Source: Actinomyces qiguomingii (lineage in GTDB: Bacteria > Actinomycetota > Actinomycetes > Actinomycetales > Actinomycetaceae). Taken from it: 64,000 nucleotides of DNA. This document shows, piece after piece, positions 1 through 64,000 of the stretch. The notes under the pieces are model-generated. The model saw only the letters and a list, made by a program, of their open reading frames with translations, did not search any database and was not told where the DNA came from. Both the position numbers and the translations under genes were made by a program. The stretch is from positions 1,488,001 to 1,552,000 of the forward strand of contig NZ_CP025228.1 of NCBI RefSeq assembly GCF_004102025.1, written 5' to 3'. The first letter of the stretch is position 1; the number at the start of each line of letters is the position of its first letter.

Positions 1-592
1 CGCCACCGCGGCCCTACCCGGCGCAACGGAGGTGATGGACCCCTACCCGCGTAGTAGCACTGGCCGCACACAAGCTGGACCAGTGCCGTCGCCGTACCCA
101 GCGCCAGACCACCGGGCGGCCGGGGGCGTAAGGACGATCCCCTGCACCAAGGCCAGGCGCCTGCTGCGCACCGGGGCGGGGCTGGTGAGCGACAAGGGCT
201 GGGAGCGTCTCGAGCAACTGTTCGCCGACCCCCACAACAAACCGGAACAGACCACCTGGGCGGTGTACCAGAAGATTATGTCCGCCTACCGCGCCAAGAC
301 CCCCACCCAGGGCAAGCAGTTGATGAGCGAGGTCATCGACTCGCTCACCACCAGTGTGCCTGACGCCCTCGAAGAGCTGAAGTCGCTGGCCAAGACCCTC
401 AACCAGCGGCGCGACGACATCCTGGCCCACTACCGATCACCGCGACACATCCAACAGACCCACCCAAGCAGTCAACGCCCCGCCTGGAACACCTACACGG
501 CATCGCCCTGGGCTACAGGAATCTAACCAACAACCACCATACGCAGCCTCATCCACGCCAGCGGCTCCCGCAACCAACTACTACACCCCTAA
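1..592 (+). pseudogene. ISL3-family transposase, C-terminal remnant (frameshifted)
   Basis: The stretch translates piecewise into the C-terminal half of an ISL3-type DDE transposase. Segments seen are EVMDPYPR, LAAHKLDQCRRRTQRQTTGR, LVSDKGWERLEQLFADPH, YQKIMSAYR and, after further frame changes, RLEHLHGIALGYRNLTN and TIRSLIHASGSRNQL, ending at a TAA at 590-592. At least three frame changes are needed: near 50-55, near 440-470 and near 525. The catalytic core cannot be made as one protein. The element begins outside the window. Family assignment rests on the characteristic C-terminal LEHL.G.ALG.RNLTN block; this is a dead copy. Confidence 0.85.
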
Positions 593-600
593 ACACGAAG

Positions 601-819
601 AGCCGGATAAGTGTGTGGGCGGAGTCGATGGGCGCGACACTGAAGAATGAGCGCGTGCATCGTATGGTCTAACCCACCCGGGACAAGGCGATACGGGATG
701 TGGTGTCGTGGATTGAATTGACGTATAATCAGACACGTCTGCACTCGGGGATCGGTTACCGCACACCCAACCAGTTCGAACGCGAACTACAACAGGCCGC
801 CACCCCGAAAGCAGCCTGA
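601..819 (+). pseudogene. IS3-family OrfB transposase, C-terminal fragment
   Basis: Read from 601, the frame gives AESMGATLKNERVHRMV, a TAA stop at 670-672, then PTRDKAIRDVVSWIELTYNQ and TRLHSGIGYRTPNQFERELQ, ending with TGA at 817-819. This is the last part of an IS3-group OrfB (rve integrase core), including the region around the third catalytic Glu (ATLKNE). The internal stop and the absence of the upstream part show that it is a remnant. Its right edge lies against a short piece of another gene (864-947), so it probably marks the insertion that truncated that gene. Confidence 0.85.
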
Positions 820-863
820 CAAACACACAACAACCAAGAGTCCAAAAAACACCCAGCATTCCA

Positions 864-947
864 GATGAGGTCATGGATTTCTACAATGAAGCGGTTCGGC
901 GCGGACTGCGATTCCTTGAATACGGTGACGCAGCCCTCTACTTATGA
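864..947 (+). pseudogene. QueA-like C-terminal fragment (28 codons)
   Basis: An open frame running to TGA 945-947 encodes FYNEAVRRGLRFLEYGDAAL followed by YL. The pattern (A)Y..A...G..F..YGDA.L at the extreme C-terminus is the ending expected of S-adenosylmethionine:tRNA ribosyltransferase-isomerase (QueA) family proteins. Everything upstream is replaced by IS3-type sequence, so only the tail survives. It is followed after about 60 bases by the RpiB-like gene on the same strand and could have been the first gene of that operon. The assignment rests on a short motif recalled from the family and is tentative. Confidence 0.4.
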
Positions 948-1009
948 TCGGAACCTAGTCCAACTATTCTGCGACGGGCCCCGGAGCCCATCTCGTCAGA
1001 GGAGAGCAT

Positions 1010-1429
1010 ATGAAGATCGCATGGGGAAGTGACCAGTCTGACCACCCTGTTGTGCGTAGGCTTGAAGAAGTGCTGATCGAGCTGGGGCATGACATACATT
1101 CCGTCCCTGCACACGGGGGTGATTGGGTAGATGTGGGGCATCAAGTGGGTAACGCTGTCGCTTGCCGGCGCGCGCGACGCGGAGTTGCGTGCTGTTCAAC
1201 CGGTACGGGCGTAGCTATGGCGGCGAATAAAATACCAGGTGCGCATGCGGCGGTATGCAGCGACCGGGAGCCGGCCGAACAGGTCAGGCTATTTAATCAC
1301 GCCAATGTACTCGCGTTGAGCCTCGAGCGGACAGCTCCTGAAGACGTCGAGGAGATCGTGAAGGTGTGGCTGCGTACCCCAGACGGTGCCGAACAGCGGG
1401 ACAGCGTGGATAGGTTGGAGACACGATGA
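1010..1429 (+). CDS. RpiB/LacA/LacB-family sugar-phosphate isomerase-like protein
   Basis: A 139-residue protein with the RpiB fold signatures MKIAWGSDQSDHP at the N-terminus, CCSTGTGVAMAANKIPG in the middle and FNHANVLALS near the end. The Cys of the CGTG-type active-site loop is kept, but the loop reads CSTGTG rather than CGTGIG, typical of a divergent subgroup. Known family members interconvert aldose and ketose phosphates; the substrate here is unknown. The start is set by AGAGGAGAGC just before ATG. It overlaps the aminotransferase by ATGA and belongs to a lower-G+C island with codon use unlike the flanking housekeeping genes, so a role in a horizontally acquired small-molecule pathway is more likely than central pentose metabolism. 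Confidence 0.8.
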   Translation: MKIAWGSDQSDHPVVRRLEEVLIELGHDIHSVPAHGGDWVDVGHQVGNAVACRRARRGVACCSTGTGVAMAANKIPGAHAAVCSDREPAEQVRLFNHANVLALSLERTAPEDVEEIVKVWLRTPDGAEQRDSVDRLETR

Positions 1430-2871
1430 CATACATGGATGGACTAGAGGCTGGGGATAGTGCAGAGATTCGGGCCGCAACCGATTGGTCGGCCTTGGTG
1501 CGTCGCCACTTGTGGATGGGCAATATGCGGCGTGACCAGATCGAATACCACGGGCCCCTTGTCCTAGACAAAGCTGAAGGCATCTATCTTTCTAAAGCAG
1601 ACGGCACGCGCGTCATCGACGCAATGGCGGGTGCGTGGGTTGTGAACGCGGGCCATGGCCGCACGGCAATCGTTGAGGCTATTGCGCGCCAGGCTCAACG
1701 GCTGCCGCTCATACTCAATGAGGGATATACTAATTCGACTACCGTCGCGTTGGCGGAACGACTGCTGGCTCTCGTTCCCGGTACTTACGATCGGGTCTTT
1801 TTCACATCAGGTGGGTCGGAGGCGGTAGAGACGGCGCTGAAGATGGTCCGTCAGCGCTGGGCAGTACGGGGTACCCCGCGATACAAAGTGATCGGCCGCG
1901 AGTTGTCGTATCATGGCGCGACCTGGGGCGCATTGAGCGTCACTGGTTTTCCCGAGTGGCGCTGGCCCTTCGCGCCACCGGTCCCCGGTGCTTCGTTTAT
2001 TCCGCACCCGACATGCATACGGTGCCCGTTAGGTCTTAGCTATTCATCCTGTGGTGTCGCTTGTGCGCACATGTTGCGCGATACTCTCGAGAAAGCTGGA
2101 CCGGAGAAGGTCGGTGCCGTCATTGCGGAACCGATCTCCGCCGCCTCCTCGGCGCATGTACCACCCGATGAATACTGGCCGCTCATTCGCTCTATCTGTG
2201 ACGAGTACGGCGTCATGCTGATCGCGGACGAGATTGTTACTGGGTTCGGTCGAACTGGAGAATGGTTCGGGTTACAGCATTGGGGTGTCGAGCCGGATAT
2301 TCTCGTGCTCGGGAAGGGGATGACTAGCGGCTATGTTCCGTTGGCCGCAGTGCTTACCCGTGCCGACATCACTGAGGACCTCGACGAGGACGGTTTCGTT
2401 CATGGTTACACTTTTTCCGGTCATCCGGTAGCCTGCGCGGCGGCAATGGCCAACCTCGATATTCTGGAGCGCGAGGAACTCCCAGAAAATGCTCGCCGTC
2501 AAGGCGAACGACTCACGCGTATGTTAACCGAAGGTTTGGCGAACTGCTCAATCCTGGGGGACATACGTGGCAAAGGCTTGTTACTCACCATCGAGCTCGT
2601 ACGTGACCGCGCGACGATGGACCGTTTTGCGGACCCATTCGCGTTCGCCGCTCTTTGTAAGCCAATCTTTATGCGGCACAGAGTCCTGTGCCGCGTTGGT
2701 CCCCAAATACGGTTGGGCCCGCCATTATCTATCACGGATGCCGAGACGGATGTCCTCGGGGAGTCTCTGATTGCCGCTATCTTAGAGGTGGAGCGAAGCG
2801 TCGTTGATGGAGGTATGGGACAACCGCAGTGGACGCAGGCACATGACGACCCTCTGGCGGCGAATGCATGA
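1426..2871 (+). CDS. class III (PLP-dependent) aminotransferase
   Basis: A 481-residue fold-type I aminotransferase of the ornithine/omega-amino-acid (class III) group. Visible hallmarks are the phosphate-binding FFTSGGSEAVE (about residues 125-135), the cofactor Asp-Glu pair in MLIADEIVTGFGRTGEW (about 264-280) and the Schiff-base lysine in DILVLGKGMTSGYVPL (Lys297). Length fits the family. The substrate cannot be read from sequence. It overlaps the isomerase gene upstream and the MFS gene downstream by four bases each (ATGA), implying translational coupling. An insert at about 196-210 with three Cys (CIRC, SSCG) is unusual and could bind metal or form a disulfide. It may install an amine on a sugar- or amino-acid-derived intermediate exported by the next gene. 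Confidence 0.85.
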   Translation: MTYMDGLEAGDSAEIRAATDWSALVRRHLWMGNMRRDQIEYHGPLVLDKAEGIYLSKADGTRVIDAMAGAWVVNAGHGRTAIVEAIARQAQRLPLILNEGYTNSTTVALAERLLALVPGTYDRVFFTSGGSEAVETALKMVRQRWAVRGTPRYKVIGRELSYHGATWGALSVTGFPEWRWPFAPPVPGASFIPHPTCIRCPLGLSYSSCGVACAHMLRDTLEKAGPEKVGAVIAEPISAASSAHVPPDEYWPLIRSICDEYGVMLIADEIVTGFGRTGEWFGLQHWGVEPDILVLGKGMTSGYVPLAAVLTRADITEDLDEDGFVHGYTFSGHPVACAAAMANLDILEREELPENARRQGERLTRMLTEGLANCSILGDIRGKGLLLTIELVRDRATMDRFADPFAFAALCKPIFMRHRVLCRVGPQIRLGPPLSITDAETDVLGESLIAAILEVERSVVDGGMGQPQWTQAHDDPLAANA

Positions 2872-4166
2872 TGGTGGCGAATAGGCTCAATGCGGCGGTT
2901 CGGAGCACGATCGCCCACAACAGGATGGTGTTTAGTCGATTAGACACCTCAAGTCTGCTGGCAGGGTCCCTTCTGGGCAGCCTAGCTGTTGTTGTCATCA
3001 ACCTCTTGTTGACCATCCACGTCTACCGGGATACCGGTTCATCTCCACTCGCTGTCAGCGCTCTGTTCGTGATCACTTTCTTGCCTAACCTAGTGGTCGC
3101 TCCGTTGTGCTCAGGGTTGGCTGACCGTTGGAACCGGCGACTACTTCTAGGCGTGTGCGGACTCGTGCGTGCTCTTCTGTGCGCGCTGTTGACCGCGAAT
3201 TGGTCTCTGCCTATTCTCTTGCTCCTCGCTTTTGCCATCACGTCTATTTCCGCCATTACGAAGCCTGCGCGCTATGCGCTTGTCGCGCAGCTTACAACAG
3301 GTCCGCTGCGTGTCGCGGTTAATTCAATGCTGATGATCGTGACTACCTTCGCCGGAATTGTCGGGGGCGGTGTACTTGCATTTCTCACGCATGTGGCCGG
3401 TCGAGAAGTATTCGGGATCATGGCACTCATTAGTGCGCTTGGCGGTTTGCTGGACATGGTCAGGTTCCGCAGCGCTCCTGCGCCGATTTACCAGGAGTCG
3501 CTATCCTTGATGCGCAATGCAGATCATGACCACGTCCTAAACGGAGAGTCTGCGTCGGAGTCGCGGCCACGTCTAGGTCAGCGGCTCGCAGACGGCTGGC
3601 GCTTGGTGCGCTTCACGCCTGCGCTATTCACGTTAACGGTTTCGACCACGCTCCTGTGGTTCGGACTCGGTGTTCAGGAACCATTGCTTGTGGTGTTTGT
3701 CGATCGCGTGCTGGCGGCGCCAGACGCCACTTACGCTCTGCTCGCTACCATCGGATCAGTCGGCGGGCTCGTCGGCGCTGGCACGGCTACTCCGCTGGCG
3801 GGCGATACGTCGGCCGCGGCCCGAAATTTCTCGGTAAGTTTGGTTTTGGCAGGACTTTGTTTCGTCGTGTTCGCGGCAAGCAATGGTTCCGTCATTGTAG
3901 CATTCATTGCCTTCTTCTTATTCAATGCTACATATGGTGTGTCAAATGTGATCGACGAGTACCTGGAGCAGGAATTGTCGCCGGATCACCTGCGTGCGAC
4001 AGTGATCTCGGCAATCGGCGCAGTCGGAACCCTGGGGTACCTGCTTGGTGGTGGATTCACGGGCTTGGCGGTGAACAGATTGGGCCCGGTTTCGACTGCT
4101 GCAGGAGTCGGACTGGTGATTACGTGCTCTGGAGTCTACGCGCTGCTTAGGCTGCGGATCGAATGA
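2868..4166 (+). CDS. MFS transporter, probable exporter
   Basis: A 432-residue, strongly hydrophobic protein with the loop-2 motif of major facilitator proteins (CSGLADRWNRRLLLG) and a second related loop in the C-terminal half. About 10-12 membrane segments can be counted, and a hydrophilic central loop near residues 205-245 separates the two halves. It resembles drug/metabolite efflux members rather than sugar importers. It is third in the ATGA-coupled operon, consistent with exporting the product of the isomerase/aminotransferase pair or conferring self-resistance. Substrate unknown. Confidence 0.8.
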   Translation: MMVANRLNAAVRSTIAHNRMVFSRLDTSSLLAGSLLGSLAVVVINLLLTIHVYRDTGSSPLAVSALFVITFLPNLVVAPLCSGLADRWNRRLLLGVCGLVRALLCALLTANWSLPILLLLAFAITSISAITKPARYALVAQLTTGPLRVAVNSMLMIVTTFAGIVGGGVLAFLTHVAGREVFGIMALISALGGLLDMVRFRSAPAPIYQESLSLMRNADHDHVLNGESASESRPRLGQRLADGWRLVRFTPALFTLTVSTTLLWFGLGVQEPLLVVFVDRVLAAPDATYALLATIGSVGGLVGAGTATPLAGDTSAAARNFSVSLVLAGLCFVVFAASNGSVIVAFIAFFLFNATYGVSNVIDEYLEQELSPDHLRATVISAIGAVGTLGYLLGGGFTGLAVNRLGPVSTAAGVGLVITCSGVYALLRLRIE

Positions 4167-4852
4167 GGGGACAGTCAATGAGACTGCCAGGTGGCTCGCT
4201 TTACGTGATGGAGAACCATAGCACTGCATTGCGCGTATGGGAGAATCATGACGTGCGGGAAGCGCTTTGTGTCCACCTGGACGCTCACCTGGACATCGGC
4301 TGGCTCTCCGAGGAGACTGGAAGACTGGCGGCGGACCGAGAGCATAGCTTTGGAGGTTTGCATTAGCGGGATTGCTTCTTGCATACACGGGAGGGACGCT
4401 TCGACATAGCAAATTGGCTTGGTGTGGCGCTGTCGGCCGGAATGGTATCCGAACTCTTCTGGGTAGTTCCGGACGAGGCGTGGTTCAACAGTCCGCGGCA
4501 GCTCCAAGAACTGCTCATACGACAATTTGGGGGAATCAGTATCACATCGTTCGCGGAACTGGGGCGCCACAAAAGTCCATATCGATTTACGACTGGAGAG
4601 ACGGAGGTTGTCGTCTGTACACTTGAACAATTGCCTCCGTTGCATACTGAGGCTCTTCTCCTCGATATCGATCTTGACTACTTCGCCCGGTACCGCGACC
4701 CCAGTGGCTGTGGGGATTGGTCGTTGCATGGGGTAGAACCAGCGGATGTCGTCACTGAGTTACATGCGCGAGTTCCGCATGCTGATGTAACCACGGTATC
4801 GTTATCGTGGCACGGAGGGTATTTGCCATACGATCTTCTTCCTCGATTCTGA
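4163..4852 (+). pseudogene. UPF0489 / peptide-arginase-like protein, interrupted by in-frame TAG
   Basis: One frame encodes an arginase-like fold of the UPF0489 group: LYVMENHSTALRVW, then CVHLDAHLD (metal ligands, codons about 36-44), then IANWLGVAL, ELFWVVPDEAWF and LLLDIDLDYF (second metal motif, codons about 165-174). A TAG at 4364-4366 splits it into 67 codons plus the rest, with the frame unchanged on both sides, so this is a nonsense mutation rather than a frameshift. The C-terminus stops at LPRF just before IS3-type debris and may be shortened. Some UPF0489 members convert arginine to ornithine in ribosomal peptides. The start at 4163 fits the ATGA coupling seen at the other junctions; ATG 4178, preceded by GAGGGG, is an alternative. 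Confidence 0.7.
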
Positions 4853-4904
4853 ACTGTACCGGGTTTGATGGAGGCAGTGAACGCACGGAAGGATCACTGT
4901 CGGG

Positions 4905-5680
4905 AGTGCGCAAAGGAAGTACCATTGGGAGTTGTGGGAGCGGGCTACCCGGATGGGGTGTGCAGGGGCCCGCCGGGACCCCGAGCGGTCTAAGGGGGGC
5001 GATCCGTAGGATCGCCGAGGAGTTGGGCGCCCCGCCTCGAGGCGTTGCGTACCTGGGTGAAGGAGGCCGAGATCGATGGCCGCGCCCGGCCGGGAACCAC
5101 GAGCCAGGATGCCCAGCGGATCCGGGAGCTGGAGAAGGAAGTACGCGAGCAGGGGGCGGGCCAATGAGATCCTGCGCAAGGCGGTGCGCGTATATGCGCC
5201 CCGGGCGGAGTGTGAGCGCCGGTAGAGGTCATCGATTCCTTCATTGACGGGCAACAAGGCGGACCTTGGGGTCTGTGCCGGTTCTGCCAGGCGCTTGTCA
5301 GCGTCGGCGTCAAGATCGCCCCTTCCGCCTACCGCGCCCGCAAGTCCCGTCCCCCCAGTGCCAGGGCTGTGCGCGACCAGGCTCTGAAGGCCGAAATCAG
5401 CAGAGTGCATGAGGACAACTACTGCGTACTGGGCGCCAGGAAGATGCACGCGATGCTGAATCGGCCTGAGTCCCGTGAGCGGCATGGGCTGGGGCATGCG
5501 GCGCCTGCTGCACCGCGGGTGCGGTTGATGCGGGCCATGGGCCTGCACGGCCACCGGCCGCGCCAAATCACCGCGTACCACGCGCAGCGCTCCTAAGGGA
5601 GCAGTGCCCGGCGGACCTGGCGGGCAGGCACTTCTCGGCTTTCAGGCAATGAGTTGTGGACGTGTGGACATTCCCCCACT
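4905..5680 (+). pseudogene. IS3-family OrfA and OrfB N-terminal remnant
   Basis: Scattered frames give OrfA-like pieces (IRRIAEELGA, LRTWVKEAEIDGRARPGTTS, ELEKEVRE and ANEILRKAVRVYAPRAECERR) followed by OrfB-like pieces (EVIDSFIDGQQGG, VKIAPSAYRARKSRPPSARAV, EISRVHEDNYCVLGARKMHA, LMRAMGLHGHRPRQ, ADLAGRHFSAF). Several frame changes break both ORFs. Sequence related to the missing OrfB C-terminal half occurs beyond the next IS at 7,280-7,945, so the two may be halves of one element. Confidence 0.75.
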
Positions 5681-5693
5681 ACGTGTGACCTGT

Positions 5694-7970
<2,277 letters not shown>

Positions 7971-8071
7971 TGACACCTAGCCCCTCCATTGTCTGCGGAA
8001 GAGCGTCATTGCTGCTTCCCACGCATGATGACCGCGTCGATGGCCGCATGTCGGTCGCCGACACGGTCAGA

Positions 8072-10309
<2,238 letters not shown>

Positions 10310-10518
10310 CGGTCGTGTTCCTTCGTGTTCCTCGCGGGCGTGTGCGGGCCGTCCCCGGTATCGGCGGCGGCCGTAGGGGGATCATCAGTGATGAGCCTAG
10401 CGTGGCCCGGCGATGACTGGTGCCCAAGGCGGTCGAACTGGCCCCGACGCCGCCAAGGCACCCGCCCTGCCCGTAAGGCTCTCCCAGGTCTCCAAGCCCA
10501 CGGAGCGGAAAGCTCGAT

Positions 10519-11028
10519 TCAGGCCGACGCCGCCGGTTCGTACTGGGCCCGCACCTGCGCCTGAGCCTGGGCAATGGCAGCCTTGACCTGGCGTCGGTTC
10601 TCCCGTTGCCATGCCAGTGAGGGACGCCCCTGTCGGTCTACCGCGGACAGTGCCAGTCCCGCCCCGACGGCGGCGGAGCGCATTAGGCCGGACAGTGCCT
10701 GTTTGCGCGCTTCCTGGCCCTTCACGGCCCATACTGGGTTGTTGACCAGGGTCAGCGGGATGTTAAGCGTGGCCAGAACCGCGGCGCAGGTGCGCGGCGC
10801 CCGTCCGGTGGCCAGCCCCAGTCCAGCAAGCACGCTCACTGCCCCGCTTATACGGGTGAGCAGCTCCGCGTCGGAGTGCAGTACCGGCGGCAGCCCGGCC
10901 CGCTCTAAAGCGGGCTGCACCTTCTCGAACTTCTCCACGTGCCGCCTGGGCCGGGCGAGGGCGTCAATGCCATCGACAACGAAGGGGGCGGCGAGAGCCG
11001 GACGGGTGATGCTACGCAGAAAGTTCAT
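10519..11028 (-). CDS. DoxX-family membrane protein
   Basis: A 169-residue protein starting [20 protein letters not shown] (ATG 11028). The pattern of an N-terminal [12 protein letters not shown] helix followed by hydrophobic helices (about residues 60-80, 85-105 and 125-145) is typical of actinobacterial DoxX-like small membrane proteins linked to redox homeostasis. An in-frame extension reaches 11280 but has no membrane-protein character and runs through the sigR promoter region, so the inner ATG is preferred. It is divergent from the sigR operon and could share its regulatory region, which would fit an oxidative-stress role. Function in detail unknown. Confidence 0.75.
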
Positions 11029-11083
11029 GCCCCCATCCTCCCGCACCGCGCCCGTCGGTGCCAGTAGTGGGCGAGGACATGCG

Positions 11084-11109
11084 GGAATGTGTGGGCGCGA
11101 ACCATCGTT
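11084..11109 (+). promoter_or_regulatory. SigR-type promoter (GGAAT-N18-GTT) for sigR-rsrA
   Basis: GGAAT at 11084-11088 and GTT at 11107-11109 are separated by exactly 18 bases. This is the consensus recognised by SigR/SigH, the thiol-stress sigma factor of actinobacteria. It lies about 125 bases upstream of the sigR ATG, as expected for autoregulation. Confidence 0.75.
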
Positions 11110-11233
11110 GAAGACGGCGATGATCACTTCCTCCGTACTTCCTGCAGCGGCCGTGAAGCCGCCCCCATCCACGCCTGTGCGCGGTCCGGCGTCGCGGCGC
11201 ATCAAGGGCTGCGGCGGGCTAGGCTCGTGGTCG

Positions 11234-11917
11234 ATGATGGACACAGACAATCTCAGCCCGGCGGGCCCACCAAGTGGCACCGCGCATGCGTCCTCCGACC
11301 AGGCAGACCTGGACCACCTCGACCGTGCCCCCGCCGAGGAATCCGCCGAGGCGCGTGCGGCCCGTTTCGAGGCGGACGCGTTGCCCTATCTGGATCAGCT
11401 CTACGGTGCCGCCCTGCGCATGACCCGCAACCCGGCCGACGCCGAGGACCTGGTGCAGGACACCTACGCCCGGGCCTTCGGCGCCTTTCACCAGTATCGG
11501 CCCGGGACGAATCTGAAGGCCTGGCTCTACCGCATCCTGACCAATACCTTCATTAACACCTACCGCAAGAAGCAGCGCGAACCGCAGCAGTCCGACGCCG
11601 ATACGGTTGAGGACTGGCAGTTGCACCGGGCCGCGTCCCATGACTCTGTCGGACTGCCCAGCGCCGAGAACCTCGCCCTGGACGAGCTTCCGGACGAGGA
11701 GATCAAGTCCGCTTTGGGGGAGCTCAGCGAGGAACGGCGCCTGGCCGTCTACCTGGCCGATGTCGAGGGATTCTCCTACAAGGAGATCGCCGAGATCATG
11801 GGCACCCCGATCGGCACCGTCATGTCCCGTCTGCACCGCGGGCGTCGACAGCTGCGCGAGCTATTGGCGGACCACGCCAGACAGCTGGGCTACACGAGCG
11901 ACCAGGAGAAGAACTAA
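11234..11917 (+). CDS. sigR: ECF sigma factor, SigR/SigH type
   Basis: A 227-residue ECF sigma factor. Region 2 is visible as [37 protein letters not shown] and [11 protein letters not shown], and region 4 as [20 protein letters not shown] followed by [15 protein letters not shown]. The [18 protein letters not shown] block is characteristic of SigR, which directs transcription of thioredoxin and mycothiol genes under thiol oxidation. The next gene encodes an RsrA-like zinc anti-sigma factor and a SigR promoter lies upstream, so the system is probably self-activating. ATG 11234 is chosen; the frame stays open far upstream, so a longer isoform like the one known in Streptomyces is possible. Confidence 0.92.
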
Positions 11918-12240
11918 TGGCCAACAACTACCGGACCGAACCCTGCTCGTGCACGGAGGCCCGCGCTCACCTCGAGCGGTTCCTCGACCACGAGGTCGAT
12001 CAGGACCTCGAGGCCCGCTTGGCTGAACATGTCGCCTCCTGTGAGCACTGCTCCCGTGCCGCCGACGCCGAACGCCATCTGCGTGAACTGGTGCGTTCGC
12101 GCTGCGCCGAGCAGGCGCCGGCGGCGCTGCGCGCTCGCGTCCTGGGATATCTGTCCACCGCATCAATCACGTCTTCGACCACATCCGTGTCCTCCACCAC
12201 GCGGGTCACCACGACCTTTGTGCACGTAGAAGGTCGGTAG
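11917..12240 (+). CDS. rsrA: RsrA-like zinc-binding anti-sigma factor (mycothiol system)
   Basis: A 107-residue protein overlapping sigR (TAATG). It carries the ZAS signature HVASCEHC (His38, Cys42, Cys45), plus Cys10 and Cys12 near the N-terminus, which correspond to the redox-sensing cysteines of RsrA. In this family the reduced, zinc-bound form holds SigR and disulfide formation releases it. The C-terminal tail (about residues 80-107) is Ser/Thr-rich and not conserved. The gene ends with TAG, showing that amber is an ordinary stop in this genome. Length and gene order match sigR-rsrA operons. Confidence 0.9.
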   Translation: MANNYRTEPCSCTEARAHLERFLDHEVDQDLEARLAEHVASCEHCSRAADAERHLRELVRSRCAEQAPAALRARVLGYLSTASITSSTTSVSSTTRVTTTFVHVEGR

Positions 12241-12389
12241 TTGACGGGGCGGCGCAGCGGTCGAGTTGGCCCGTGCGGGCGAATTAGTCGTGGCGCCAGG
12301 CTGGCAGCGTCAGCTCCGATATGCCATAATTCCCGGCGTTCCGTGCCCCTCGGGGCGGATACGAACCACCATTGAATGAGGAGGCACCA

Positions 12390-12464
12390 ATGAGCAAGCG
12401 CGGTCGTAAACGTCGTGCAAGGGCCAAGAAGAGCGCCAACCACGGCAAGCGTCCCAACGCCTGA
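12390..12464 (+). CDS. ribosomal protein bL37 (24 residues)
   Basis: A 24-residue, extremely basic peptide beginning MSKRGRKRR and ending NHGKRPNA, preceded by GAGGAGG at a good distance. This is the actinobacterial large-subunit protein known from mycobacterial ribosome structures as bL37. It is too short for ordinary ORF calling. A CATAAT about 65 bases upstream could be its -10, and a strong terminator follows 35 bases after the stop, so it appears to be an independent transcription unit downstream of rsrA. Confidence 0.9.
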   Translation: MSKRGRKRRARAKKSANHGKRPNA

Positions 12465-12499
12465 GGCCGGTGGCGCTGAGGCGCACCTGGGCAGGCATC

Positions 12500-12539
12500 G
12501 AAGACGGCCGGTCACCGTTGTTGGTGGCCGGCCGTCTTC
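12500..12539 (+). terminator. strong hairpin downstream of bL37
   Basis: GAAGACGGCCGGTCACC and GGTGGCCGGCCGTCTTC pair over 17 bases with one G-U, around the 6-base loop GTTGTT. A short T-containing tail (GTC) follows. It terminates the bL37 transcript and, being symmetric, may also serve the convergent ABC operon ending at 12615. Confidence 0.8.
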
Positions 12540-12614
12540 GTCAAGGCGGTGTGACCGCCTCCGCTGGGCCGGTCGGTTTTGCGAGCCGCTTGCCCCAGGC
12601 GTATCGCTGTGGCC

Positions 12615-14219
12615 TCAGCCCGCCCGCAGACTCCGCCGTTGGAAGACGAGCAGGGACGCGACCAGCAGCACGAGCGCCGCGCCGCCCTGGTGGCCGATCA
12701 TGCGCAGGTCGGGGTCATCGATGGGCAGCACGCCGACCGCGTGCGCCGGTGACAGGTCCCGTGCCCATTCAGGCAGGTCCAGCGCCTCGGCGAGGAAGCC
12801 GACCACCGTCGTCCAGACAACGATCGCCCAGCTCAACACCGGCCAGCGCGGGCCGAGGGCTGCGAGCAGCGCGGCGGCGGCACCGATGAGAAGAACGGGG
12901 ACCAGATAGCAGCCGCCGATCCTCAGCGCCGTGCTGAATGCCTCCCTCCGCCCGGTCGCCGCCCAGGTGCTCACCCCCAGTAGCAGCGCGGAGGCGGTCA
13001 GCACCACCGCGGCGGACAGCAAGGTCGCCGTCCACCAGCCGGCCTACATGCGCGGCCGACTGCAGCGGGTGGACAGCAGCATTCCCAGGCGCCCGGCTAA
13101 CTCCTCCGCCCCCAGGCGAGAGGCTCCCTGCACGGCGGCGGCTCCGGCGGAGGCGACCATGACGGTCGAGGCCATGGCTGCCATGAGATCCGTGCCCCGC
13201 TTCAGCCCCATCGCCGCCAGCAAGGAGGGGTTGTCCTGGATGATCTCGGTCATCTCCTCGCTGAACAGTCCAATGAAGAGCGTCCACAGGCAGGTGAGGA
13301 GGAGCAATGGCGTCGTCGCGTTCCGTTCCAGCAACAGCGCCAGCCGCCAGGCCCGCTGCACCTCAGGACCACGGCCCGGGCCCGGACGCGGGGCGAATAC
13401 GCCGGCTCCTGCGTCGCGACGCTCGGCCGCGACCGCGCAAACGACGAGCAGGACGAGTGCAGCGGCGCCATAAGCCGCCAAGGGCCAGGCCTGAGGGGAG
13501 TCGAAGGCGCGCACCTCCGGCAGCCACCCGAGTGGACTGGCCCAGGTCGTCTCCCACTCCAGGCCATCGACGACGAAACGGATGAGGAAGGCGATCACCA
13601 CGAGGCCGATTCCGAGCTGCCGCGCGGTAACCGCCTGCTGGCACAACTGGCCCAGCAGGAGACCGACAGCGGCGAACAGCAGCATGCAGGCACTCGCTCC
13701 GGCTGCGTACCAGGCGGATCCCCGGGCGGGCAGCCCCGCCGCCGCCATACCGGCCGTCATAAGCATTCCGGTGGCGAGAGCGGTGAGCACCAGCAGCACG
13801 GTCGCCGCCGCCAGGGGCGCCAGTCGTCCCACCCGCGAGGCGGTCAGCAGCTCGGTGCGGCCGGTCTCCTCCTCACGACGCGTAAGGCGGATGGCCGCCA
13901 GTAGAGCCACGATCGGAAACAGCAGCTGCCCCATGAAACCCACCTCCGCCCCGGTGATTCCGCCCAACGAGGTCAAACCGTAGGCGCGCCCGTTGAAGGC
14001 GATGCTTGGAATCGACGCGCCCGCGGTGGCGGCGTACTCCACCCGGGAGGACGCAGTCGGATACAGGCCCTTGACGCCGATGGCGACCGCCACGACTAGG
14101 ACCACGCAGGTCCCCGCGGTCAGGGCCAGGGCCGGCCAGGAGGTGCGCAGACCCAGGGATGTCATCCGGCCCATTCCGGCAAGGGGACGGGCGCCGAACA
14201 GGCGGAGGGAGCGGTTCAC
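12615..14219 (-). pseudogene. ABC exporter permease (polyketide/antibiotic-exporter type), split by internal TAG
   Basis: One frame of 535 codons encodes a large multi-membrane permease of the actinobacterial drug-exporter type: EEETGRTELLTASRVGR after two N-terminal helices, paired helices throughout, and a second TELL-like segment near residue 385. A TAG at 13042-13044 (codon 392) divides it into 391 and 142 codons, with the frame identical on both sides (GMLLSTRCSRPRM stop AGWWTATLLSAAVV). The full length matches such permeases, so a recent nonsense mutation or sequencing error is more likely than two genes. Its ATG overlaps the stop of the ATPase gene (ATGA). If real, the exporter should be inactive. 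Confidence 0.75.
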
Positions 14220-15142
14220 CGCGGGTCACCGCCGTTCGCGGTGTAGCTGTCCAGGAACAGCTGTTCGAGGCTCGGCGGGCTGATTATGAGCTGTGTGGGG
14301 CGCGCCGTGCTCAGCGCCGCCAGAACTGCGGGCAGGGCCTCGGCGGTGGCCAGAAGGGTGGTGCGCACCCCCAGGTGCGCCTCATCGGTCTGCAAACGGT
14401 CGACTCCTCCGATCAGCCTCAGTTCCGGTACCGGTGCGGGGGTGACGGTGTCGACGGCGGTGGCCCGGCCGGAACGCAGCTCGTCCAGGCGGCCGGTGAA
14501 GACGGCGCGCCCGGCGCGAACCACGGTGACTGTCTCACACAGGGCCTCGACCTCGGCCAGGATGTGACTTGAGAGCAGCACCGTGGCGCCCGCTGCGGCG
14601 CGTTCGGCTACTACCTGTTGGAAGACGGCCTCCATGACGGGGTCGAGCCCGGAGGTGGGCTCGTCCAGGATGAGCAGCTCGACGTCGCAGGCCAGTGCCG
14701 CCACGAGTGCGACCTTCTGCCGGTTGCCCTTGGAATAGGCGCGGAAGCGCCGTGTGGGGTCGAGATCGAAGCGCTCAATGAGTTCGTTGCGGCGCCTGCG
14801 GTTCATCCCTCCGTGGAAGCCGCCGAGCAGGTCGACGCACTGTCCGCCGGTCAGTCCGGGCCACAGCATGGTGTCCCCGGGCACGTAGGCCAGGCGGGCG
14901 TGGATGTCCACGGCGTGGTCCCACGCGTCCAGGCCCAACACCTCGACACGGCCACGGTCCAGCCGCAGCTGGCCGAGCGCGGCACGAATGGTAGTGGACT
15001 TCCCGGCGCCATTGGGGCCGAGGAATCCGTGCACCTCGCCGCGGGACACGGTCAGATCGAGTTCATCCAGCGCAGTGACCCTTCCGAAGCGCTTGACGAG
15101 TCCAGAGGCGTCCACGACAAATTCTGACAGTGCCTCTCTCAT
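14216..15142 (-). CDS. ABC transporter ATP-binding protein, drug-exporter type
   Basis: A 308-residue ABC ATPase starting MREALSEFVVDASGLVKRFG (ATG 15142). Walker A is GPNGAGKST, the signature region reads AYSKGNRQKVALVAALA and Walker B is LLILDEPTSGLDP, followed by LLSSHILAEVEAL. The C-terminal 70 residues resemble the extra domain of actinobacterial antibiotic-export ATPases. It couples to the downstream permease, which carries an internal stop. A TetR gene is divergent, with a palindrome in the shared promoter region, so drug-inducible repression is likely. A longer in-frame start to 15562 would run through the TetR gene and is rejected. Confidence 0.88.
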   Translation of the reverse strand: MREALSEFVVDASGLVKRFGRVTALDELDLTVSRGEVHGFLGPNGAGKSTTIRAALGQLRLDRGRVEVLGLDAWDHAVDIHARLAYVPGDTMLWPGLTGGQCVDLLGGFHGGMNRRRRNELIERFDLDPTRRFRAYSKGNRQKVALVAALACDVELLILDEPTSGLDPVMEAVFQQVVAERAAAGATVLLSSHILAEVEALCETVTVVRAGRAVFTGRLDELRSGRATAVDTVTPAPVPELRLIGGVDRLQTDEAHLGVRTTLLATAEALPAVLAALSTARPTQLIISPPSLEQLFLDSYTANGGDPR

Positions 15143-15169
15143 GAGAGTGACTCTACTTGATAGGGTGTG

Positions 15170-15194
15170 ACTGTCAAGCCCGTGAGGTGACAGT
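15170..15194. promoter_or_regulatory. candidate TetR operator between tetR-like gene and ABC exporter
   Basis: ACTGTCA (15170-15176) and TGACAGT (15188-15194) are perfect inverted arms separated by 11 bases, midway between the divergent starts. A related CTGACAG lies at 15124-15130. The position suits a TetR site controlling both directions. Confidence 0.55.
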
Positions 15195-15232
15195 GCTGGG
15201 CGACAGCGAGGCGACAGGAGGTGGTGGCGTCC

Positions 15233-15856
15233 GTGGTTGATTCGTCCTCGGCCGCCGCGGCGCCGGCGCCGCGCCCGGGCCTGCGCGCGCGCAAGAAGGC
15301 GGCGACCATGCGCCACATTCAGGAAGTGGCGCTCTGCCTGTTCCAGGCCCGCGGCTTCGATGCCGTGAGCATCGAGCAGATTGCCGAGGCCGCGCTGGTT
15401 TCGCCCAGCACCGTCTACCGATACTTCGGAACCAAGGAGGGCCTCGTCCTTCACGACGAGTACGACGACCGCATTCGTGACCAACTGGGGCATCACTTGG
15501 CGCAGGGGGCCGGCCTGGCCGACGCCGTGACTCGTGTTCTGGACGACCTCTGGGCGGATCACTTCGTTGACGCCGCGGAGACGGTCATGCTCCGCGCCCG
15601 CCTGTGCTTCGAGGTCCCCTCCGTTCAGGGGGCCATGTCACTGGTGATCAACCAGGAGGTCGACGCCATCGCCCGGGTTGCGGCCGCATCCGGGCGCTGG
15701 ACGTTCCGTACCGCCCGGGTACTGGCCTCGGGCGTGATCTGGGCGATCATGTGCGTCTTGCGCAACTGGTACGACGACGGCTTCGCCACCGATCTGCGTG
15801 CGGGACTGGATGAGGTTCTGGCCTGGCTGCCCGCCCTGGAGGAGGCGTCCTCCTGA
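15233..15856 (+). CDS. TetR-family transcriptional regulator
   Basis: About 207 residues. The N-terminal TetR DNA-binding domain is clear: AATMRHIQEVALCLFQARGF, DAVSIEQIAEAALVSPSTVY and RYFGTKEGLVLHD. The C-terminal ligand-binding part is helical and unspecific. GTG 15233 is chosen because AGGAGG at 15216-15221 overlaps the earlier GTG at 15221 and so cannot serve it. The gene is divergent from the drug-type ABC exporter and probably represses it, binding the 15,170 palindrome. Its stop lies about 10 bases from the convergent sugar-permease gene. Confidence 0.87.
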   Translation: MVDSSSAAAAPAPRPGLRARKKAATMRHIQEVALCLFQARGFDAVSIEQIAEAALVSPSTVYRYFGTKEGLVLHDEYDDRIRDQLGHHLAQGAGLADAVTRVLDDLWADHFVDAAETVMLRARLCFEVPSVQGAMSLVINQEVDAIARVAAASGRWTFRTARVLASGVIWAIMCVLRNWYDDGFATDLRAGLDEVLAWLPALEEASS

Positions 15857-15865
15857 TCACTCTGA

Positions 15866-16735
15866 TCACTCCTTGACGGCGCCCTCGGTGAGTCCGCCCT
15901 TCCAGAACCGCTGGAGCACGAGCATGAGAAGCGCCAGCGGAATGACGCTCAGCAGTGCCCCGCCGATGGTCAACTGATAGAACTCCGGCAATCGGTTGGT
16001 TTGGGACAGCCACGTGTTCAGTCCCAGGGTGATGGGGTAGAGGCGCTCGTCGGCGAGCATGATCAACGGTAGGAAGTAGTTGTTCCAGATCGCCACGAAC
16101 TGGAACAGGAACACGGTCACCAGGGCGGGCACCATCTGCCGCAGCGCGATCCGGTGGAAGATAGTCAGCTCTCCGGCCCCGTCAATCCGGCCGGCCTCGA
16201 GCAGCGAGGTGGACACCGCGGCGTCGGCGTAGATCCGGCACAGGAACAGGCCGAAGGGGGAAACGACGGCGGGTATGAGTACCGCCAAGTAGGTGTTGGT
16301 GATCCCGATCCGGCTGAACACGAGGAACAGCGGCAGCGCCGTAGCGGTTCCGGGAACCAGCACCCCGCCCATGACCAGCCCGAACATGAGGTTCTTCCCG
16401 CGGAACTGGTACTTGGAAAGGGCGTAGCCCGCTGCTGCCGCAAAGTACGTGGCCAGCAGCGCCCCGGCACCAGAGTAGAGCAGGGAGTTGATGAACCAGC
16501 GCGGGAAGATCCCACCGTTGGAGGTCAGGACATTGCGAAGATTCTCCACCAGGGCGAAACTTCCACCGAACCAGAAGCCGTTGGTGGAGAACAGATCATC
16601 GGTGGTCTTGGTGGCGTTGATGACCACCCACAGGACCGGGATGATGAAGTACAGCGACACCAGCACCAGGACGCTGGTGACGAAGAAGGTCGTGGATCGG
16701 CGTGTCCCGGCCTCGCGGCTGCTGCGATCTGCCAT
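15866..16735 (-). CDS. carbohydrate ABC transporter permease (MalG type)
   Basis: A 289-residue inner-membrane permease with about six membrane segments and the EAA loop LLEAGRIDGAGELTIFHRIA that contacts the ATPase. The C-terminal FWKGGLTEGAVKE ending is typical of MalG-like sugar permeases (CUT1 group). It is the last gene of a three-gene operon (binding protein, permease 1, permease 2) with a one-base gap to permease 1. No ATPase is encoded here, as is usual for CUT1 systems that share an MsiK/UgpC-type ATPase. Substrate unknown, probably an oligosaccharide. Confidence 0.9.
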   Translation of the reverse strand: MADRSSREAGTRRSTTFFVTSVLVLVSLYFIIPVLWVVINATKTTDDLFSTNGFWFGGSFALVENLRNVLTSNGGIFPRWFINSLLYSGAGALLATYFAAAAGYALSKYQFRGKNLMFGLVMGGVLVPGTATALPLFLVFSRIGITNTYLAVLIPAVVSPFGLFLCRIYADAAVSTSLLEAGRIDGAGELTIFHRIALRQMVPALVTVFLFQFVAIWNNYFLPLIMLADERLYPITLGLNTWLSQTNRLPEFYQLTIGGALLSVIPLALLMLVLQRFWKGGLTEGAVKE

Positions 16736-16736
16736 G

Positions 16737-17618
16737 TCAGTCCCCTCCTCGTCCGGTGGTGGCCCGCAGGAATATGAAGGACAGAATGAATGCCGCCGCC
16801 GCTATGATGACCGCCTCGGCAGCCGCCACGCCGTAGTCGTTGTACTGGAAAGCCCAGGTGTAGGCGGAGTAGTTGGGCGTGTACTCGGTGTTGATCGCCG
16901 GGGCGATCGTTGCCAGGATCTGCGGCTCGGCGAACAGCTGCAGGGTGCCGATGATGGAAAAGACGATGGTCAGCAGCAGCGCCGGGCGGATAAGCGGGAT
17001 CTGAATAGAGGTGGCTATGCGCACCGGCCCCGCCCCGTCGACCTTCGCGGCCTCGTACACCTCGGCCGGGATCGCCTTCAGCTGGGCGATGATGATGAGC
17101 ATGTTGTAGCCGGTGTACGCCCAGGTGACGATGTTGGCGATGGACCACAGCACATTGCCCTCGGCTAGGAAGTCGTACTCGATGCCCACCACCGCAAGGG
17201 CGTCCACGATCGGTGAGAGCCCGGGAATATACAGGAAGGACCACAGGATCGTGGCGATCACCCCGGGCACACCGTAGGGCATGAAGTAAAGGGCCCGGAA
17301 CAGGCCGGGCCAGCGCGCCGCCGCCGACTCCAGCAGCAGTGCCAGGACAGTGGCCGCCGCGATCATGACGGTCACCTGCACAACGCCGAACAACAGCACC
17401 CGCCCGATGGACTGGGTGAAGTTGGCGTTGGCCAGGGCAGTGGCGTAATTGTCCCAACCCGCGAAGGTCTCGGTGGTGCCGCCCTCACCGTACAGTCCGG
17501 CGTAGCCGGTGCGGGTGAAGGACTGCGCCACGGCCACCACGATCGGCACGATGAAGGTCAGTAGGAACACCAGCATGAATGGCGCCACCAGCAGGTACGG
17601 CGCGGCGTTCTTCTTCAC
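16737..17618 (-). CDS. carbohydrate ABC transporter permease (MalF type)
   Basis: A 293-residue permease starting MKKNAAPYLLVAPFMLVFLL. It has six predicted membrane segments and the EAA loop VYEAAKVDGAGPVRIATSIQ. It pairs with the MalG-type permease downstream. The ATG overlaps the end of the binding-protein gene by four bases (ATGA), indicating translational coupling. Family is sure; substrate is not. Confidence 0.9.
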   Translation of the reverse strand: MKKNAAPYLLVAPFMLVFLLTFIVPIVVAVAQSFTRTGYAGLYGEGGTTETFAGWDNYATALANANFTQSIGRVLLFGVVQVTVMIAAATVLALLLESAAARWPGLFRALYFMPYGVPGVIATILWSFLYIPGLSPIVDALAVVGIEYDFLAEGNVLWSIANIVTWAYTGYNMLIIIAQLKAIPAEVYEAAKVDGAGPVRIATSIQIPLIRPALLLTIVFSIIGTLQLFAEPQILATIAPAINTEYTPNYSAYTWAFQYNDYGVAAAEAVIIAAAAFILSFIFLRATTGRGGD

Positions 17619-18949
17619 TGTTCCGCCTCCCTGGCTCGCAGACCACGACGCTGGAAGGCCTCAACGATCTCGGCCTGACTAATCGCCAGGGAGTCCACCA
17701 GCGAGGTGCCGTCGGTGAGTTTGCGCCGCATCCCATCGGCGACGATATTGATCGACTGCTGGCACAACGGCGGCCAGAGCCAGTCCAGGTTCTGCTCCCG
17801 CGCCATGGGCGCGATCACCTCGGTGTTGTAGCTCTGGCCCGAGAAGAACTCGCTGGGGCCCTCGCGCACCTGGCCGATGTACACCGCCGCCGGGGACCAC
17901 CCGGTCCCGCAATTGGTGATCAGCGAGTCCAGGGCCTGGGGGTCGGTGTGCATCCAGATGATGAAGTCAGTGGCCTCCTGCGGATGTTGGGAGTTGGCCA
18001 TGACCGCGGCAGTCGATCCGCCGGAGTAACTCGACCCGTAACCGGTGTCCCAGCGGGGCATGGGGGCTACCTTGAACTTACCCGCGCCACCTGGAACGGC
18101 CTCGATCAGGGCGTCCGCCCAGGAGCCGTTGGTGTGGGTGGCCAGGGAGCCCGCGCCCATGGCAGACATCCAGGGGGAGGAGAAGGCTCCGAATGCGGTG
18201 TTGACCAGCGCGTCGTCGATCGCCGTGTCCCAGAAGGAAGCGACCTGGAGGCAGGCCTGATCGGTGAGGTTGATAATCCATTCCTCGCCCTCGGGCATGA
18301 ACCAGTTGCCGCCCGCCTGCTGACAAAGTGTGGCGAACATATTTCCGTCGGCCACATTGAACACATCCATGTAGGTGCCGGGCCGACTGTCCTTTATGAG
18401 TCGGGCGGTGTCCGCCCATTCCTGCCAGGTGGTGGGCGGTGAGGCGCCCACTTCATCGAATACGTCCGTGCGGTAGAACATCGCCACCGGGCCCGTGTCC
18501 TGCGGGATGCCATACACGCCGTCGGCCAGGTCCACATAGCTCCAGGCAGCGGGGTCGAAACGCTCCTGGTGGTCCCGTGCGCCGTAACGCGAGATGTCCA
18601 CCAGGTCGCCGGCGAGGACGAACTCGGGGATCATGCGCATCTCCACCTGACCGATATCGGGTCCGCCGCCGGCGGCCAATGCGGAGTAGAGCTTCTGGTA
18701 TCCGCCGGAGGTGGAGGAGGGGATCCAGGTCACATCCACCCTCACATTCGGGTTGACGCGGCTGTACAGGTCGGCGACCGTCTGCAGATCCTTCAGCCAC
18801 GACCAGTATGTCAGCGTCACCGGACCCGAGGCGGGTGGGATGGTCCCGGCGGTTTCGGCGCGGTCATTGGTCATAGAACAGCCGCCTACCGCCATCGCCG
18901 CGGCGGTGCCGAGGCTGAGGAAGGCGCGTCGTGGAATAGATGCGTGCAC
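17615..18949 (-). CDS. sugar-binding lipoprotein of ABC importer (CUT1)
   Basis: A 444-residue solute-binding protein. The signal region has a twin-arginine motif (RRAFLSLG) and a lipobox VGGC, so it is probably exported by Tat and lipid-anchored. The mature part has family-1 SBP features: LTYWSWLKDLQTVADLYSRV, IGQVEMRMIPEFVLAGDLVD, GIPQDTGPVAMFYRTDVFDE and PTTWQEWADTARLI. It delivers sugar to the two permeases downstream. A possible promoter lies in the 181-base upstream gap (TTCCCA, 17 bases, TAGAAT ending near 19,035). Confidence 0.92.
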   Translation of the reverse strand: MHASIPRRAFLSLGTAAAMAVGGCSMTNDRAETAGTIPPASGPVTLTYWSWLKDLQTVADLYSRVNPNVRVDVTWIPSSTSGGYQKLYSALAAGGGPDIGQVEMRMIPEFVLAGDLVDISRYGARDHQERFDPAAWSYVDLADGVYGIPQDTGPVAMFYRTDVFDEVGASPPTTWQEWADTARLIKDSRPGTYMDVFNVADGNMFATLCQQAGGNWFMPEGEEWIINLTDQACLQVASFWDTAIDDALVNTAFGAFSSPWMSAMGAGSLATHTNGSWADALIEAVPGGAGKFKVAPMPRWDTGYGSSYSGGSTAAVMANSQHPQEATDFIIWMHTDPQALDSLITNCGTGWSPAAVYIGQVREGPSEFFSGQSYNTEVIAPMAREQNLDWLWPPLCQQSINIVADGMRRKLTDGTSLVDSLAISQAEIVEAFQRRGLRAREAEQ

Positions 18950-19130
18950 GATCGTTCCTCACTCATCATCGAGGTCGAGTTCAGCCGCGCCCCTCTCCAT
19001 CGACCTTCAGGAAGAGCCGCGAAGAAATGTGATGATTCTAACGGGTGATGTCCCGGATGGGAAGCCCCTCCCCGGTCCGGATGGCCGTATGGGACGAAGC
19101 CGTCGCCATACCGGGTTGTCCGGGTCTGGC

Positions 19131-19727
19131 TCAGCGCGGCGCCGACACGCCCAACCACTCATACCAGCCGCGATGCAGCACCAGCCATGCCAGCAGCCCA
19201 TAGCCGGTCTGACCCGGGTGCGTCCCGCCGTCGGGCACGACGTCGGTCAGCCACTGGTCGTGATTGCGCAACGGCTCGAAGGTCTCCACAAACGGTATGC
19301 CCCGACGCTGGCAGACCTCGCCGACCGCTCGCGACAGCGCCGCGGTCCCGTCGGGGTCGGCGCTGGGCAGCGGCGGCGGACCCACCACGAAGCAGGAGCG
19401 GTGCTCGCCGGAGGCGGCGTCCAACACGTTGGCAATGGCCAGTCGAGAACGCGCAGGGGATACGCCGGCGAGCACATCCCCCACTCCGACCCCGATCACC
19501 AGGCGGTTTAGCCCCGTGTGCGTGCTGCGGCGGGCGACCTCGCCCTGCCAACGCTCGGCCAGCTGCGCAGTCGTCTCACCGGGAACGGCAAGCGTGTTCC
19601 ACATGATGTCCAACTCACGCGGCGTGCGTGCCATCACCCGGCCCGTCCAGCCCAGGGCGCGGGCGTCCCCATAGCCGGACACCAGTTCGTCGCCGACGAA
19701 GCACAGACTCACATCGTCCATAGCCAC
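19131..19727 (-). CDS. SGNH/GDSL-hydrolase-like protein with atypical block I (GDEL)
   Basis: About 198 residues with SGNH architecture. Block I is FVGDELVSGYGDARALGW, block III-like VIGVGVGDVLAG, and block V DGGTHPGQTGYG, which contains the Asp-x-x-His pair. The serine nucleophile expected in GDS(L) is replaced by glutamate, so ordinary esterase activity is doubtful unless Ser in LVSG takes over. GTG 19727 is chosen because GGAGGGG precedes it by six bases; ATG 19721 is an alternative. Monocistronic; substrate unknown. Confidence 0.75.
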   Translation of the reverse strand: MAMDDVSLCFVGDELVSGYGDARALGWTGRVMARTPRELDIMWNTLAVPGETTAQLAERWQGEVARRSTHTGLNRLVIGVGVGDVLAGVSPARSRLAIANVLDAASGEHRSCFVVGPPPLPSADPDGTAALSRAVGEVCQRRGIPFVETFEPLRNHDQWLTDVVPDGGTHPGQTGYGLLAWLVLHRGWYEWLGVSAPR

Positions 19728-19952
19728 CCGGAACCCCTCCTCACCTGTTGACGACTTCCTGGCCCCATCCTGCCACCGCCGGGCCCGCGTGCCCGGCGCC
19801 GCGCGGCGTCTTAGTAGGGCGATGGAGTGATAACGTGCCTGCACTATGCGACGACACGCTCGCCGGGCGCGCAAGCGCCCCGCACGCACCAGTTCAGATC
19901 CCGATCACCCCCACCCCTACTCCCGTCACCGGATACTGGCCGGAGGCTGCGC

Positions 19953-21299
19953 GTGAGGGAATGGCTCATGGTCGCCGTCGGCGTGCTGCTGACGGCCGGA
20001 ACCGCACTTTTCGTCGCCGGGGAGTTCTCCCTGGTGGCCTTGGACCCCTCCACCGTGGACACGCGCGCCGCTGCCGGCGATCGGGGCGCCGCCAGGGTCC
20101 GTCGGGCTCTGAGCCGCTTGTCCACTCTCCTGTCGGGCGCCCAGGTGGGCATTACCCTGACGACGATTCTGCTTGGGTACACCATGCAGGCGGCGCTGGC
20201 AACGCTTCTGACCCGGGTGATGTCCAGCTGGCTGGCGCAGTCCGTGGCCGTAGGCGCGGCTGCTGCCGCTGCCCTGATCATCGTCAATGCCTTCTCCATG
20301 GTTGTGGGTGAACTCATTCCCAAGAACGCCACCCTGTCCGATCCCATGCGGGCGGCCCGGGCGGTAACCCCCTTCCTCATGGGCTTCAGCGCACTGCTGC
20401 GGCCCGTAATATCCGTGCTCAACGGGACGGCCAACCGGGTCCTGCACCGCATGGGAATCGAGCCCGCCGAAGAGATCAGCGGCACCCGTTCTGCCTCCGA
20501 GCTGGCCGCCCTAGTGCGTCACAGCGCCGACGAGGGCGTCCTGGACGTCACCACCGCCGCGCTGTTGACGCGCTCGATCGGCGTGGGGCGACTGACCGCG
20601 GTCGATGTCATGACCGACCGCGGCAGGTTGCACACACTGACCGATCAGGACACGGCCGAGGCCGTTGTCGCCCTGGCACGGGCCACCGGCCACTCCCGCT
20701 TTCCCGTCCTGGGAGACGACGCCGACGACGTGCTCGGCATCGTGCATCTGCGACGGGTGATCGCGGTCCCCTACGACAAGCGTCCTGACGTCCCGGTCAC
20801 CTCCTCCTCGCTGATGACTCCCGCCCACCGCGTGCCGGAGACCATGCCGCTGGACGCGCTGCTGGTGGAGCTGCGCGACACCGGCAGTCAGATGGCGCTG
20901 GTCGTCGACGAGTACGGTGGCACCGCTGGTGTAGTAACCCTGGAGGACGCCATTGAGGAGATCGTCGGCGACGTCGCCGATGAGCACGACCGGCGCCGCT
21001 TAGGCGCCCACGCCGACACAGCGGGGGACTGGCTGGTACCCGGATGGCTGCGCCCCGATGAGCTCGCCGACCGCGCTGGTGTGCGTGTTCCCGACGACGG
21101 TCCATATGAGACCCTCGCCGGCCTGGTGATGACCGAACTCGGGCGCATCCCGGAGGTCGGCGCCGCCGTGGAGACGTCACAGGCACTTATCACGGTAGAG
21201 GCCATGGAGGGGCGCCGCATAACCCGCCTACGCATTCACCCACATCCCGCCCCTGAGACGCCCGAAGCCGGCCCCGGGGGACAGGAGCCGCAACGATGA
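19953..21299 (+). CDS. CNNM/CorC (hemolysin-like) transmembrane CBS protein 1
   Basis: About 448 residues. An N-terminal DUF21/CNNM domain (MVAVGVLLTAGTALFVAGEF, SGAQVGITLTTILLGY, VVGELIPKN) is followed by a CBS pair (DVMTDRGRLHTLTDQDTAEA and MALVVDEYGGTAGVVTLEDA, then IEEIVGDV) and a C-terminal CorC/HlyC domain. The family includes magnesium/cobalt efflux and integrity-related proteins; the hemolysin name is historical. GTG 19953 is chosen because CGGAGG precedes it, rather than the earlier in-frame start at 19827. It overlaps a paralogue by ATGA, so the two probably act as a pair. Confidence 0.88.
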   Translation: MREWLMVAVGVLLTAGTALFVAGEFSLVALDPSTVDTRAAAGDRGAARVRRALSRLSTLLSGAQVGITLTTILLGYTMQAALATLLTRVMSSWLAQSVAVGAAAAAALIIVNAFSMVVGELIPKNATLSDPMRAARAVTPFLMGFSALLRPVISVLNGTANRVLHRMGIEPAEEISGTRSASELAALVRHSADEGVLDVTTAALLTRSIGVGRLTAVDVMTDRGRLHTLTDQDTAEAVVALARATGHSRFPVLGDDADDVLGIVHLRRVIAVPYDKRPDVPVTSSSLMTPAHRVPETMPLDALLVELRDTGSQMALVVDEYGGTAGVVTLEDAIEEIVGDVADEHDRRRLGAHADTAGDWLVPGWLRPDELADRAGVRVPDDGPYETLAGLVMTELGRIPEVGAAVETSQALITVEAMEGRRITRLRIHPHPAPETPEAGPGGQEPQR

Positions 21300-22459
21300 G
21301 TACCTCCCTGGCCCTCCTGCTGACCGTGGTGCTGCTGGCCGGTAACGCCTTCTTCGTGGCGGCGGAGTTCGCCGTCACCTCCTCACGCCGCGCCCGGCTT
21401 GAACCGCTTGCGGAGTCCGGCGACCGGCGCGCCGCCACCGCCTTGTGGGCGCTCCAGAACGTATCCCGCATGCTCGCCACCGCCCAGCTGGGAGTGACCG
21501 TCTGCTCCACCGGCCTGGGCGTGGTGGCAGAACCGGCCATCGCCCGCCTGCTCACCCCGTTGTTGGAACGGCTCGGGGTAGGTGGCGCGGGGGCTCATGC
21601 GATCGCCGTGGCGGTCGCCCTCGTACTCGTGGTGTACGCCCATGTAGTGGTCGGGGAGATGCTGCCCAAGAACCTGTCCATAGCCGCGCCCGAGACCGCC
21701 GCCCGCTGGGTGGTGCCGACGCTCCTACGCATCTCCCGGCTGCTGGGCCCCATCATCGGCGCCCTGAACGGCTTCGCCAATGGGGTGCTGCACCTGTGCG
21801 GCGTGCAGACGCGGGAGGAGGTATCGGCCACCTTCAACGCCGCCGAGGTCGCCTCCATTGTGGAGCGTTCAACCGCTGAAGGTGTCCTCGACGATGACAC
21901 CGGTCTGTTATCCGGAGCCCTGGAATTCACCGAGGAGAACGCCAGCGGTGTGATGGTGCCGGTGGGTTCGCTGTTCACCCTGCCTGTCGGATGCACGCCG
22001 CAGGACGTCGAGCAGGCGGTGGCCGCCACGGGATACTCCCGTTTCCCGATTGTCCGAGCCGGTGTCCGGCCGGCAGCCCCGGTCGGAGACCGTTCGGTCG
22101 TCGCCGGGGCGCAGCCAGATGACCCCTCCGTCGCCGGGGATGCGGGTGTGATTGGCTACTTGCACCTAAAGGATGTGCTGTACGCCGACGGCGATGAACG
22201 CACCGGGCCGGTTCCGTCATGGCGGGTGCGCGCCCTGGTCCCCGTGCATGCAGGTGACGAGGCCGAGGACGTGTTGGCCGCCATGCAGCGCTCCGGCGCC
22301 CATCTGGGCCGAGTCCAGGACTCGTCCGGCAATACGATCGGCGTGGTCTTCCTGGAGGACATCCTTGAAGAACTCGTCGGCGAGGTGCACGACGCCATGC
22401 AGCGCGACGCTTTCCAGCGACGCAAGCGCAGGCAGGGGGAGGACCTGGAAGCGGTGTGA
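21296..22459 (+). CDS. CNNM/CorC (hemolysin-like) transmembrane CBS protein 2
   Basis: 387 residues with the same layout as its upstream neighbour: LLTVVLLAGNAFFVAAEFAV, TAQLGVTVCSTGLGVVAEPA and VVGEMLPKN in the CNNM part, then CBS motifs ending DSSGNTIGVVFLEDILEELV. It is shorter because the C-terminal CorC/HlyC domain is missing, and it has a variable Ala/Pro/Asp-rich insert between the CBS motifs (about residues 255-285). Tandem CNNM pairs of one long and one short member are common in actinobacteria. Translational coupling to the first gene is implied by the overlap. Confidence 0.88.
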   Translation: MSTSLALLLTVVLLAGNAFFVAAEFAVTSSRRARLEPLAESGDRRAATALWALQNVSRMLATAQLGVTVCSTGLGVVAEPAIARLLTPLLERLGVGGAGAHAIAVAVALVLVVYAHVVVGEMLPKNLSIAAPETAARWVVPTLLRISRLLGPIIGALNGFANGVLHLCGVQTREEVSATFNAAEVASIVERSTAEGVLDDDTGLLSGALEFTEENASGVMVPVGSLFTLPVGCTPQDVEQAVAATGYSRFPIVRAGVRPAAPVGDRSVVAGAQPDDPSVAGDAGVIGYLHLKDVLYADGDERTGPVPSWRVRALVPVHAGDEAEDVLAAMQRSGAHLGRVQDSSGNTIGVVFLEDILEELVGEVHDAMQRDAFQRRKRRQGEDLEAV

Positions 22460-22548
22460 CCACCGTCCTGGCGCTGACCTATACATTTGGCTAGAGTGCT
22501 GCGGTCGGCCGCGACGGTGGCCGCGAGTACTACCTCTGGAGGCACTGC

Positions 22549-23631
22549 GTGGCCGAACAGCCCATGACACGGCGTCAACGCCGTGACGCGGAGCGAGCAG
22601 CACAACGGGAGCGGGAGGCCGCCGTAGCGGAACGTGGGCACGAGCCCGCGGTACAGACCGTCGACCTGCCTCCCTCTTACAAGCCTTCATCGCGCCCGCC
22701 CGCCCGTACGGCGGCGAGCGTTACCCGCACTCATCGGCATTACAGCCGTGAGTCGGAGCATGATCACCGTCCGACGGCGGAGGATGACGCCGGACCGTCC
22801 CCTTATCTTCCTCCCTCACGGCGGCACAGCCGCATCGGTGCGGTCGGGCGGGCCGGTGTGCTCGTGGTCCTCGCCCTAGTAACCGTAGTCGCCCCCCTGA
22901 GCTCTAATTTGTTGACCAGCCCGCAGGCGGTGGCGGCGTCGAGCAGCAGCTCCGCGGAGCCCACCGAACCAGGAACTACCGACTCCTCCTCTTCTGTAGC
23001 GGCCGCCGTACTCGGCTCCGACGCCGATGTTGACACCGAATCCGACCCTGAACTGTCCAACGTTCCCGACGCCGCCACCCTGGCCCGCATTCGCGAGGCA
23101 TACGAGAACGCCTCCGCCACCTGTGCCGTTCAGACCGCCGGAGCCTCGGGTGACACCGCGGCCTTCAACTCCGCCCCCGAGGTCTTCCACCCCATGATCG
23201 CCGGCACCTACACGGTCTCCTCCCCGTACGGCTACCGCCTGCACCCCACCTTGGGGTACATGAAACTCCACGCCGGCCAGGACTATGCGGCGCCCACGGG
23301 CACACCGATCTACGCGGCCGCCTCCGGCACCGTCGTCGCCGCCGGCATGGATGGCGGCACCGGCACTGTCACCATTAAGCATGAGATCGACGGTGAGGTC
23401 TGGTACACCCGATACCTGCACATGTACGAGGACGGCATCTACGTCTCCGAGGGCGAGAAGGTGGAGGCCGGGCAGCTCATTGCCGGCGCTGGCTCCACCG
23501 GCTACTCCACCGGCCCGCACCTGCACTTCGAGGTGCGTACCGCCGATGACACCGAGGACTCCTCATCAGTGGAGCCGGAGGCGTGGCTCGCGGAGCACGG
23601 CGCCGCCGAGTTGACCACAGACTGCTCCTGA
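22549..23631 (+). CDS. M23-family metallopeptidase, membrane-anchored
   Basis: 360 residues starting at GTG. A charged cytoplasmic N-terminus (RRQRRDAERAAQREREAAVA) is followed by one membrane segment (about residues 98-125, VGRAGVLVVLALVTVVAPLS), a Ser/Glu/Thr-rich linker and a C-terminal LytM domain (YGYRLHPTLGYMKLHAGQDY with the His-x3-Asp zinc ligands, and TGPHLHFEV with the His-x-His motif). Such enzymes cut peptidoglycan cross-links or act as activators in cell division. The zinc-binding residues appear intact. A TAGAGT at about 22,493 could be its -10. Confidence 0.9.
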   Translation: MAEQPMTRRQRRDAERAAQREREAAVAERGHEPAVQTVDLPPSYKPSSRPPARTAASVTRTHRHYSRESEHDHRPTAEDDAGPSPYLPPSRRHSRIGAVGRAGVLVVLALVTVVAPLSSNLLTSPQAVAASSSSSAEPTEPGTTDSSSSVAAAVLGSDADVDTESDPELSNVPDAATLARIREAYENASATCAVQTAGASGDTAAFNSAPEVFHPMIAGTYTVSSPYGYRLHPTLGYMKLHAGQDYAAPTGTPIYAAASGTVVAAGMDGGTGTVTIKHEIDGEVWYTRYLHMYEDGIYVSEGEKVEAGQLIAGAGSTGYSTGPHLHFEVRTADDTEDSSSVEPEAWLAEHGAAELTTDCS

Positions 23632-23671
23632 ACGCCTGCATGCGCCACGGTAGCCTGCGAGAATTCCCTTC

Positions 23672-24436
23672 ATGAGTCCCACCCGCCGCTGCGCCGTAGT
23701 CGCCCACCGGGGCGGAGGCGGCGAGGCCCCCGAGAACACGTGGACCGCCGTCGAACATGTGGCCGGACTCGGCCTGACCTGGATGGAGACCGATCTGCGG
23801 GCCACCGCCGACGGCGTCGTCGTCCTCTCCCACGACCCCGACCTGACGCGTACCGCCGGTGACGAGCGACGTATCGCCGACTTGACCTGGCAGGAACTGT
23901 CCAAGGTAGACGCCGGCGACGGCCGCCCTCATGTGCGTCTGGACGATGCCCTGGCCGCTCACCCCGGAATCCGCTTCAACATCGATCTGAAGGACTCCGC
24001 GGTCGTTCAACCGGCACTGCAGACGGTGCGCGCGGCCGACGCGCTGGCACGGGTGCGTTTCGCCTCCTTCTCGGCGCGCCGTCTGGCGATGCTGCGGCGT
24101 CAGGAGCCGCGGGCCATCACATCCCTTGGGATCGGTGACGTCGCTGGGCTCATGCTGCTCAGCGAGGCGGCCGTACCGGTGCCGCACACCCGCTGGGCCT
24201 GGACCAGGGGGCGGGTCGACGCCGTCCAGGTGCCGGTCAGATTCCATCGCGTGCCCGTGGTTACGCGGCGCTTCATAGCGCAGGCGCATGCCGCCGGGCT
24301 CGAGGTGCACGTGTGGACCGTGGATGAGCCTGAACAGATGCGTTCGCTGGCCTCCCGGGGCGTCGACGCCGTCATCACCGACCGCCCCGCCCTGGCTCTG
24401 GAAGTGCTCGGCGGAGGCGCTCGGGTGGAGGAATAA
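23672..24436 (+). CDS. glycerophosphodiester phosphodiesterase
   Basis: 254 residues. The GDPD signature is clear: VVAHRGGGGEAPENT with catalytic His and Arg, WMETDLRATADGVVVLSHDP with metal-binding Glu/Asp and the second His, and a C-terminal VHVWTVDEPEQMRSLASRGV, DAVITDRP. These enzymes hydrolyse glycerophosphodiesters to glycerol-3-phosphate and alcohol. No signal peptide is seen, so it is probably cytosolic. It is separated by 40 bases from the M23 gene. Confidence 0.9.
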   Translation: MSPTRRCAVVAHRGGGGEAPENTWTAVEHVAGLGLTWMETDLRATADGVVVLSHDPDLTRTAGDERRIADLTWQELSKVDAGDGRPHVRLDDALAAHPGIRFNIDLKDSAVVQPALQTVRAADALARVRFASFSARRLAMLRRQEPRAITSLGIGDVAGLMLLSEAAVPVPHTRWAWTRGRVDAVQVPVRFHRVPVVTRRFIAQAHAAGLEVHVWTVDEPEQMRSLASRGVDAVITDRPALALEVLGGGARVEE

Positions 24437-24496
24437 GGACAATATCCCGATGTCTAACTGGTGACGAGCGGGCGGTCGTGGGGCGAGAATCGGATC

Positions 24497-26212
24497 ATGG
24501 CCACTTCCACACCGCCTCCCTCCCCGCACGTCGCCTCCACGCCAATCGCCGTCCCCATGGGGCTGGCTGGTCCTCGGGTGGAAACCACCGCCGGGACGGT
24601 GTGCGGAGTATGGCGTGAGATCGTATCCGCCCCAGACCGGGTCGGTCCGGCCGCCAGGTACGAGCGCTCGGCCGCCTTTTACGGCATCCCCTACGCGCAG
24701 GCGCCGGTGGGGGATCTGCGATTTCTGGCTCCCGTGCCGCGCGGGCGCTGGAAGGGTGAGCTTGCCGCAGTTCTTCCCGGCGCCACCCCGCAACGCGGCT
24801 CGATCTTCGCTGATCCGGCCATCCCCGAGCCGAGTGTGCCCGGGGAGGACACCCTCACCCTCAACGTCTTCACCCCCACACCCGGTGACGACAGCGCTCG
24901 CCTGCCGGTGCTGGTGTGGATTCACGGCGGCGGCTGGACCTCCGGCTCCCACAACTCGCCCTGGTACGACGGCGCCGCTTTTAACCGCGACGGCGTGGTA
25001 ACCGTGTCGATCGCCTACCGGCTCGGTTTTGACGGCTACGGGTTCATCCCGGATTCCGACGCCCCCTACAACCGGGCCGTACTGGACCAGGTCATGGCCC
25101 TGGAGTGGGTGCGGGACAACATTGCCCGTTTCGGCGGCGACCCTGCCAAGGTTACGATCGGCGGGCAGAGCGCCGGCGGCGGCAATGGCCTGGTGCTGTT
25201 GTCGGTGCCCCGCGCCCGGGGCCTGTTCCGCGCCATAATCTCCGAGTCCGGCGCCGTGCCTGACCTGCAGGCCGCGCGCAACGCCGATAACGCCGCCCGC
25301 ATGGCCGCGGCCCTCAGCGTGGAGCCTGCGCTCGCCGGGTTCCGTTCGCGCAGTTACGACGAGATCTTCACCGCGCAAAATGCTTTGGGCTCCGACAACG
25401 ATGGTGGCGATGAAGGCAGCGTCACCGCAGCCGGAGCCGATCCGGTGGCCGCCGTAGCCGGAGTGCTTGCGGGCATCGCCCGGCCCGGAACCGACATTCC
25501 CTTCTGCCCAACCGTTGACGGTGAGATCATCTCCGCCCCGATCCGGCAGGCCATGCGGCGGGGAGACGGGGCGCAGGTCCCGATTCTTGCCGGCTCGACC
25601 ACGCACGACTTCGCCTTAGCCGGCATGGCCTACGCCGAGGCGATGGCTGGACACGATCCGCGCGAGGTGTTGGTGGCCGGTGGCATGAGCGAGGCGATGG
25701 CCGACCGGCTGCTAGCGGCACACCCCGAGCACGCCGACGCCCCGCATATGGTGATCGGCAACCTCATCTCGGACGCGACCTTCCATGTTCCGCTCGCGGG
25801 ATGGTTCCTAGCCCGCGCTGAGCACGCCGGGAAGGCGAGTGAGGGAGCCGAGGGCATCGGGGGGACGGCGGGTCCCGCCGGTGGCCCGGCCGGCAGCTAT
25901 GCCTATGAATTCAGCTACTGCGGCGGAAGGGCGGGACTGGCCACACACTGCATGGAGATTCCCTTCGCCTTCGACTGCCTGAGCGAGCCCTACTGCGAGC
26001 ACACGCTCGGCGCCGCCCCGCCGCAGGCGCTCGCGGACGCGATGCACTCGGCGTGGTTGAGCTTCGTTGAGACCGGTGAACCCGGATGGGAGCCTTGGAC
26101 GGGACGGAGCAGAGGACGCCGCTTCGGTGACAACCGCTCCGGGGAGTTGACCGTGGCCGAGGACCGCGTCATCTTCGACACCGACCGGGATCTCGCCGCC
26201 GGCGCGCGCTGA
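24497..26212 (+). CDS. type-B carboxylesterase/lipase family protein
   Basis: About 571 residues with an alpha/beta-hydrolase esterase core: YGIPYAQAPVGDLRF, LPVLVWIHGGGWTSGS (oxyanion hole), NIARFGGDPAKVTIGGQSAG with the nucleophilic serine in GQSAGG, and the late PLAGWFLARAEH and SGHP-like regions. ATG 24497 is used; a GTG 36 bases upstream is also in frame. A Gly/Ala-rich insert near residues 440-460 is lineage-specific. No signal peptide, so probably intracellular. Substrate unknown. Closest named relatives are p-nitrobenzyl esterase-type enzymes. Confidence 0.88.
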   Translation: MATSTPPPSPHVASTPIAVPMGLAGPRVETTAGTVCGVWREIVSAPDRVGPAARYERSAAFYGIPYAQAPVGDLRFLAPVPRGRWKGELAAVLPGATPQRGSIFADPAIPEPSVPGEDTLTLNVFTPTPGDDSARLPVLVWIHGGGWTSGSHNSPWYDGAAFNRDGVVTVSIAYRLGFDGYGFIPDSDAPYNRAVLDQVMALEWVRDNIARFGGDPAKVTIGGQSAGGGNGLVLLSVPRARGLFRAIISESGAVPDLQAARNADNAARMAAALSVEPALAGFRSRSYDEIFTAQNALGSDNDGGDEGSVTAAGADPVAAVAGVLAGIARPGTDIPFCPTVDGEIISAPIRQAMRRGDGAQVPILAGSTTHDFALAGMAYAEAMAGHDPREVLVAGGMSEAMADRLLAAHPEHADAPHMVIGNLISDATFHVPLAGWFLARAEHAGKASEGAEGIGGTAGPAGGPAGSYAYEFSYCGGRAGLATHCMEIPFAFDCLSEPYCEHTLGAAPPQALADAMHSAWLSFVETGEPGWEPWTGRSRGRRFGDNRSGELTVAEDRVIFDTDRDLAAGAR

Positions 26213-26324
26213 TCGCAGTGCAGTAGCGTGTGGGGAACGCCGAGGCCCGGCCCTGACGGATAACAACCCGACCTGTCTTGCGCCTATTTGGCTTGCCAGC
26301 GAGATCCGCCGCGGGCACAATAGA

Positions 26325-26358
26325 GGGGAGCCACCCGGTGGCATACGGATGGCTCCCC
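26325..26358. terminator. bidirectional hairpin between carboxylesterase and the IS-split small gene
   Basis: GGGGAGCCA (26325-26333) and TGGCTCCCC (26350-26358) pair perfectly. On the minus strand it is followed by TCTATTGT. It lies 12 bases past the stop of the split small gene and about 110 bases past the esterase stop. Confidence 0.6.
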
Positions 26359-26472
26359 GACGCAGGCAGTTCAGTTGAGCCACCTGCTGAGGGCATCCAC
26401 AAGGACACCAATGGCCCGGATCGGATGAGCGAGAGCTTCGAACACTTCGCTCACCTGCCGGGCCATTCCCTT

Positions 26473-26480
26473 GCCCTTGC
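26473..26480. repeat. 8-bp target-site duplication, left copy (GCCCTTGC)
   Basis: GCCCTTGC directly abuts the left end of the IS1249-like element and is repeated at 27853-27860 against the right end. Confidence 0.9.
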
Positions 26481-27852
26481 GGGTTATAGGCGTAAACGTG
26501 GTGCTTTAGACCGGCGTGTCGTGGTGTTCTAGCTGGTTCGTCCGGCCCAGCCTTTGCGGGCCCAGAGGCCTTCTTCGGGGGTGGGTGTGGTGCCCCATCC
26601 GGCGGGGTGGCTGGTGGTGGGCTTGTTTGTTTTGGGTTTGGGTGTGCGGGCGCGCTGGGGGCGGCCTTGGGTGTGCCAGTCGGCCAGGATCACCGCGGGC
26701 GTGGCCGGTGCCTGGGTGTAGGTGTGCAGTGTCCATTCGGCGATGGCAGCCTGGTGATCAGTGGTGGCGCCGCGGTGGTGGCGCAGCCGGTCGCGGACCT
26801 GGGAGTTGATGGACTCTATGGGGTTGGTGGTGCGCTCGGCGGGGGTGGGGCGGGGCTTGCCGTCCGGGTCGGTCAGGTAGGCGAACAGCTGGCCCTGCTT
26901 GGCCAGGCGTTCCAGGCGCCGCCAGGCGCGGCGCGCCCGGGGGTGGGTGTACCACCACTTGCGGCCGGTGCGGGCGGCGGTTTGGGGGTCCTGCTGGGCG
27001 GTGGTGCGCTGATTCAGCCAGTCCTTGTACTGGATGCCGTAGTCGTTCAGGGTCACCAGCCACCTGGTGGCCTGCTCGGTGGTGGAGATGCTCAGCAGTT
27101 TGCGGGAGTGGCGTAGTAGGGCCTTGCCGGGGGTGGTCTTGGGATGGTGGGTCAGGTCACGGACGGTGTCGCGGTGCACGTGGATCAGACACCGCTGGAT
27201 GGGAGTGCCCGGCCAGGTGGCGGCGATGGCCTTCAAGGCGCCGCCGGCCCCGTCGGTGGTTGCCAGGTCGGGCGGGGCCAGGTCGGCTAGCAGCGCCTGG
27301 TAGGCCGCCGCGCTCTCGGACGCGGCCCACTGCCAGGCGATCACGTGCGTGGGACTGCGGGCCACCAGGAGCACCCATTTGTGGGCCAGCCACATCCCGT
27401 CGATGAAGATCTGGGAGTACACCTCGCCGGTGACCGGCGGCTTGGGTACTGGGATGTCCCAGCACCAGGCCGTCCGGCGGCGAAACGCCCTGCCGCTACC
27501 ACCGGAGATGTCGGCCTGGGAGCGGCTGCCGGTCGCCCAGTCGATGAATTCGCCCAGCACCGCCTGTTCGGCCCTACCCGGCGAGGGTGGGCGCGGCGCG
27601 GTGGTTGAGGACCGGCAGGCGGTGCACTTCCACCGCCTGGTGCCTGCGGCGGTGCGGCCGGACTTCTTCATCGGGGTCTGGCAGATCGGGCAGAGTCTTG
27701 CTCGTGGGGACCGTGTTCTCACGGCACGCACATCTACCCGCGAATGTCAAGCACCGCCCCGGATTAACCTCCCAGACCATAATCACTCCGACTTTCCCGC
27801 ACCACAGCAACCAAAACCCCGATCTTAAGCACCACGTTCGCGCCGATAACTC
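26481..27852 (-). mobile_element. complete IS1249-like insertion sequence (IS256 group), 1,372 bp
   Basis: The ends are inverted repeats of about 30 bases. The left end starts GGGTTATAGGCGTAAACGTG and the right end, read inward, starts GAGTTATCGGCGCGAACGTG; both continue GTGCTT. Perfect 8-bp duplications (GCCCTTGC) flank it, typical of the IS256 group, and one uninterrupted transposase gene is inside. Intact ends and duplication point to a recent insertion. Confidence 0.9.
26529..27731 (-). CDS. IS1249-family transposase
   Basis: 400 residues. An N-terminal zinc-ribbon-like segment (CPICQTPMKKSGRTAAGTRR and WKCTACRSS, four cysteines) precedes a mutator-type DDE core: FIDGMWLAHKWVLLVARSPT with the first Asp, LATTDGAGGALKAI with the second, IQRCLIHVHRDTVRDL, and the late ERTTNPIESINSQVRDRLRH with the Glu. 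The C-terminal tail is Lys/Pro-rich. Length and motif order fit IS1249 of corynebacteria. No frameshift is seen, so it is probably active. Confidence 0.9.
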   Translation of the reverse strand: MRAVRTRSPRARLCPICQTPMKKSGRTAAGTRRWKCTACRSSTTAPRPPSPGRAEQAVLGEFIDWATGSRSQADISGGSGRAFRRRTAWCWDIPVPKPPVTGEVYSQIFIDGMWLAHKWVLLVARSPTHVIAWQWAASESAAAYQALLADLAPPDLATTDGAGGALKAIAATWPGTPIQRCLIHVHRDTVRDLTHHPKTTPGKALLRHSRKLLSISTTEQATRWLVTLNDYGIQYKDWLNQRTTAQQDPQTAARTGRKWWYTHPRARRAWRRLERLAKQGQLFAYLTDPDGKPRPTPAERTTNPIESINSQVRDRLRHHRGATTDHQAAIAEWTLHTYTQAPATPAVILADWHTQGRPQRARTPKPKTNKPTTSHPAGWGTTPTPEEGLWARKGWAGRTS

Positions 27853-27860
27853 GCCCTTGC
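27853..27860. repeat. 8-bp target-site duplication, right copy (GCCCTTGC)
   Basis: Identical to 26473-26480 and adjacent to the right inverted repeat. Confidence 0.9.
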
Positions 27861-28078
27861 GGATGCCCTTGCGGACTTTGGCATGTCGGCCTTTCGGCTT
27901 GGACATGGCCCCCACCTCCCTCCTGGCTCCTACCTTCCCGGCCAAGGACATTGAGTGTTCCGAGAGGAGGTGCCGGAGAAGGCACGTTCAGCGTAACGGC
28001 GGCCACCGACGCGCGACGGTGCCTTGAGCTGCCAGGGACTCAGAGGCATTCTGTTACAGCGTCCCTCAGGATCGACGA

Positions 28079-28110
28079 AGCCCCCGCCGACTCGGGGTCG
28101 GGCGGGGGCT
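28079..28110 (-). terminator. hairpin downstream of tRNA-Arg
   Basis: AGCCCCCGCC and GGCGGGGGCT pair perfectly over 10 bases, about 10 bases past the tRNA 3' end on the minus strand. There is no long T-run, as is common in high-G+C terminators. Confidence 0.55.
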
Positions 28111-28119
28111 CGGGGCCGG

Positions 28120-28192
28120 TGCCCCGGACAGGATTCGAACCTGCGGCCTTCTGCTCCGGAGGCAGACGCTCTATCCACTGAGCTACCGGGGC
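28120..28192 (-). tRNA. tRNA-Arg (anticodon CCG)
   Basis: The minus strand folds into a complete 73-nt cloverleaf. Acceptor GCCCCGG pairs with CCGGGGC, D-stem GCTC with GAGC, anticodon stem TCTGC with GCAGA around loop CTCCGGA (anticodon CCG), and T-arm GCAGG-TTCGAAT-CCTGT. The discriminator is A and CCA is not encoded. Confidence 0.97.
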
Positions 28193-28274
28193 CCGAGGCG
28201 TGACTGTACCAGCGTTCGGGCACTGGACGGAAACCGGCGTCCTGTGGTGTTCGCCGACGTGTACGCCCTGGTGT

Positions 28275-29660
28275 TCACCCGTTACCCGTAAGTGTGAGGA
28301 CCACCAGCGCCAGATTAAGCACGATGATGAGCGCCGCCGCCGCGCGGGAGGTCCAGCGCAGTAATGCGCCGTCGCGCCACCGGCCCATTACCTGTTCCGA
28401 GCCCGTTGCCCGCATCAGCGGCACGATCGCCAGTGGGATCCCGAAGGACAGCACCACCTGGCTGAGCACGAGCGCCCAGGTGGGCTCGGCCCCTACGGCG
28501 ATGATGATCAGCGCCGGCACCAGCGTGACTGCGCGACGGGCCAGCAGGGGCACGCGGATGTGCAGCAGGCCCGCCATGATCTCGCTGCCGGCGTAGGCGC
28601 CCACTGACGTCGATGCCAGCCCGGATGCCAACAGTCCAATGGCGAACACGGCTCCAACTATCGGCCCCAGCGAGGCGGTGATGGCGGCGTGCGCCCCCTC
28701 GATCGTGTCGGTGCCGTCTGCGCCGGACAGGGCGGAGGCGGCCAGTAGCAGCAGGGCAATGTTGACGCCGCCGGCCAGCGCCAGCGCCCAGATCACGTCT
28801 ACGCGCGTGGCACGGATAAGCCGACCGGTGCGTGCCTGCCCGGAGGAGGCGCCGTCGGCATGGGTGGTACCACCGGGAGTGGCGGGTGCGCCGTCGTCTG
28901 AAATTGGGGTGGGGCCGTCGGCCTGGCGCTCGGCGTGCCCCTCACCGATCTCCTCGTGGTGGTCGCGCACCAGGGAAGAATGCAGGTAAATGGCGTGTGG
29001 CATGACGGTGGCGCCGAGCATGGAGGCGGCCACCAGTAGGCTACCCGAGCCCTGTAGGCGGGGGATGAGGCCGGCGAAGGTCTCGCCCCAGTCGGGCGGG
29101 GCGATGAGCAGCCCGCCCACGAAGCCGATCGTCACCACCACCAGGAGCGCCACCACTGCCCCCTCAAAGGTGCGCTGGCTGCGGCGCTCCTGCAGGGCCA
29201 GCAGCAGCATGGAGACGACGCCGATGATTACGCCGCCGGTCAGCAGCGGGATGTTGAACAGCAGGTGCAGAGCAACGGCGCCGCCGATCACCTCGGCCAG
29301 GTCAGTGGCGGCGGCGACCAGCTCCGCCTGTGCCCAGTAGGCCAGGCGCGGGCCACGGCCGAGCCGGTCCCCGAGCACCTGTGGCAGCGAGCGGCCGGTG
29401 ACAATGCCGAGCTTGGCGCTCTGGTACTGGATTAGTACCGCCATGGCATTGGCCAGTACCAGTACCCACACCAGCGTGTAGCCATAGCGGGCGCCGGCGG
29501 TGATATTCGCGGCCACGTTGCCGGGGTCCACGTAGGCGACCGCGGCCACGAAGGCCGGGCCGAGCAGCGCCAGCAGCCGGTGCCGGGGTGGGCGCGACTT
29601 GGGGGCGTGCTTGCGCACGATGTCGTCGACGGCGTCGGGGATGTGGCCGGGATCGGACAC
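28275..29660 (-). CDS. mntH: Nramp-family divalent metal (Mn) transporter
   Basis: About 461 residues with eleven or so membrane segments. The Nramp metal-site motifs are intact: AYVDPGNVAANITAGARYGY (DPGN, first helix) and VMPHAIYLHSSLVRDHH (MPHA, sixth helix). Nramp proteins import Mn2+ or Fe2+ with protons. A hydrophilic loop near residues 240-275 is long and Gly/Asp/His-rich. GTG 29660 is chosen because GAGGAGG precedes it by six bases; the frame opens five codons earlier inside that ribosome-binding site. A promoter palindrome lies directly upstream. Confidence 0.93.
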   Translation of the reverse strand: MSDPGHIPDAVDDIVRKHAPKSRPPRHRLLALLGPAFVAAVAYVDPGNVAANITAGARYGYTLVWVLVLANAMAVLIQYQSAKLGIVTGRSLPQVLGDRLGRGPRLAYWAQAELVAAATDLAEVIGGAVALHLLFNIPLLTGGVIIGVVSMLLLALQERRSQRTFEGAVVALLVVVTIGFVGGLLIAPPDWGETFAGLIPRLQGSGSLLVAASMLGATVMPHAIYLHSSLVRDHHEEIGEGHAERQADGPTPISDDGAPATPGGTTHADGASSGQARTGRLIRATRVDVIWALALAGGVNIALLLLAASALSGADGTDTIEGAHAAITASLGPIVGAVFAIGLLASGLASTSVGAYAGSEIMAGLLHIRVPLLARRAVTLVPALIIIAVGAEPTWALVLSQVVLSFGIPLAIVPLMRATGSEQVMGRWRDGALLRWTSRAAAALIIVLNLALVVLTLTGNG

Positions 29661-29679
29661 GGTCGACCTCCTCACATGG

Positions 29680-29700
29680 TTTCGGGTTCCCGAAATTCTA
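29680..29700 (-). promoter_or_regulatory. palindromic operator overlapping the mntH promoter
   Basis: TTTCGGGTTCCCGAAA (29680-29695) has perfect 7-base arms around TT. On the minus strand it directly follows TAGAAT (29695-29700), a good -10, and lies just before the ribosome-binding site. Position and symmetry suit an MntR/DtxR-type metal-dependent repressor; the regulator is not in the window. Confidence 0.6.
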
Positions 29701-30003
29701 CTCCTCTGTAGGGAAGCCTGCGTCGGGCGGCTTGACGGACCACATGTGTGCGCTCGGTATTTTGAATCGGTGCAGAATCGACGGTGCTTCGGACTGTTTC
29801 AAGGCGAGTTCGCACGACGGCCATAACGTACGTAGATCTTCACGTAAATATGTACGGAAGATCTCACGCACATCTGAGCGAGTGTCGGAGACGTTGAACT
29901 GGGGCTGTAGACGCCGATAACAGCTATCTCGGGACGCCGCACCTCGGACCCATGCCCAACGTTTGGTGGCGTGAACTGGTGCAGCCGCTACCGCGCGGCA
30001 GCA
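29701..30003. other. low-G+C stretch without a confident gene
   Basis: About 300 bases between mntH and the ISAs1-like element, visibly richer in A/T than its surroundings. A minus-strand frame reads RRLQPQFNVSDTRSDVREIF and RTYLREDLRTLWPSCELALK before running toward mntH. It has no start, no ribosome-binding site and no recognised family, so it could be a decayed gene end or chance. Confidence 0.4.
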
Positions 30004-30013
30004 GACAGAGGGG
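30004..30013. repeat. 10-bp target-site duplication, left copy (GACAGAGGGG)
   Basis: GACAGAGGGG abuts the left end of the ISAs1-like element and recurs at 31369-31378. Confidence 0.88.
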
Positions 30014-31368
30014 CAGGGGTTCGGCAAAGTCGTTGGCTGGGTTGTGGGTTGTTAGGGGTTTTCGGTGTGTTGGTGGGGGTGCGGCGCGACCCGTCGGAGA
30101 CGATGGAGGTGTTCGAAAAAGCCATTGCCTTGGATGGTCGCGCCGCTGTGTCATCATCCACCACTCCTGCCTTGTCGCGCCAGCCCCTGACAGGGGTGTT
30201 CGCCACTGTCCCGGACCCGCGTGATCGGCGCGGGGTGCGTCACCGCCTGGACACTGTGCTGGCTTTGGCGGCGGTGGGGGTGCTGGCCGGCTGCCGCACC
30301 CTGCTGGCGATCTGGGAGCACGCCCGCGACCTGACCGGCGGCCAACTACAGCAGCTGGGACTACCACAAGACCGGGGCATCCCGTCGGAGTCGACGATCC
30401 GCCGCGCCCTGGCCGGCCTGGACGCCGACGACCTTGACGCTCGGATCGCCTCGTGGGTGCTCACCCGCACCGGCACCATCGACGGACGCAGGATTATCGC
30501 GGTGGACGGCAAGACCATGCGCGGCGCCAAACCCAAGAACAACAACAGCGGAGACGGTGATGATGGCGGCGGTGATGGTGGCGGTGGGGTGCCGCACCTG
30601 CTGGCGGCGCTGGACCAGGAGTCCGGGGCGGTGGTGGCCCAGCAGCGCGTGGCCGACAAGACCAGTGAGATACCCGCCCTGAAACAGCTGCTGGCGCCCC
30701 ATGACCTTACCGGAGCGGTCGTGACTGCTGACGCACTGCACACCCAGACCGACACAGCGCAGTGGATACGCGACCGGGGCGCCGACTACCTGCTGACGGT
30801 CAAGAACAACCAGCCCAGTCTCAGGGCGAAGCTGAAGGCGCTGCCCTGGAAGGACGTCCCCGCCGTGTCGGGGGTTGACTGCTCTCATGGGCGGCGGGTG
30901 CGCCGCACCATCAAAGCCGTGGCAACCCCGGACTGGATTGAGTTTCCCAGCGCGGCCCAAGTACTACAGGTACGCCGCACCCGCACCACCACCAAGCACC
31001 AGCCCGACGGCAGCAAGAAGTCCAAGCGCAGCACCGAGGTCGTCTACCTGGTCTGCTCCATACCGCCCGAGCAGGCCCCGCCCGAGCAAGTCGCCGCCTG
31101 GATACAGGGCCACTGGGCGATAGAAAACCGTGTTCACTGGGTACGGGATGTCACCTATGACGAGGACCGCCACCAACTCAGGACCGGCTCCGGGCCGCAG
31201 GTGATGGCCACCCTGCGGAACCTGGCCATAAGCCTGATCCGCACCATCTACGACGACCCGGCCACCACCGGCATCGCCTCAGCCAACCGGGCCATGACAC
31301 GAAGACCCACCAAAGCCATCAAACTCCTAACAACCCCATGACCACCCAACGACTTTGCCGAGCCCCTG
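30014..31368 (+). mobile_element. complete ISAs1-family insertion sequence, 1,355 bp
   Basis: The left end CAGGGGTTCGGCAAAGTCGT and the right end, read inward, CAGGGGCTCGGCAAAGTCGT are nearly identical inverted repeats, and a second matching block GGGTTGTTAGG lies just inside each. 10-bp duplications flank the element and one intact transposase gene is inside. These are the marks of a recent ISAs1-type insertion. Confidence 0.9.
30103..31341 (+). CDS. ISAs1-family transposase
   Basis: About 412 residues. The N-terminal DUF4338-like part includes VPDPRDRRGVRHRLDTVLAL and AAVGVLAGCRTL. The DDE core shows IIAVDGKTMRGAK, GAVVTADALHTQTDTAQWI and GHWAIENRVHWVRDVTYDED. ATG 30103 is chosen; the frame is open further upstream through the inverted repeat, which is not expected to code. 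A short Gly/Asp/Asn-rich insert (about residues 146-164) is unusual but common in actinobacterial copies. No frame breaks. Confidence 0.9.
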   Translation: MEVFEKAIALDGRAAVSSSTTPALSRQPLTGVFATVPDPRDRRGVRHRLDTVLALAAVGVLAGCRTLLAIWEHARDLTGGQLQQLGLPQDRGIPSESTIRRALAGLDADDLDARIASWVLTRTGTIDGRRIIAVDGKTMRGAKPKNNNSGDGDDGGGDGGGGVPHLLAALDQESGAVVAQQRVADKTSEIPALKQLLAPHDLTGAVVTADALHTQTDTAQWIRDRGADYLLTVKNNQPSLRAKLKALPWKDVPAVSGVDCSHGRRVRRTIKAVATPDWIEFPSAAQVLQVRRTRTTTKHQPDGSKKSKRSTEVVYLVCSIPPEQAPPEQVAAWIQGHWAIENRVHWVRDVTYDEDRHQLRTGSGPQVMATLRNLAISLIRTIYDDPATTGIASANRAMTRRPTKAIKLLTTP

Positions 31369-31378
31369 GACAGAGGGG
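31369..31378. repeat. 10-bp target-site duplication, right copy (GACAGAGGGG)
   Basis: Identical to 30004-30013 and adjacent to the right terminal repeat. Confidence 0.88.
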
Positions 31379-31458
31379 GGAAGCCGTCGTCGCCGAACCG
31401 GCGGCGGCAGGGCGCCCGGAAGAAACCGACAGCTGCTGGGCAGGTGACGCTCCGGGCG

Positions 31459-31496
31459 CTGACGTACCGCACGCGCAGCGCCGCGCGGTACGTCAG
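31459..31496. terminator. hairpin between ISAs1-like element and argS
   Basis: CTGACGTACCG (31459-31469) and CGGTACGTCAG (31486-31496) pair perfectly around a 16-base loop. There is no T-tract. It could be an orphan terminator or a palindromic site. Confidence 0.45.
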
Positions 31497-31507
31497 GGCC
31501 ATATCGA

Positions 31508-31583
31508 CCGACCTCGGCAGTAACTTCTACCGACCTCGGCAGTAACCTCTACCGAACTCGGTGGTTATTTCGACCGAACTCGG
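31508..31583. repeat. four 22-bp direct repeats with CCGAMCTCGG core
   Basis: CCGACCTCGG occurs at 31508 and 31530 and CCGAACTCGG at 31552 and 31574, exactly 22 bases apart. The 12-base spacers are similar (CAGTAACTTCTA, CAGTAACCTCTA, TGGTTATTTCGA). The array ends about 55 bases before the argS start. A two-copy relative with the same 22-bp spacing lies at 44574-44605. Confidence 0.85.
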
Positions 31584-31625
31584 CGTGGGAATGGCGCTGG
31601 TTTCGGCGGGATGGGGCACTGCCGG

Positions 31626-31641
31626 TACGCTGGCGCGCGTG
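31626..31641 (+). promoter_or_regulatory. leaderless-type -10 and start of argS
   Basis: TACGCT (fits TANNNT) at 31626-31631 is followed after seven bases by the argS GTG (31639), and no Shine-Dalgarno sequence is present. This spacing places the transcription start on or next to the start codon. Confidence 0.5.
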
Positions 31642-33315
31642 ACCCCAGAAGAGCTCGCCGAAGCGATCCGCAACATCCTCATCGCCGCCGCCAGTGACGG
31701 CAGTCTCGCCCTGCCAGTGGAGGAGGTGCCGGTCCCCAAGGTCGAGCGCCCCCGATCCCGCGAGCACGGCGACTGGGCCACCAACGTAGCCATGCAGCTG
31801 GCCAAGAAGGCCGGCACCAACCCGCGCGCTCTGGCCCAGCTGCTGGCCGAGCGCGTGGGCGCCCTGGACGGCGTCGCCTCCGCCGAGGTCGCTGGCCCCG
31901 GCTTCCTCAACATCCGCCTGGACGCCGCCAGCGCCGGCGAGCTCGCCCGCACCATTCTCAACGCCGGCACTGCCTACGGCACCAATGACTCCTTGGCTGG
32001 CCAGCACATCAACCTAGAGTACGTCTCCGCCAACCCCACCGGCCCGGTGCACTTGGGCGGCGCCCGCTGGGCCGCCGTCGGCGACTCCCTGGCCCGCATC
32101 ATGGCCGCCTGCGGCGCCGAGGTTACCCGCGAGTACTACTTCAACGACCACGGCACCCAGATCGACCGTTTCGCCCGCTCCCTACTCGCCGCCGCCCGCG
32201 GCCAGGAGATCCCCGAGGACGGCTACGGCGGCTCCTACATCGGGGAGATCGCCGCGCGGGTTACCGCGGACGAGGCTGCCGCAGGCCGCCCCGACCCCGC
32301 CGGCCTGCCCGACGCTGAGGCCACCGAGGTCTTCCGCGCCCGCGGTGTGGACCTGATGTTCGCCGCCGTCAAGGCCGAGCTGCACGACTTCCGTACCGAC
32401 TTCGACGTCTTCTTCCACGAGGACTCCCTGCACACCTCCGGCGCCGTCGACCGCGCGATCGGCCGCCTGCGCGAGCGCGGTGTTATCTTCGAGGCCGACG
32501 GCGCCACCTGGCTGCGCACCACCGACTTCGGCGACGACAAGGACCGCGTCCTGATCAAGTCCGACGGCGATCCCGCCTACTTCGCCGCCGACGTCGCCTA
32601 CTATCTGGATAAGCGCGCCCGCGGCGCCGACTGCGCCATCTACCTGCTCGGCGCCGACCACCACGGCTACATCGGTCGCATGATGGCCATGTGTGCCGCT
32701 TACGGCGACGAGCCCGGCGTCAACATGCAGATCATCATCGGCCAGCTGGTTAACCTGGTGCGCGACGGCCAGCCGGTGCGCATGTCCAAGCGTGCCGGCA
32801 CCGTGGTTACCTTGGAGGACCTGGTCGACGCCGTCGGCGTGGATGCGGCCCGCTACGCCCTGGCCCGCTCCTCCATGGACTCCATGATCGACATCGACCT
32901 GAACCTGCTGGCCTCCACCTCCAACGACAACCCCGTCTACTACGTCCAGTACGCCCACGCCCGCGTCCGCTCGGTGGCCCGCAACGCCATCGAGCGGGGC
33001 GTGACCCGCGAGGCCGGCTTCGACCCCGCCCAGCTGGACACCCCCCACGACTCCCAGCTGCTGGGCGTACTCGCCCAGTACCCGGCCATCGTCGCCCAGG
33101 CGGCCGCCCTGCGCGAGCAGCACCGCGTGGCCCGCTACCTCGAGAGCCTTGCCGCCGCCTACCACACCTGGTACGGCGCCACCCGCGTCACTCCGCGCGG
33201 CGACGACCCGGTCGACGCCGGGCACGTCGCCCGCCTGTGGGTCAACGACGCCGTCGGCCAGGTCATCGCCAACGGGCTCGGCCTGCTGGGCGTGAGCGCT
33301 CCGGAGCGCATGTGA
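31639..33315 (+). CDS. argS: arginyl-tRNA synthetase
   Basis: About 558 residues of a class I synthetase. Signatures are [20 protein letters not shown] (HIGH-like motif), [32 protein letters not shown] and [20 protein letters not shown] (KMSK-like motif), with an all-helical anticodon-binding domain ending PERM. GTG 31639 gives the normal N-terminus ([13 protein letters not shown]). It starts the conserved actinobacterial block argS-lysA-hom-thrB-rho and overlaps lysA by one base. Confidence 0.96.
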
Positions 33316-34775
33316 TGAGCGCCGTACCCCCGGGCGAGGCCCCCCTGGGCGCTTTGGTGGCCCCTGAGCCCGAGGCCCGCCCGGACCTGTGGCCATGGTC
33401 GGCCCGACGTCGCGCCGATGGCGCCCTGGAGATCGGTGGGCGCAGCGTGGGGGAGATCCTCGCCGAAGCCCCCACTCCCGTATTCGTCTTGGACGAGGCC
33501 GACCTGCGCGGACGCGCCGCCACCTGGGTTGCCGCCATGGCCGAGGAATTCTGGCCCGACTACGGCATGAACGGTGGCCAGGCCTACTACGCCGGCAAGG
33601 CCTTCCTGACCACCCGCGTAGCCCGCACCGTCCTGTCCGAGGGCATGGGTATCGACACCGCTTCCGCCGGGGAACTGGCCATCGGGCTGGCAGCCTTGGG
33701 CGACGTCGACGGCGAGGCCGCCACCGAGCGCGCCACTCGGCTGGGCCTGCACGGCAACGGCAAGACGGAGGCCGAGATCGCGACGGCTCTGGCCCACCGC
33801 GTGGGCCACCTGGTCTTAGACTCGGCCGAGGAGATCGGCCAAGCAGCCGCTGCCGTGCGTCACCTGCGTGAGGCCGGCGTCTACGGTCCGGCGGAGACCG
33901 GCTCGGTCATGCTGCGGCTGACCACAGGCATCCACGCCGGCGGGCACGAGTACATCTCCACCGCCCACGAGGATCAGAAGTTCGGCATTTCCGTGGTCAC
34001 CGGCGCCGCACTGGACGCTGCCCGTGCCGTAGTCGCCGCCCCGGAACTGACCCTGCACGGGCTGCACTCCCACATCGGCTCCCAGATCTTCGACCTGGCC
34101 GGTTTCCGTGAGGCCGTCGGAGTCGTGCTGAGACTGCGCCACCAGATCGCCAAGGCCACCGGCGTGCTGTGCGAGGAGGTGGACCTGGGCGGCGGCTACG
34201 GGATCGCCTACACCGGCGCCGACCCAGTGGCCCCTTCACCCGCAGAGGTGGCACGCGCCCTGGCCGAGGCGGTCCGTGGCTTGTGCGCCGAGCTGGGCGA
34301 CGCCGTGCCGCAGGTGTCGGTGGAGCCAGGCCGCTCGATTGCCGGACCGGCCATGGTCACCCTGTACACGGTGACCGGGCTCAAGCGTGTGGAGCTGGGG
34401 GAGGGGACCGCCCGCCTGTACGTGAGTGTGGACGGCGGCATGAGCGACAACATCCGCCCGGCCCTCTACGACGCCGCCTATACGGCACTAGTGGCCAATC
34501 GGCGCCCCGACCCGGAGGCCGGACTGGTACGCGCGCGCGTGGTCGGCAAGCACTGTGAGAGTGGCGACGTGGTCGCGCGCGACGTGGACCTGCCCGCCGA
34601 CCTTGTGGTCGGGGACGTGCTGGCCATTCCGGCCACCGGCGCCTACGGGCGCTCCATGGCCAGCAACTACAACCTGTTCACCCGTCCCGGCGTCGCCTGG
34701 GTTGAGGACGGCCAACAGGGGTGGGTGCTGCGCCCGGAGACCATCGCCGACCTGCTTGCCCTGGAGGGGAACTAA
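33315..34775 (+). CDS. lysA: diaminopimelate decarboxylase
   Basis: About 486 residues. Fold-type III PLP enzyme motifs: YYAGKAFLTTRVARTVLSEG (PLP lysine), GIDTASAGELAIGLAAL, LHSHIGSQIFDL, VDLGGGYGIAY, VSVEPGRSIAGPA and the substrate-site HCESGDVVARDV. It makes lysine from meso-diaminopimelate. The start ATG 33315 overlaps the argS stop. In related genomes hom follows directly; here about 5 kb of accessory DNA separates them. Confidence 0.95.
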   Translation: MSAVPPGEAPLGALVAPEPEARPDLWPWSARRRADGALEIGGRSVGEILAEAPTPVFVLDEADLRGRAATWVAAMAEEFWPDYGMNGGQAYYAGKAFLTTRVARTVLSEGMGIDTASAGELAIGLAALGDVDGEAATERATRLGLHGNGKTEAEIATALAHRVGHLVLDSAEEIGQAAAAVRHLREAGVYGPAETGSVMLRLTTGIHAGGHEYISTAHEDQKFGISVVTGAALDAARAVVAAPELTLHGLHSHIGSQIFDLAGFREAVGVVLRLRHQIAKATGVLCEEVDLGGGYGIAYTGADPVAPSPAEVARALAEAVRGLCAELGDAVPQVSVEPGRSIAGPAMVTLYTVTGLKRVELGEGTARLYVSVDGGMSDNIRPALYDAAYTALVANRRPDPEAGLVRARVVGKHCESGDVVARDVDLPADLVVGDVLAIPATGAYGRSMASNYNLFTRPGVAWVEDGQQGWVLRPETIADLLALEGN

Positions 34776-34780
34776 ACGGA

Positions 34781-35192
34781 CTAAGCCGACGGTTCTGCCG
34801 GGTCGAATGTGCGGAGCCCTTGTGTGCGGGCGGCTTTGGCCAGGCGCATGCCATGAGTGAGGACTGTCACCGGGTCGCGCGGATCATCCAGGATGAGGGC
34901 TGTGGTCAGGTGAATCGCATCCAGCGACTTGAGCTCGCCCACGAATGAACGCGCGCTCGATGACGTCGTTGTTGATTCCGACGAGGCTCACATCACTGAG
35001 CGCCTACGCCGCTGCTTCCTCGGTGATCCTGGTGCGGTGAGCGAGTCTTGCGGTCTCGATTTTGAACAGAACTGAGGATATGAGTCTGTCCCTGTGGATC
35101 GCTGCCTCCAGTATGGCCTGTGCGGAGTCTGTGCCTTCTTGGTCAAGAAGAACGAGGCCGATCACGGAAGTGTCGAGGTATGTTGTCGCGAT
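34781..35192 (-). pseudogene. VapC-like PIN-domain toxin remnant
   Basis: The minus strand reads ATTYLDTSVIGLVLLDQEGT (PIN-domain first Asp), RDRLISSVLFKIETARLAHR, then a TAG (35004-35006), LVGINNDVIERAF, a one-base shift, and GELKSLDAIHLTTALIL (the SLDAIHLATA-type PIN motif) ending at 34781. The start codon is also missing: ATC stands where ATG is expected after GGAGGA. It is therefore dead in three ways. It lies downstream of and overlaps the Phd-type antitoxin gene, the normal order for such modules. Confidence 0.8.
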
Positions 35193-35554
35193 TCCTCCTG
35201 ATCCTCGTCCGGTAGCTGTTGAAGTGTCATCCCTTCGGGGGGCAGGGAACGCGGGATCGGCCCGGTTCGCTCGTGCGTGGCCTCTTGGATGAGTCCTTCG
35301 CGTAGCAGACGCTCATAGGGTGTTTCGTCGGGTTCGATAGGCACCAGCCGGACCACTGGGCGGCCACGGTCGGTGATGGTGACGGGGCGAAGGGAGGAGA
35401 CGACGTCGGCGACGATGCGTCCGGAGCGCTGGTTGAGTTCGCGGAGGCTGACGGTACGGGTGCTGCCGGCGACGGCGGGACTGGAGCCAGAGGACTGCGC
35501 CGGGGGCCATGCGGGCTGTCCACGGGTTGAGCGTTCATGACTGGATAATCTCAA
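35162..35554 (-). CDS. Phd/YefM-family antitoxin, start uncertain
   Basis: The clear part is TVSLRELNQRSGRIVADVVS, PVTITDRGRPVVRLVPI (Phd/YefM DNA-binding fold) followed by a toxin-binding tail (YERLLREGLIQEATHERTGP, IPRSLPPEG). Only a TTG (35554) opens this frame; an ATG at 35538 lies in another frame, so the N-terminus may itself have suffered a frameshift. The partner toxin downstream is decayed. Two TACATG copies (35561-35577, with five bases between) upstream could be an operator. An orphan antitoxin can persist as a repressor or as protection against related toxins. Confidence 0.65.
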   Translation of the reverse strand: MRLSSHERSTRGQPAWPPAQSSGSSPAVAGSTRTVSLRELNQRSGRIVADVVSSLRPVTITDRGRPVVRLVPIEPDETPYERLLREGLIQEATHERTGPIPRSLPPEGMTLQQLPDEDQEESRQHTSTLP

Positions 35555-35708
35555 CCGTTTTACATGCTCTACATGAGTGAGCTCGGCGGTGGGCGGTGAG
35601 CACTGAGCCCTTGGGGGAATACCCCTACTCCCTGAGGAGGAGTAGCACAGGCCGTGATTCCACCCCGGGGACGTACTGCGCAGGTGAGATCTTCCTTACT
35701 GTCGGGAT

Positions 35709-35975
35709 ATGGACATGACGCGCTCTTCCCTGGAGACCCCGCCCCCGGCCTGGGGGCGCTACGACGGCCCCTCGGGCCGCGGACGCACTACCGCTCGGTT
35801 GACTGGAGATCGCCCACTGGTTGTCTGGACGCTGGCGACCTGCATCCTGATCGCCCTGCTGCTCGTGGTTGCTATCACCCCGTCCCTGTACACCGTCTCG
35901 GGACTCGCACTGAGCTTGTCTTCACTGGCAGCTTGGGGCGTGCTCAGCGCTAGGGTGGTGCGGGGGCTGCGGTGA
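35709..35975 (+). CDS. small two-helix membrane protein
   Basis: 88 residues: a hydrophilic N-terminus (about 35 residues, Pro/Gly/Arg-rich) and two hydrophobic helices (about 38-58 LVVWTLATCILIALLLVVAI and 62-82). No family is recognised. TACTGT at 35697-35702 stands six bases before the ATG, a leaderless-type arrangement. It lies upstream of the NTPase/TPR pair on the same strand and could be a membrane partner or effector, but nothing in the sequence proves that. Confidence 0.6.
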   Translation: MDMTRSSLETPPPAWGRYDGPSGRGRTTARLTGDRPLVVWTLATCILIALLLVVAITPSLYTVSGLALSLSSLAAWGVLSARVVRGLR

Positions 35976-36083
35976 TCCGAGCGCAGGTGGCGTCATGGCA
36001 TGCTTTGGATGCCGCTCTGGCGGGGCCAAGGATGGCTCTGGCGGCCTGTTCTCCGGTCCGGTCGCACCGTTTATGATCTGCGC

Positions 36084-37418
36084 ATGGCTCTCAGCGACCG
36101 CGAGTACCGCAAGGCCTTCTACCAGGCCCTGAACATCCAGCAGGGACGCAGCATGTCCGAAGAGGACGAGTACGAACGCTTCTACGTGCCGATCTACGCC
36201 AGTCCTAACGGACCAGCTGGGCCTGACCTGGTTGCCGAGATCATTAACGCCATTGACTTCACCACCGGCGGCTCAGTGCAGCTGCTCTCCGGCTACCGGG
36301 GAGCGGGCAAGACCACGGAGCTGATGCGCCTGCGGCGCAAGCTAGATCCGGAGCGATACGTCCCCGTGTACTGGGATGTTGAGGACTACTTCAACACCGA
36401 ACTGCCGATTGATGAGGGCACATTCCTTGTGGGCCTGGCCGCGGGCTTCGTTGACAACTGTGAGGATGCTGGCCTGCCGCAGGACAAGCTTCGTGAACGT
36501 CTCTGGGATTTTCTGGGACGAATGAACGTAAACATGGAGGCCTCCGCCGGGCCGATCTCGGCGGGCTGGGGCCAGGACGGGGCTATTCATACGCAGGTGG
36601 GAGTAGGGCCGGTTGCGTTGGGTCTGCGCGCAACTCTGCGTGATGATGAGTCCTTCCGGGCGCAGGTGAGAAAGGCGCTGGAGTCTAATCGGGCCGTATT
36701 CCGGAAAGAGATCCACCAGTTCTTCACCGATGTGGTTGCGGACCTGCCGGGCGAGCGCACTCCGGTATTCATCGTGGACTCTATCGACCACTACCGGGGG
36801 CGGGCAGACACCTTCGATCAGGTGCGTGAGTCTGTGGAGTCGCTGTTTTCCGTCTACGCCGATGAACTTGCTCTGCCTGGCATGCACGTGGTCTACACAG
36901 TCCCCATCCATGCGAATCCACCGGGGTGGCGCGGGCAACGATGGCCGGTCCTGAATGTGAAGGTGCGCGAGAGGGACGGCTCAGACTGTGCTGAGGGTAT
37001 TGAGCTGCTCCGTGAAGTGCTATCCCGCCGCGCGCCGGAGCGGAACCTGGAGCGGTTACTGGGTGATCAGGTTGATCGCGTGATACGCGACTCCGGCGGA
37101 TTATTTCGCGACCTTTTCCGGCTGGTAGCAGGTCTGCTCCTCAAGGAGGGAGCTCTACCGGTTGACGTCGTTGAGATTGAGAGTGCGGAAAACAGGGAGC
37201 GTTCCAACCTTGACGTCGGATTGAGCGAGGAGCACTTGGAAATTCTGGTCGATGTACAACGAACTAAATACCTGCGGGTTCCCCGGGAACGCTCGGCGCT
37301 TGCCTGGGAACTGCAGGCACGAGGCGCTATGATGTGCTACCGTAACGGAACTGTCAACTGGTACGGCGTGCATCCCTTGCTTGAGCCGCTGGTGGCGGAC
37401 ATGAATGAGCAGTCCTGA
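36084..37418 (+). CDS. P-loop NTPase (STAND/AAA-like), partner of the adjacent TPR protein
   Basis: About 444 residues. Walker A is GYRGAGKTTEL (residues 70-80) and Walker B RTPVFIVDSIDHYRG (about 226-239). The C-terminal third is helical, with a winged-helix-like ending (SALAWELQARGAMMCYRNGT then VNWYGVHPLLEPLV). This layout resembles STAND-type or conflict-system ATPases; no exact family is recognised. ATG 36084 is chosen because TATGAT (36072-36077) stands six bases upstream, implying leaderless initiation. The TPR gene begins two bases after the stop, so the pair forms an operon. It lies inside the normally contiguous lysA-hom junction. Confidence 0.8.
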   Translation: MALSDREYRKAFYQALNIQQGRSMSEEDEYERFYVPIYASPNGPAGPDLVAEIINAIDFTTGGSVQLLSGYRGAGKTTELMRLRRKLDPERYVPVYWDVEDYFNTELPIDEGTFLVGLAAGFVDNCEDAGLPQDKLRERLWDFLGRMNVNMEASAGPISAGWGQDGAIHTQVGVGPVALGLRATLRDDESFRAQVRKALESNRAVFRKEIHQFFTDVVADLPGERTPVFIVDSIDHYRGRADTFDQVRESVESLFSVYADELALPGMHVVYTVPIHANPPGWRGQRWPVLNVKVRERDGSDCAEGIELLREVLSRRAPERNLERLLGDQVDRVIRDSGGLFRDLFRLVAGLLLKEGALPVDVVEIESAENRERSNLDVGLSEEHLEILVDVQRTKYLRVPRERSALAWELQARGAMMCYRNGTVNWYGVHPLLEPLVADMNEQS

Positions 37419-37420
37419 AT

Positions 37421-39751
37421 ATGTGGGATCCGGAGCCTTTGCGCATCATAGGCGTAGATGAGGCATGGTCGGAGTTGCGCCACCATCTGGACTGGACAGT
37501 GGGTCAAGGTACGGTAGTGTTCATTGCGGCCCAGTCCCGTGATCAAATTGAGGATATGTGCTCTCGTGCGCGGATGTGGGCGGCGCGAGCGCACACTCAC
37601 TGGCATGAGGCCCCACAGGGCGAAGGTGTTGCCCAGTGGCTCTCCCGCAGCCCGTCGGCGCCGGGCGTGCTCTGGATTGATGCCTGGGATGGCGCCCAGC
37701 GCATTGTTGCCTTGCACCGGTTGAACGAACTCAGGGTGAGAATGGTGCAGCACATAACGGGCTGTGTCATCATCAGCGGGCCCACCGAGCTTTTGGTCGA
37801 CGCCGTGCGGGAGGCCGTGGACCTGTGGTCCGTACGCTCGCTGACACTCAAGATTGCAAGCCGAGCAGCGGACCACTCGGAGTTCACGGACGTACCCGCA
37901 TTTGACGCTGAAGCTCGTGTGCTCGGGGGTGACGGCAATCAATCCGCGTGGCGGATCACGCTGCCGCCCGACCTGCGGAGTGACGAGGCGGCGAGAGTGT
38001 TGCGTGAAGTGGAAAGGGTCCGCCGCCTGCTCCTAAATGATCCGATTGCCGCGCGCCGCTTGCTGGAGAAGTATAACTGGGGGCAATCGATCGTGGGGGG
38101 AGTTCTGTTCGGTCTGGTACGGGCTGAAATTGCTGGGATGCTTGGTGATGCGACTGCCGTTGAGGTTATTCTTGCTGCGTGTGTAGAGAGAGCTAAGAAA
38201 ATGCCTGATGCGTTTGCCGTCCAGGTCATCGCGGCTGCGTGGCAAATCGGTGTTGCGTTCGGCGCTTTGGACTCTGCGGGGTTGGCGGCCGACTATTTGG
38301 TGGATCGTGGCCGGAAGTTGGTTGGTGCTTTGGGTGCGCCGGAGACGCGGGGTGACTTGGTGACTGCGCTTAAAAGCGTGGGGCGAGTGGCCGAGGCTCG
38401 TGGCGAGTGGGAGGTGGCGGGCCGGGCGTATGGGGAGGCATTGGAGATATCGCGGGAGTTGGCCGGTGAGTTGGGTACGGCCGAGGCACGGCGTGATTTG
38501 TCGATCTCGCTGAACCGTGTGGGTGATGTGGCGCAGGAACGTGGCGAGTGGGAGGTGGCGGGCCGGGCGTATGGGGAGGCATTGGAGATATCGCGGGAGT
38601 TGGCCGGTGAGTTGGGTACGGCCGAGGCACGGCGTGATTTGTCGATCTCGCTGAACCGTGTGGGTGATGTGGCGCAGGAACGTGGCGAGTGGGAGGTGGC
38701 GGGCCGGGCGTATGGGGAGGCATTGGAGATATCGCGGGAGTTGGCCGGTGAGTTGGGTACGGCCGAGGCACGGCGTGATTTGTCGATCTCGCTGAACCGT
38801 GTGGGTGATGTGGCGCAGGAGCGCGGCGAATTGGTGCAGGCGCAAATGGTCTACGAGGAGTCCGCGGAGATTGCGCGGGAACTGGCGGAAGACTTGGGTA
38901 CGCCGGAGGCTCGGCGCGATTTACTGGTGTCGCTTAACAATGTTGGGGATGCGGCCGAGGCGCGCGCTGAATGGGGACAGGCGCAAATGGTCTACGAGGA
39001 GTCCGCGGAGATTGCGCGGGAACTGACGGAAGACCTGGGCACGCCGCAGGCGAGGGGTGACCTGGCGGCTCTGCTTCAAAATGCGGGATGGGTGGCTGAG
39101 GCGCGTGGCGACTTGGAAGTTGCGAGTGAGGTCTACGCGGAGTCGCTGGCAATCTGTAGGGAGCTGGCCAGCGAGCTGGGCACGCCGCAGGCTCGGCGTG
39201 GTTTGTCGATCTCGCTGAATCGTGTGGGTGATGTGGCGCAGGAGCGCGGTGAGTTCAGCTCAGCGGCCTTGGCATACGGGGAGTCGCTGGCAATCTGTAG
39301 GGAGCTGGCCAGCGAGCTGGGCACGCCGCAGGCGCGGCGTGACTTGACGGTCTCGCTGGACCACGTTGGGGGAGTTGCTGAGGCGCGTGGCGACTTGGAA
39401 GTTGCGGGTGAGGTCTACGCGGAGTCGCTGGCAATACGTAGGGAGTTGGCCGATGTTGATGATAAGCCGCAGGCACGCCGTGACTTGGCGGCTGCACTGG
39501 ATAACGTGGGGTGGGTGGCGCAGGCTCGTGACGATTGGGCCGTGGCGGGCGATGCCTTCCGGGAAGCACTGACAATATGCCGTGAGCTTGTAGACACCGT
39601 AGGTACGCCCCAGGCCTACCGGGACCTGGCAGAAGTACTCGCCCATGCAGCGCATGCGGCGCAGGCCCAAGGCCATTGTGGAACCGCTGACGCCTTGAAC
39701 CAAGAACGCGAGCGCATCATCCACCTCTTGGAGGAACAAACCGAGGTCTGA
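37421..39751 (+). CDS. TPR-repeat protein with degenerate NTPase-like N-terminal domain
   Basis: 776 residues. The first about 150 look like a P-loop fold without its P-loop: TVVFIAAQSRDQ where Walker A should be, VLWIDAWDG as Walker-B-like strand (83-91), then CVIISGP and VRSLTLKI strands. A helical linker follows (to about 300), then about ten TPR-type repeats of 47 residues with the consensus G.WEVA.RAYGEALEI.REL and GTAEARRDLSISLNRVGDVA. Three successive repeats are identical at DNA level. The gene is immediately downstream of the active NTPase gene. An active/inactive NTPase pair with a long TPR sensor suggests an oligomerising sensing complex; function is inferred only. Confidence 0.75.
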   Translation: MWDPEPLRIIGVDEAWSELRHHLDWTVGQGTVVFIAAQSRDQIEDMCSRARMWAARAHTHWHEAPQGEGVAQWLSRSPSAPGVLWIDAWDGAQRIVALHRLNELRVRMVQHITGCVIISGPTELLVDAVREAVDLWSVRSLTLKIASRAADHSEFTDVPAFDAEARVLGGDGNQSAWRITLPPDLRSDEAARVLREVERVRRLLLNDPIAARRLLEKYNWGQSIVGGVLFGLVRAEIAGMLGDATAVEVILAACVERAKKMPDAFAVQVIAAAWQIGVAFGALDSAGLAADYLVDRGRKLVGALGAPETRGDLVTALKSVGRVAEARGEWEVAGRAYGEALEISRELAGELGTAEARRDLSISLNRVGDVAQERGEWEVAGRAYGEALEISRELAGELGTAEARRDLSISLNRVGDVAQERGEWEVAGRAYGEALEISRELAGELGTAEARRDLSISLNRVGDVAQERGELVQAQMVYEESAEIARELAEDLGTPEARRDLLVSLNNVGDAAEARAEWGQAQMVYEESAEIARELTEDLGTPQARGDLAALLQNAGWVAEARGDLEVASEVYAESLAICRELASELGTPQARRGLSISLNRVGDVAQERGEFSSAALAYGESLAICRELASELGTPQARRDLTVSLDHVGGVAEARGDLEVAGEVYAESLAIRRELADVDDKPQARRDLAAALDNVGWVAQARDDWAVAGDAFREALTICRELVDTVGTPQAYRDLAEVLAHAAHAAQAQGHCGTADALNQERERIIHLLEEQTEV
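38400..38822 (+). repeat. three near-identical 141-bp tandem repeats within the TPR gene
   Basis: Units begin at about 38400, 38541 and 38682 (GTGGCGAGTGGGAGGTGGCG) and appear identical over their 141 bases, diverging only at the end of the third. Each encodes one 47-residue TPR-like repeat. Such identity implies recent duplication or gene conversion and predicts copy-number variation between strains. Confidence 0.9.
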
Positions 39752-39877
39752 CTCCGCTTTCCCGCTCCCGCCGCAGTCCTCTGGGCCGAGGAAGCACGGA
39801 CTTCCTGAAGCCGCCTATGCTGTGCCGAGTCATGCTCGCCCGCCCCGGCGAGCCCGCACGCACTCGAGGTGGTTCCC

Positions 39878-41236
39878 GTGAAACAGCAGGCAGCCCAGGA
39901 AACGGCGCAGCCGGCCCCGGCGGCGGCGAGGCCGCAGCGCCCCACACTGCGAGTCGGTGTCCTCGGCTCCGGCACCGTCGGCACCCAGGTGATTCGGCTC
40001 CTGCTCGAACAGGCCGATGACTTCGCCGCCCGCTCTGGCGCGCGCCTGGAGATCACCGGCGTTGCCGTCCGCGACGTGGACGCCCCCCGAGATGACGCCG
40101 TCCCACGCGAGCTGCTCACCGACGATGCCCAGACTGTGGCCACCTCCAATGACATCGTGGTTGAACTTATCGGCGGTATTGAGCCCGCCCGCAGCCTGAT
40201 ACTGGCAGCCTTCGCCTCCGGAGCCAGTGTGATCACCGGCAACAAGGCCCTGATCGCCGCGCACGGCCCCGAGCTGTACGCGGCCGCCGCCGAGGCGAAC
40301 ACCGACTTCTACTACGAGGCCGCCGTCGCCGGCGCCATCCCCGTTGTCTACGCCCTGCGCGAGTCCATGGCCGGGGACCGCGTCACCAGCGTGCTCGGCA
40401 TCGTCAACGGCACCACCAACTACATCTTGGACGAGATGAGCACCAAGGGCCTGTCCTTCGACACCGCCCTCGCCGCTGCCCAGGAGCTCGGCTACGCCGA
40501 GGCCGACCCCACCGCCGACGTCGACGGGCTCGACGCCGCCGCCAAGGCCGCCATCATCGCCTCCCTCGCCTTCCACACGCGCGTCGGTCTCGACGACGTC
40601 GAGGTCGAGGGCATCCGCTCCATCACCTCCGACGACATTCGCGAGGCCCACGCCTCCGGCTGCGAGCTCAAACTTCTGGCCATCGCCCAGCGCTGCGAGG
40701 ACGAGCAGGCCAACGGTATCTCCGTGCGTGTGCACCCCGCCCTGGTACCCGCGGATCACCCGCTCGCCAGCGTTCGCGGCGGCTTCAACGCCGTGCTGGT
40801 CGATGCCGAGGCCGCCGGGCGGCTGATGTTCTACGGGCAAGGAGCCGGCGGCACCCCCACCGCCTCTGCCGTGCTATCCGACGTCGTCGCCGCTGCCGCT
40901 CACCGCGTCAACGGAGGGCAGGCTCCCCGTGAGTCCAGCTATGCCGAGCTGCCGATTCTGCCCCCCGAACAGGCACTGACCCGCTATCAGATCCAGCTGC
41001 GTGTAGCCGACGCGCCCGGTTCGCTAGCAGCTGTCGCCCAGGTATTCGGTGACTATGACGTCTCAATTAACTCCGTGCGGCAGGCCAGTTACGTTGACGT
41101 CGGCGACGAACTTGCGCTGGTGACCATTGTCACTCATGCTGCTCCGGTGGGCAGGCTTGAAGCCGCTGTGGACGGGCTGCGTGCCCAGGAGCGCGTAGCC
41201 GAGGTCGTCTCCACCCGCCGTGTAGAGGGACTGTGA
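39878..41236 (+). CDS. hom: homoserine dehydrogenase
   Basis: About 452 residues: NAD(P)-binding LRVGVLGSGTVGTQVIRLLL, the catalytic domain (SVLGIVNGTTNYILDEMSTK, LGYAEADPTADVDGLDAAAK) and a C-terminal ACT domain (LRVADAPGSLAAVAQVFGDY) for threonine feedback. It reduces aspartate semialdehyde to homoserine. GTG 39878 follows AGGTGG at a suitable distance; GTG 39869 is within that site. TATGCT at 39816-39821 may be its own -10, needed because accessory genes now separate it from lysA. thrB follows after seven bases; thrC is not between them. Confidence 0.95.
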   Translation: MKQQAAQETAQPAPAAARPQRPTLRVGVLGSGTVGTQVIRLLLEQADDFAARSGARLEITGVAVRDVDAPRDDAVPRELLTDDAQTVATSNDIVVELIGGIEPARSLILAAFASGASVITGNKALIAAHGPELYAAAAEANTDFYYEAAVAGAIPVVYALRESMAGDRVTSVLGIVNGTTNYILDEMSTKGLSFDTALAAAQELGYAEADPTADVDGLDAAAKAAIIASLAFHTRVGLDDVEVEGIRSITSDDIREAHASGCELKLLAIAQRCEDEQANGISVRVHPALVPADHPLASVRGGFNAVLVDAEAAGRLMFYGQGAGGTPTASAVLSDVVAAAAHRVNGGQAPRESSYAELPILPPEQALTRYQIQLRVADAPGSLAAVAQVFGDYDVSINSVRQASYVDVGDELALVTIVTHAAPVGRLEAAVDGLRAQERVAEVVSTRRVEGL

Positions 41237-41243
41237 CAGCGCG

Positions 41244-42143
41244 ATGAGACTGTCCAACGAATGCGCTACGGTGCGCGTGCCCGCGACCACCGCGAATATG
41301 GGTCCAGGCTTCGACTCCTTCGGCATGGCCTTCACCTACTACGACGAAGTAGAGGTCCGTCCCATCGTGGGCGCCACCAAGGTCACGGTACAGGGCGTGG
41401 GGGAGGGCATCGTCCCCACCGACGACTCCAACCTGGTGGTGCGTGCCCTGCGTGCTGGCCTGGACGCGGCCGGCGCCCCCCAGGCTGGCTTCGAGATGCG
41501 CTGTATTAACCGCATCCCCCACGGTGGTGGTATGGGTTCCTCGGCAAGCGCCGCCGTCGCCGGGCTCATGCTCGCCCGGGGCCTGCTGTCGGACCCTGAG
41601 GCGCTTCCGGACGAAGAGGTCTTCCGAATCGCTACCGGCTTCGAAGGACACCCGGACAACGTCGCCCCGGCGGTATTCGGTGGTGCCACCGTCGCCTGGA
41701 TCGAGGTCGACGGCACACCCCGCTCCGCACCCATGCCGGTGGACGCCACCCTGGCGGTGAGCCTGCTGGTGCCGCCGTCAACGACGCGGCTGAGCACCGA
41801 GGAGGCCCGTAAGGTTCTGCCCGATTCAGTTCCGCGCGCCGACGCCCTGTTCAACACCTCTCGGGCCGCGATCCTCATGCTGGCGCTTGCCGGCCGCCCC
41901 GACCTGCTCATGGCCGGCACCGAGGACCGGCTCCACCAGGAGTACCGGCGCGGCGTGTTGCCCGCATCCATGGCGGTAATGGACTCCCTGCGTGAGCAGG
42001 GCTATCCGGCGGTCATCTCCGGAGCCGGGCCCACGGTGCTGGTCCTGGCAGACTTGTCTCAGCAGACCCGGTTCACTCTGGAACGCCACGGTTGGACGGT
42101 GCTGCGCCCCGGCATCGATCTGGCCGGCGCACAACTGGTGTAA
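41244..42143 (+). CDS. thrB: homoserine kinase
   Basis: 299 residues, GHMP kinase family. N-terminal VRVPATTANMGPGFDSFGMA, ATP-binding PHGGGMGSSASAAVAGLMLA, GHPDNVAPAVFGG, and a late SGAGPTVLVLADL. It phosphorylates homoserine for threonine synthesis. It is co-directional with hom, seven bases after its stop. Length is normal. Confidence 0.95.
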   Translation: MRLSNECATVRVPATTANMGPGFDSFGMAFTYYDEVEVRPIVGATKVTVQGVGEGIVPTDDSNLVVRALRAGLDAAGAPQAGFEMRCINRIPHGGGMGSSASAAVAGLMLARGLLSDPEALPDEEVFRIATGFEGHPDNVAPAVFGGATVAWIEVDGTPRSAPMPVDATLAVSLLVPPSTTRLSTEEARKVLPDSVPRADALFNTSRAAILMLALAGRPDLLMAGTEDRLHQEYRRGVLPASMAVMDSLREQGYPAVISGAGPTVLVLADLSQQTRFTLERHGWTVLRPGIDLAGAQLV

Positions 42144-42148
42144 AAGGG

Positions 42149-42177
42149 TTCACATCCACCACGCTTGGTGATGTGAA
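42149..42177 (+). terminator. hairpin after thrB
   Basis: TTCACATC (42149-42156) pairs with GATGTGAA (42170-42177), with an added ACC/GGT inside. It starts six bases past the thrB stop. No T-run follows, so termination efficiency is uncertain. Confidence 0.5.
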
Positions 42178-42371
42178 TCAGAGCCCCCAATGTCTGCTAG
42201 AGTTTTGTGTGGCGGCGAGCCAGCGCTAGGCGGCGCGCCGCATGCGCACCGGGCCGAGGCCGCAGGCCCTGCCACGGACTTCACCGGTGCACGACTTCAC
42301 CCGTGATAATCCGGGACAGTCCCAGATACATCTGCCATTCCTGGCCGATGCTCACACCGTTAAGGACACTC

Positions 42372-44477
42372 GTGACCGAGATTTCCAGCGCGCGCCCTCC
42401 GCTATCAACCATGCGGCTGGCCGAGCTTCAAAGGCTCGCCTCAACCATGGGGCTAAAGGGCACCTCACGTATGCGGAAAAGCGAGCTGATCGCCGCGATC
42501 CGCGAACACCAGACCAATGACTCCGCTGCTTCCGTCGCCCCCGCAGTGCGCACAACCCCGGGACAGACGACCGAGCAGGCCGGGCCTTCCACCGCCGTCG
42601 GGCGCCGTGGGCGATCGGCTCCTTCCGCGGACACCGCAGCCACGTCGAATCCCGGACAGGACGTGGCCACAAACGCGCCAGTTTCACGAAAGACGACGGG
42701 CGCGCCGGATCTCGATCCGGTTTCGGAACAGACGGGTGATTCTTCCGCCCGGGCCCGTTCCCGACGTCGAGTCATCGCCGCTGCCGGCGCACCCAAGGAC
42801 GTGCCTTCCGGTCCTTCCGAGCCACTGACCCTTGACCTGCCGCAGCGTTCGGAGGCGTCGGATTCCTCCGTGCAGGCGGCACCCGCGCGCGCCGTGCGCC
42901 CCGGCGGAGTCCGCCGCGATGGGGCTGCGGTAACGCATGAGGGCCAGGATGGCCTCCGGCGCCCTCGGCGGCGCGTTCAAGCCGCCTCCGGTGCACCTGA
43001 ACGCCGAACCGGAAACGACAACGCCCCCGAGGACCACGCCGACGCCAAGGCCGCCCTCATGCGAGACCTGGCCGACGCCACCGGCACCCCGACTGTTGAG
43101 CCGGGAGAACGTCGCCGCCGGCCTGGCAACGACTGGGACGAGCAGTCCGATGAGGATAACCGCGGCGGACGCCGTCGGCGCGGCCGCAAGCGCCGCGATC
43201 GTGATGGGCGGGGAGATTACGACTCCAACCAGGACGGGCGCGGACAGCACTCCCGGGACGATGAGGTCCTGTTGCCGGTCGCTGGCATCCTTGACGTCGC
43301 CGACCATCAGCACGCCTACCTGCGGACCTCCGGCTACCTGCCCGGTCCCAAGGACGTATACGTAAGCGGACAGCAGATCAAGGACAACGGGCTGCGTGCC
43401 GGAGACGCCGTCACCGGCTGGGTGCGCGAGAACGGCGACAATGCCGGCTCGGGCGGTGGCTCCGGGCGCGGACGTCGGCAAAACCGCGCCAACAGGCTGA
43501 AGTACAAGCCGCTGGTGTCGGTGGAAACGGTCAACGGCATGGAGCCCGAGCGTGCCAAGCGGCGCCCGGAGTTCACTAAACTCACGCCTCTGTATCCGCA
43601 GGAGCAACTACGCCTGGAGACCACGCCCAAGGCACTTACGCCCCGCATCATCGACTTGGTCTCACCGATCGGCAAGGGGCAGCGCGGTTTGATCGTGTCC
43701 CCGCCCAAGGCCGGTAAGACGATCATCCTGCAGCAGATCGCCAACGCTATCGCCATCAATAACCCCGAGGCACACCTTATGGTGGTCCTGGTGGATGAGC
43801 GGCCAGAAGAGGTCACCGACATGCAGCGCACGGTCAAGGGCGAGGTCATCGCCTCCACCTTCGACCGCCCCGCATCCGACCACACCACCGTCGCCGAACT
43901 CGCCATCGAACGCGCCAAGCGGCTGGTGGAGCTGGGGCAGGACGTGGTGGTGCTGCTCGACTCCATTACCCGTTTGGGACGCGCATACAACCTGGCCGCG
44001 CCTGCCTCCGGCCGCATCCTGTCCGGTGGTGTGGATGCCAGTGCACTGTATCCGCCCAAGCGGTTCTTCGGCGCCGCCCGCAACATTGAGAACGGCGGCA
44101 GCCTGACGATCCTGGCCACCGCGCTGGTGGAGACCGGTTCCAAGATGGATGAGGTCATCTTCGAGGAGTTCAAGGGCACCGGCAACATGGAGCTGCGTCT
44201 GTCGAGGCAGCTGGCCGAACGACGCGTCTTCCCGGCGGTCGACGTCGCCGCGTCCTCCACGCGCCGCGAGGAGTTGCTCATCGACCCTGCCCAGTTGAAG
44301 ATCATGTGGCGCCTGCGGCGGCTCTTCTCCGGCTTGGAGCAGCAGCAGGCTCTGGAACTGGTGCTGGGCAAGATGAAGGAGACCCAGTCCAACGCGGAGT
44401 TCCTCATGGTCATCTCCAAGACCACTCCGCAGGGCAGTTCTCTGGCCGACGCCGACGACGACACCAAGCTCGCCTGA
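42372..44477 (+). CDS. rho: transcription termination factor Rho
   Basis: About 701 residues. An N-terminal SAP-like helix pair (MRLAELQRLASTMGLKGTSR) is followed by a long disordered Arg/Gly/Asp/Pro-rich insertion (about residues 60-320) typical of actinobacterial Rho, the cold-shock-type RNA-binding domain (VAGILDVADHQHAYLRTSGY), then the ATPase core with GLIVSPPKAGKTIILQQIAN (Walker A) and DVVVLLDSITRLGRAYN (Walker B). GTG 42372 is chosen; the earlier frame to 42207 is leader. TAGAGT at 42198-42203 may be the -10, leaving a leader of about 165 bases that could take part in Rho autoregulation. Confidence 0.95.
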   Translation: MTEISSARPPLSTMRLAELQRLASTMGLKGTSRMRKSELIAAIREHQTNDSAASVAPAVRTTPGQTTEQAGPSTAVGRRGRSAPSADTAATSNPGQDVATNAPVSRKTTGAPDLDPVSEQTGDSSARARSRRRVIAAAGAPKDVPSGPSEPLTLDLPQRSEASDSSVQAAPARAVRPGGVRRDGAAVTHEGQDGLRRPRRRVQAASGAPERRTGNDNAPEDHADAKAALMRDLADATGTPTVEPGERRRRPGNDWDEQSDEDNRGGRRRRGRKRRDRDGRGDYDSNQDGRGQHSRDDEVLLPVAGILDVADHQHAYLRTSGYLPGPKDVYVSGQQIKDNGLRAGDAVTGWVRENGDNAGSGGGSGRGRRQNRANRLKYKPLVSVETVNGMEPERAKRRPEFTKLTPLYPQEQLRLETTPKALTPRIIDLVSPIGKGQRGLIVSPPKAGKTIILQQIANAIAINNPEAHLMVVLVDERPEEVTDMQRTVKGEVIASTFDRPASDHTTVAELAIERAKRLVELGQDVVVLLDSITRLGRAYNLAAPASGRILSGGVDASALYPPKRFFGAARNIENGGSLTILATALVETGSKMDEVIFEEFKGTGNMELRLSRQLAERRVFPAVDVAASSTRREELLIDPAQLKIMWRLRRLFSGLEQQQALELVLGKMKETQSNAEFLMVISKTTPQGSSLADADDDTKLA

Positions 44478-44573
44478 CAGCCGTGCGCATGGGAGGGGGA
44501 GGCGGACCCTCGGCGTTCGCCTCCCCGCCCACTGGCCCCGCATGGGAGCGGACCGCTCGTCTATGAAAATCAA

Positions 44574-44605
44574 CCGATCTCGATGTTTATAGCAGCCGAA
44601 CTCGG
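44574..44605. repeat. two-copy 22-bp-phased CCGANCTCGG element
   Basis: CCGATCTCGA (44574) and CCGAACTCGG (44596) are exactly 22 bases apart, like the four-copy array before argS. The spacer TGTTTATAGCAG is A/T-rich. It lies in the 263-base rho-rpmE gap, which otherwise holds no visible gene. Confidence 0.7.
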
Positions 44606-44740
44606 TGGCCGGTCTCACTTGATGCGGTGGCGCACTACCTTGTCGTGTCCCGGGCCGGGGTGGCAAAATATCCGACCGGCCTCCGGTTCACCCGCGCGCC
44701 CGCGTGGGACCCGGGACCCTCAGAAACCCCAAGGAGAAAC

Positions 44741-44953
44741 ATGAAGCAGGGTATTCACCCCGAGTACGCGCCCACCACGGTGACGTGCACCTGCGGCAAC
44801 CGCTTCGAGACTCGTTCCACCGTCACCTCCGGTGAGATCCGCGTGGATGTGTGCTCGGAGTGCCACCCGTTCTACACCGGCAAGCAGAAGATCCTCGACA
44901 CAGGTGGCCGTGTGGCCCGCTTCGAGGCCCGTTACGGCAAGCGCAAGAAGTAA
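44741..44953 (+). CDS. rpmE: ribosomal protein bL31 (zinc-binding form)
   Basis: 70 residues starting [20 protein letters not shown] after AAGGAGAAAC. Cysteines at 16, 18, 37 and 40 (CTC, CSEC) give the zinc-ribbon form of L31, as opposed to the Zur-regulated Cys-less paralogue. It ends [24 protein letters not shown], as usual. Position after rho and before prfA is conserved in actinobacteria. Confidence 0.95.
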
Positions 44954-44991
44954 GCACATCACGCTTCTCGTCACTTCGACGATTCATGACT

Positions 44992-45038
44992 TTGGGGTAC
45001 GTTCCACGGCCGCTCGATGCGCATGGAACGTACCCCAA
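44992..45038 (+). terminator. 15-bp perfect hairpin between rpmE and prfA
   Basis: TTGGGGTACGTTCCA (44992-45006) and TGGAACGTACCCCAA (45024-45038) pair over 15 bases around a 17-base loop. It starts about 39 bases past the rpmE stop. It probably terminates or attenuates rpmE transcription before prfA. Confidence 0.75.
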
Positions 45039-45096
45039 GGTCTAATCTGGCGCCGTTATATCCAGTCCGCCCGCGCCAGGCGGAGAAAGGTGAGTT

Positions 45097-46191
45097 GTGA
45101 GCGCCGAGGACTTCTCCGCCGTCGCGCCCCTGCTGCAGGAGCATGCCGATATCGAGCGGCAAATGGCAGATCCCGCCGTCGCCGCCGACCCTGGTGCTCT
45201 GCGCCGCCTGGGTCGCCGCTATGCCGAGCTCGGACGCGTCGTGGAGGCACACCGGGCTTGGAGGGCAGCCGCTGTGGACTTGGCCGACGCCGTTGAGCTG
45301 GCGCGTGACGACGCGGACTTCGCGGCCGAGCTGCCCGCCCTGCGCCAGGCCGAGCAGGATGCCGCCGCCCGCCTGCGTGAGGTGCTGACCCCGCACGACC
45401 CCGACGACGCGCGCGATGTGATCATCGAGGTCAAGGCCGGTGAAGGCGGGGAAGAATCGGCCCTGTTCGCCTCCGACCTGGCCCGCATGTACACCCGCTA
45501 CGCCGAACGCATGGGTTGGGCCGTGGAGGTCATGGACGCCACCGACTCCGAGCTCGGCGGCTACAAGGACGTGCGCCTGGCCATCAAGGCGAAGGGTGCC
45601 GTCGAGCCGGCCGACGGAGTGTGGGCGCACCTGAAGTATGAGGCGGGCGTGCACCGGGTTCAGCGCGTCCCCGTGACCGAGAGCCAGGGTCGCATCCACA
45701 CCTCCGCCGCCGGCGTACTGGTGATGCCGGAGGCCGATGACCCGGGCGAGCTGGAGATCGACCCGGCCGACCTGCGCATTGACGTGTTCCGCTCCTCCGG
45801 GCCGGGCGGACAGTCCGTGAACACCACCGACTCCGCCGTGCGCATCACCCACCTGCCCACGGGGATCGTCGTGTCCATGCAGAATGAGAAGTCTCAGTTG
45901 CAGAACAAGGAGGCGGCGCTGCGCGTGCTGCGGGCCCGGCTGCTGGCCGAGCGCGCCGCTGCCCAGGCAGCTGAAGATGCTGCCACCCGCCGCTCCCAGG
46001 TGCGTACGGTCGACCGCTCCGAGCGCATCCGCACCTACAACTTCCCCGAGAACCGCATCGCCGACCACCGCACCGGCTACAAGGCCTACAACCTCGACGC
46101 CGTGCTCGACGGCGACCTCGGGCCTGTCATCGATTCGGCGATCGCCATGGACGAAGCCGAGCGCTTGGCCGCTGCCGGCGAGCAGTTGTGA
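45097..46191 (+). CDS. prfA: peptide chain release factor 1
   Basis: 364 residues. The GGQ loop is in [20 protein letters not shown], which triggers peptidyl-tRNA hydrolysis. The stop-codon reading region has the P-x-T form ([14 protein letters not shown]), consistent with RF1 recognising UAA and UAG. Presence of an intact RF1 argues against amber reassignment. GTG 45097 follows GGAGAAAGG. It overlaps prmC by GTGA. Confidence 0.95.
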
Positions 46192-47072
46192 GCGCGATCG
46201 ACCGTTACGCGCTGCGGCGGATGGTGCGTGAGGCCGGACGCACGCTGGCGCGGGCCGGGGTGGCCTCGGCGGAGAACGACGCCCGGCTACTGGCCGAACA
46301 CCTGCTGTGCCGGCCGGTGCTGCTCGCCGACGGCGCCCCGGAGGATTTCCCGGTCGCCTACGCGGAGTTGGTGGAGCGCCGGGCCACCCGGGAGCCGCTC
46401 CAGCACATTGTCGGCATCATGTGGTTCCGGGGGCTGGAGCTGACCGCCCGGCCGGGAGTGTTCATCGTCCGCCCCGAGACCGAGGTGGTTGCCGGGGTGG
46501 CAATTGATGCCGCCCGCGCGGTCGCGGCGGGTGAGAGGCGCGCCCCGGTGGTCGTGGACCTGTGCACCGGGTCGGGCGCCATTGCTGCCTCCGTTGCCAG
46601 GGAGGTCTCCACCGCTCGTGTGTTGGCGGTTGAAAAAGCCCCCTCCGCCGTCGACCTGGCGCGTGAGAATTGTCAACGCCTGGTACCGAGCCGGGTGAGG
46701 GTGATCCGCGGCGACGCCACCGACCCGGCCGTGCTCGCCGAATTGGACGGGCGAGTCGATGTGGTCGTCTCCAACCCGCCGTACGTGCCCGCGGGAGCGG
46801 TGGAAGATCTGGAGACCGAGCGGCATGACCCGGACCTGGCCCTCTATGGCGGGGGAGGGGACGGGTTGGCGATACCCCGCGCCATCGTGAAACGGGCGGC
46901 GGCCCTCCTGCGCCCCGGCGGGGTGCTGGTCATGGAACACGACGCCGGGCAGGGGACCGCGCTGCGCCAGGCCGCCCTCGGTGCCGGCTTCACCGAGGCG
47001 GTCACCGGCCAGGACCTCACCGGTCGCGACCGCTACCTACGGGCTGTCAGTGAGAGAGCCTCACGGGCCTGA
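46188..47072 (+). CDS. prmC: release factor glutamine methyltransferase
   Basis: 294 residues. SAM-binding [20 protein letters not shown] and the substrate-glutamine motif VVSNPPYVP are intact, with a helical N-terminal domain. It methylates the GGQ glutamine of release factors and is coupled to prfA through the GTGA overlap. The usual next gene of this block (a threonylcarbamoyl-AMP synthase) is not seen; an MNT remnant and an ABC operon follow instead. Confidence 0.93.
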
Positions 47073-47101
47073 CACCTATCTTCGGTACCTCCGCCCCGCG
47101 G

Positions 47102-47383
47102 GTGTTCGGCTCGGTCGCGCCGGGCGATGCCGGTTAACAGTCGGACCTCGACATCCTCGTTGGCCTTGAGGACCCTAATCGGCGCACACTTATGCGGATT
47201 GCTGGTCTCACCGAGGGAATGCGCCGCGTGCTCGGTCGCCCAGTCGATGTCCTCCCCCCGGTAGTGCTCAGCGATGCGGTCTCGCGTGAAGCACTGGCGG
47301 AGGCGGCAATGCTTGCTGACGTCCTGGACACAGATTTGCGGCAGCTCGCTGGGATTCTCGCCTCTGAACTGGACACCGAGTAG
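47102..47383 (+). pseudogene. MNT-type nucleotidyltransferase (antitoxin) remnant
   Basis: In one frame: VFGSVAPGDAG, a TAA stop (47135-47137), then QSDLDILVGLEDPNRRTLMR and GMRRVLGRPVDVLPPVVLSD, VSREALAEA, ending TAG 47381-47383. The GS...SDLDILV pattern is the minimal nucleotidyltransferase active site, and the later PVDV segment supports it. The stop inside the active-site loop and the missing N-terminus mark it as broken. No HEPN partner is adjacent, so it is an orphan relic of a HEPN/MNT module such as the intact one at 52,743-53,385. Confidence 0.75.
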
Positions 47384-47421
47384 GGCTGCTGTCCACGGTC
47401 GGCATCTGCGGTTCCGCGCTG

Positions 47422-48168
47422 CTACGCACCCCACTTGAATAAGCGGGCCCCCAGGGTCGCGCAGACCACTGTCATGATGACGAGTACCACCACGGCTGTT
47501 GTGTACTGGGACCATGCCTGTCCGGTCCACTGTCCGCGCAGCAGCTCGGAGAGGTAATAGAAGGGGGAAACCTTTTGGATCCGCTCCAGGCCCGCGGGTA
47601 ACTCGGCGGTGGGGACGAAGGCTCCTGAGGTCAGGATCGATGTGAGGAACAGGCCGTTGCCGATCCCGTTGGCCGCCTTGGAGCCGGGGTATATTGCGGC
47701 CAGCGCGTAACCCAGGGTCAGGAACGCGACCAGCCCCAGGGTGGCGGCGCCCAGCACGCCGACCGCGCTGCCGCTCATCGTGGCGCCGAATCCGAGCGAG
47801 CCGACCAGCAGCGCCAGTATGACGCCGACCAGGGTGATGAACGCGTTGACGGTCAGGTCTGCGGCAACGTACGTCCACGGGCTCAGGGGCGTGGCGCGCA
47901 GGCGGCTCAGGGCACCGGATTCGCGGGCCTGGAGCTGACTGATCGGCAGCAGCATGAAGCCGGTCATACCCATGACCATGGCGGCGCAGGACGGCAGGAT
48001 CGCGTCGACGAAACCTCGATTGCCGAACTGTGGCATCGGGTCGTTGCCGAAGACCACGCCCAGGATCGCCACCAGCAGGGGTGCGAAGACGATGGAGAAG
48101 AACAGGCCGATCGGCTCGCGCAGGGACGAGCGGATGAGCATTACCGTCAGGGTCTTGTAGGCACGCAT
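47422..48168 (-). CDS. ABC-2 type transporter permease
   Basis: 248 residues with six hydrophobic segments, for example GLFFSIVFAPLLVAILGVVF and LGLVAFLTLGYALAAIYPGS, and the conserved GFMLLPISQLQARESGALSR, LRATPLSPWTYVAADL segment of ABC-2 exporters. It is last in the operon AbrB-ATPase-permease, one base after the ATPase stop. Likely a drug, lipid or peptide exporter; substrate unknown. Confidence 0.88.
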   Translation of the reverse strand: MRAYKTLTVMLIRSSLREPIGLFFSIVFAPLLVAILGVVFGNDPMPQFGNRGFVDAILPSCAAMVMGMTGFMLLPISQLQARESGALSRLRATPLSPWTYVAADLTVNAFITLVGVILALLVGSLGFGATMSGSAVGVLGAATLGLVAFLTLGYALAAIYPGSKAANGIGNGLFLTSILTSGAFVPTAELPAGLERIQKVSPFYYLSELLRGQWTGQAWSQYTTAVVVLVIMTVVCATLGARLFKWGA

Positions 48169-48169
48169 C

Positions 48170-49096
48170 TCAGCGCTCCTCTCGCATCGAACGGCCGGTG
48201 AGGTTCAAGAAGACGTCCTCCAGGGACGGGGCGGTGGTGGACATGGCGTGCACGGTCACGCCGCAGCTGTTCAGGTGCTCCAGGACCCGCTGGGCGAAGC
48301 CCCCGGTCCCGTGCACAGTCGCGGTGGGCGTGCCGGTGGCGCCGTGCCCCCGCTCGACGCCGGTCACGCCCTCGAGCCCGGACAGGGACTCCTGCGCCTC
48401 CTGGGCCAGTTCGAGCTGAAGGGTAGCGGGGCCGCCGTGGGCGGAGATGAGGGCGGGGACGGTATCCATGGCGATGAGACGGCCGTGGTCGATTATGCCC
48501 ACACGGTCGCACAGGGCCTCCGCCTCCTCCATGTAATGGGTGGTCAGGACCACCGTGGTGCCGTCGTCGCGGATGTCGCGCACGACGTCCCACATGGCCA
48601 GGCGAGCCTGCGGGTCCAGGGCCGTGGTCAGCTCGTCGAGGAACACCAGCTCGGGCTCGTGCAGCAGGGCCAGGGCGATGAAGACCCGCTGGCGCTCCCC
48701 ACCGGAGAGCCTGTCCACATAGGAGACCGTCTTGGCGGCGATGCCCAGGCGCTCCAGGAGAGGACGCCACGGCTGGGTGCGGGGGAAGAAGGAGGAGAAG
48801 AGCTCCAGCACCTCGCCGACCTTGAGTCGCGGTGGCAGGGCGGCCTGTTGCAGTTGGATACCGGTGCGCAGGGACAGGGCATGGGCATCGGCGATCGGGT
48901 CCAGGCCCAGAACCTCGATGCTGCCCGACGTCGGCGTGGCCAGTCCCTCGATTCGGCTGAGAAGAGTGGTCTTCCCGGCGCCGTTGGGGCCGATGATCCC
49001 AAAGATCTCTCCGGTGTGGATCTCCAGGCTGACCGAGTCGAGGGCGGTCAGGTCGCCGAAGTGCTGGGTGACGTCCTTGCAGACGACGGCGCTCAT
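48170..49096 (-). CDS. ABC transporter ATP-binding protein
   Basis: 308 residues of a DrrA/CcmA-like exporter ATPase: Walker A GPNGAGKTTLLSR, signature RLSGGERQRVFIALALL, Walker B ELVFLDELTTALDP and the H-loop VLTTHYMEEAEAL. The C-terminal part carries the usual extra domain. Note DELTTALDP rather than DEPT. It overlaps the AbrB-type gene by ATGA and pairs with the downstream permease. Confidence 0.9.
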   Translation of the reverse strand: MSAVVCKDVTQHFGDLTALDSVSLEIHTGEIFGIIGPNGAGKTTLLSRIEGLATPTSGSIEVLGLDPIADAHALSLRTGIQLQQAALPPRLKVGEVLELFSSFFPRTQPWRPLLERLGIAAKTVSYVDRLSGGERQRVFIALALLHEPELVFLDELTTALDPQARLAMWDVVRDIRDDGTTVVLTTHYMEEAEALCDRVGIIDHGRLIAMDTVPALISAHGGPATLQLELAQEAQESLSGLEGVTGVERGHGATGTPTATVHGTGGFAQRVLEHLNSCGVTVHAMSTTAPSLEDVFLNLTGRSMREER

Positions 49097-49377
49097 GACT
49101 CATCCCCGGGGGTGCGCGAGGCGGTTGGCGGCTGGGCGGTGGTGGGCGCTACCGGAGGCGGCGCAGCGCCGCCCAGGGTGGCGGCGAAGAATTCCTCGAA
49201 GAGTTCCTGACGAACGATGGCGATGCCCTGCTCGGCGTCTGCCAGGAGGAGGATGCTATCCCCCGGCTGGATCCCGCACAGTTCGCGGGCGGCCTTGGGG
49301 ATGACGATCTGGCCCTTGGGGCCGAGTGTGATGGTGATTGCGAACTTGCCGGGGGGTGGTCCTGGTGGTGTGGTCAT
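49093..49377 (-). CDS. AbrB/MazE/SpoVT-type DNA-binding protein
   Basis: 94 residues. The swapped-hairpin AbrB domain is clear: FAITITLGPKGQIVIPKAAR, ELCGIQPGDSILLLAD. The C-terminus is a Pro/Ala/Thr-rich tail without known function. First gene of an operon with an ABC exporter, overlapping it by ATGA, so it probably controls that operon and itself. Repeated GTAAGA motifs directly upstream are candidate binding sites. A role as an antitoxin is less likely, since no toxin follows. Confidence 0.85.
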   Translation of the reverse strand: MTTPPGPPPGKFAITITLGPKGQIVIPKAARELCGIQPGDSILLLADAEQGIAIVRQELFEEFFAATLGGAAPPPVAPTTAQPPTASRTPGDES

Positions 49378-49394
49378 GGCCGTAGGCTACACGA

Positions 49395-49430
49395 GTAAGA
49401 AAAGTAAGACTATTAGGATTCGTAAGAAAA
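49395..49430. promoter_or_regulatory. A/T-rich repeats upstream of the AbrB-ABC operon
   Basis: GTAAG occurs at 49395, 49404 and 49422, with GTAAGAAAA twice, in an unusually A/T-rich block about 20-55 bases before the AbrB-type gene. Position and repetition suit autoregulatory binding sites. Confidence 0.5.
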
Positions 49431-49686
49431 TTTGGAGCGAGGTGATAGGTCTGGGCTGTGGGAAGGTGCGAGCGAGTGTGAGCAGTGGGTGACGGCACTG
49501 GTAGGTACTCGCCCGTCCTGGCGCATTGCCCTGGTACCTAGCCGGACAAGGGGATCGCAGTCCTGCGCCAGTAGGCGAGCAGGTGTGCAAGTCAGTGTCA
49601 ACGTCCTCGCCCGAGTCGCCACGCCGAAGCAGACCGGCCCTGGCAACGGGGTACCGGCGGGTCCTGGCTGATCGCGCGGCCACCGG

Positions 49687-49741
49687 GCAGACTCGTCTGC
49701 ACAGTGGACGACGGCGGACTTGCGTGATCGATTCCGCCGTC
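49687..49741 (+). promoter_or_regulatory. inverted repeats upstream of the SDR gene
   Basis: GCAGAC-TC-GTCTGC (49687-49700) is an operator-like palindrome. GACGGCGGA (49710-49718) and TCCGCCGTC (49733-49741) form a hairpin 36 bases before the start codon. The 400-base gap from 49378 to 49777 otherwise shows no gene. Confidence 0.4.
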
Positions 49742-49777
49742 TCTGTCCAGTCGAACCCTTCTGAACGGAGTTTCCAC

Positions 49778-50536
49778 ATGGCTACTGTCCTTGTGATCGG
49801 ATCAACCGGAAAAGTTGGACGCGTCGTCGTCGAGGAGGTCCTCCAGGGCGGTCACACCGTTAAGGCCCAGACGCGCAACGCTCGGCGGGCGCGCCGCTGG
49901 CTGCCCGAGGGCGCCGAGATCGTCGAGGCGTCACCAGTTGACGCCGAGGCGCTGCGTCCGCTCGTCGCGGACGTGGACGCCGTCATCCTCACCCACGGCA
50001 CCGACCACGATGGCAGGGACGGCGCCACCTTCTACGACGTGGTCCGCGCCGTCGTCGACGCCCTGGGGGACAGCGCGACCCACATCAGCCTCATGACCAC
50101 CATGAGCGCCTCTCACTCCGCTGGCGACGAACTCAGCAAGTATCCGTGGGTGGAATGGAAGCGTCGCGCCGAGCGCTTCCTGCGCGCCTCCGGCCGCCCT
50201 TACACCATTGTGCGCCCCGGCTGGTTCGACTACCAGGGGCCGGCGGACCGCCAGATCGACCTGCGGCAGGGTGACCTGGTCACCGGGCAGCCCGGGGTCG
50301 ATCGGCGTCATATCGCCCAGGTGCTCCTGGAGGGAACGCTCAACCCTTCCGGCGCGCGCCGCACCGTGGAGATCTTCAGCAAGGCCGGCGACCCGGTCAC
50401 CGACTTCGAGGCCCTGTTCGCCGCGACGCGCGCGGATGAGGAAGGTGTGATCGACGGCGTGCTCGACACTAACAACGTGCCGCTGGCCAGCGAGCCGCAG
50501 CGCGTCCAGGACGACCTCGCCCGACTTGGCAAGTGA
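49778..50536 (+). CDS. NAD(P)-binding SDR-like protein (atypical, NmrA-like)
   Basis: 252 residues starting MATVLVIGSTGKVGRVVVEE. GSTGKVG is the dinucleotide-binding loop; YPWVEWKRRAERFLRASGRP and YTIVRPGWF match the atypical SDR/NmrA-like family that includes NAD(P)H-sensing regulators and oxidoreductases. The catalytic Tyr-x3-Lys is present only as YPWVEWK, so enzymatic activity is uncertain. ATG 49778 is chosen over the longer upstream frame, which has no family similarity. It precedes a SnoaL-like gene by 150 bases. Confidence 0.82.
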   Translation: MATVLVIGSTGKVGRVVVEEVLQGGHTVKAQTRNARRARRWLPEGAEIVEASPVDAEALRPLVADVDAVILTHGTDHDGRDGATFYDVVRAVVDALGDSATHISLMTTMSASHSAGDELSKYPWVEWKRRAERFLRASGRPYTIVRPGWFDYQGPADRQIDLRQGDLVTGQPGVDRRHIAQVLLEGTLNPSGARRTVEIFSKAGDPVTDFEALFAATRADEEGVIDGVLDTNNVPLASEPQRVQDDLARLGK

Positions 50537-50686
50537 CGGCTAAGAGAGGCAGTCATCAAAAACGTTCCGCCCCGCGGCATCGTCGCAGGCATACCGGCGC
50601 AAGTAATCCGCGAGAAGTAGCCGCATAGCCGGACGGCGCAGACGCGCAGCCCAAACCCGAATCACCCTGAGAAAGTGAGAACAGTC

Positions 50687-51115
50687 ATGCCTACCGAACT
50701 CGAGCACAAGGACGCCATCCGCGAGGTCGTTGACCGCTTCTCCAACCTGGAGGTAGACGTCGCCGAGCAGTCCAAGCTGTTCACCCCGGACACGCACGTC
50801 GTGGTCTACAACGCCGACGGCTCCAAGATGATGGAATTCGATGGCGCCGACCAGCTCGTCGAACTCTTCGGAGCCGCCATGGTCGGCGTCAAGACCTCCT
50901 TCCACATCAACGGTCAGCAGGTCATCACGATCGACGGCGACACCGCCACCGACGTCCACTACGGCCAGGCCCTGCTCGTACAGGAGCAGGACGGCAGGGA
51001 CGTGCTCCTGTCCCACTCGATCCGCTACATCGACACCCTGGTCCTGCGCGACGGCAACTGGCGCATCAGCCGCCGCGAGCAGCATTTCGTGATCTCCGAG
51101 ACGCGCGACTACTGA
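50687..51115 (+). CDS. SnoaL-like / NTF2-fold protein
   Basis: About 142 residues. Pattern: helix ELEHKDAIREVVDRFSNLEV, then SKLFTPDTHVVVYNADGSKM, later ATDVHYGQALLVQEQDGRDV and RDGNWRISRREQHFV, the ordinary NTF2-like SnoaL_4 layout. Such proteins act as small isomerases, hydrolases or binding domains; none can be chosen here. ATG 50687 is preferred over GTG 50675, which lies in the probable ribosome-binding region. A strong terminator follows. Confidence 0.8.
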   Translation: MPTELEHKDAIREVVDRFSNLEVDVAEQSKLFTPDTHVVVYNADGSKMMEFDGADQLVELFGAAMVGVKTSFHINGQQVITIDGDTATDVHYGQALLVQEQDGRDVLLSHSIRYIDTLVLRDGNWRISRREQHFVISETRDY

Positions 51116-51136
51116 CGCGCTCTCCTTGATGCGGTG

Positions 51137-51186
51137 ACGGCTGAGCCCGCCTCCCGAATGCGGGGGCGGGCTCAGCCGTCGTTTTG
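51137..51186 (+). terminator. strong rho-independent terminator after SnoaL-like gene
   Basis: ACGGCTGAGCCCGCC (51137-51151) and GGCGGGCTCAGCCGT (51165-51179) pair perfectly, followed by CGTTTTG. It is the most canonical terminator in the window. Confidence 0.9.
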
Positions 51187-51352
51187 CTCAACGGATGACG
51201 GTGCCGGTGTCCTGTACTTCAGGAAGGCGCGCCTCCCATCGCTGGGTTGTTTCTAGACGCGGATCAGCCCACGAGGACGTTGGCGAGTCGCTGATGACGT
51301 CTGACCGCCGTGATTGAATCTGCCGCGAACCCGCCACACGAGAGGAAGCGCC

Positions 51353-51994
51353 ATGCACCGCCGTTCAATCGCCCTTTACGTCACCGACACCATGGCTGAC
51401 TGGGAGTACGCCTACCTGACAGCACAGATCACGGTGGCCGAGCGCATGCGTCCTGGACGGTTCCAACTGCTGCTGGTGGGCGATGGCCTCGAACCCGTGC
51501 GGTCGCAGGGAGGTATGCCGATCACCCCCACGGCGGACCTCGGAGCGTTGTCCGCGCTGCGAGCAGAGGGCGCCCTGGCGGCCCTGGTCATCCCGGGAGG
51601 GGACTACTACCACGCGGGACACGAACGACTGATCGCTACTGTCGGGGAAATGCTCACAGCGCAGGTGCCGGTGGCAGCCATCTGCGGCGCCACCTACCTG
51701 CTGGCACGGGCCGGCGTGCTCAACGAGCGCAGGCACACCTCCAACTCCTCGGACTTCCTGGCTGCGAGCGGCTATCGAGGAGCCGACCGCTACGTCAACG
51801 CCGTCGTGGTCTCCGACCGCGGCGTGACCACGGCATCGGGCCTCAACGCCGTGCCCTTCACCGCGGAAGTCATGCGCGTCACCGAGCTTTTTCCCGGTGA
51901 GGTTGCTGACGCCTGGGAGCGCCTATACTCCACCGGTGATGCCCAGTACTACGGGGCCTGGGCGCAGGCCGCCGATGCCTGGGCGCGATCCTGA
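51353..51994 (+). CDS. DJ-1/PfpI-family protein
   Basis: About 213 residues. The nucleophile elbow is VAAICGATYLLARAGVLNER with the conserved Cys, and the family pattern LAALVIPGGDYYH and ERRHTSNSSDFLA is present. Members act as deglycases, chaperones or amidotransferase-like enzymes; the exact role is unknown. ATG 51353 follows GAGAGGAAG. Monocistronic. Confidence 0.85.
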   Translation: MHRRSIALYVTDTMADWEYAYLTAQITVAERMRPGRFQLLLVGDGLEPVRSQGGMPITPTADLGALSALRAEGALAALVIPGGDYYHAGHERLIATVGEMLTAQVPVAAICGATYLLARAGVLNERRHTSNSSDFLAASGYRGADRYVNAVVVSDRGVTTASGLNAVPFTAEVMRVTELFPGEVADAWERLYSTGDAQYYGAWAQAADAWARS

Positions 51995-52022
51995 CCCGGC
52001 TCCCGCCCCATGGTGGAAATGT

Positions 52023-52136
52023 CCGAGATCGGCGTAAACCCCTCCGCTCGGCGGCATCGAGGCCGACGAAAGTGCGGAATATCAACGATCTGCTAGGTGT
52101 CACCCGCCGTCTCAGGCTCCTTTATGCCGATCTCGG
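52023..52136. repeat. inverted pair of CCGATCTCGG elements
   Basis: TGTCCGAGATCGGCGTAAA (core 52023-52032) and, on the other strand, TGTCCGAGATCGGCATAAA (core 52127-52136) face each other 95 bases apart. They look like ends of a small or decayed mobile element and share the CCGANCTCGG core with arrays at 31508 and 44574. Confidence 0.65.
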
Positions 52137-52333
52137 ACAGTTTTGAGGAGTGGTGCAGTCGCCCCAGGCGGAAGCCAGTTCTTCTCCAAAGCCCGAGCCG
52201 CTCATAGCAGCCGCTCTCAGCCGCTGGCTCCAGCAGAGGGTGTTTGGGGGGTGTGGTGGTTCGTTGGGTGGTGGTGGCGTGTGTGTCTGGGTTGGAGGGC
52301 GCCTGCGCGGCTGGGCTGGGCGGGTTGGCCGCT

Positions 52334-52385
52334 GAGACCGGCACTTGTGACACATCGAGACCGGCACTTGTGACGTACTGAGACC
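52334..52385. repeat. 23-bp-phased GAGACCG repeats
   Basis: GAGACCGGCACTTGTGAC occurs at 52334 and 52357 and a shorter GAGACCG at 52380, each 23 bases apart. This is part of a gene-free region (51,995-52,742). Confidence 0.75.
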
Positions 52386-52434
52386 GCTTCTTGGCCTTTG
52401 AGGGGGTGTTGGCCTGAGGATTCGTGTGTTGCCG

Positions 52435-52589
52435 TGACGGTTCGTACCTTCGCGTCAGGGTTCGTATGATCTGATCAACGATTCGCACCTTCTTGTGACG
52501 GTTCGGCACCCAGGGGTACGTACCGTCGCCGGAAGTGCCGAAGCGTTGGTGCCAAGTGACGAACCGTCATGCGAAGTGACGAACCGTCA
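52435..52589. repeat. symmetric array: four TGACGGTTCG-type units facing four inverted units
   Basis: Forward units lie at 52435, 52455, 52476 and 52496 (TGACGGTTCG, TCAGGGTTCG, CAACGATTCG, TGACGGTTCG). Inverted units lie at 52519, 52539, 52560 and 52580 (CGTACCGTCG, CGAAGCGTTG, CGAACCGTCA twice). Spacing is 20-21 bases throughout. The outermost units are perfect, the inner ones degenerate. It resembles two sets of multiple-terminal repeats brought together, or a large palindromic protein-binding site. Confidence 0.7.
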
Positions 52590-52742
52590 CCCCGGGGAGT
52601 ACGGGTGCACACGTCGGGTCTGCGCCCGGGCGGTCATGCCTTGGGTCCGGGGGCGTGTTGAGTAGGGCATCAAGATCGCCGACGTGCGTCGTCGATGGTC
52701 GCGGTCCCGGTCCGGCACCCATCGACAACGACCACCACACCC

Positions 52743-53090
52743 TCAAACCGGAAGAGCCGGTAATAGCGCCTCAATCTGTGGCAGCAGTGTCGGAATCTTC
52801 TGCGTAGCGGCCTCGTAGACGAGTCTGACATCCACCGTTCCATACTCGTGCGCGAGGATATTACGCATACCCACGATGCGATGCACATCCGGTATCCGTT
52901 CTGCTGTTTGAGGATCAGTTCGGCGTAGGCGGTTGAGCGACTCGCCGAGGATCTCGAGTTGACGCTCAACTGCGGAACGTCGCATTGCGTCCGAAGCGAA
53001 TTGTTCCCAACCGATACCGTCGACAAAGGCGATCACGGACCGTGCGGCCTCGGCCGCATCCCATAGGTAGGCCGCTTTGTCACCGCACAT
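52743..53090 (-). CDS. hepT: HepT-type HEPN ribonuclease toxin
   Basis: 115 residues of the DUF86/HepT family. The RX4HXY active-site motif is intact in RNILAHEYG, with the upstream AVERQLEILGESLNRL helix typical of the family. HepT is an RNase whose activity is blocked by AMPylation from its MNT partner. The gene overlaps the MNT gene by 11 bases, antitoxin first, as in MntA/HepT modules. Confidence 0.92.
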   Translation of the reverse strand: MCGDKAAYLWDAAEAARSVIAFVDGIGWEQFASDAMRRSAVERQLEILGESLNRLRRTDPQTAERIPDVHRIVGMRNILAHEYGTVDVRLVYEAATQKIPTLLPQIEALLPALPV

Positions 53091-53385
53091 AAAGGTCCTC
53101 TGCCGTGGCCAGAACCGACTCCCGGAAGTAGGGGTTACGAAGAGAATCTGTGGTCACTAGGTCTACGGCGCGGCCCGTTGCCTGCTCTAAGGCCTCCTGC
53201 AGACCAAAGAAATCGTCGAAGCGGCTGCCTCGGCCCTCCTGGAAGTCCACGAGAAAATCGACGTCGCTAGTTGCCTGATCGAAGGAGCCGCTAACTGCGG
53301 AACCGAAGATTCGAAGCCGTGCCACGCCGAAGCGCTGACAGGCGTCCTTGACTACGTCCGGGTCAACTATAACGGCGGCGATCAT
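53080..53385 (-). CDS. mntA: MntA-type nucleotidyltransferase antitoxin
   Basis: 101 residues with the MNT active site GSAVSGSFDQATSDVDFLVD (GSX10DXD) intact and a third Asp in AVDLVTTDSL. MntA transfers AMP units to the tyrosine of HepT and neutralises it. It precedes and overlaps hepT. The complete signature on both partners indicates a functional module, unlike the two decayed loci at 34,781 and 47,102. Confidence 0.92.
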   Translation of the reverse strand: MIAAVIVDPDVVKDACQRFGVARLRIFGSAVSGSFDQATSDVDFLVDFQEGRGSRFDDFFGLQEALEQATGRAVDLVTTDSLRNPYFRESVLATAEDLYVR

Positions 53386-53574
53386 GGCTCCAGTCTCGCA
53401 GAAGCCTTCCTCCCGCCCAAGAGGCTGCTACGAACTGTCACATGACTTGCTGGCGGCAAGCGCCAGATGCCCAGCCGGTGGACTGGAACGAGGGATACTC
53501 CGCCACGGATGCGGAGGCTGGGAGCCGCCGCGGTGCGCGCCGTCTCGAGTCGACCGTCTAGGCTTGGCCCCGAG

Positions 53575-56511
53575 ATGAACGACGCGACGAACTCCCTCTT
53601 CGGTGCACTGCCCATGCCTGGCTCCGAGGCCATGCCTCCGCCGGAGGCCGCCCTGCCCTCACTCGACCCGGCCGGCGCCGGCTGGGACGACGACTCGTGG
53701 GCCGACGTCGAGCCTCCGGCCGAGGAAGACCTGGCCGCCTACGACCCCGCGGAGGAGGCCTCTGCCCCCTCAGCCGCCGACGTGGCCGCCGTCGCCTCCA
53801 CCTGGGAGGAGCGCCAGGCCGAGGTCTCGGCTCTTGTTGCCCGCGCTCAGGCCAACGCCGCCGCCGCACGCGTACGCGCCGGTGTCGACGCCGAGGGCGC
53901 AGCGAACCGGACGGTCGGCCCCGGCGCCCTGCGCGGCTACGGCATCACCACCGACCCGGCGGACCTGCTTGCGGGCCTCAACCCCGCGCAGGAGCAGGCC
54001 GTAACCCACGCCGGCTCCCCGCTGCTGATCATCGCCGGCGCCGGCAGCGGCAAGACCCGGGTGCTCACCCACCGTATCGCGTACCTGCTGGCCACCGGCC
54101 GGGCCCACCCCGGTGAGATCCTCGCCATCACCTTCACCAATAAGGCCGCCGCGGAGATGCGCGAGCGCGTGGCCGGCCTGGTGGGGCCAGCCGGAGAGCG
54201 CATGTGGGTGTCTACCTTCCACTCCGCCTGCGTGCGTATCCTGCGGCGCGAGCACGAGGCCGCCGGGCTGCGCTCCACCTTCTCCATCTACGACGCCGCC
54301 GACTCCACCCGCCTGATCACCCTGATCGTGCGCGAGCTCGGCATCGACCCCAAGCGCTTCACCCCCAAGACCTTCGCCGCCCGCATCTCGGACCTGAAGA
54401 ACGAGCTGATCACCCCGGAGGAGTTCGCCGAGCGCGCGGTGACCTCCAACCCCTTCGAGCGGCACCTGACCGAGGTCTACAGCGCCTACGCACGGCGCCT
54501 ACTGGCGGCCAACGCCCTGGACTTCGACGACCTGATCATGCGCACCGTCCAGCTGCTGCAGACCAAGCCGGCGGTGGCGGAGATGTATCGGCGCCGCTTC
54601 CGGCACGTGCTGGTGGACGAGTACCAGGACACCAACCACGCCCAGTACGTGCTGGTGCGCGAACTGGTGGGTGGCCCGGGCACCTCCGGTGCCGGCTCGC
54701 CCGTACCGCCCGGGGAGCTGACCGTCGTGGGCGACTCCGACCAGTCCATTTACGCCTTCCGCGGTGCCACCATCCGCAACATCGAGGAGTTCGAGCAGGA
54801 CTACCCCAGCGCCCGGACGATCCTGCTGGAGCAGAACTACCGCTCCACCCAGAACATCCTGTCCGCCGCTAACGCGGTGATCGCCCGCAACACCGGGCGG
54901 CGGGAGAAGAACCTGTGGACCGCCTCCGGCGACGGCCCCAAGATCACCGGCTACGTGGCCGACTCCGAGCACGACGAGGCCCGCTGGATCAGCTCCGAGA
55001 TCGACCGGCTGGCCGACGAGTGCGGCGTCTACCCCCGCGATGTCGCCATCTTCTACCGCACCAACGCCCAATCCCGGGCGCTGGAGGAGGCCTTCGTCCG
55101 CTCCGGCCAGCCCTACAAGGTAGTCGGCGGCACCCGCTTCTACGAGCGGCGCGAGATCAAAGACGCCATTGCCTACCTGCGCGCCGTCGACAACCCCGAC
55201 GACGACGTCTCCATCCGCCGCGTCCTGAACGTCCCCAAGCGCGGTCTAGGGGACAAGGCGGAGGCCGCCCTGGCCGAGCACGCCGCCCGCCACGCTGTCT
55301 CCTTCGGCACCGCCGTGGCTGACGCCGCCGGCGCTCCCAGACCGGGTCCGGTCGGAGACACGGGGGACGGTGAGATTACGGTGCCGCCCGCCGTCGTCGG
55401 GCTGACCACGCGCGCCACCCGGCAGGTGACGGGCTTCCACGAGCTGCTCACCTCCCTGCGCCACGGACGGGATGCCGGCGACGGCGTGGCCGACATCCTC
55501 GACGCCGCCCTGGACGCCTCCGGTTACCTGGCTGAGTTGCGCGCCAGCGACGACCCGCAGGACGCCAGCCGCGTGGAGAACCTGGCCGAGCTGCACGCCG
55601 TCGCCTCCGACTTCCAGGCCGCAAACCCCGACGGCACACTCGCCGACTTCCTCGAGCGGGTCTCGCTGGTGGCCGACTCCGACCAGTTGCCCCCCAGTAC
55701 GGACGCGAACGATCAGGATGGTTCCCGGGAGCAGGGACAGGTCACGCTGATGACCGTGCACACCGCCAAGGGGCTGGAGTACCCGGTCGTATTCGTCACC
55801 GGCCTGGAGGACGGAACCTTTCCGCACTCGCGCTCGCTGGCCGACGAGACCGAGCTGGCCGAGGAACGCCGCCTGGCCTACGTGGCCGTCACCCGCGCCC
55901 GCGAGCGCCTGTACCTGACCCGTGCCGCCGTACGCTCCGCCTGGGGGAGTGCCACCGCGATGCCGCCCTCGCGGTTTGTGGACGACGTACCTGAAGACAC
56001 GATCGAGTGGAAGCGCTTGGCCTCCTCCATGGATGCTCTGCGCGGCGGTGGCACCGGCTGGGGGTCCTCCTGGGAAGATGGCGGCTTCGGTGCGCGCCGT
56101 GGTTACGGGCGCCGCGTTGAGGAGGCCCCCGACGACGACGGCGACTTCGCTCCGGCCATCGGCGCCGGCCGGCGCACCCGAACCGGCAGGCTGGGGCGGG
56201 TGGAGACCCCCAAGGATCGGGCCGAGGCCCGCCGCGCCAAGCGTTTGGCAGCGCGCGGCAAACCCGTTCGCCTGGGGCCCTCGGCGCAGTCCGGGTCCGA
56301 GGCCGCGGGTCCGGGTGACTCCGCTCTACCCGAGGCCGTGGCCGGGCTGAGGGCCGGGGATCGGGTGCGCCATAAGTCCTATGGTGAGGGCAGCGTGATC
56401 GCCATTGAGGGTACGGGCCGTTCCACGGTCGCCCGCGTGGAGTTCATCGTCGACGGCGCCCCGGCCACCAAGCGCCTGGTGCTGCGGCTCGCACCGATAG
56501 AGCGGATTTAA
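53575..56511 (+). CDS. pcrA: UvrD/PcrA-family ATP-dependent DNA helicase
   Basis: About 978 residues, SF1A helicase. After an actinobacterial acidic N-terminal extension of about 130 residues come LNPAQEQAVTHAG (Q motif), IIAGAGSGKTR (Walker A, about 152-162), LVDEYQDTNHAQY (motif II), VVGDSDQSIYAFRGA (motif III) and later TAKGLEYPVVFVTGLEDG and VAVTRARERLY. The C-terminus has the PcrA RNA-polymerase-binding Tudor-like domain (GDRVRHKSYGEGSVIAIEGT). ATG 53575 is used; TAGGCT ten bases upstream suggests a very short leader. It acts in repair and conflict removal. Confidence 0.94.
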   Translation: MNDATNSLFGALPMPGSEAMPPPEAALPSLDPAGAGWDDDSWADVEPPAEEDLAAYDPAEEASAPSAADVAAVASTWEERQAEVSALVARAQANAAAARVRAGVDAEGAANRTVGPGALRGYGITTDPADLLAGLNPAQEQAVTHAGSPLLIIAGAGSGKTRVLTHRIAYLLATGRAHPGEILAITFTNKAAAEMRERVAGLVGPAGERMWVSTFHSACVRILRREHEAAGLRSTFSIYDAADSTRLITLIVRELGIDPKRFTPKTFAARISDLKNELITPEEFAERAVTSNPFERHLTEVYSAYARRLLAANALDFDDLIMRTVQLLQTKPAVAEMYRRRFRHVLVDEYQDTNHAQYVLVRELVGGPGTSGAGSPVPPGELTVVGDSDQSIYAFRGATIRNIEEFEQDYPSARTILLEQNYRSTQNILSAANAVIARNTGRREKNLWTASGDGPKITGYVADSEHDEARWISSEIDRLADECGVYPRDVAIFYRTNAQSRALEEAFVRSGQPYKVVGGTRFYERREIKDAIAYLRAVDNPDDDVSIRRVLNVPKRGLGDKAEAALAEHAARHAVSFGTAVADAAGAPRPGPVGDTGDGEITVPPAVVGLTTRATRQVTGFHELLTSLRHGRDAGDGVADILDAALDASGYLAELRASDDPQDASRVENLAELHAVASDFQAANPDGTLADFLERVSLVADSDQLPPSTDANDQDGSREQGQVTLMTVHTAKGLEYPVVFVTGLEDGTFPHSRSLADETELAEERRLAYVAVTRARERLYLTRAAVRSAWGSATAMPPSRFVDDVPEDTIEWKRLASSMDALRGGGTGWGSSWEDGGFGARRGYGRRVEEAPDDDGDFAPAIGAGRRTRTGRLGRVETPKDRAEARRAKRLAARGKPVRLGPSAQSGSEAAGPGDSALPEAVAGLRAGDRVRHKSYGEGSVIAIEGTGRSTVARVEFIVDGAPATKRLVLRLAPIERI

Positions 56512-56753
56512 CTGGAAGACCTGACGGGTTGTCTGAGAGGCTGAGGCTACTGCTGAATCGGTGAGCACACCGGGGCGTGGTCGGTGCGGCGCAGCCCACG
56601 GTGAGCGGCGTCTATGTTACGTTGGCCATGCTTATTGGAAGCAGACAGAGGTGGGTCGCGTCTAGAGCCCGGATCGTCCCGTGCATGATCGTGCAGGTTC
56701 GCACCCGGGAGCCGCTCGGCGAAGCCACACCGATTGAGTGTTGAGGAGTGTCC

Positions 56754-57998
56754 GTGTCCTCTTGGAGTGATTCCTGCATCTGGTGGCACGTCTACCCGCT
56801 GGGCTTCACCGGCGCGCCGGTCCGCCCCACGCAGGCCGAGCGGGTGCTCACCCCGCGTCTGGACGCCCTGGAGCCCTGGCTGGACTACCTGATCGAACTG
56901 GGCGCCAACGGCCTGGCGCTCGGGCCGATCTTCACTTCCGAGACCCACGGTTATGACACGGTTGACTTCTACTCCATCGACCCGCGCCTGGGGGATGACG
57001 CCGCCTTTGACCGGCTGATCGCCGCCTGCCGGCGGCGCGGCATCAACGTCATGCTTGACGGCGTGTTCAACCACGTAGGCACCGCCCACCCCCGCTTCCG
57101 TGACGCCCTGGCCGGGGACAAGGCGGCCCAGGAACTGTTCCGCCTGGAGCACACTGCCGATGGCTTGGTGCACCAGGACTTTGAGGGGCACCGGGGCCTG
57201 GCTACCTTCAACCACGACTCCGACGCCGTCGTCGACCTGGTTGTCGATGTCATGCGTCACTGGCTGCGCCGCGGAGCGGCGGCCTGGCGCCTGGATGCCG
57301 CTTACGCCGTGCCGCCGGAGTTCTGGGCCCGGGTGCTGCCGCGTGTACGCGAGGAGTTCCCCGCGGCCTGGTTCATGGGCGAGGTGATCCACGGCGACTA
57401 CGCCGACATCGTGGCCCGTTCCGGCATGGACTCGGTGACGCAGTACGAGCTGTGGAAGGCGATCTGGAGCTCACTGCTGGATGAGAACTTCTTCGAACTT
57501 GACTGGTGTCTAAAACGGCACAATGAGCTGCTCGCCGGTTTCACGCCCCTGACCTTCATCGGCAACCACGACGTCACCCGTATCGCCACCCGCCTGGGTG
57601 ATGCCAAGATGGCCCTGGCCGTGGTGCTGCTGTTGACTGTCGGCGGCAGCCCGGCGATCTACTACGGGGATGAGCAGGCCTTCCGCGGGGCCAAAACCGA
57701 GCGGATCGGCGGAGATGATGAGGTGCGCCCCGCCTTCCCCTCCGGCCCCGAACAGCTCTCACCTCTGGGAGCGCCCATGCTGCGCCTGCACCAGGAACTT
57801 ATCGGCCTGCGCCGCCGCAACCCGTGGCTGACCACCGCCTCCACAGTGACTACCAGCCTGGACAACCGCGTCTACAGCTACGAGACGGTGGGCCCCGGCG
57901 GGCAGAGCCTCGCCGTCGAGCTGCGCCTGGAACCAACTCCGGTAGCCGTGGTCACCGCCCCCGACGGGCAGGTGCTGCGGGTCGGTGGTCAAGCATGA
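56754..57998 (+). CDS. glycoside hydrolase family 13 (alpha-amylase-type) enzyme
   Basis: About 414 residues. GH13 regions are visible: GVFNHVGTAHP (region I), AWRLDAAYAV (region II, Asp nucleophile), WFMGEVIHGDY (region III, Glu) and FIGNHDVTRI (region IV). No signal peptide, so cytosolic; probably acts on maltodextrins or short alpha-glucans. The enzyme is short because the C-terminal beta domain is reduced. GTG 56754 follows GAGGAG by five bases. It overlaps the CPBP gene by ATGA. Confidence 0.88.
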   Translation: MSSWSDSCIWWHVYPLGFTGAPVRPTQAERVLTPRLDALEPWLDYLIELGANGLALGPIFTSETHGYDTVDFYSIDPRLGDDAAFDRLIAACRRRGINVMLDGVFNHVGTAHPRFRDALAGDKAAQELFRLEHTADGLVHQDFEGHRGLATFNHDSDAVVDLVVDVMRHWLRRGAAAWRLDAAYAVPPEFWARVLPRVREEFPAAWFMGEVIHGDYADIVARSGMDSVTQYELWKAIWSSLLDENFFELDWCLKRHNELLAGFTPLTFIGNHDVTRIATRLGDAKMALAVVLLLTVGGSPAIYYGDEQAFRGAKTERIGGDDEVRPAFPSGPEQLSPLGAPMLRLHQELIGLRRRNPWLTTASTVTTSLDNRVYSYETVGPGGQSLAVELRLEPTPVAVVTAPDGQVLRVGGQA

Positions 57999-58948
57999 GC
58001 GGCGGTGTGCTCGGGACACTGGACCGGACGCTCCCGGCTGCGTTGCCGCAGGCCCGCCGTGCTCCGGCAGCGGCCCGGCGTTGGGGCTGGCAATTGCTGG
58101 CGGGACTGGCCGTCTTCGCGGCGGCAGAATTGACCGCGGGAATCAGCGTTTATCCGCTGGCGGGGCTGATCGGGGAAGGTGAGCCGGGTACGCCGGTGAC
58201 TTGGAACAGTCACCCGGTGAGCTTCTTGCTGGCCGCGTCGCTTTCCGCATTGGCCGCGGTGACGGGCTATTGGGTGCTGATGCGGTGTATCCGCGGGACC
58301 ACCGTCACCGAGCTGGCCGGCCCCAGGAAGCTCCACGAGTTCCTGGTTGGGATGGGACTGGGCGCCCTGCTGATGAGCGTGGTGGTGGCGGTGCTCGCGG
58401 CGGTCGGCTGCTATCGGGTGACGGCAGTGGGATGGGATGCGGGCATACTCATCGGTGCATCCTCCGGGCTGGCCGCGGGTTTTGCGGAGGAGATCCTGTT
58501 CCGGGGCGTGCTGCTGCGGCTGGCAGAGCAGTGGCTTGGCACCGGCTGGGCACTGGCACTGACCGCAGTGCTTTTCGGGATAGCGCATATAACCAACCCG
58601 GAGGCGAGCGAATTCGGCGCCGTGGCAATCATGCTTGAGGCAGGTGTACTGCTGGGCGCCTGCTACCTGGTCACGCGCCGCCTCTGGTTGGCCTTCGGCA
58701 CGCATGTGGCCTGGAACTTCTTCCAGGGCGGCATCTTCGGCTCCGACGTCTCCGGCAACGGCATGGGGCGCGGCCTGTTCGAGGCCCGCTTCTCCGGTCC
58801 CGAGCTGCTCACCGGCGGGGAAATGGGGATCGAGGGTTCGCTGGTGGCGGTGGTGCTGTGCACCGCGGCGGGTATAGCCATGCTACTGGTGGCCCGCCGC
58901 CGCGGGCTGCTGCTGCCGCGTCGCAACGGCCGTGTGCCGGCGCAGTAG
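57995..58948 (+). CDS. CPBP-family intramembrane metalloprotease
   Basis: About 317 residues with seven or eight membrane segments. The Abi/CPBP motifs are FAEEILFRGVLLRL (EExxxR, Glu165-Glu166-Arg170), FGIAHITNP (His) and FGTHVAWNFFQGG (second His). These are the glutamate and histidine zinc ligands of type II CAAX proteases. Bacterial members are often linked to peptide immunity or membrane-protein processing. No bacteriocin precursor is seen nearby, so the role is open. Coupled to the GH13 gene by overlap. Confidence 0.9.
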   Translation: MSGGVLGTLDRTLPAALPQARRAPAAARRWGWQLLAGLAVFAAAELTAGISVYPLAGLIGEGEPGTPVTWNSHPVSFLLAASLSALAAVTGYWVLMRCIRGTTVTELAGPRKLHEFLVGMGLGALLMSVVVAVLAAVGCYRVTAVGWDAGILIGASSGLAAGFAEEILFRGVLLRLAEQWLGTGWALALTAVLFGIAHITNPEASEFGAVAIMLEAGVLLGACYLVTRRLWLAFGTHVAWNFFQGGIFGSDVSGNGMGRGLFEARFSGPELLTGGEMGIEGSLVAVVLCTAAGIAMLLVARRRGLLLPRRNGRVPAQ

Positions 58949-58985
58949 GGGTGCGGCGGGCTCGGCACCGCACCCCTACTGGCAA

Positions 58986-61454
58986 TCAGTCGGCCGTGTT
59001 CGCCGCCGCCCGGGCCGCCGGGGTGGTGGCCGCCATGCCCAGCACGTGCAGCGCTGTCTGTTGCAGCTCGCCCAAGGTGAGGTGCTCGCCGCTGGTGTCA
59101 TCTGGCGAGTAGCCGTCCACGATGGCGTCGTCATGGCCGTCCGCACGGGTGGATGACCAGGTGATGCCGCCGGGCATGAGCACGTCCACGCCCGCGCGCA
59201 CCCGGGTGGCGGAGTCCTTCAGCTGCGGGAAGAGCGGGTCGGGGGCGTAGCGCATCCACCAGTCGGTCATCACATTGCCCCGGTAGCCCCACTCGCCGCG
59301 CAGAATCGTGGTGACCAGGTCGTAGTTGTAGTGGGCCCACTGGCCGTTGATCTTGTTGTAGCTGGTCATGATGTTGAGCGGGTTCGACTCCTGTACGCAG
59401 ATGCGGAAGCCGCGCAGGTAGATCTCCCGCAGCGCCCTGGCGGAGACCCGCGAGTCGTTGTAGATGCGGTTGGTCTCCTGGTTGTTGGCCGCGAAGTGCT
59501 TCGGGCAGGCCGATACCCCCTGCGATTGGACGCCGCGCACCACGGCTGCGGCGGCAAGTCCGGTCAGCAGCGGGTCCTCCGAGTAGTACTCGAAGTTGCG
59601 CCCGCACAACGGGTCGCGGTGAATATTCATGCCGGGTGCCAGCAGCACGTCCGAGCCCTTGCGGAGCATCTCCTGCCCGTGCAGGGACGCCAGCTCCTCC
59701 AGCAGCGGCGCATCCCAGGTGGAGGCCAAGGCAGTGCCGCAGGGCAGCAGGCTGGCGTAGGCGGAAACACGGATACCCGACGGGCCGTCGGTGGTGATTA
59801 CCGGCGGAATACCGAGTTCCCGCAGACGCTCGGTCAGCCCGCCGAAGGCGCCAGCATTGCCCGGTGCGCCCAGCGGGGAGTTCATCTCCACATCCCCGTA
59901 GGCCAGCTGCGCCAGATCCTCCACGTCCAGCTGGGCCACGAAGTCCTCCAGTGTGGCGCGGCCGGCGACCACATCGGGGAAGCGGATACCGACGTCACCG
60001 GTGGGGGGGATCGCCTCTGGCAGACGCGCCAGGATCCGCTCGCGCAGATCGACGGTGGATGTGGGTACGGCCTCCCAGCTGACCTGCGCCCGGCCGTCCG
60101 CGTCGCGTGTCACAGTCATGCGGTCGAAGGGAGCGTCGGGGGAGGGGGCGAGCGCCTCCTGAAGCTGCTCGACCACCTCGGTCTCCTCCACGACGACGGC
60201 GCCGACCTCGATGGTCTGCCGCACCGAGGTGCCCACGTGCACCGGGTAGGTTCCCGCCTCCACGACCCAGGCGTGGGCGTGACCGGTCCGGCCGTCGTCG
60301 TCGAAGGCGGCCAGGCGCTCGCGCGGGAAGGAGAGCGTCACCTCCTGGGCCTCGCCCGGGGCAATCATGCCGGTGCGGGCGAAGGCGACCAGTTCCCGGG
60401 ACGGGCGCGGCAGCGCCGCCTCGGCGGGCGCGCCCCGGTAGGCCTGAATTACGGTGGACCCGGGACGCGGGCCGGTATTGGTAACCCGCACCCGTACGGC
60501 GATATCCGTGGTATCAGTCGTAACGACGCCCGGACGGGCGGTGTCGTCCAGGCTCGCCCCGGCCAGATCGAAGGAGGTGTAGCCCAGGCCGTGGCCGAAG
60601 GGGAACAGCACCTTCTCCGGGGCAAAGGTCTCGAAGTAGCGGTAGCCGACGAACACGTCCTCGGCATAGTTGTTGAACTCTTGTCCACCGAAGTTCGCGG
60701 CCGAGGGATAGTCCTCATAGGCGCGGGCAATCGTATCGGTGAGGCGTCCGCCCGGCTCGGCGGCTCCGATGAGCACGTCGGCAACCGCTCTGCCTCCCTC
60801 CATGCCGCCGGGCCAGGCCAGCAGCAGTGCAGATACACCGAGTTCCTGCGCCCAAGAAAGGTCCATCACATTGCCGGAGTTAACGATCACCACGGTGCTC
60901 TCGAAGTCTGCGGTGACCCGCTCCAGCAGGGCGCGTTCGGTATCGGTCAGGTAATAGGCGCCCGGCTCCAGTACGTTCTCTCGGTCCTCACCGGCCGCCC
61001 TGCCGATCACGACCACAGCGATGCGTGCCCGGGAGGCCGCCTGGGCGATCAGTTCCTGATCGACCTCCATTTCCGGGTAGAAGCGCGGCCAGTTGCCCCA
61101 CTCCTCCGTTGGAGGCTCCTGGGCCTCGCACCACTGCCGGTAGACGGAGGCCACCTCCGTATCGACGTTCACCCCCTGCTCGACCAGGCTGCCCAGCAGG
61201 TTGGTGGTGTACACGGCATTGACGTCTCCTCCTGATCCGTAGCCGACCGCGAACCAATCGATCTGAACCCGGCCGAATACAGCCACCGGTTCGGCGGGGG
61301 ACAGCGGTAGCACGCCGTCATTGGTGAGCAGCACAGTGCCCTCGGCGGCGGCCCGGCGGGCCAGATCCGCCAGATGTGGGTCGTAGGAGCGGTCGGCGTC
61401 GGCAGTGGCGGTATTGAGGTTCTGGGCGACCTCATTGATGGTGTTGGCGGTCAT
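58986..61454 (-). CDS. GH3 beta-glucosidase with permuted domain order
   Basis: 822 residues. The usual C-terminal GH3 domain comes first (EGTVLLTNDGVLPLSPAEPV, VVIGRAAGEDRENV with the candidate acid/base Glu, LFPFGHGLGYTSFDL), followed by a fibronectin-III-like segment, and the TIM-barrel domain is last (ITTDGPSGIRVSAYASLLPC, HRDPLCGRNFEYYSEDPLLT, CPKHFAANNQETNR, NVMTDWWM with the nucleophilic Asp). Reversed-order GH3 enzymes are known in some rumen bacteria and actinobacteria. No signal peptide, so it probably cleaves imported beta-glucosides. Divergent from the ABC importer beginning at 61843. GGAGAG precedes the ATG. Confidence 0.92.
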   Translation of the reverse strand: MTANTINEVAQNLNTATADADRSYDPHLADLARRAAAEGTVLLTNDGVLPLSPAEPVAVFGRVQIDWFAVGYGSGGDVNAVYTTNLLGSLVEQGVNVDTEVASVYRQWCEAQEPPTEEWGNWPRFYPEMEVDQELIAQAASRARIAVVVIGRAAGEDRENVLEPGAYYLTDTERALLERVTADFESTVVIVNSGNVMDLSWAQELGVSALLLAWPGGMEGGRAVADVLIGAAEPGGRLTDTIARAYEDYPSAANFGGQEFNNYAEDVFVGYRYFETFAPEKVLFPFGHGLGYTSFDLAGASLDDTARPGVVTTDTTDIAVRVRVTNTGPRPGSTVIQAYRGAPAEAALPRPSRELVAFARTGMIAPGEAQEVTLSFPRERLAAFDDDGRTGHAHAWVVEAGTYPVHVGTSVRQTIEVGAVVVEETEVVEQLQEALAPSPDAPFDRMTVTRDADGRAQVSWEAVPTSTVDLRERILARLPEAIPPTGDVGIRFPDVVAGRATLEDFVAQLDVEDLAQLAYGDVEMNSPLGAPGNAGAFGGLTERLRELGIPPVITTDGPSGIRVSAYASLLPCGTALASTWDAPLLEELASLHGQEMLRKGSDVLLAPGMNIHRDPLCGRNFEYYSEDPLLTGLAAAAVVRGVQSQGVSACPKHFAANNQETNRIYNDSRVSARALREIYLRGFRICVQESNPLNIMTSYNKINGQWAHYNYDLVTTILRGEWGYRGNVMTDWWMRYAPDPLFPQLKDSATRVRAGVDVLMPGGITWSSTRADGHDDAIVDGYSPDDTSGEHLTLGELQQTALHVLGMAATTPAARAAANTAD

Positions 61455-61739
61455 GGCTGTTGCTCTCCGTTGAGGCGGGACTGCGTTGTTGGGATCATCC
61501 TAACCATCCGGGCGGTCGGTGCGACAGGGGGATTGGACCGTCTAGCGTGGGCGTAGCGCGGGCGGCGGCGCTTCAGACGGGGCTGGGACCAGGCTGGGAT
61601 GAGGCCGGTTCCGAGGCGCGAATCGACTTTAGCGGGCCCCGGGTCCCTGCCCGTGCGTCCTTGTGAGCATCCACCCATGAAGTTACGGTATGGCAACGAA
61701 TGCTTTCGGTCCTGTTCATTGTTCGGTGTACGGAACTGG

Positions 61740-61783
61740 GGCCGACTAACATCGGCCTGGCCATCCAGTCGACGCGCGTCGAC
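61740..61783 (+). promoter_or_regulatory. two palindromes in the GH3-ABC divergent region
   Basis: GGCCGA-CTAACA-TCGGCC (61740-61757) encloses a TAACAT that can serve as -10 for the importer. GTCGACGCGCGTCGAC (61768-61783) is a perfect 16-base palindrome just downstream. Both sit 60-100 bases before the binding-protein ATG and suit sugar-responsive repressor sites. Confidence 0.55.
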
Positions 61784-61842
61784 GGCGGGTTCCCATACGA
61801 CGTAGCCGTCCACCCGCCGATGGTGTTTCAAGGAGGAATCAC

Positions 61843-63150
61843 ATGTCATCCAACCTTCCCCGTCGCCGGTTCATTCAGGGCTCCGCCGTCATCGCGGCCC
61901 TTTCGGCCGCGGCAGCGTGCAGCAGAGGCGACTCCAACAATCCGGGCGGGGGCGCATCGGCTGTCTCCACGGCCGACTTCACCGGCACCGGCCCAATCAC
62001 CTGGGTGCAGGGCAAGGACAACTCTGACGGCAAGGTCCAGGAGCGCATCGATCAGTGGAACGAGCTGTACCCCGATGAGAAGGTGACGCTGATCGAGCTG
62101 TCTTCAGAGGCCGACCAGCAGCGCCAGTCACTCATCAACAACGCGCAGACCCAGTCCGACGCCTACGACGTGATCTCGATCGACAATGTCTGGGTGGCCG
62201 AGTTCGCGGCGAATCAGTGGGTCGTGCCCCTACCCGCGGACGAGCTGAAGAACGATGACATCATCGAATCGGTGTGGGAGACCGGCCTGTACAGGGACGT
62301 CCTGTATGGAATGCCATTCGCTACGGACTCCTCCATCATGTTCTACCGCAAGGACTTCCTTCAGGAGGCGGGCGTTGAGGTCCCTACCACCTGGGATGAG
62401 GTCAAGTCCGCCATCGACGCCGTGCGCGCCCTGCCCGGGCACGAGAACATAGGCGGATTCGGTGGCCAGTTCGCCAAGTACGAGGGGCTGACCTGCTGCG
62501 CCAGCGAGTTCATCAACACCGCGGGCGGTTCCTTCTACGACGACGAGGGCAATGTCACCATCAATTCCCCGGAGGCCATTGCCGGTCTGCAGATCCTGAT
62601 CGACGGTTTCAAGGACGGATACATCCCCGCCGAGTCTCTGGAATGGAAGGAGGAGGACGGCCGCAACGCCTTCGAGGCCGGTAATCTGCTCTTCTACCGG
62701 CAGTGGCCCTACCAGTACGCCAACAACCTTGCGGCCCTCGGTGAGGAGAAGTTTGGCGTCGCCGCCCTGCCCACCATCGACGGCAAGGCCTTCGTCCCCA
62801 CCCTGGGCGGACACAACTGCGGCATCTCCACCTACTCCAAGAACAAGGCCACGGCGCTGAAGTTCGTCCAGTGGTGGACCAGCCAAGAGTCCGAGCAGTA
62901 CGCGCTCGAAACTCAGACCCTCGCCCCCATCCTCGGTTCCCTTTATGAGGACTCCGAGATGCTGGAGAAGTTCCCCTACCTGCCCACCCTGCGTGAGTCC
63001 CTCGACTCGGCGCAAGGACGCCCGAAGGCAGTCGCATACGGCGACGTTACCGCCGCGATCCAGGACGCCCTCTATCCGGCGGTGCAGCAGCAGGCCACGG
63101 CCGAGGAAGCCATCAGCAACCTTGAGACCTCGCTGAAGGCCCTGGCCTGA
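61843..63150 (+). CDS. sugar-binding lipoprotein of ABC importer (CUT1)
   Basis: 435 residues. Twin-arginine signal (RRRFIQGSAVIAALSAAAAC) with Cys at the lipobox, so a Tat-exported lipoprotein. The mature part matches family-1 SBPs: ITWVQGKDNSDGKVQERIDQ, YDVISIDNVWVAEFAANQWV, YGMPFATDSSIMFYRKDF, VPTTWDEVKSAIDAVRALPG. GGAGGAATCAC precedes the ATG. Adjacent to the GH3 enzyme, so a beta-glucoside or trehalose-like sugar is a reasonable substrate guess. Confidence 0.92.
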   Translation: MSSNLPRRRFIQGSAVIAALSAAAACSRGDSNNPGGGASAVSTADFTGTGPITWVQGKDNSDGKVQERIDQWNELYPDEKVTLIELSSEADQQRQSLINNAQTQSDAYDVISIDNVWVAEFAANQWVVPLPADELKNDDIIESVWETGLYRDVLYGMPFATDSSIMFYRKDFLQEAGVEVPTTWDEVKSAIDAVRALPGHENIGGFGGQFAKYEGLTCCASEFINTAGGSFYDDEGNVTINSPEAIAGLQILIDGFKDGYIPAESLEWKEEDGRNAFEAGNLLFYRQWPYQYANNLAALGEEKFGVAALPTIDGKAFVPTLGGHNCGISTYSKNKATALKFVQWWTSQESEQYALETQTLAPILGSLYEDSEMLEKFPYLPTLRESLDSAQGRPKAVAYGDVTAAIQDALYPAVQQQATAEEAISNLETSLKALA

Positions 63151-63195
63151 CGCGCTCGGACAACACCGCTGGCTGGTAACTATTCAAGGTCTGAC

Positions 63196-63231
63196 CGCTG
63201 GTGGGGCGTGGTGCGACCCGCCCCACCAGCG
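63196..63231 (+). promoter_or_regulatory. intercistronic hairpin between binding-protein and permease genes
   Basis: CGCTGGTGGGGCG (63196-63208) and CGCCCCACCAGCG (63219-63231) form a perfect 13-bp stem with no T-tract, 45 bases past the binding-protein stop. Such stems often protect the upstream message and lower permease expression relative to the binding protein. Confidence 0.6.
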
Positions 63232-63364
63232 CAGGCCGAACGCCGAACCACAGTTCGCTCCGCTCCTCTCCTCCGCGACCTCACGGACCAGGTCTGGAGG
63301 GAACATCGAGTTCAGGCAGGCCGGAGAGTTCAGCGAGCCCAACGAGTAGAGACAAAGCAGGCAA

Positions 63365-64000
63365 ATGAGCACGAATATCTATGTGCCGGACGTAAACCGT
63401 CGGTCTAAAGCCAGTCGGGCACAGTCCCGCCTGGCATGGCTGCTGATCACCCCGACGATCATCGTCCTGACGATCGTTATCATTGTTCCCGTATTCCAGT
63501 CGCTGCAGCAGTCCCTTTACGGCAAGCCGGGACTCGACCCCGAGACCGGATTCGTTTCCGACGTCGAGCCCTTCGTCGGGTTGGACAACTACACCAGCAT
63601 CTTCACCGACGCCGGATCCCGCTTCTGGACGGCTGCCTGGAACACCACGCTGTTCGGCGTGGTCACCGTGGTGCTGGAGACCATCCTGGGCGTGGCAATG
63701 GCACTGATCATGCACCGGGCCATGCGCGGGAGAGGGTTTGTCCGCGCGGCGATCCTGGTACCGTGGGCCATCCCCACCGCCGTCTCCGCGATCCTGTGGG
63801 GCTGGATCTTCAACCAGAACGGCGTGGCCAACGCCATCCTGGGCCAGCACATCATGTGGGCCTCGGGCAACGCCTCCGCCAAGCTGGCCATCATCATCGC
63901 CGACGTGTGGAAGACCGCGCCCTACATCGGTCTGCTCACGCTCGCCGGTCTCCAGGTCATTCCGGACGAGGTCTATGAGGCCGCCAAGATCGACGGCGCG
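63365..64000 (+). CDS. carbohydrate ABC transporter permease (MalF type), cut by window end
   Basis: An open frame from ATG 63365 (MSTNIYVPDVNRRSKASRAQ) runs to the window end without a stop. It shows the first membrane segment LAWLLITPTIIVLTIVIIVP, the periplasmic FVGLDNYTSIFTDA, further helices, WAIPTAVSAILWGWIFNQNG and the beginning of the EAA loop VIPDEVYEAAKIDGA at the edge. It is the permease partner of the binding protein at 61843; a MalG-type partner is expected just beyond. Confidence 0.92.
   Translation, partial: MSTNIYVPDVNRRSKASRAQSRLAWLLITPTIIVLTIVIIVPVFQSLQQSLYGKPGLDPETGFVSDVEPFVGLDNYTSIFTDAGSRFWTAAWNTTLFGVVTVVLETILGVAMALIMHRAMRGRGFVRAAILVPWAIPTAVSAILWGWIFNQNGVANAILGQHIMWASGNASAKLAIIIADVWKTAPYIGLLTLAGLQVIPDEVYEAAKIDGA

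Follow-up and report, generated by a model that had tools for sequence, protein, structure and literature searches.

A linked ORC/Cdc6-like ATPase and P-loop-less AAA+ partner between lysA and hom in Actinomyces qiguomingii: a candidate hetero-AAA+ switch

What is the function of two genes that lie one directly behind the other between lysA and hom in Actinomyces qiguomingii? An earlier note, made from the letters of the window (the whole 64,000-nucleotide stretch that was analysed), saw in them an NTPase and a sensor-bearing inactive partner, and suggested an immune switch. On balance we favour the view that the two genes specify a single hetero-AAA+ switch of a kind not described before, probably for defence, in which the partner would complete the ATPase site and carry the sensor or effector. 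We have very little doubt about the anatomy, an active ATPase paired with an AAA+ partner that has no P-loop, and genome comparison shows this pairing of predicted active and inactive proteins, closely linked, across ten phyla.

The two genes and their products

The upstream gene (36084..37418, plus strand) encodes an ORC/Cdc6-like AAA+ ATPase of 444 amino acids with a winged-helix-like C-terminal end, the start being set at 36084 instead of 36000 by where homologues begin. Its stop codon ends at 37418 and the partner gene (37421..39751, plus strand) begins with an ATG at 37421, so that the two-base gap and the 776-residue length read earlier are both upheld by the open reading frames. The partner consists of an inactive AAA+ domain, a linker and a TPR array. 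That lysA is upstream of the pair and hom (39869-41236) beyond it is borne out by comparison with congeners. The genome, a single contig of 3.99 Mb, has one NTPase match. GC3 is 0.71 for the NTPase gene and 0.69 for the partner gene, as against 0.82-0.92 for argS, lysA, hom and thrB, and in each of the nine congeners compared the NTPase gene is likewise below lysA. An IS transposase gene of the DDE_Tnp_1 family (29971-31341, plus strand; Pfam E 6.6e-25) is present upstream of argS.

The NTPase is a P-loop protein, as the earlier note had it. In Walker A (GYRGAGKT, residues 70-77, 36291..36314) G70, G73, G75 and K76 are invariant, as are D232 of Walker B (VFIVDSID, residues 228-235, 36765..36788) and G338, G339 and R342 of a sensor-2-like GGxxR (37095..37109), in each case in 39/39 aligned homologues; all three motifs are on the plus strand. 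The AF2 model (mean pLDDT 90.6) has the AAA+ core, helical lid and winged-helix end of an ORC/Cdc6-like protein, with R342 as sensor 2. Structure searches bring up ORC, Cdc6 and TnsC together with CED-4 and Apaf-1; the Foldseek matches include CED-4, Apaf-1, plant NLRs and Avs3, and the best VIA matches include TnsC and DNA-binding ORC proteins. STAND proteins are defined by a GxP motif that replaces the sensor-2 arginine. Their P-loop and Walker B are found in 39/39 aligned homologues, but at the GxP position the window protein has GGLFRDL, and among the 39 homologues the arginine is universal and proline occurs in only 5. The earlier description as STAND-type is thus only loosely right, and the NTPase is closer to ORC/Cdc6 than to canonical STAND proteins. 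With regard to family databases, Pfam AAA_16 and AAA_22 match the NTPase below the Pfam cut-offs, no PADLOC 2.0.0 profile matches it, and the NCBIfam search gave nothing except matches far below curated cut-offs.

The N-terminal domain of the partner (residues 1-165, 37421..37915, plus strand) carries the motifs LNxxR and DLWSxRS. Its AF2 model (mean pLDDT 89.8) and fold searches give the five-stranded AAA+ core topology, and the lack of a Walker A, already remarked on for the window protein, extends by eye to the aligned partners (37 in one alignment, 49 in another). It is shown by prediction to have an AAA+ fold that would be unable to bind ATP in the usual way. In the DLWSVRS of the window protein (37820..37840, plus strand) R139, encoded at 37835-37837, sits between helix 133-137 and strand 141-145 of the model, and from this topology we infer that it may be an arginine finger acting in trans. 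Among 48 scorable partner rows (one of 49 is gapped) D134 and W136 are present in all and R139 in 45, leaving three without the DLWSxRS arginine. No Pfam family matches more than one of 37 members of the domain (best E 0.0077). Comparison of the domain with NTPase profiles by hhalign was not significant (probability 2.8, P 0.016), so that the dead domain may have an origin separate from that of the active one. Searched against PDB sequences, it gave a designed ATPase as best match (E 7.5e-4), which we have not taken as homology. PADLOC 2.0.0 reports TPR plus two weak matches for the partner.

The TPR array (38330..39700, plus strand, borders approximate) comprises about ten units with a 47-residue period, and the TPRs proposed earlier are confirmed by a Pfam TPR_12 match (E 9e-34) and the corresponding 141-bp (47-codon) period in the DNA. 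At 38399..38829 (plus strand) there are 3.1 tandem 141-bp copies whose DNA is 99% identical, which points to a recent expansion of the repeats. Pfam finds no recognisable effector domain in the Actinomyces partner, and the window's member is a minimal, TPR-only form.

Linkage of the pair within and beyond Actinomyces

Among 48 congeners searched there is an intact NTPase in 9 and a fragment in 3 (G008, G029 and G041), with two weak and distant matches in G007 and G015; most congeners lack the pair or have a decayed one. All 12 Actinomyces copies are downstream of lysA on the same strand, at distances of 24 to 4,351 bp, with other ORFs such as transporter genes in between in several congeners. 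Nine copies have sequence beyond the pair, and 8 of them show hom there, sometimes after other cargo; G014 has no hom in its stretch downstream of the pair. Behind 8 of the 9 intact congener NTPases there is a partner, cut by a contig end in three cases, and in G031 the partner has been lost from behind an intact NTPase, leaving a remnant of 17-19 residues. Conversely, in the 36 congeners searched for the partner's first 303 residues, every match was accompanied by an NTPase or NTPase fragments. The constant position behind lysA, combined with repeated loss, indicates that the pair has long been at home in the lysA-hom junction. A fresh insertion in a spot typical of defence loci is not supported; the neighbours elsewhere, too, are mostly housekeeping genes.

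The junction itself behaves as an accessory site. Its cargo varies in seven other Actinomyces loci (L020, L021, L022, L027, L028, L029 and L030), and by eye includes ABC-type transporters, surface-protein-like ORFs and a small membrane protein. In the window a small hydrophobic ORF of 88 amino acids (35709..35975, plus strand) precedes the pair and had been counted as a third member of the set. We judge it to be a neighbour outside the unit. It was found in G011, G013, G014, G019, G021, G027, G028 and G029 of 36 congeners searched, and G011 and G013 have lysA, an antitoxin gene, the small ORF and hom with no pair; of the seven congeners in that set which have the pair, four lack it (G005, G016, G031 and G034), and in G021 it is on a contig other than the pair's. 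The toxin-antitoxin debris that had been noted beside the set is only partly substantiated: there is a Phd/YefM antitoxin (35162-35464, minus strand; Pfam PhdYeFM, E 1.8e-8), which is also present in the lysA-hom junction of G011, G013 and G029, but the two adjoining short ORFs (34781-35165, minus strand), which by eye resemble pieces of a broken PIN toxin, gave no Pfam PIN match.

Outside the genus, an alignment-based scan of genome contigs found 96 relatives, of which the best 80 were kept as loci, five of them from Actinomyces and one (L042) a decayed copy; a single-sequence scan of the same contigs found nothing. In 76 of these best 80 loci the partner N-domain profile matches within 200 bp behind the NTPase, and outside Actinomyces the figure is 71 of 75. 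Of these downstream proteins 48 went into the profile, along with the window partner, and 28 are independent of it. Of the four loci with no match, L074 and L090 stop at a contig edge and L075 and L106 have none adjacent. By their labels the NTPases in a tree of 80 come from ten phyla, and many of the rows are metagenome assemblies. We looked for homologues that consistently occur apart, which the earlier note had named as evidence against its proposal, and found linkage instead. The layout with sensor repeats on the inactive partner was correctly recognised there, and the pairing, far from being unusual, is the rule of the family.

Eighteen genomes that had been selected for carrying the NTPase were also searched with the partner alignment. 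They gave 41 partner matches, 35 of them directly behind an NTPase, or 18 of 24 if the 17 identifiable loci by which the genomes were chosen are left out (that of L103 was not among the matches). Eighteen NTPase matches compared in these genomes had no partner match; a later iterated profile found the partner behind L168, L169 and L171, so that at least these three were false negatives, and none behind L166, L167, L172 and L173. Distances between NTPases and between partner domains correlate (r 0.81 for 48 pairs, permuted maximum 0.19), which shows that the two are inherited together and does not bear on contact. Eight plasmid records have a match, seven of them cyanobacterial, and by the iterated profile the partner is behind the NTPase in both plasmid copies inspected (L175 and L176). 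The 50,697 phage records gave no match and the viral contigs no relative.

Neighbouring genes and modules fused to the partner

We surveyed 456 neighbouring ORFs at 75 loci, 62 of which have 3 kb upstream and 40 have 3 kb downstream. No third gene recurs: there is one group of seven loci, which we take as TPR similarity, and the other groups, of two or three loci each, are by eye mostly housekeeping genes. For immediate neighbours we kept 95 of 103 picked ORFs and removed eight by hand, one of these a partner-like ORF upstream in L063. In these 95 PADLOC matched 17 profiles, each in one ORF only, and the Pfam families listed (25 of 120) are mainly housekeeping or metabolic. The suggestion of a defence-island context finds no support in the junction cargo, the neighbour groups, or the PADLOC and Pfam results for neighbours. 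Occurrence alongside metabolic genes only, the other finding that was to count against an immune role, is largely what is seen for the neighbouring genes, but it does not describe the domains fused to the partner.

The fused domains were examined by Pfam in 32 hand-picked partners, a choice that favoured long proteins, so that the shares are not frequencies. In 15 of them TPRs are the only domains, in two (L058 and L186) no domain is recognised, and 15 have a signalling or effector module. The latter are SIR2, NACHT and FGE in L060; SIR2, nSTAND5 and TPR in L072; NACHT in L070, with FGE just under its cut-off; nSTAND1 and WD40 in L155 and L160; nSTAND1 in L162, and also in L159, L168, L171 and L175, where only residues 150-1000 were scanned; NACHT in L163, and in L157, where it was just under the cut-off for the whole protein and above it in a fragment scan; NB-ARC and TPR in L165; kinase and FGE in L164; and LRR-Roc-COR-TIR in P0119. 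Twelve of the 15 are behind an NTPase, the others being P0119, which is without context, and L157 and L165, which have no NTPase match in front. In these relatives the modules are C-terminal to the dead domain. The immune connection drawn in the earlier note is thus strengthened through the relatives, and from their sequences we infer that the fused modules mark a conflict or NLR-like role.

There are also NTPases with fusions of their own. The cyanobacterial NTPase L167 is itself fused to nSTAND1, and an HMM search for the partner domain in this fusion found nothing convincing. At L187:7402-10065 (minus strand), in a genome from the order of Ideonella, there is an NTPase homologue with an N-terminal Schlafen AlbA_2 domain and a HATPase_c_4 region, and a partner-domain ORF is behind it.

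Proposed mechanism, alternatives and known systems

In the mechanism that we propose the ORC/Cdc6-like NTPase, with its motifs intact and itself without sensor or effector, would depend on the partner, which has an AAA+ domain that would lack the usual ATP binding and bears the sensor and/or effector part. It is likely that the two form a direct complex, in which the dead domain would dock on the NTPase and the DLWSxRS arginine serve as finger on the NTPase-bound ATP. In the bacterial clamp loader P-loop-less subunits supply the arginine finger in trans, and clamp loader and ORC alike combine active and inactive AAA+ subunits, with the trans-acting finger just before strand 5; unlike the pair they are replication machinery, in assemblies of several subunits and without TPR or effector fusions. 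The repeats, which are TPRs here and of the WD40, FGE lectin-like or LRR type in relatives, may bind a ligand derived from an intruder or from stress, and binding would alter ATP turnover or the assembly of the pair. An effector, fused or recruited (SIR2, TIR, NACHT/nSTAND1 or kinase in relatives), would then be released or oligomerised, and the cell killed or arrested. The Actinomyces form, having no recognisable effector, would have to recruit one through its TPRs or act via the AAA+ complex.

The proximity of hom raises the alternative of a housekeeping or metabolic regulator, ATP-dependent and possibly acting on DNA through the winged-helix end, with TPRs that sense the state of the cell, for example the supply of aspartate-family amino acids. 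We consider this unlikely, although hom is near the pair in 8 of 9 Actinomyces copies with enough sequence, neighbours are generally housekeeping genes, and TnsC and DNA-binding ORC proteins are among the best VIA matches. In betaproteobacteria too, hom directly precedes the pair in four of nine places with enough flank (L085, at 8633-9961; L094; L097/G110; and L179, in G309), the order in L094 and L097 being alaC-hom-[pair]-thrC; it is absent at L087, both G321 places, G373 (C242) and G432, and was found in only 3 of 75 loci outside Actinomyces. The NTPases of the hom-adjacent betaproteobacteria fall in different subclades of the tree of 80, and there is an NTPase match in at least 5 of 399 genomes of that order (at most four candidates scored per genome), which we take to be Burkholderiales, going by Ideonella. 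We have not taken the position of hom to prove that the pair acts in metabolism, since by a rough estimate two lineages would be expected to share one of about 60 neighbours by chance; two lineages could be chance, and three would be less likely to be. Absence or decay of the pair in most congeners, and the SIR2, TIR, NACHT and kinase modules fused to partners in relatives, also argue against such a regulator.

It is more doubtful still that we are dealing with a canonical STAND/NLR defence protein split in two, with the NTPase as STAND switch and the TPR protein as a ligand-binding accessory. The Foldseek matches to CED-4, Apaf-1, plant NLRs and Avs3 would fit, but the invariant sensor-2-like arginine and the rarity of GxP would not, nor would a partner with a predicted AAA+ fold of its own. 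Furthermore partners in relatives carry their own STAND module, so that there the receptor would already have its switch, to which the NTPase is added. We regard it as very improbable that the pair, as a TnsC-like ATPase with an adaptor, regulates transposition or the targeting of mobile elements.

Returning to the hetero-AAA+ switch, our literature search, with most subscription journals outside its scope, brought up no paper that we recognised as describing the pair or the partner domain. Besides clamp loader and ORC there are three systems that come near it, and we compare them by description. LypABC of Caulobacter is a CARD-NLR-like system in which LypB has an Orc1-like AAA+ ATPase and TPR-like repeats and interacts with LypA, whose ATPase domain lacks Walker residues and is fused to CARD-like and trypsin-like domains; all three genes, including LypC, are needed for lysis, and the system is outside defence islands and patchy in the genus (PMC13236601). 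Like our pair, it joins an Orc1-like ATPase to a second protein in which the ATPase domain is without Walker residues. However a CARD-NLR system has a CARD protein, an effector gene and TPRs on the active ATPase, whereas here it is the inactive partner that has the TPRs, and there is no recurrent third gene to correspond to LypC.

The iSTAND and iSTAND2 systems likewise couple a catalytically inactive P-loop domain to an active AAA+ protein, have TIR, FGS and repeat modules and are enriched in multicellular bacteria, but as described MoxR and vWA genes are their defining feature and their signalling domains are N-terminal to iSTAND (PMC7159879; PMC8195603). In our family the ATPase is ORC/Cdc6-like and the modules are C-terminal to the dead domain. 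MoxR and vWA are not among the Pfam families found in at least two of the 95 neighbours, where single occurrences are possible, and by eye form no group among the 14 neighbour groups. The NACHT/nSTAND-FGE (CLec) conflict proteins are DGR-diversified putative antigen sensors, and many of the targets have N-terminal extensions lacking known domains (PMC10907252). The same type of module is fused to the partner domain in L060 and L070, with the difference that the pair has an upstream ORC-like ATPase gene and a dead AAA+ domain, neither of which is described in the available part of that account.

A wider proposal, which we put forward tentatively and hold to be somewhat short of an even chance, is that an ORC-like ATPase with an arginine-finger pseudo-ATPase is a gatekeeper that a whole class of bacterial NLR-like receptors, from at least ten phyla, have in common as their front end. 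STAND, SIR2, TIR, WD40 and TPR modules would then be exchangeable cargo, with activation licensed by the hetero-AAA+ site formed when the two proteins meet. If this is right, bacterial NLR-like immunity has an added and shared layer of ATP-dependent control, the adaptor domain, which has no Pfam family, could be used to find further receptors, and the arginine finger in trans of ORC and clamp loader chemistry becomes linked to NLR activation in a way that can be tested. Cyanobacterial members whose partners carry nSTAND1 and WD40 are similar to Apaf-1-like proteins in layout, and there are many copies per genome: G112, the genome of a Symploca locus, has 13 NTPase matches (fragments included) and 10 partner matches, and at its loci L155-L161, L167 and L168 several of the partners are about 1700-2000 residues long.
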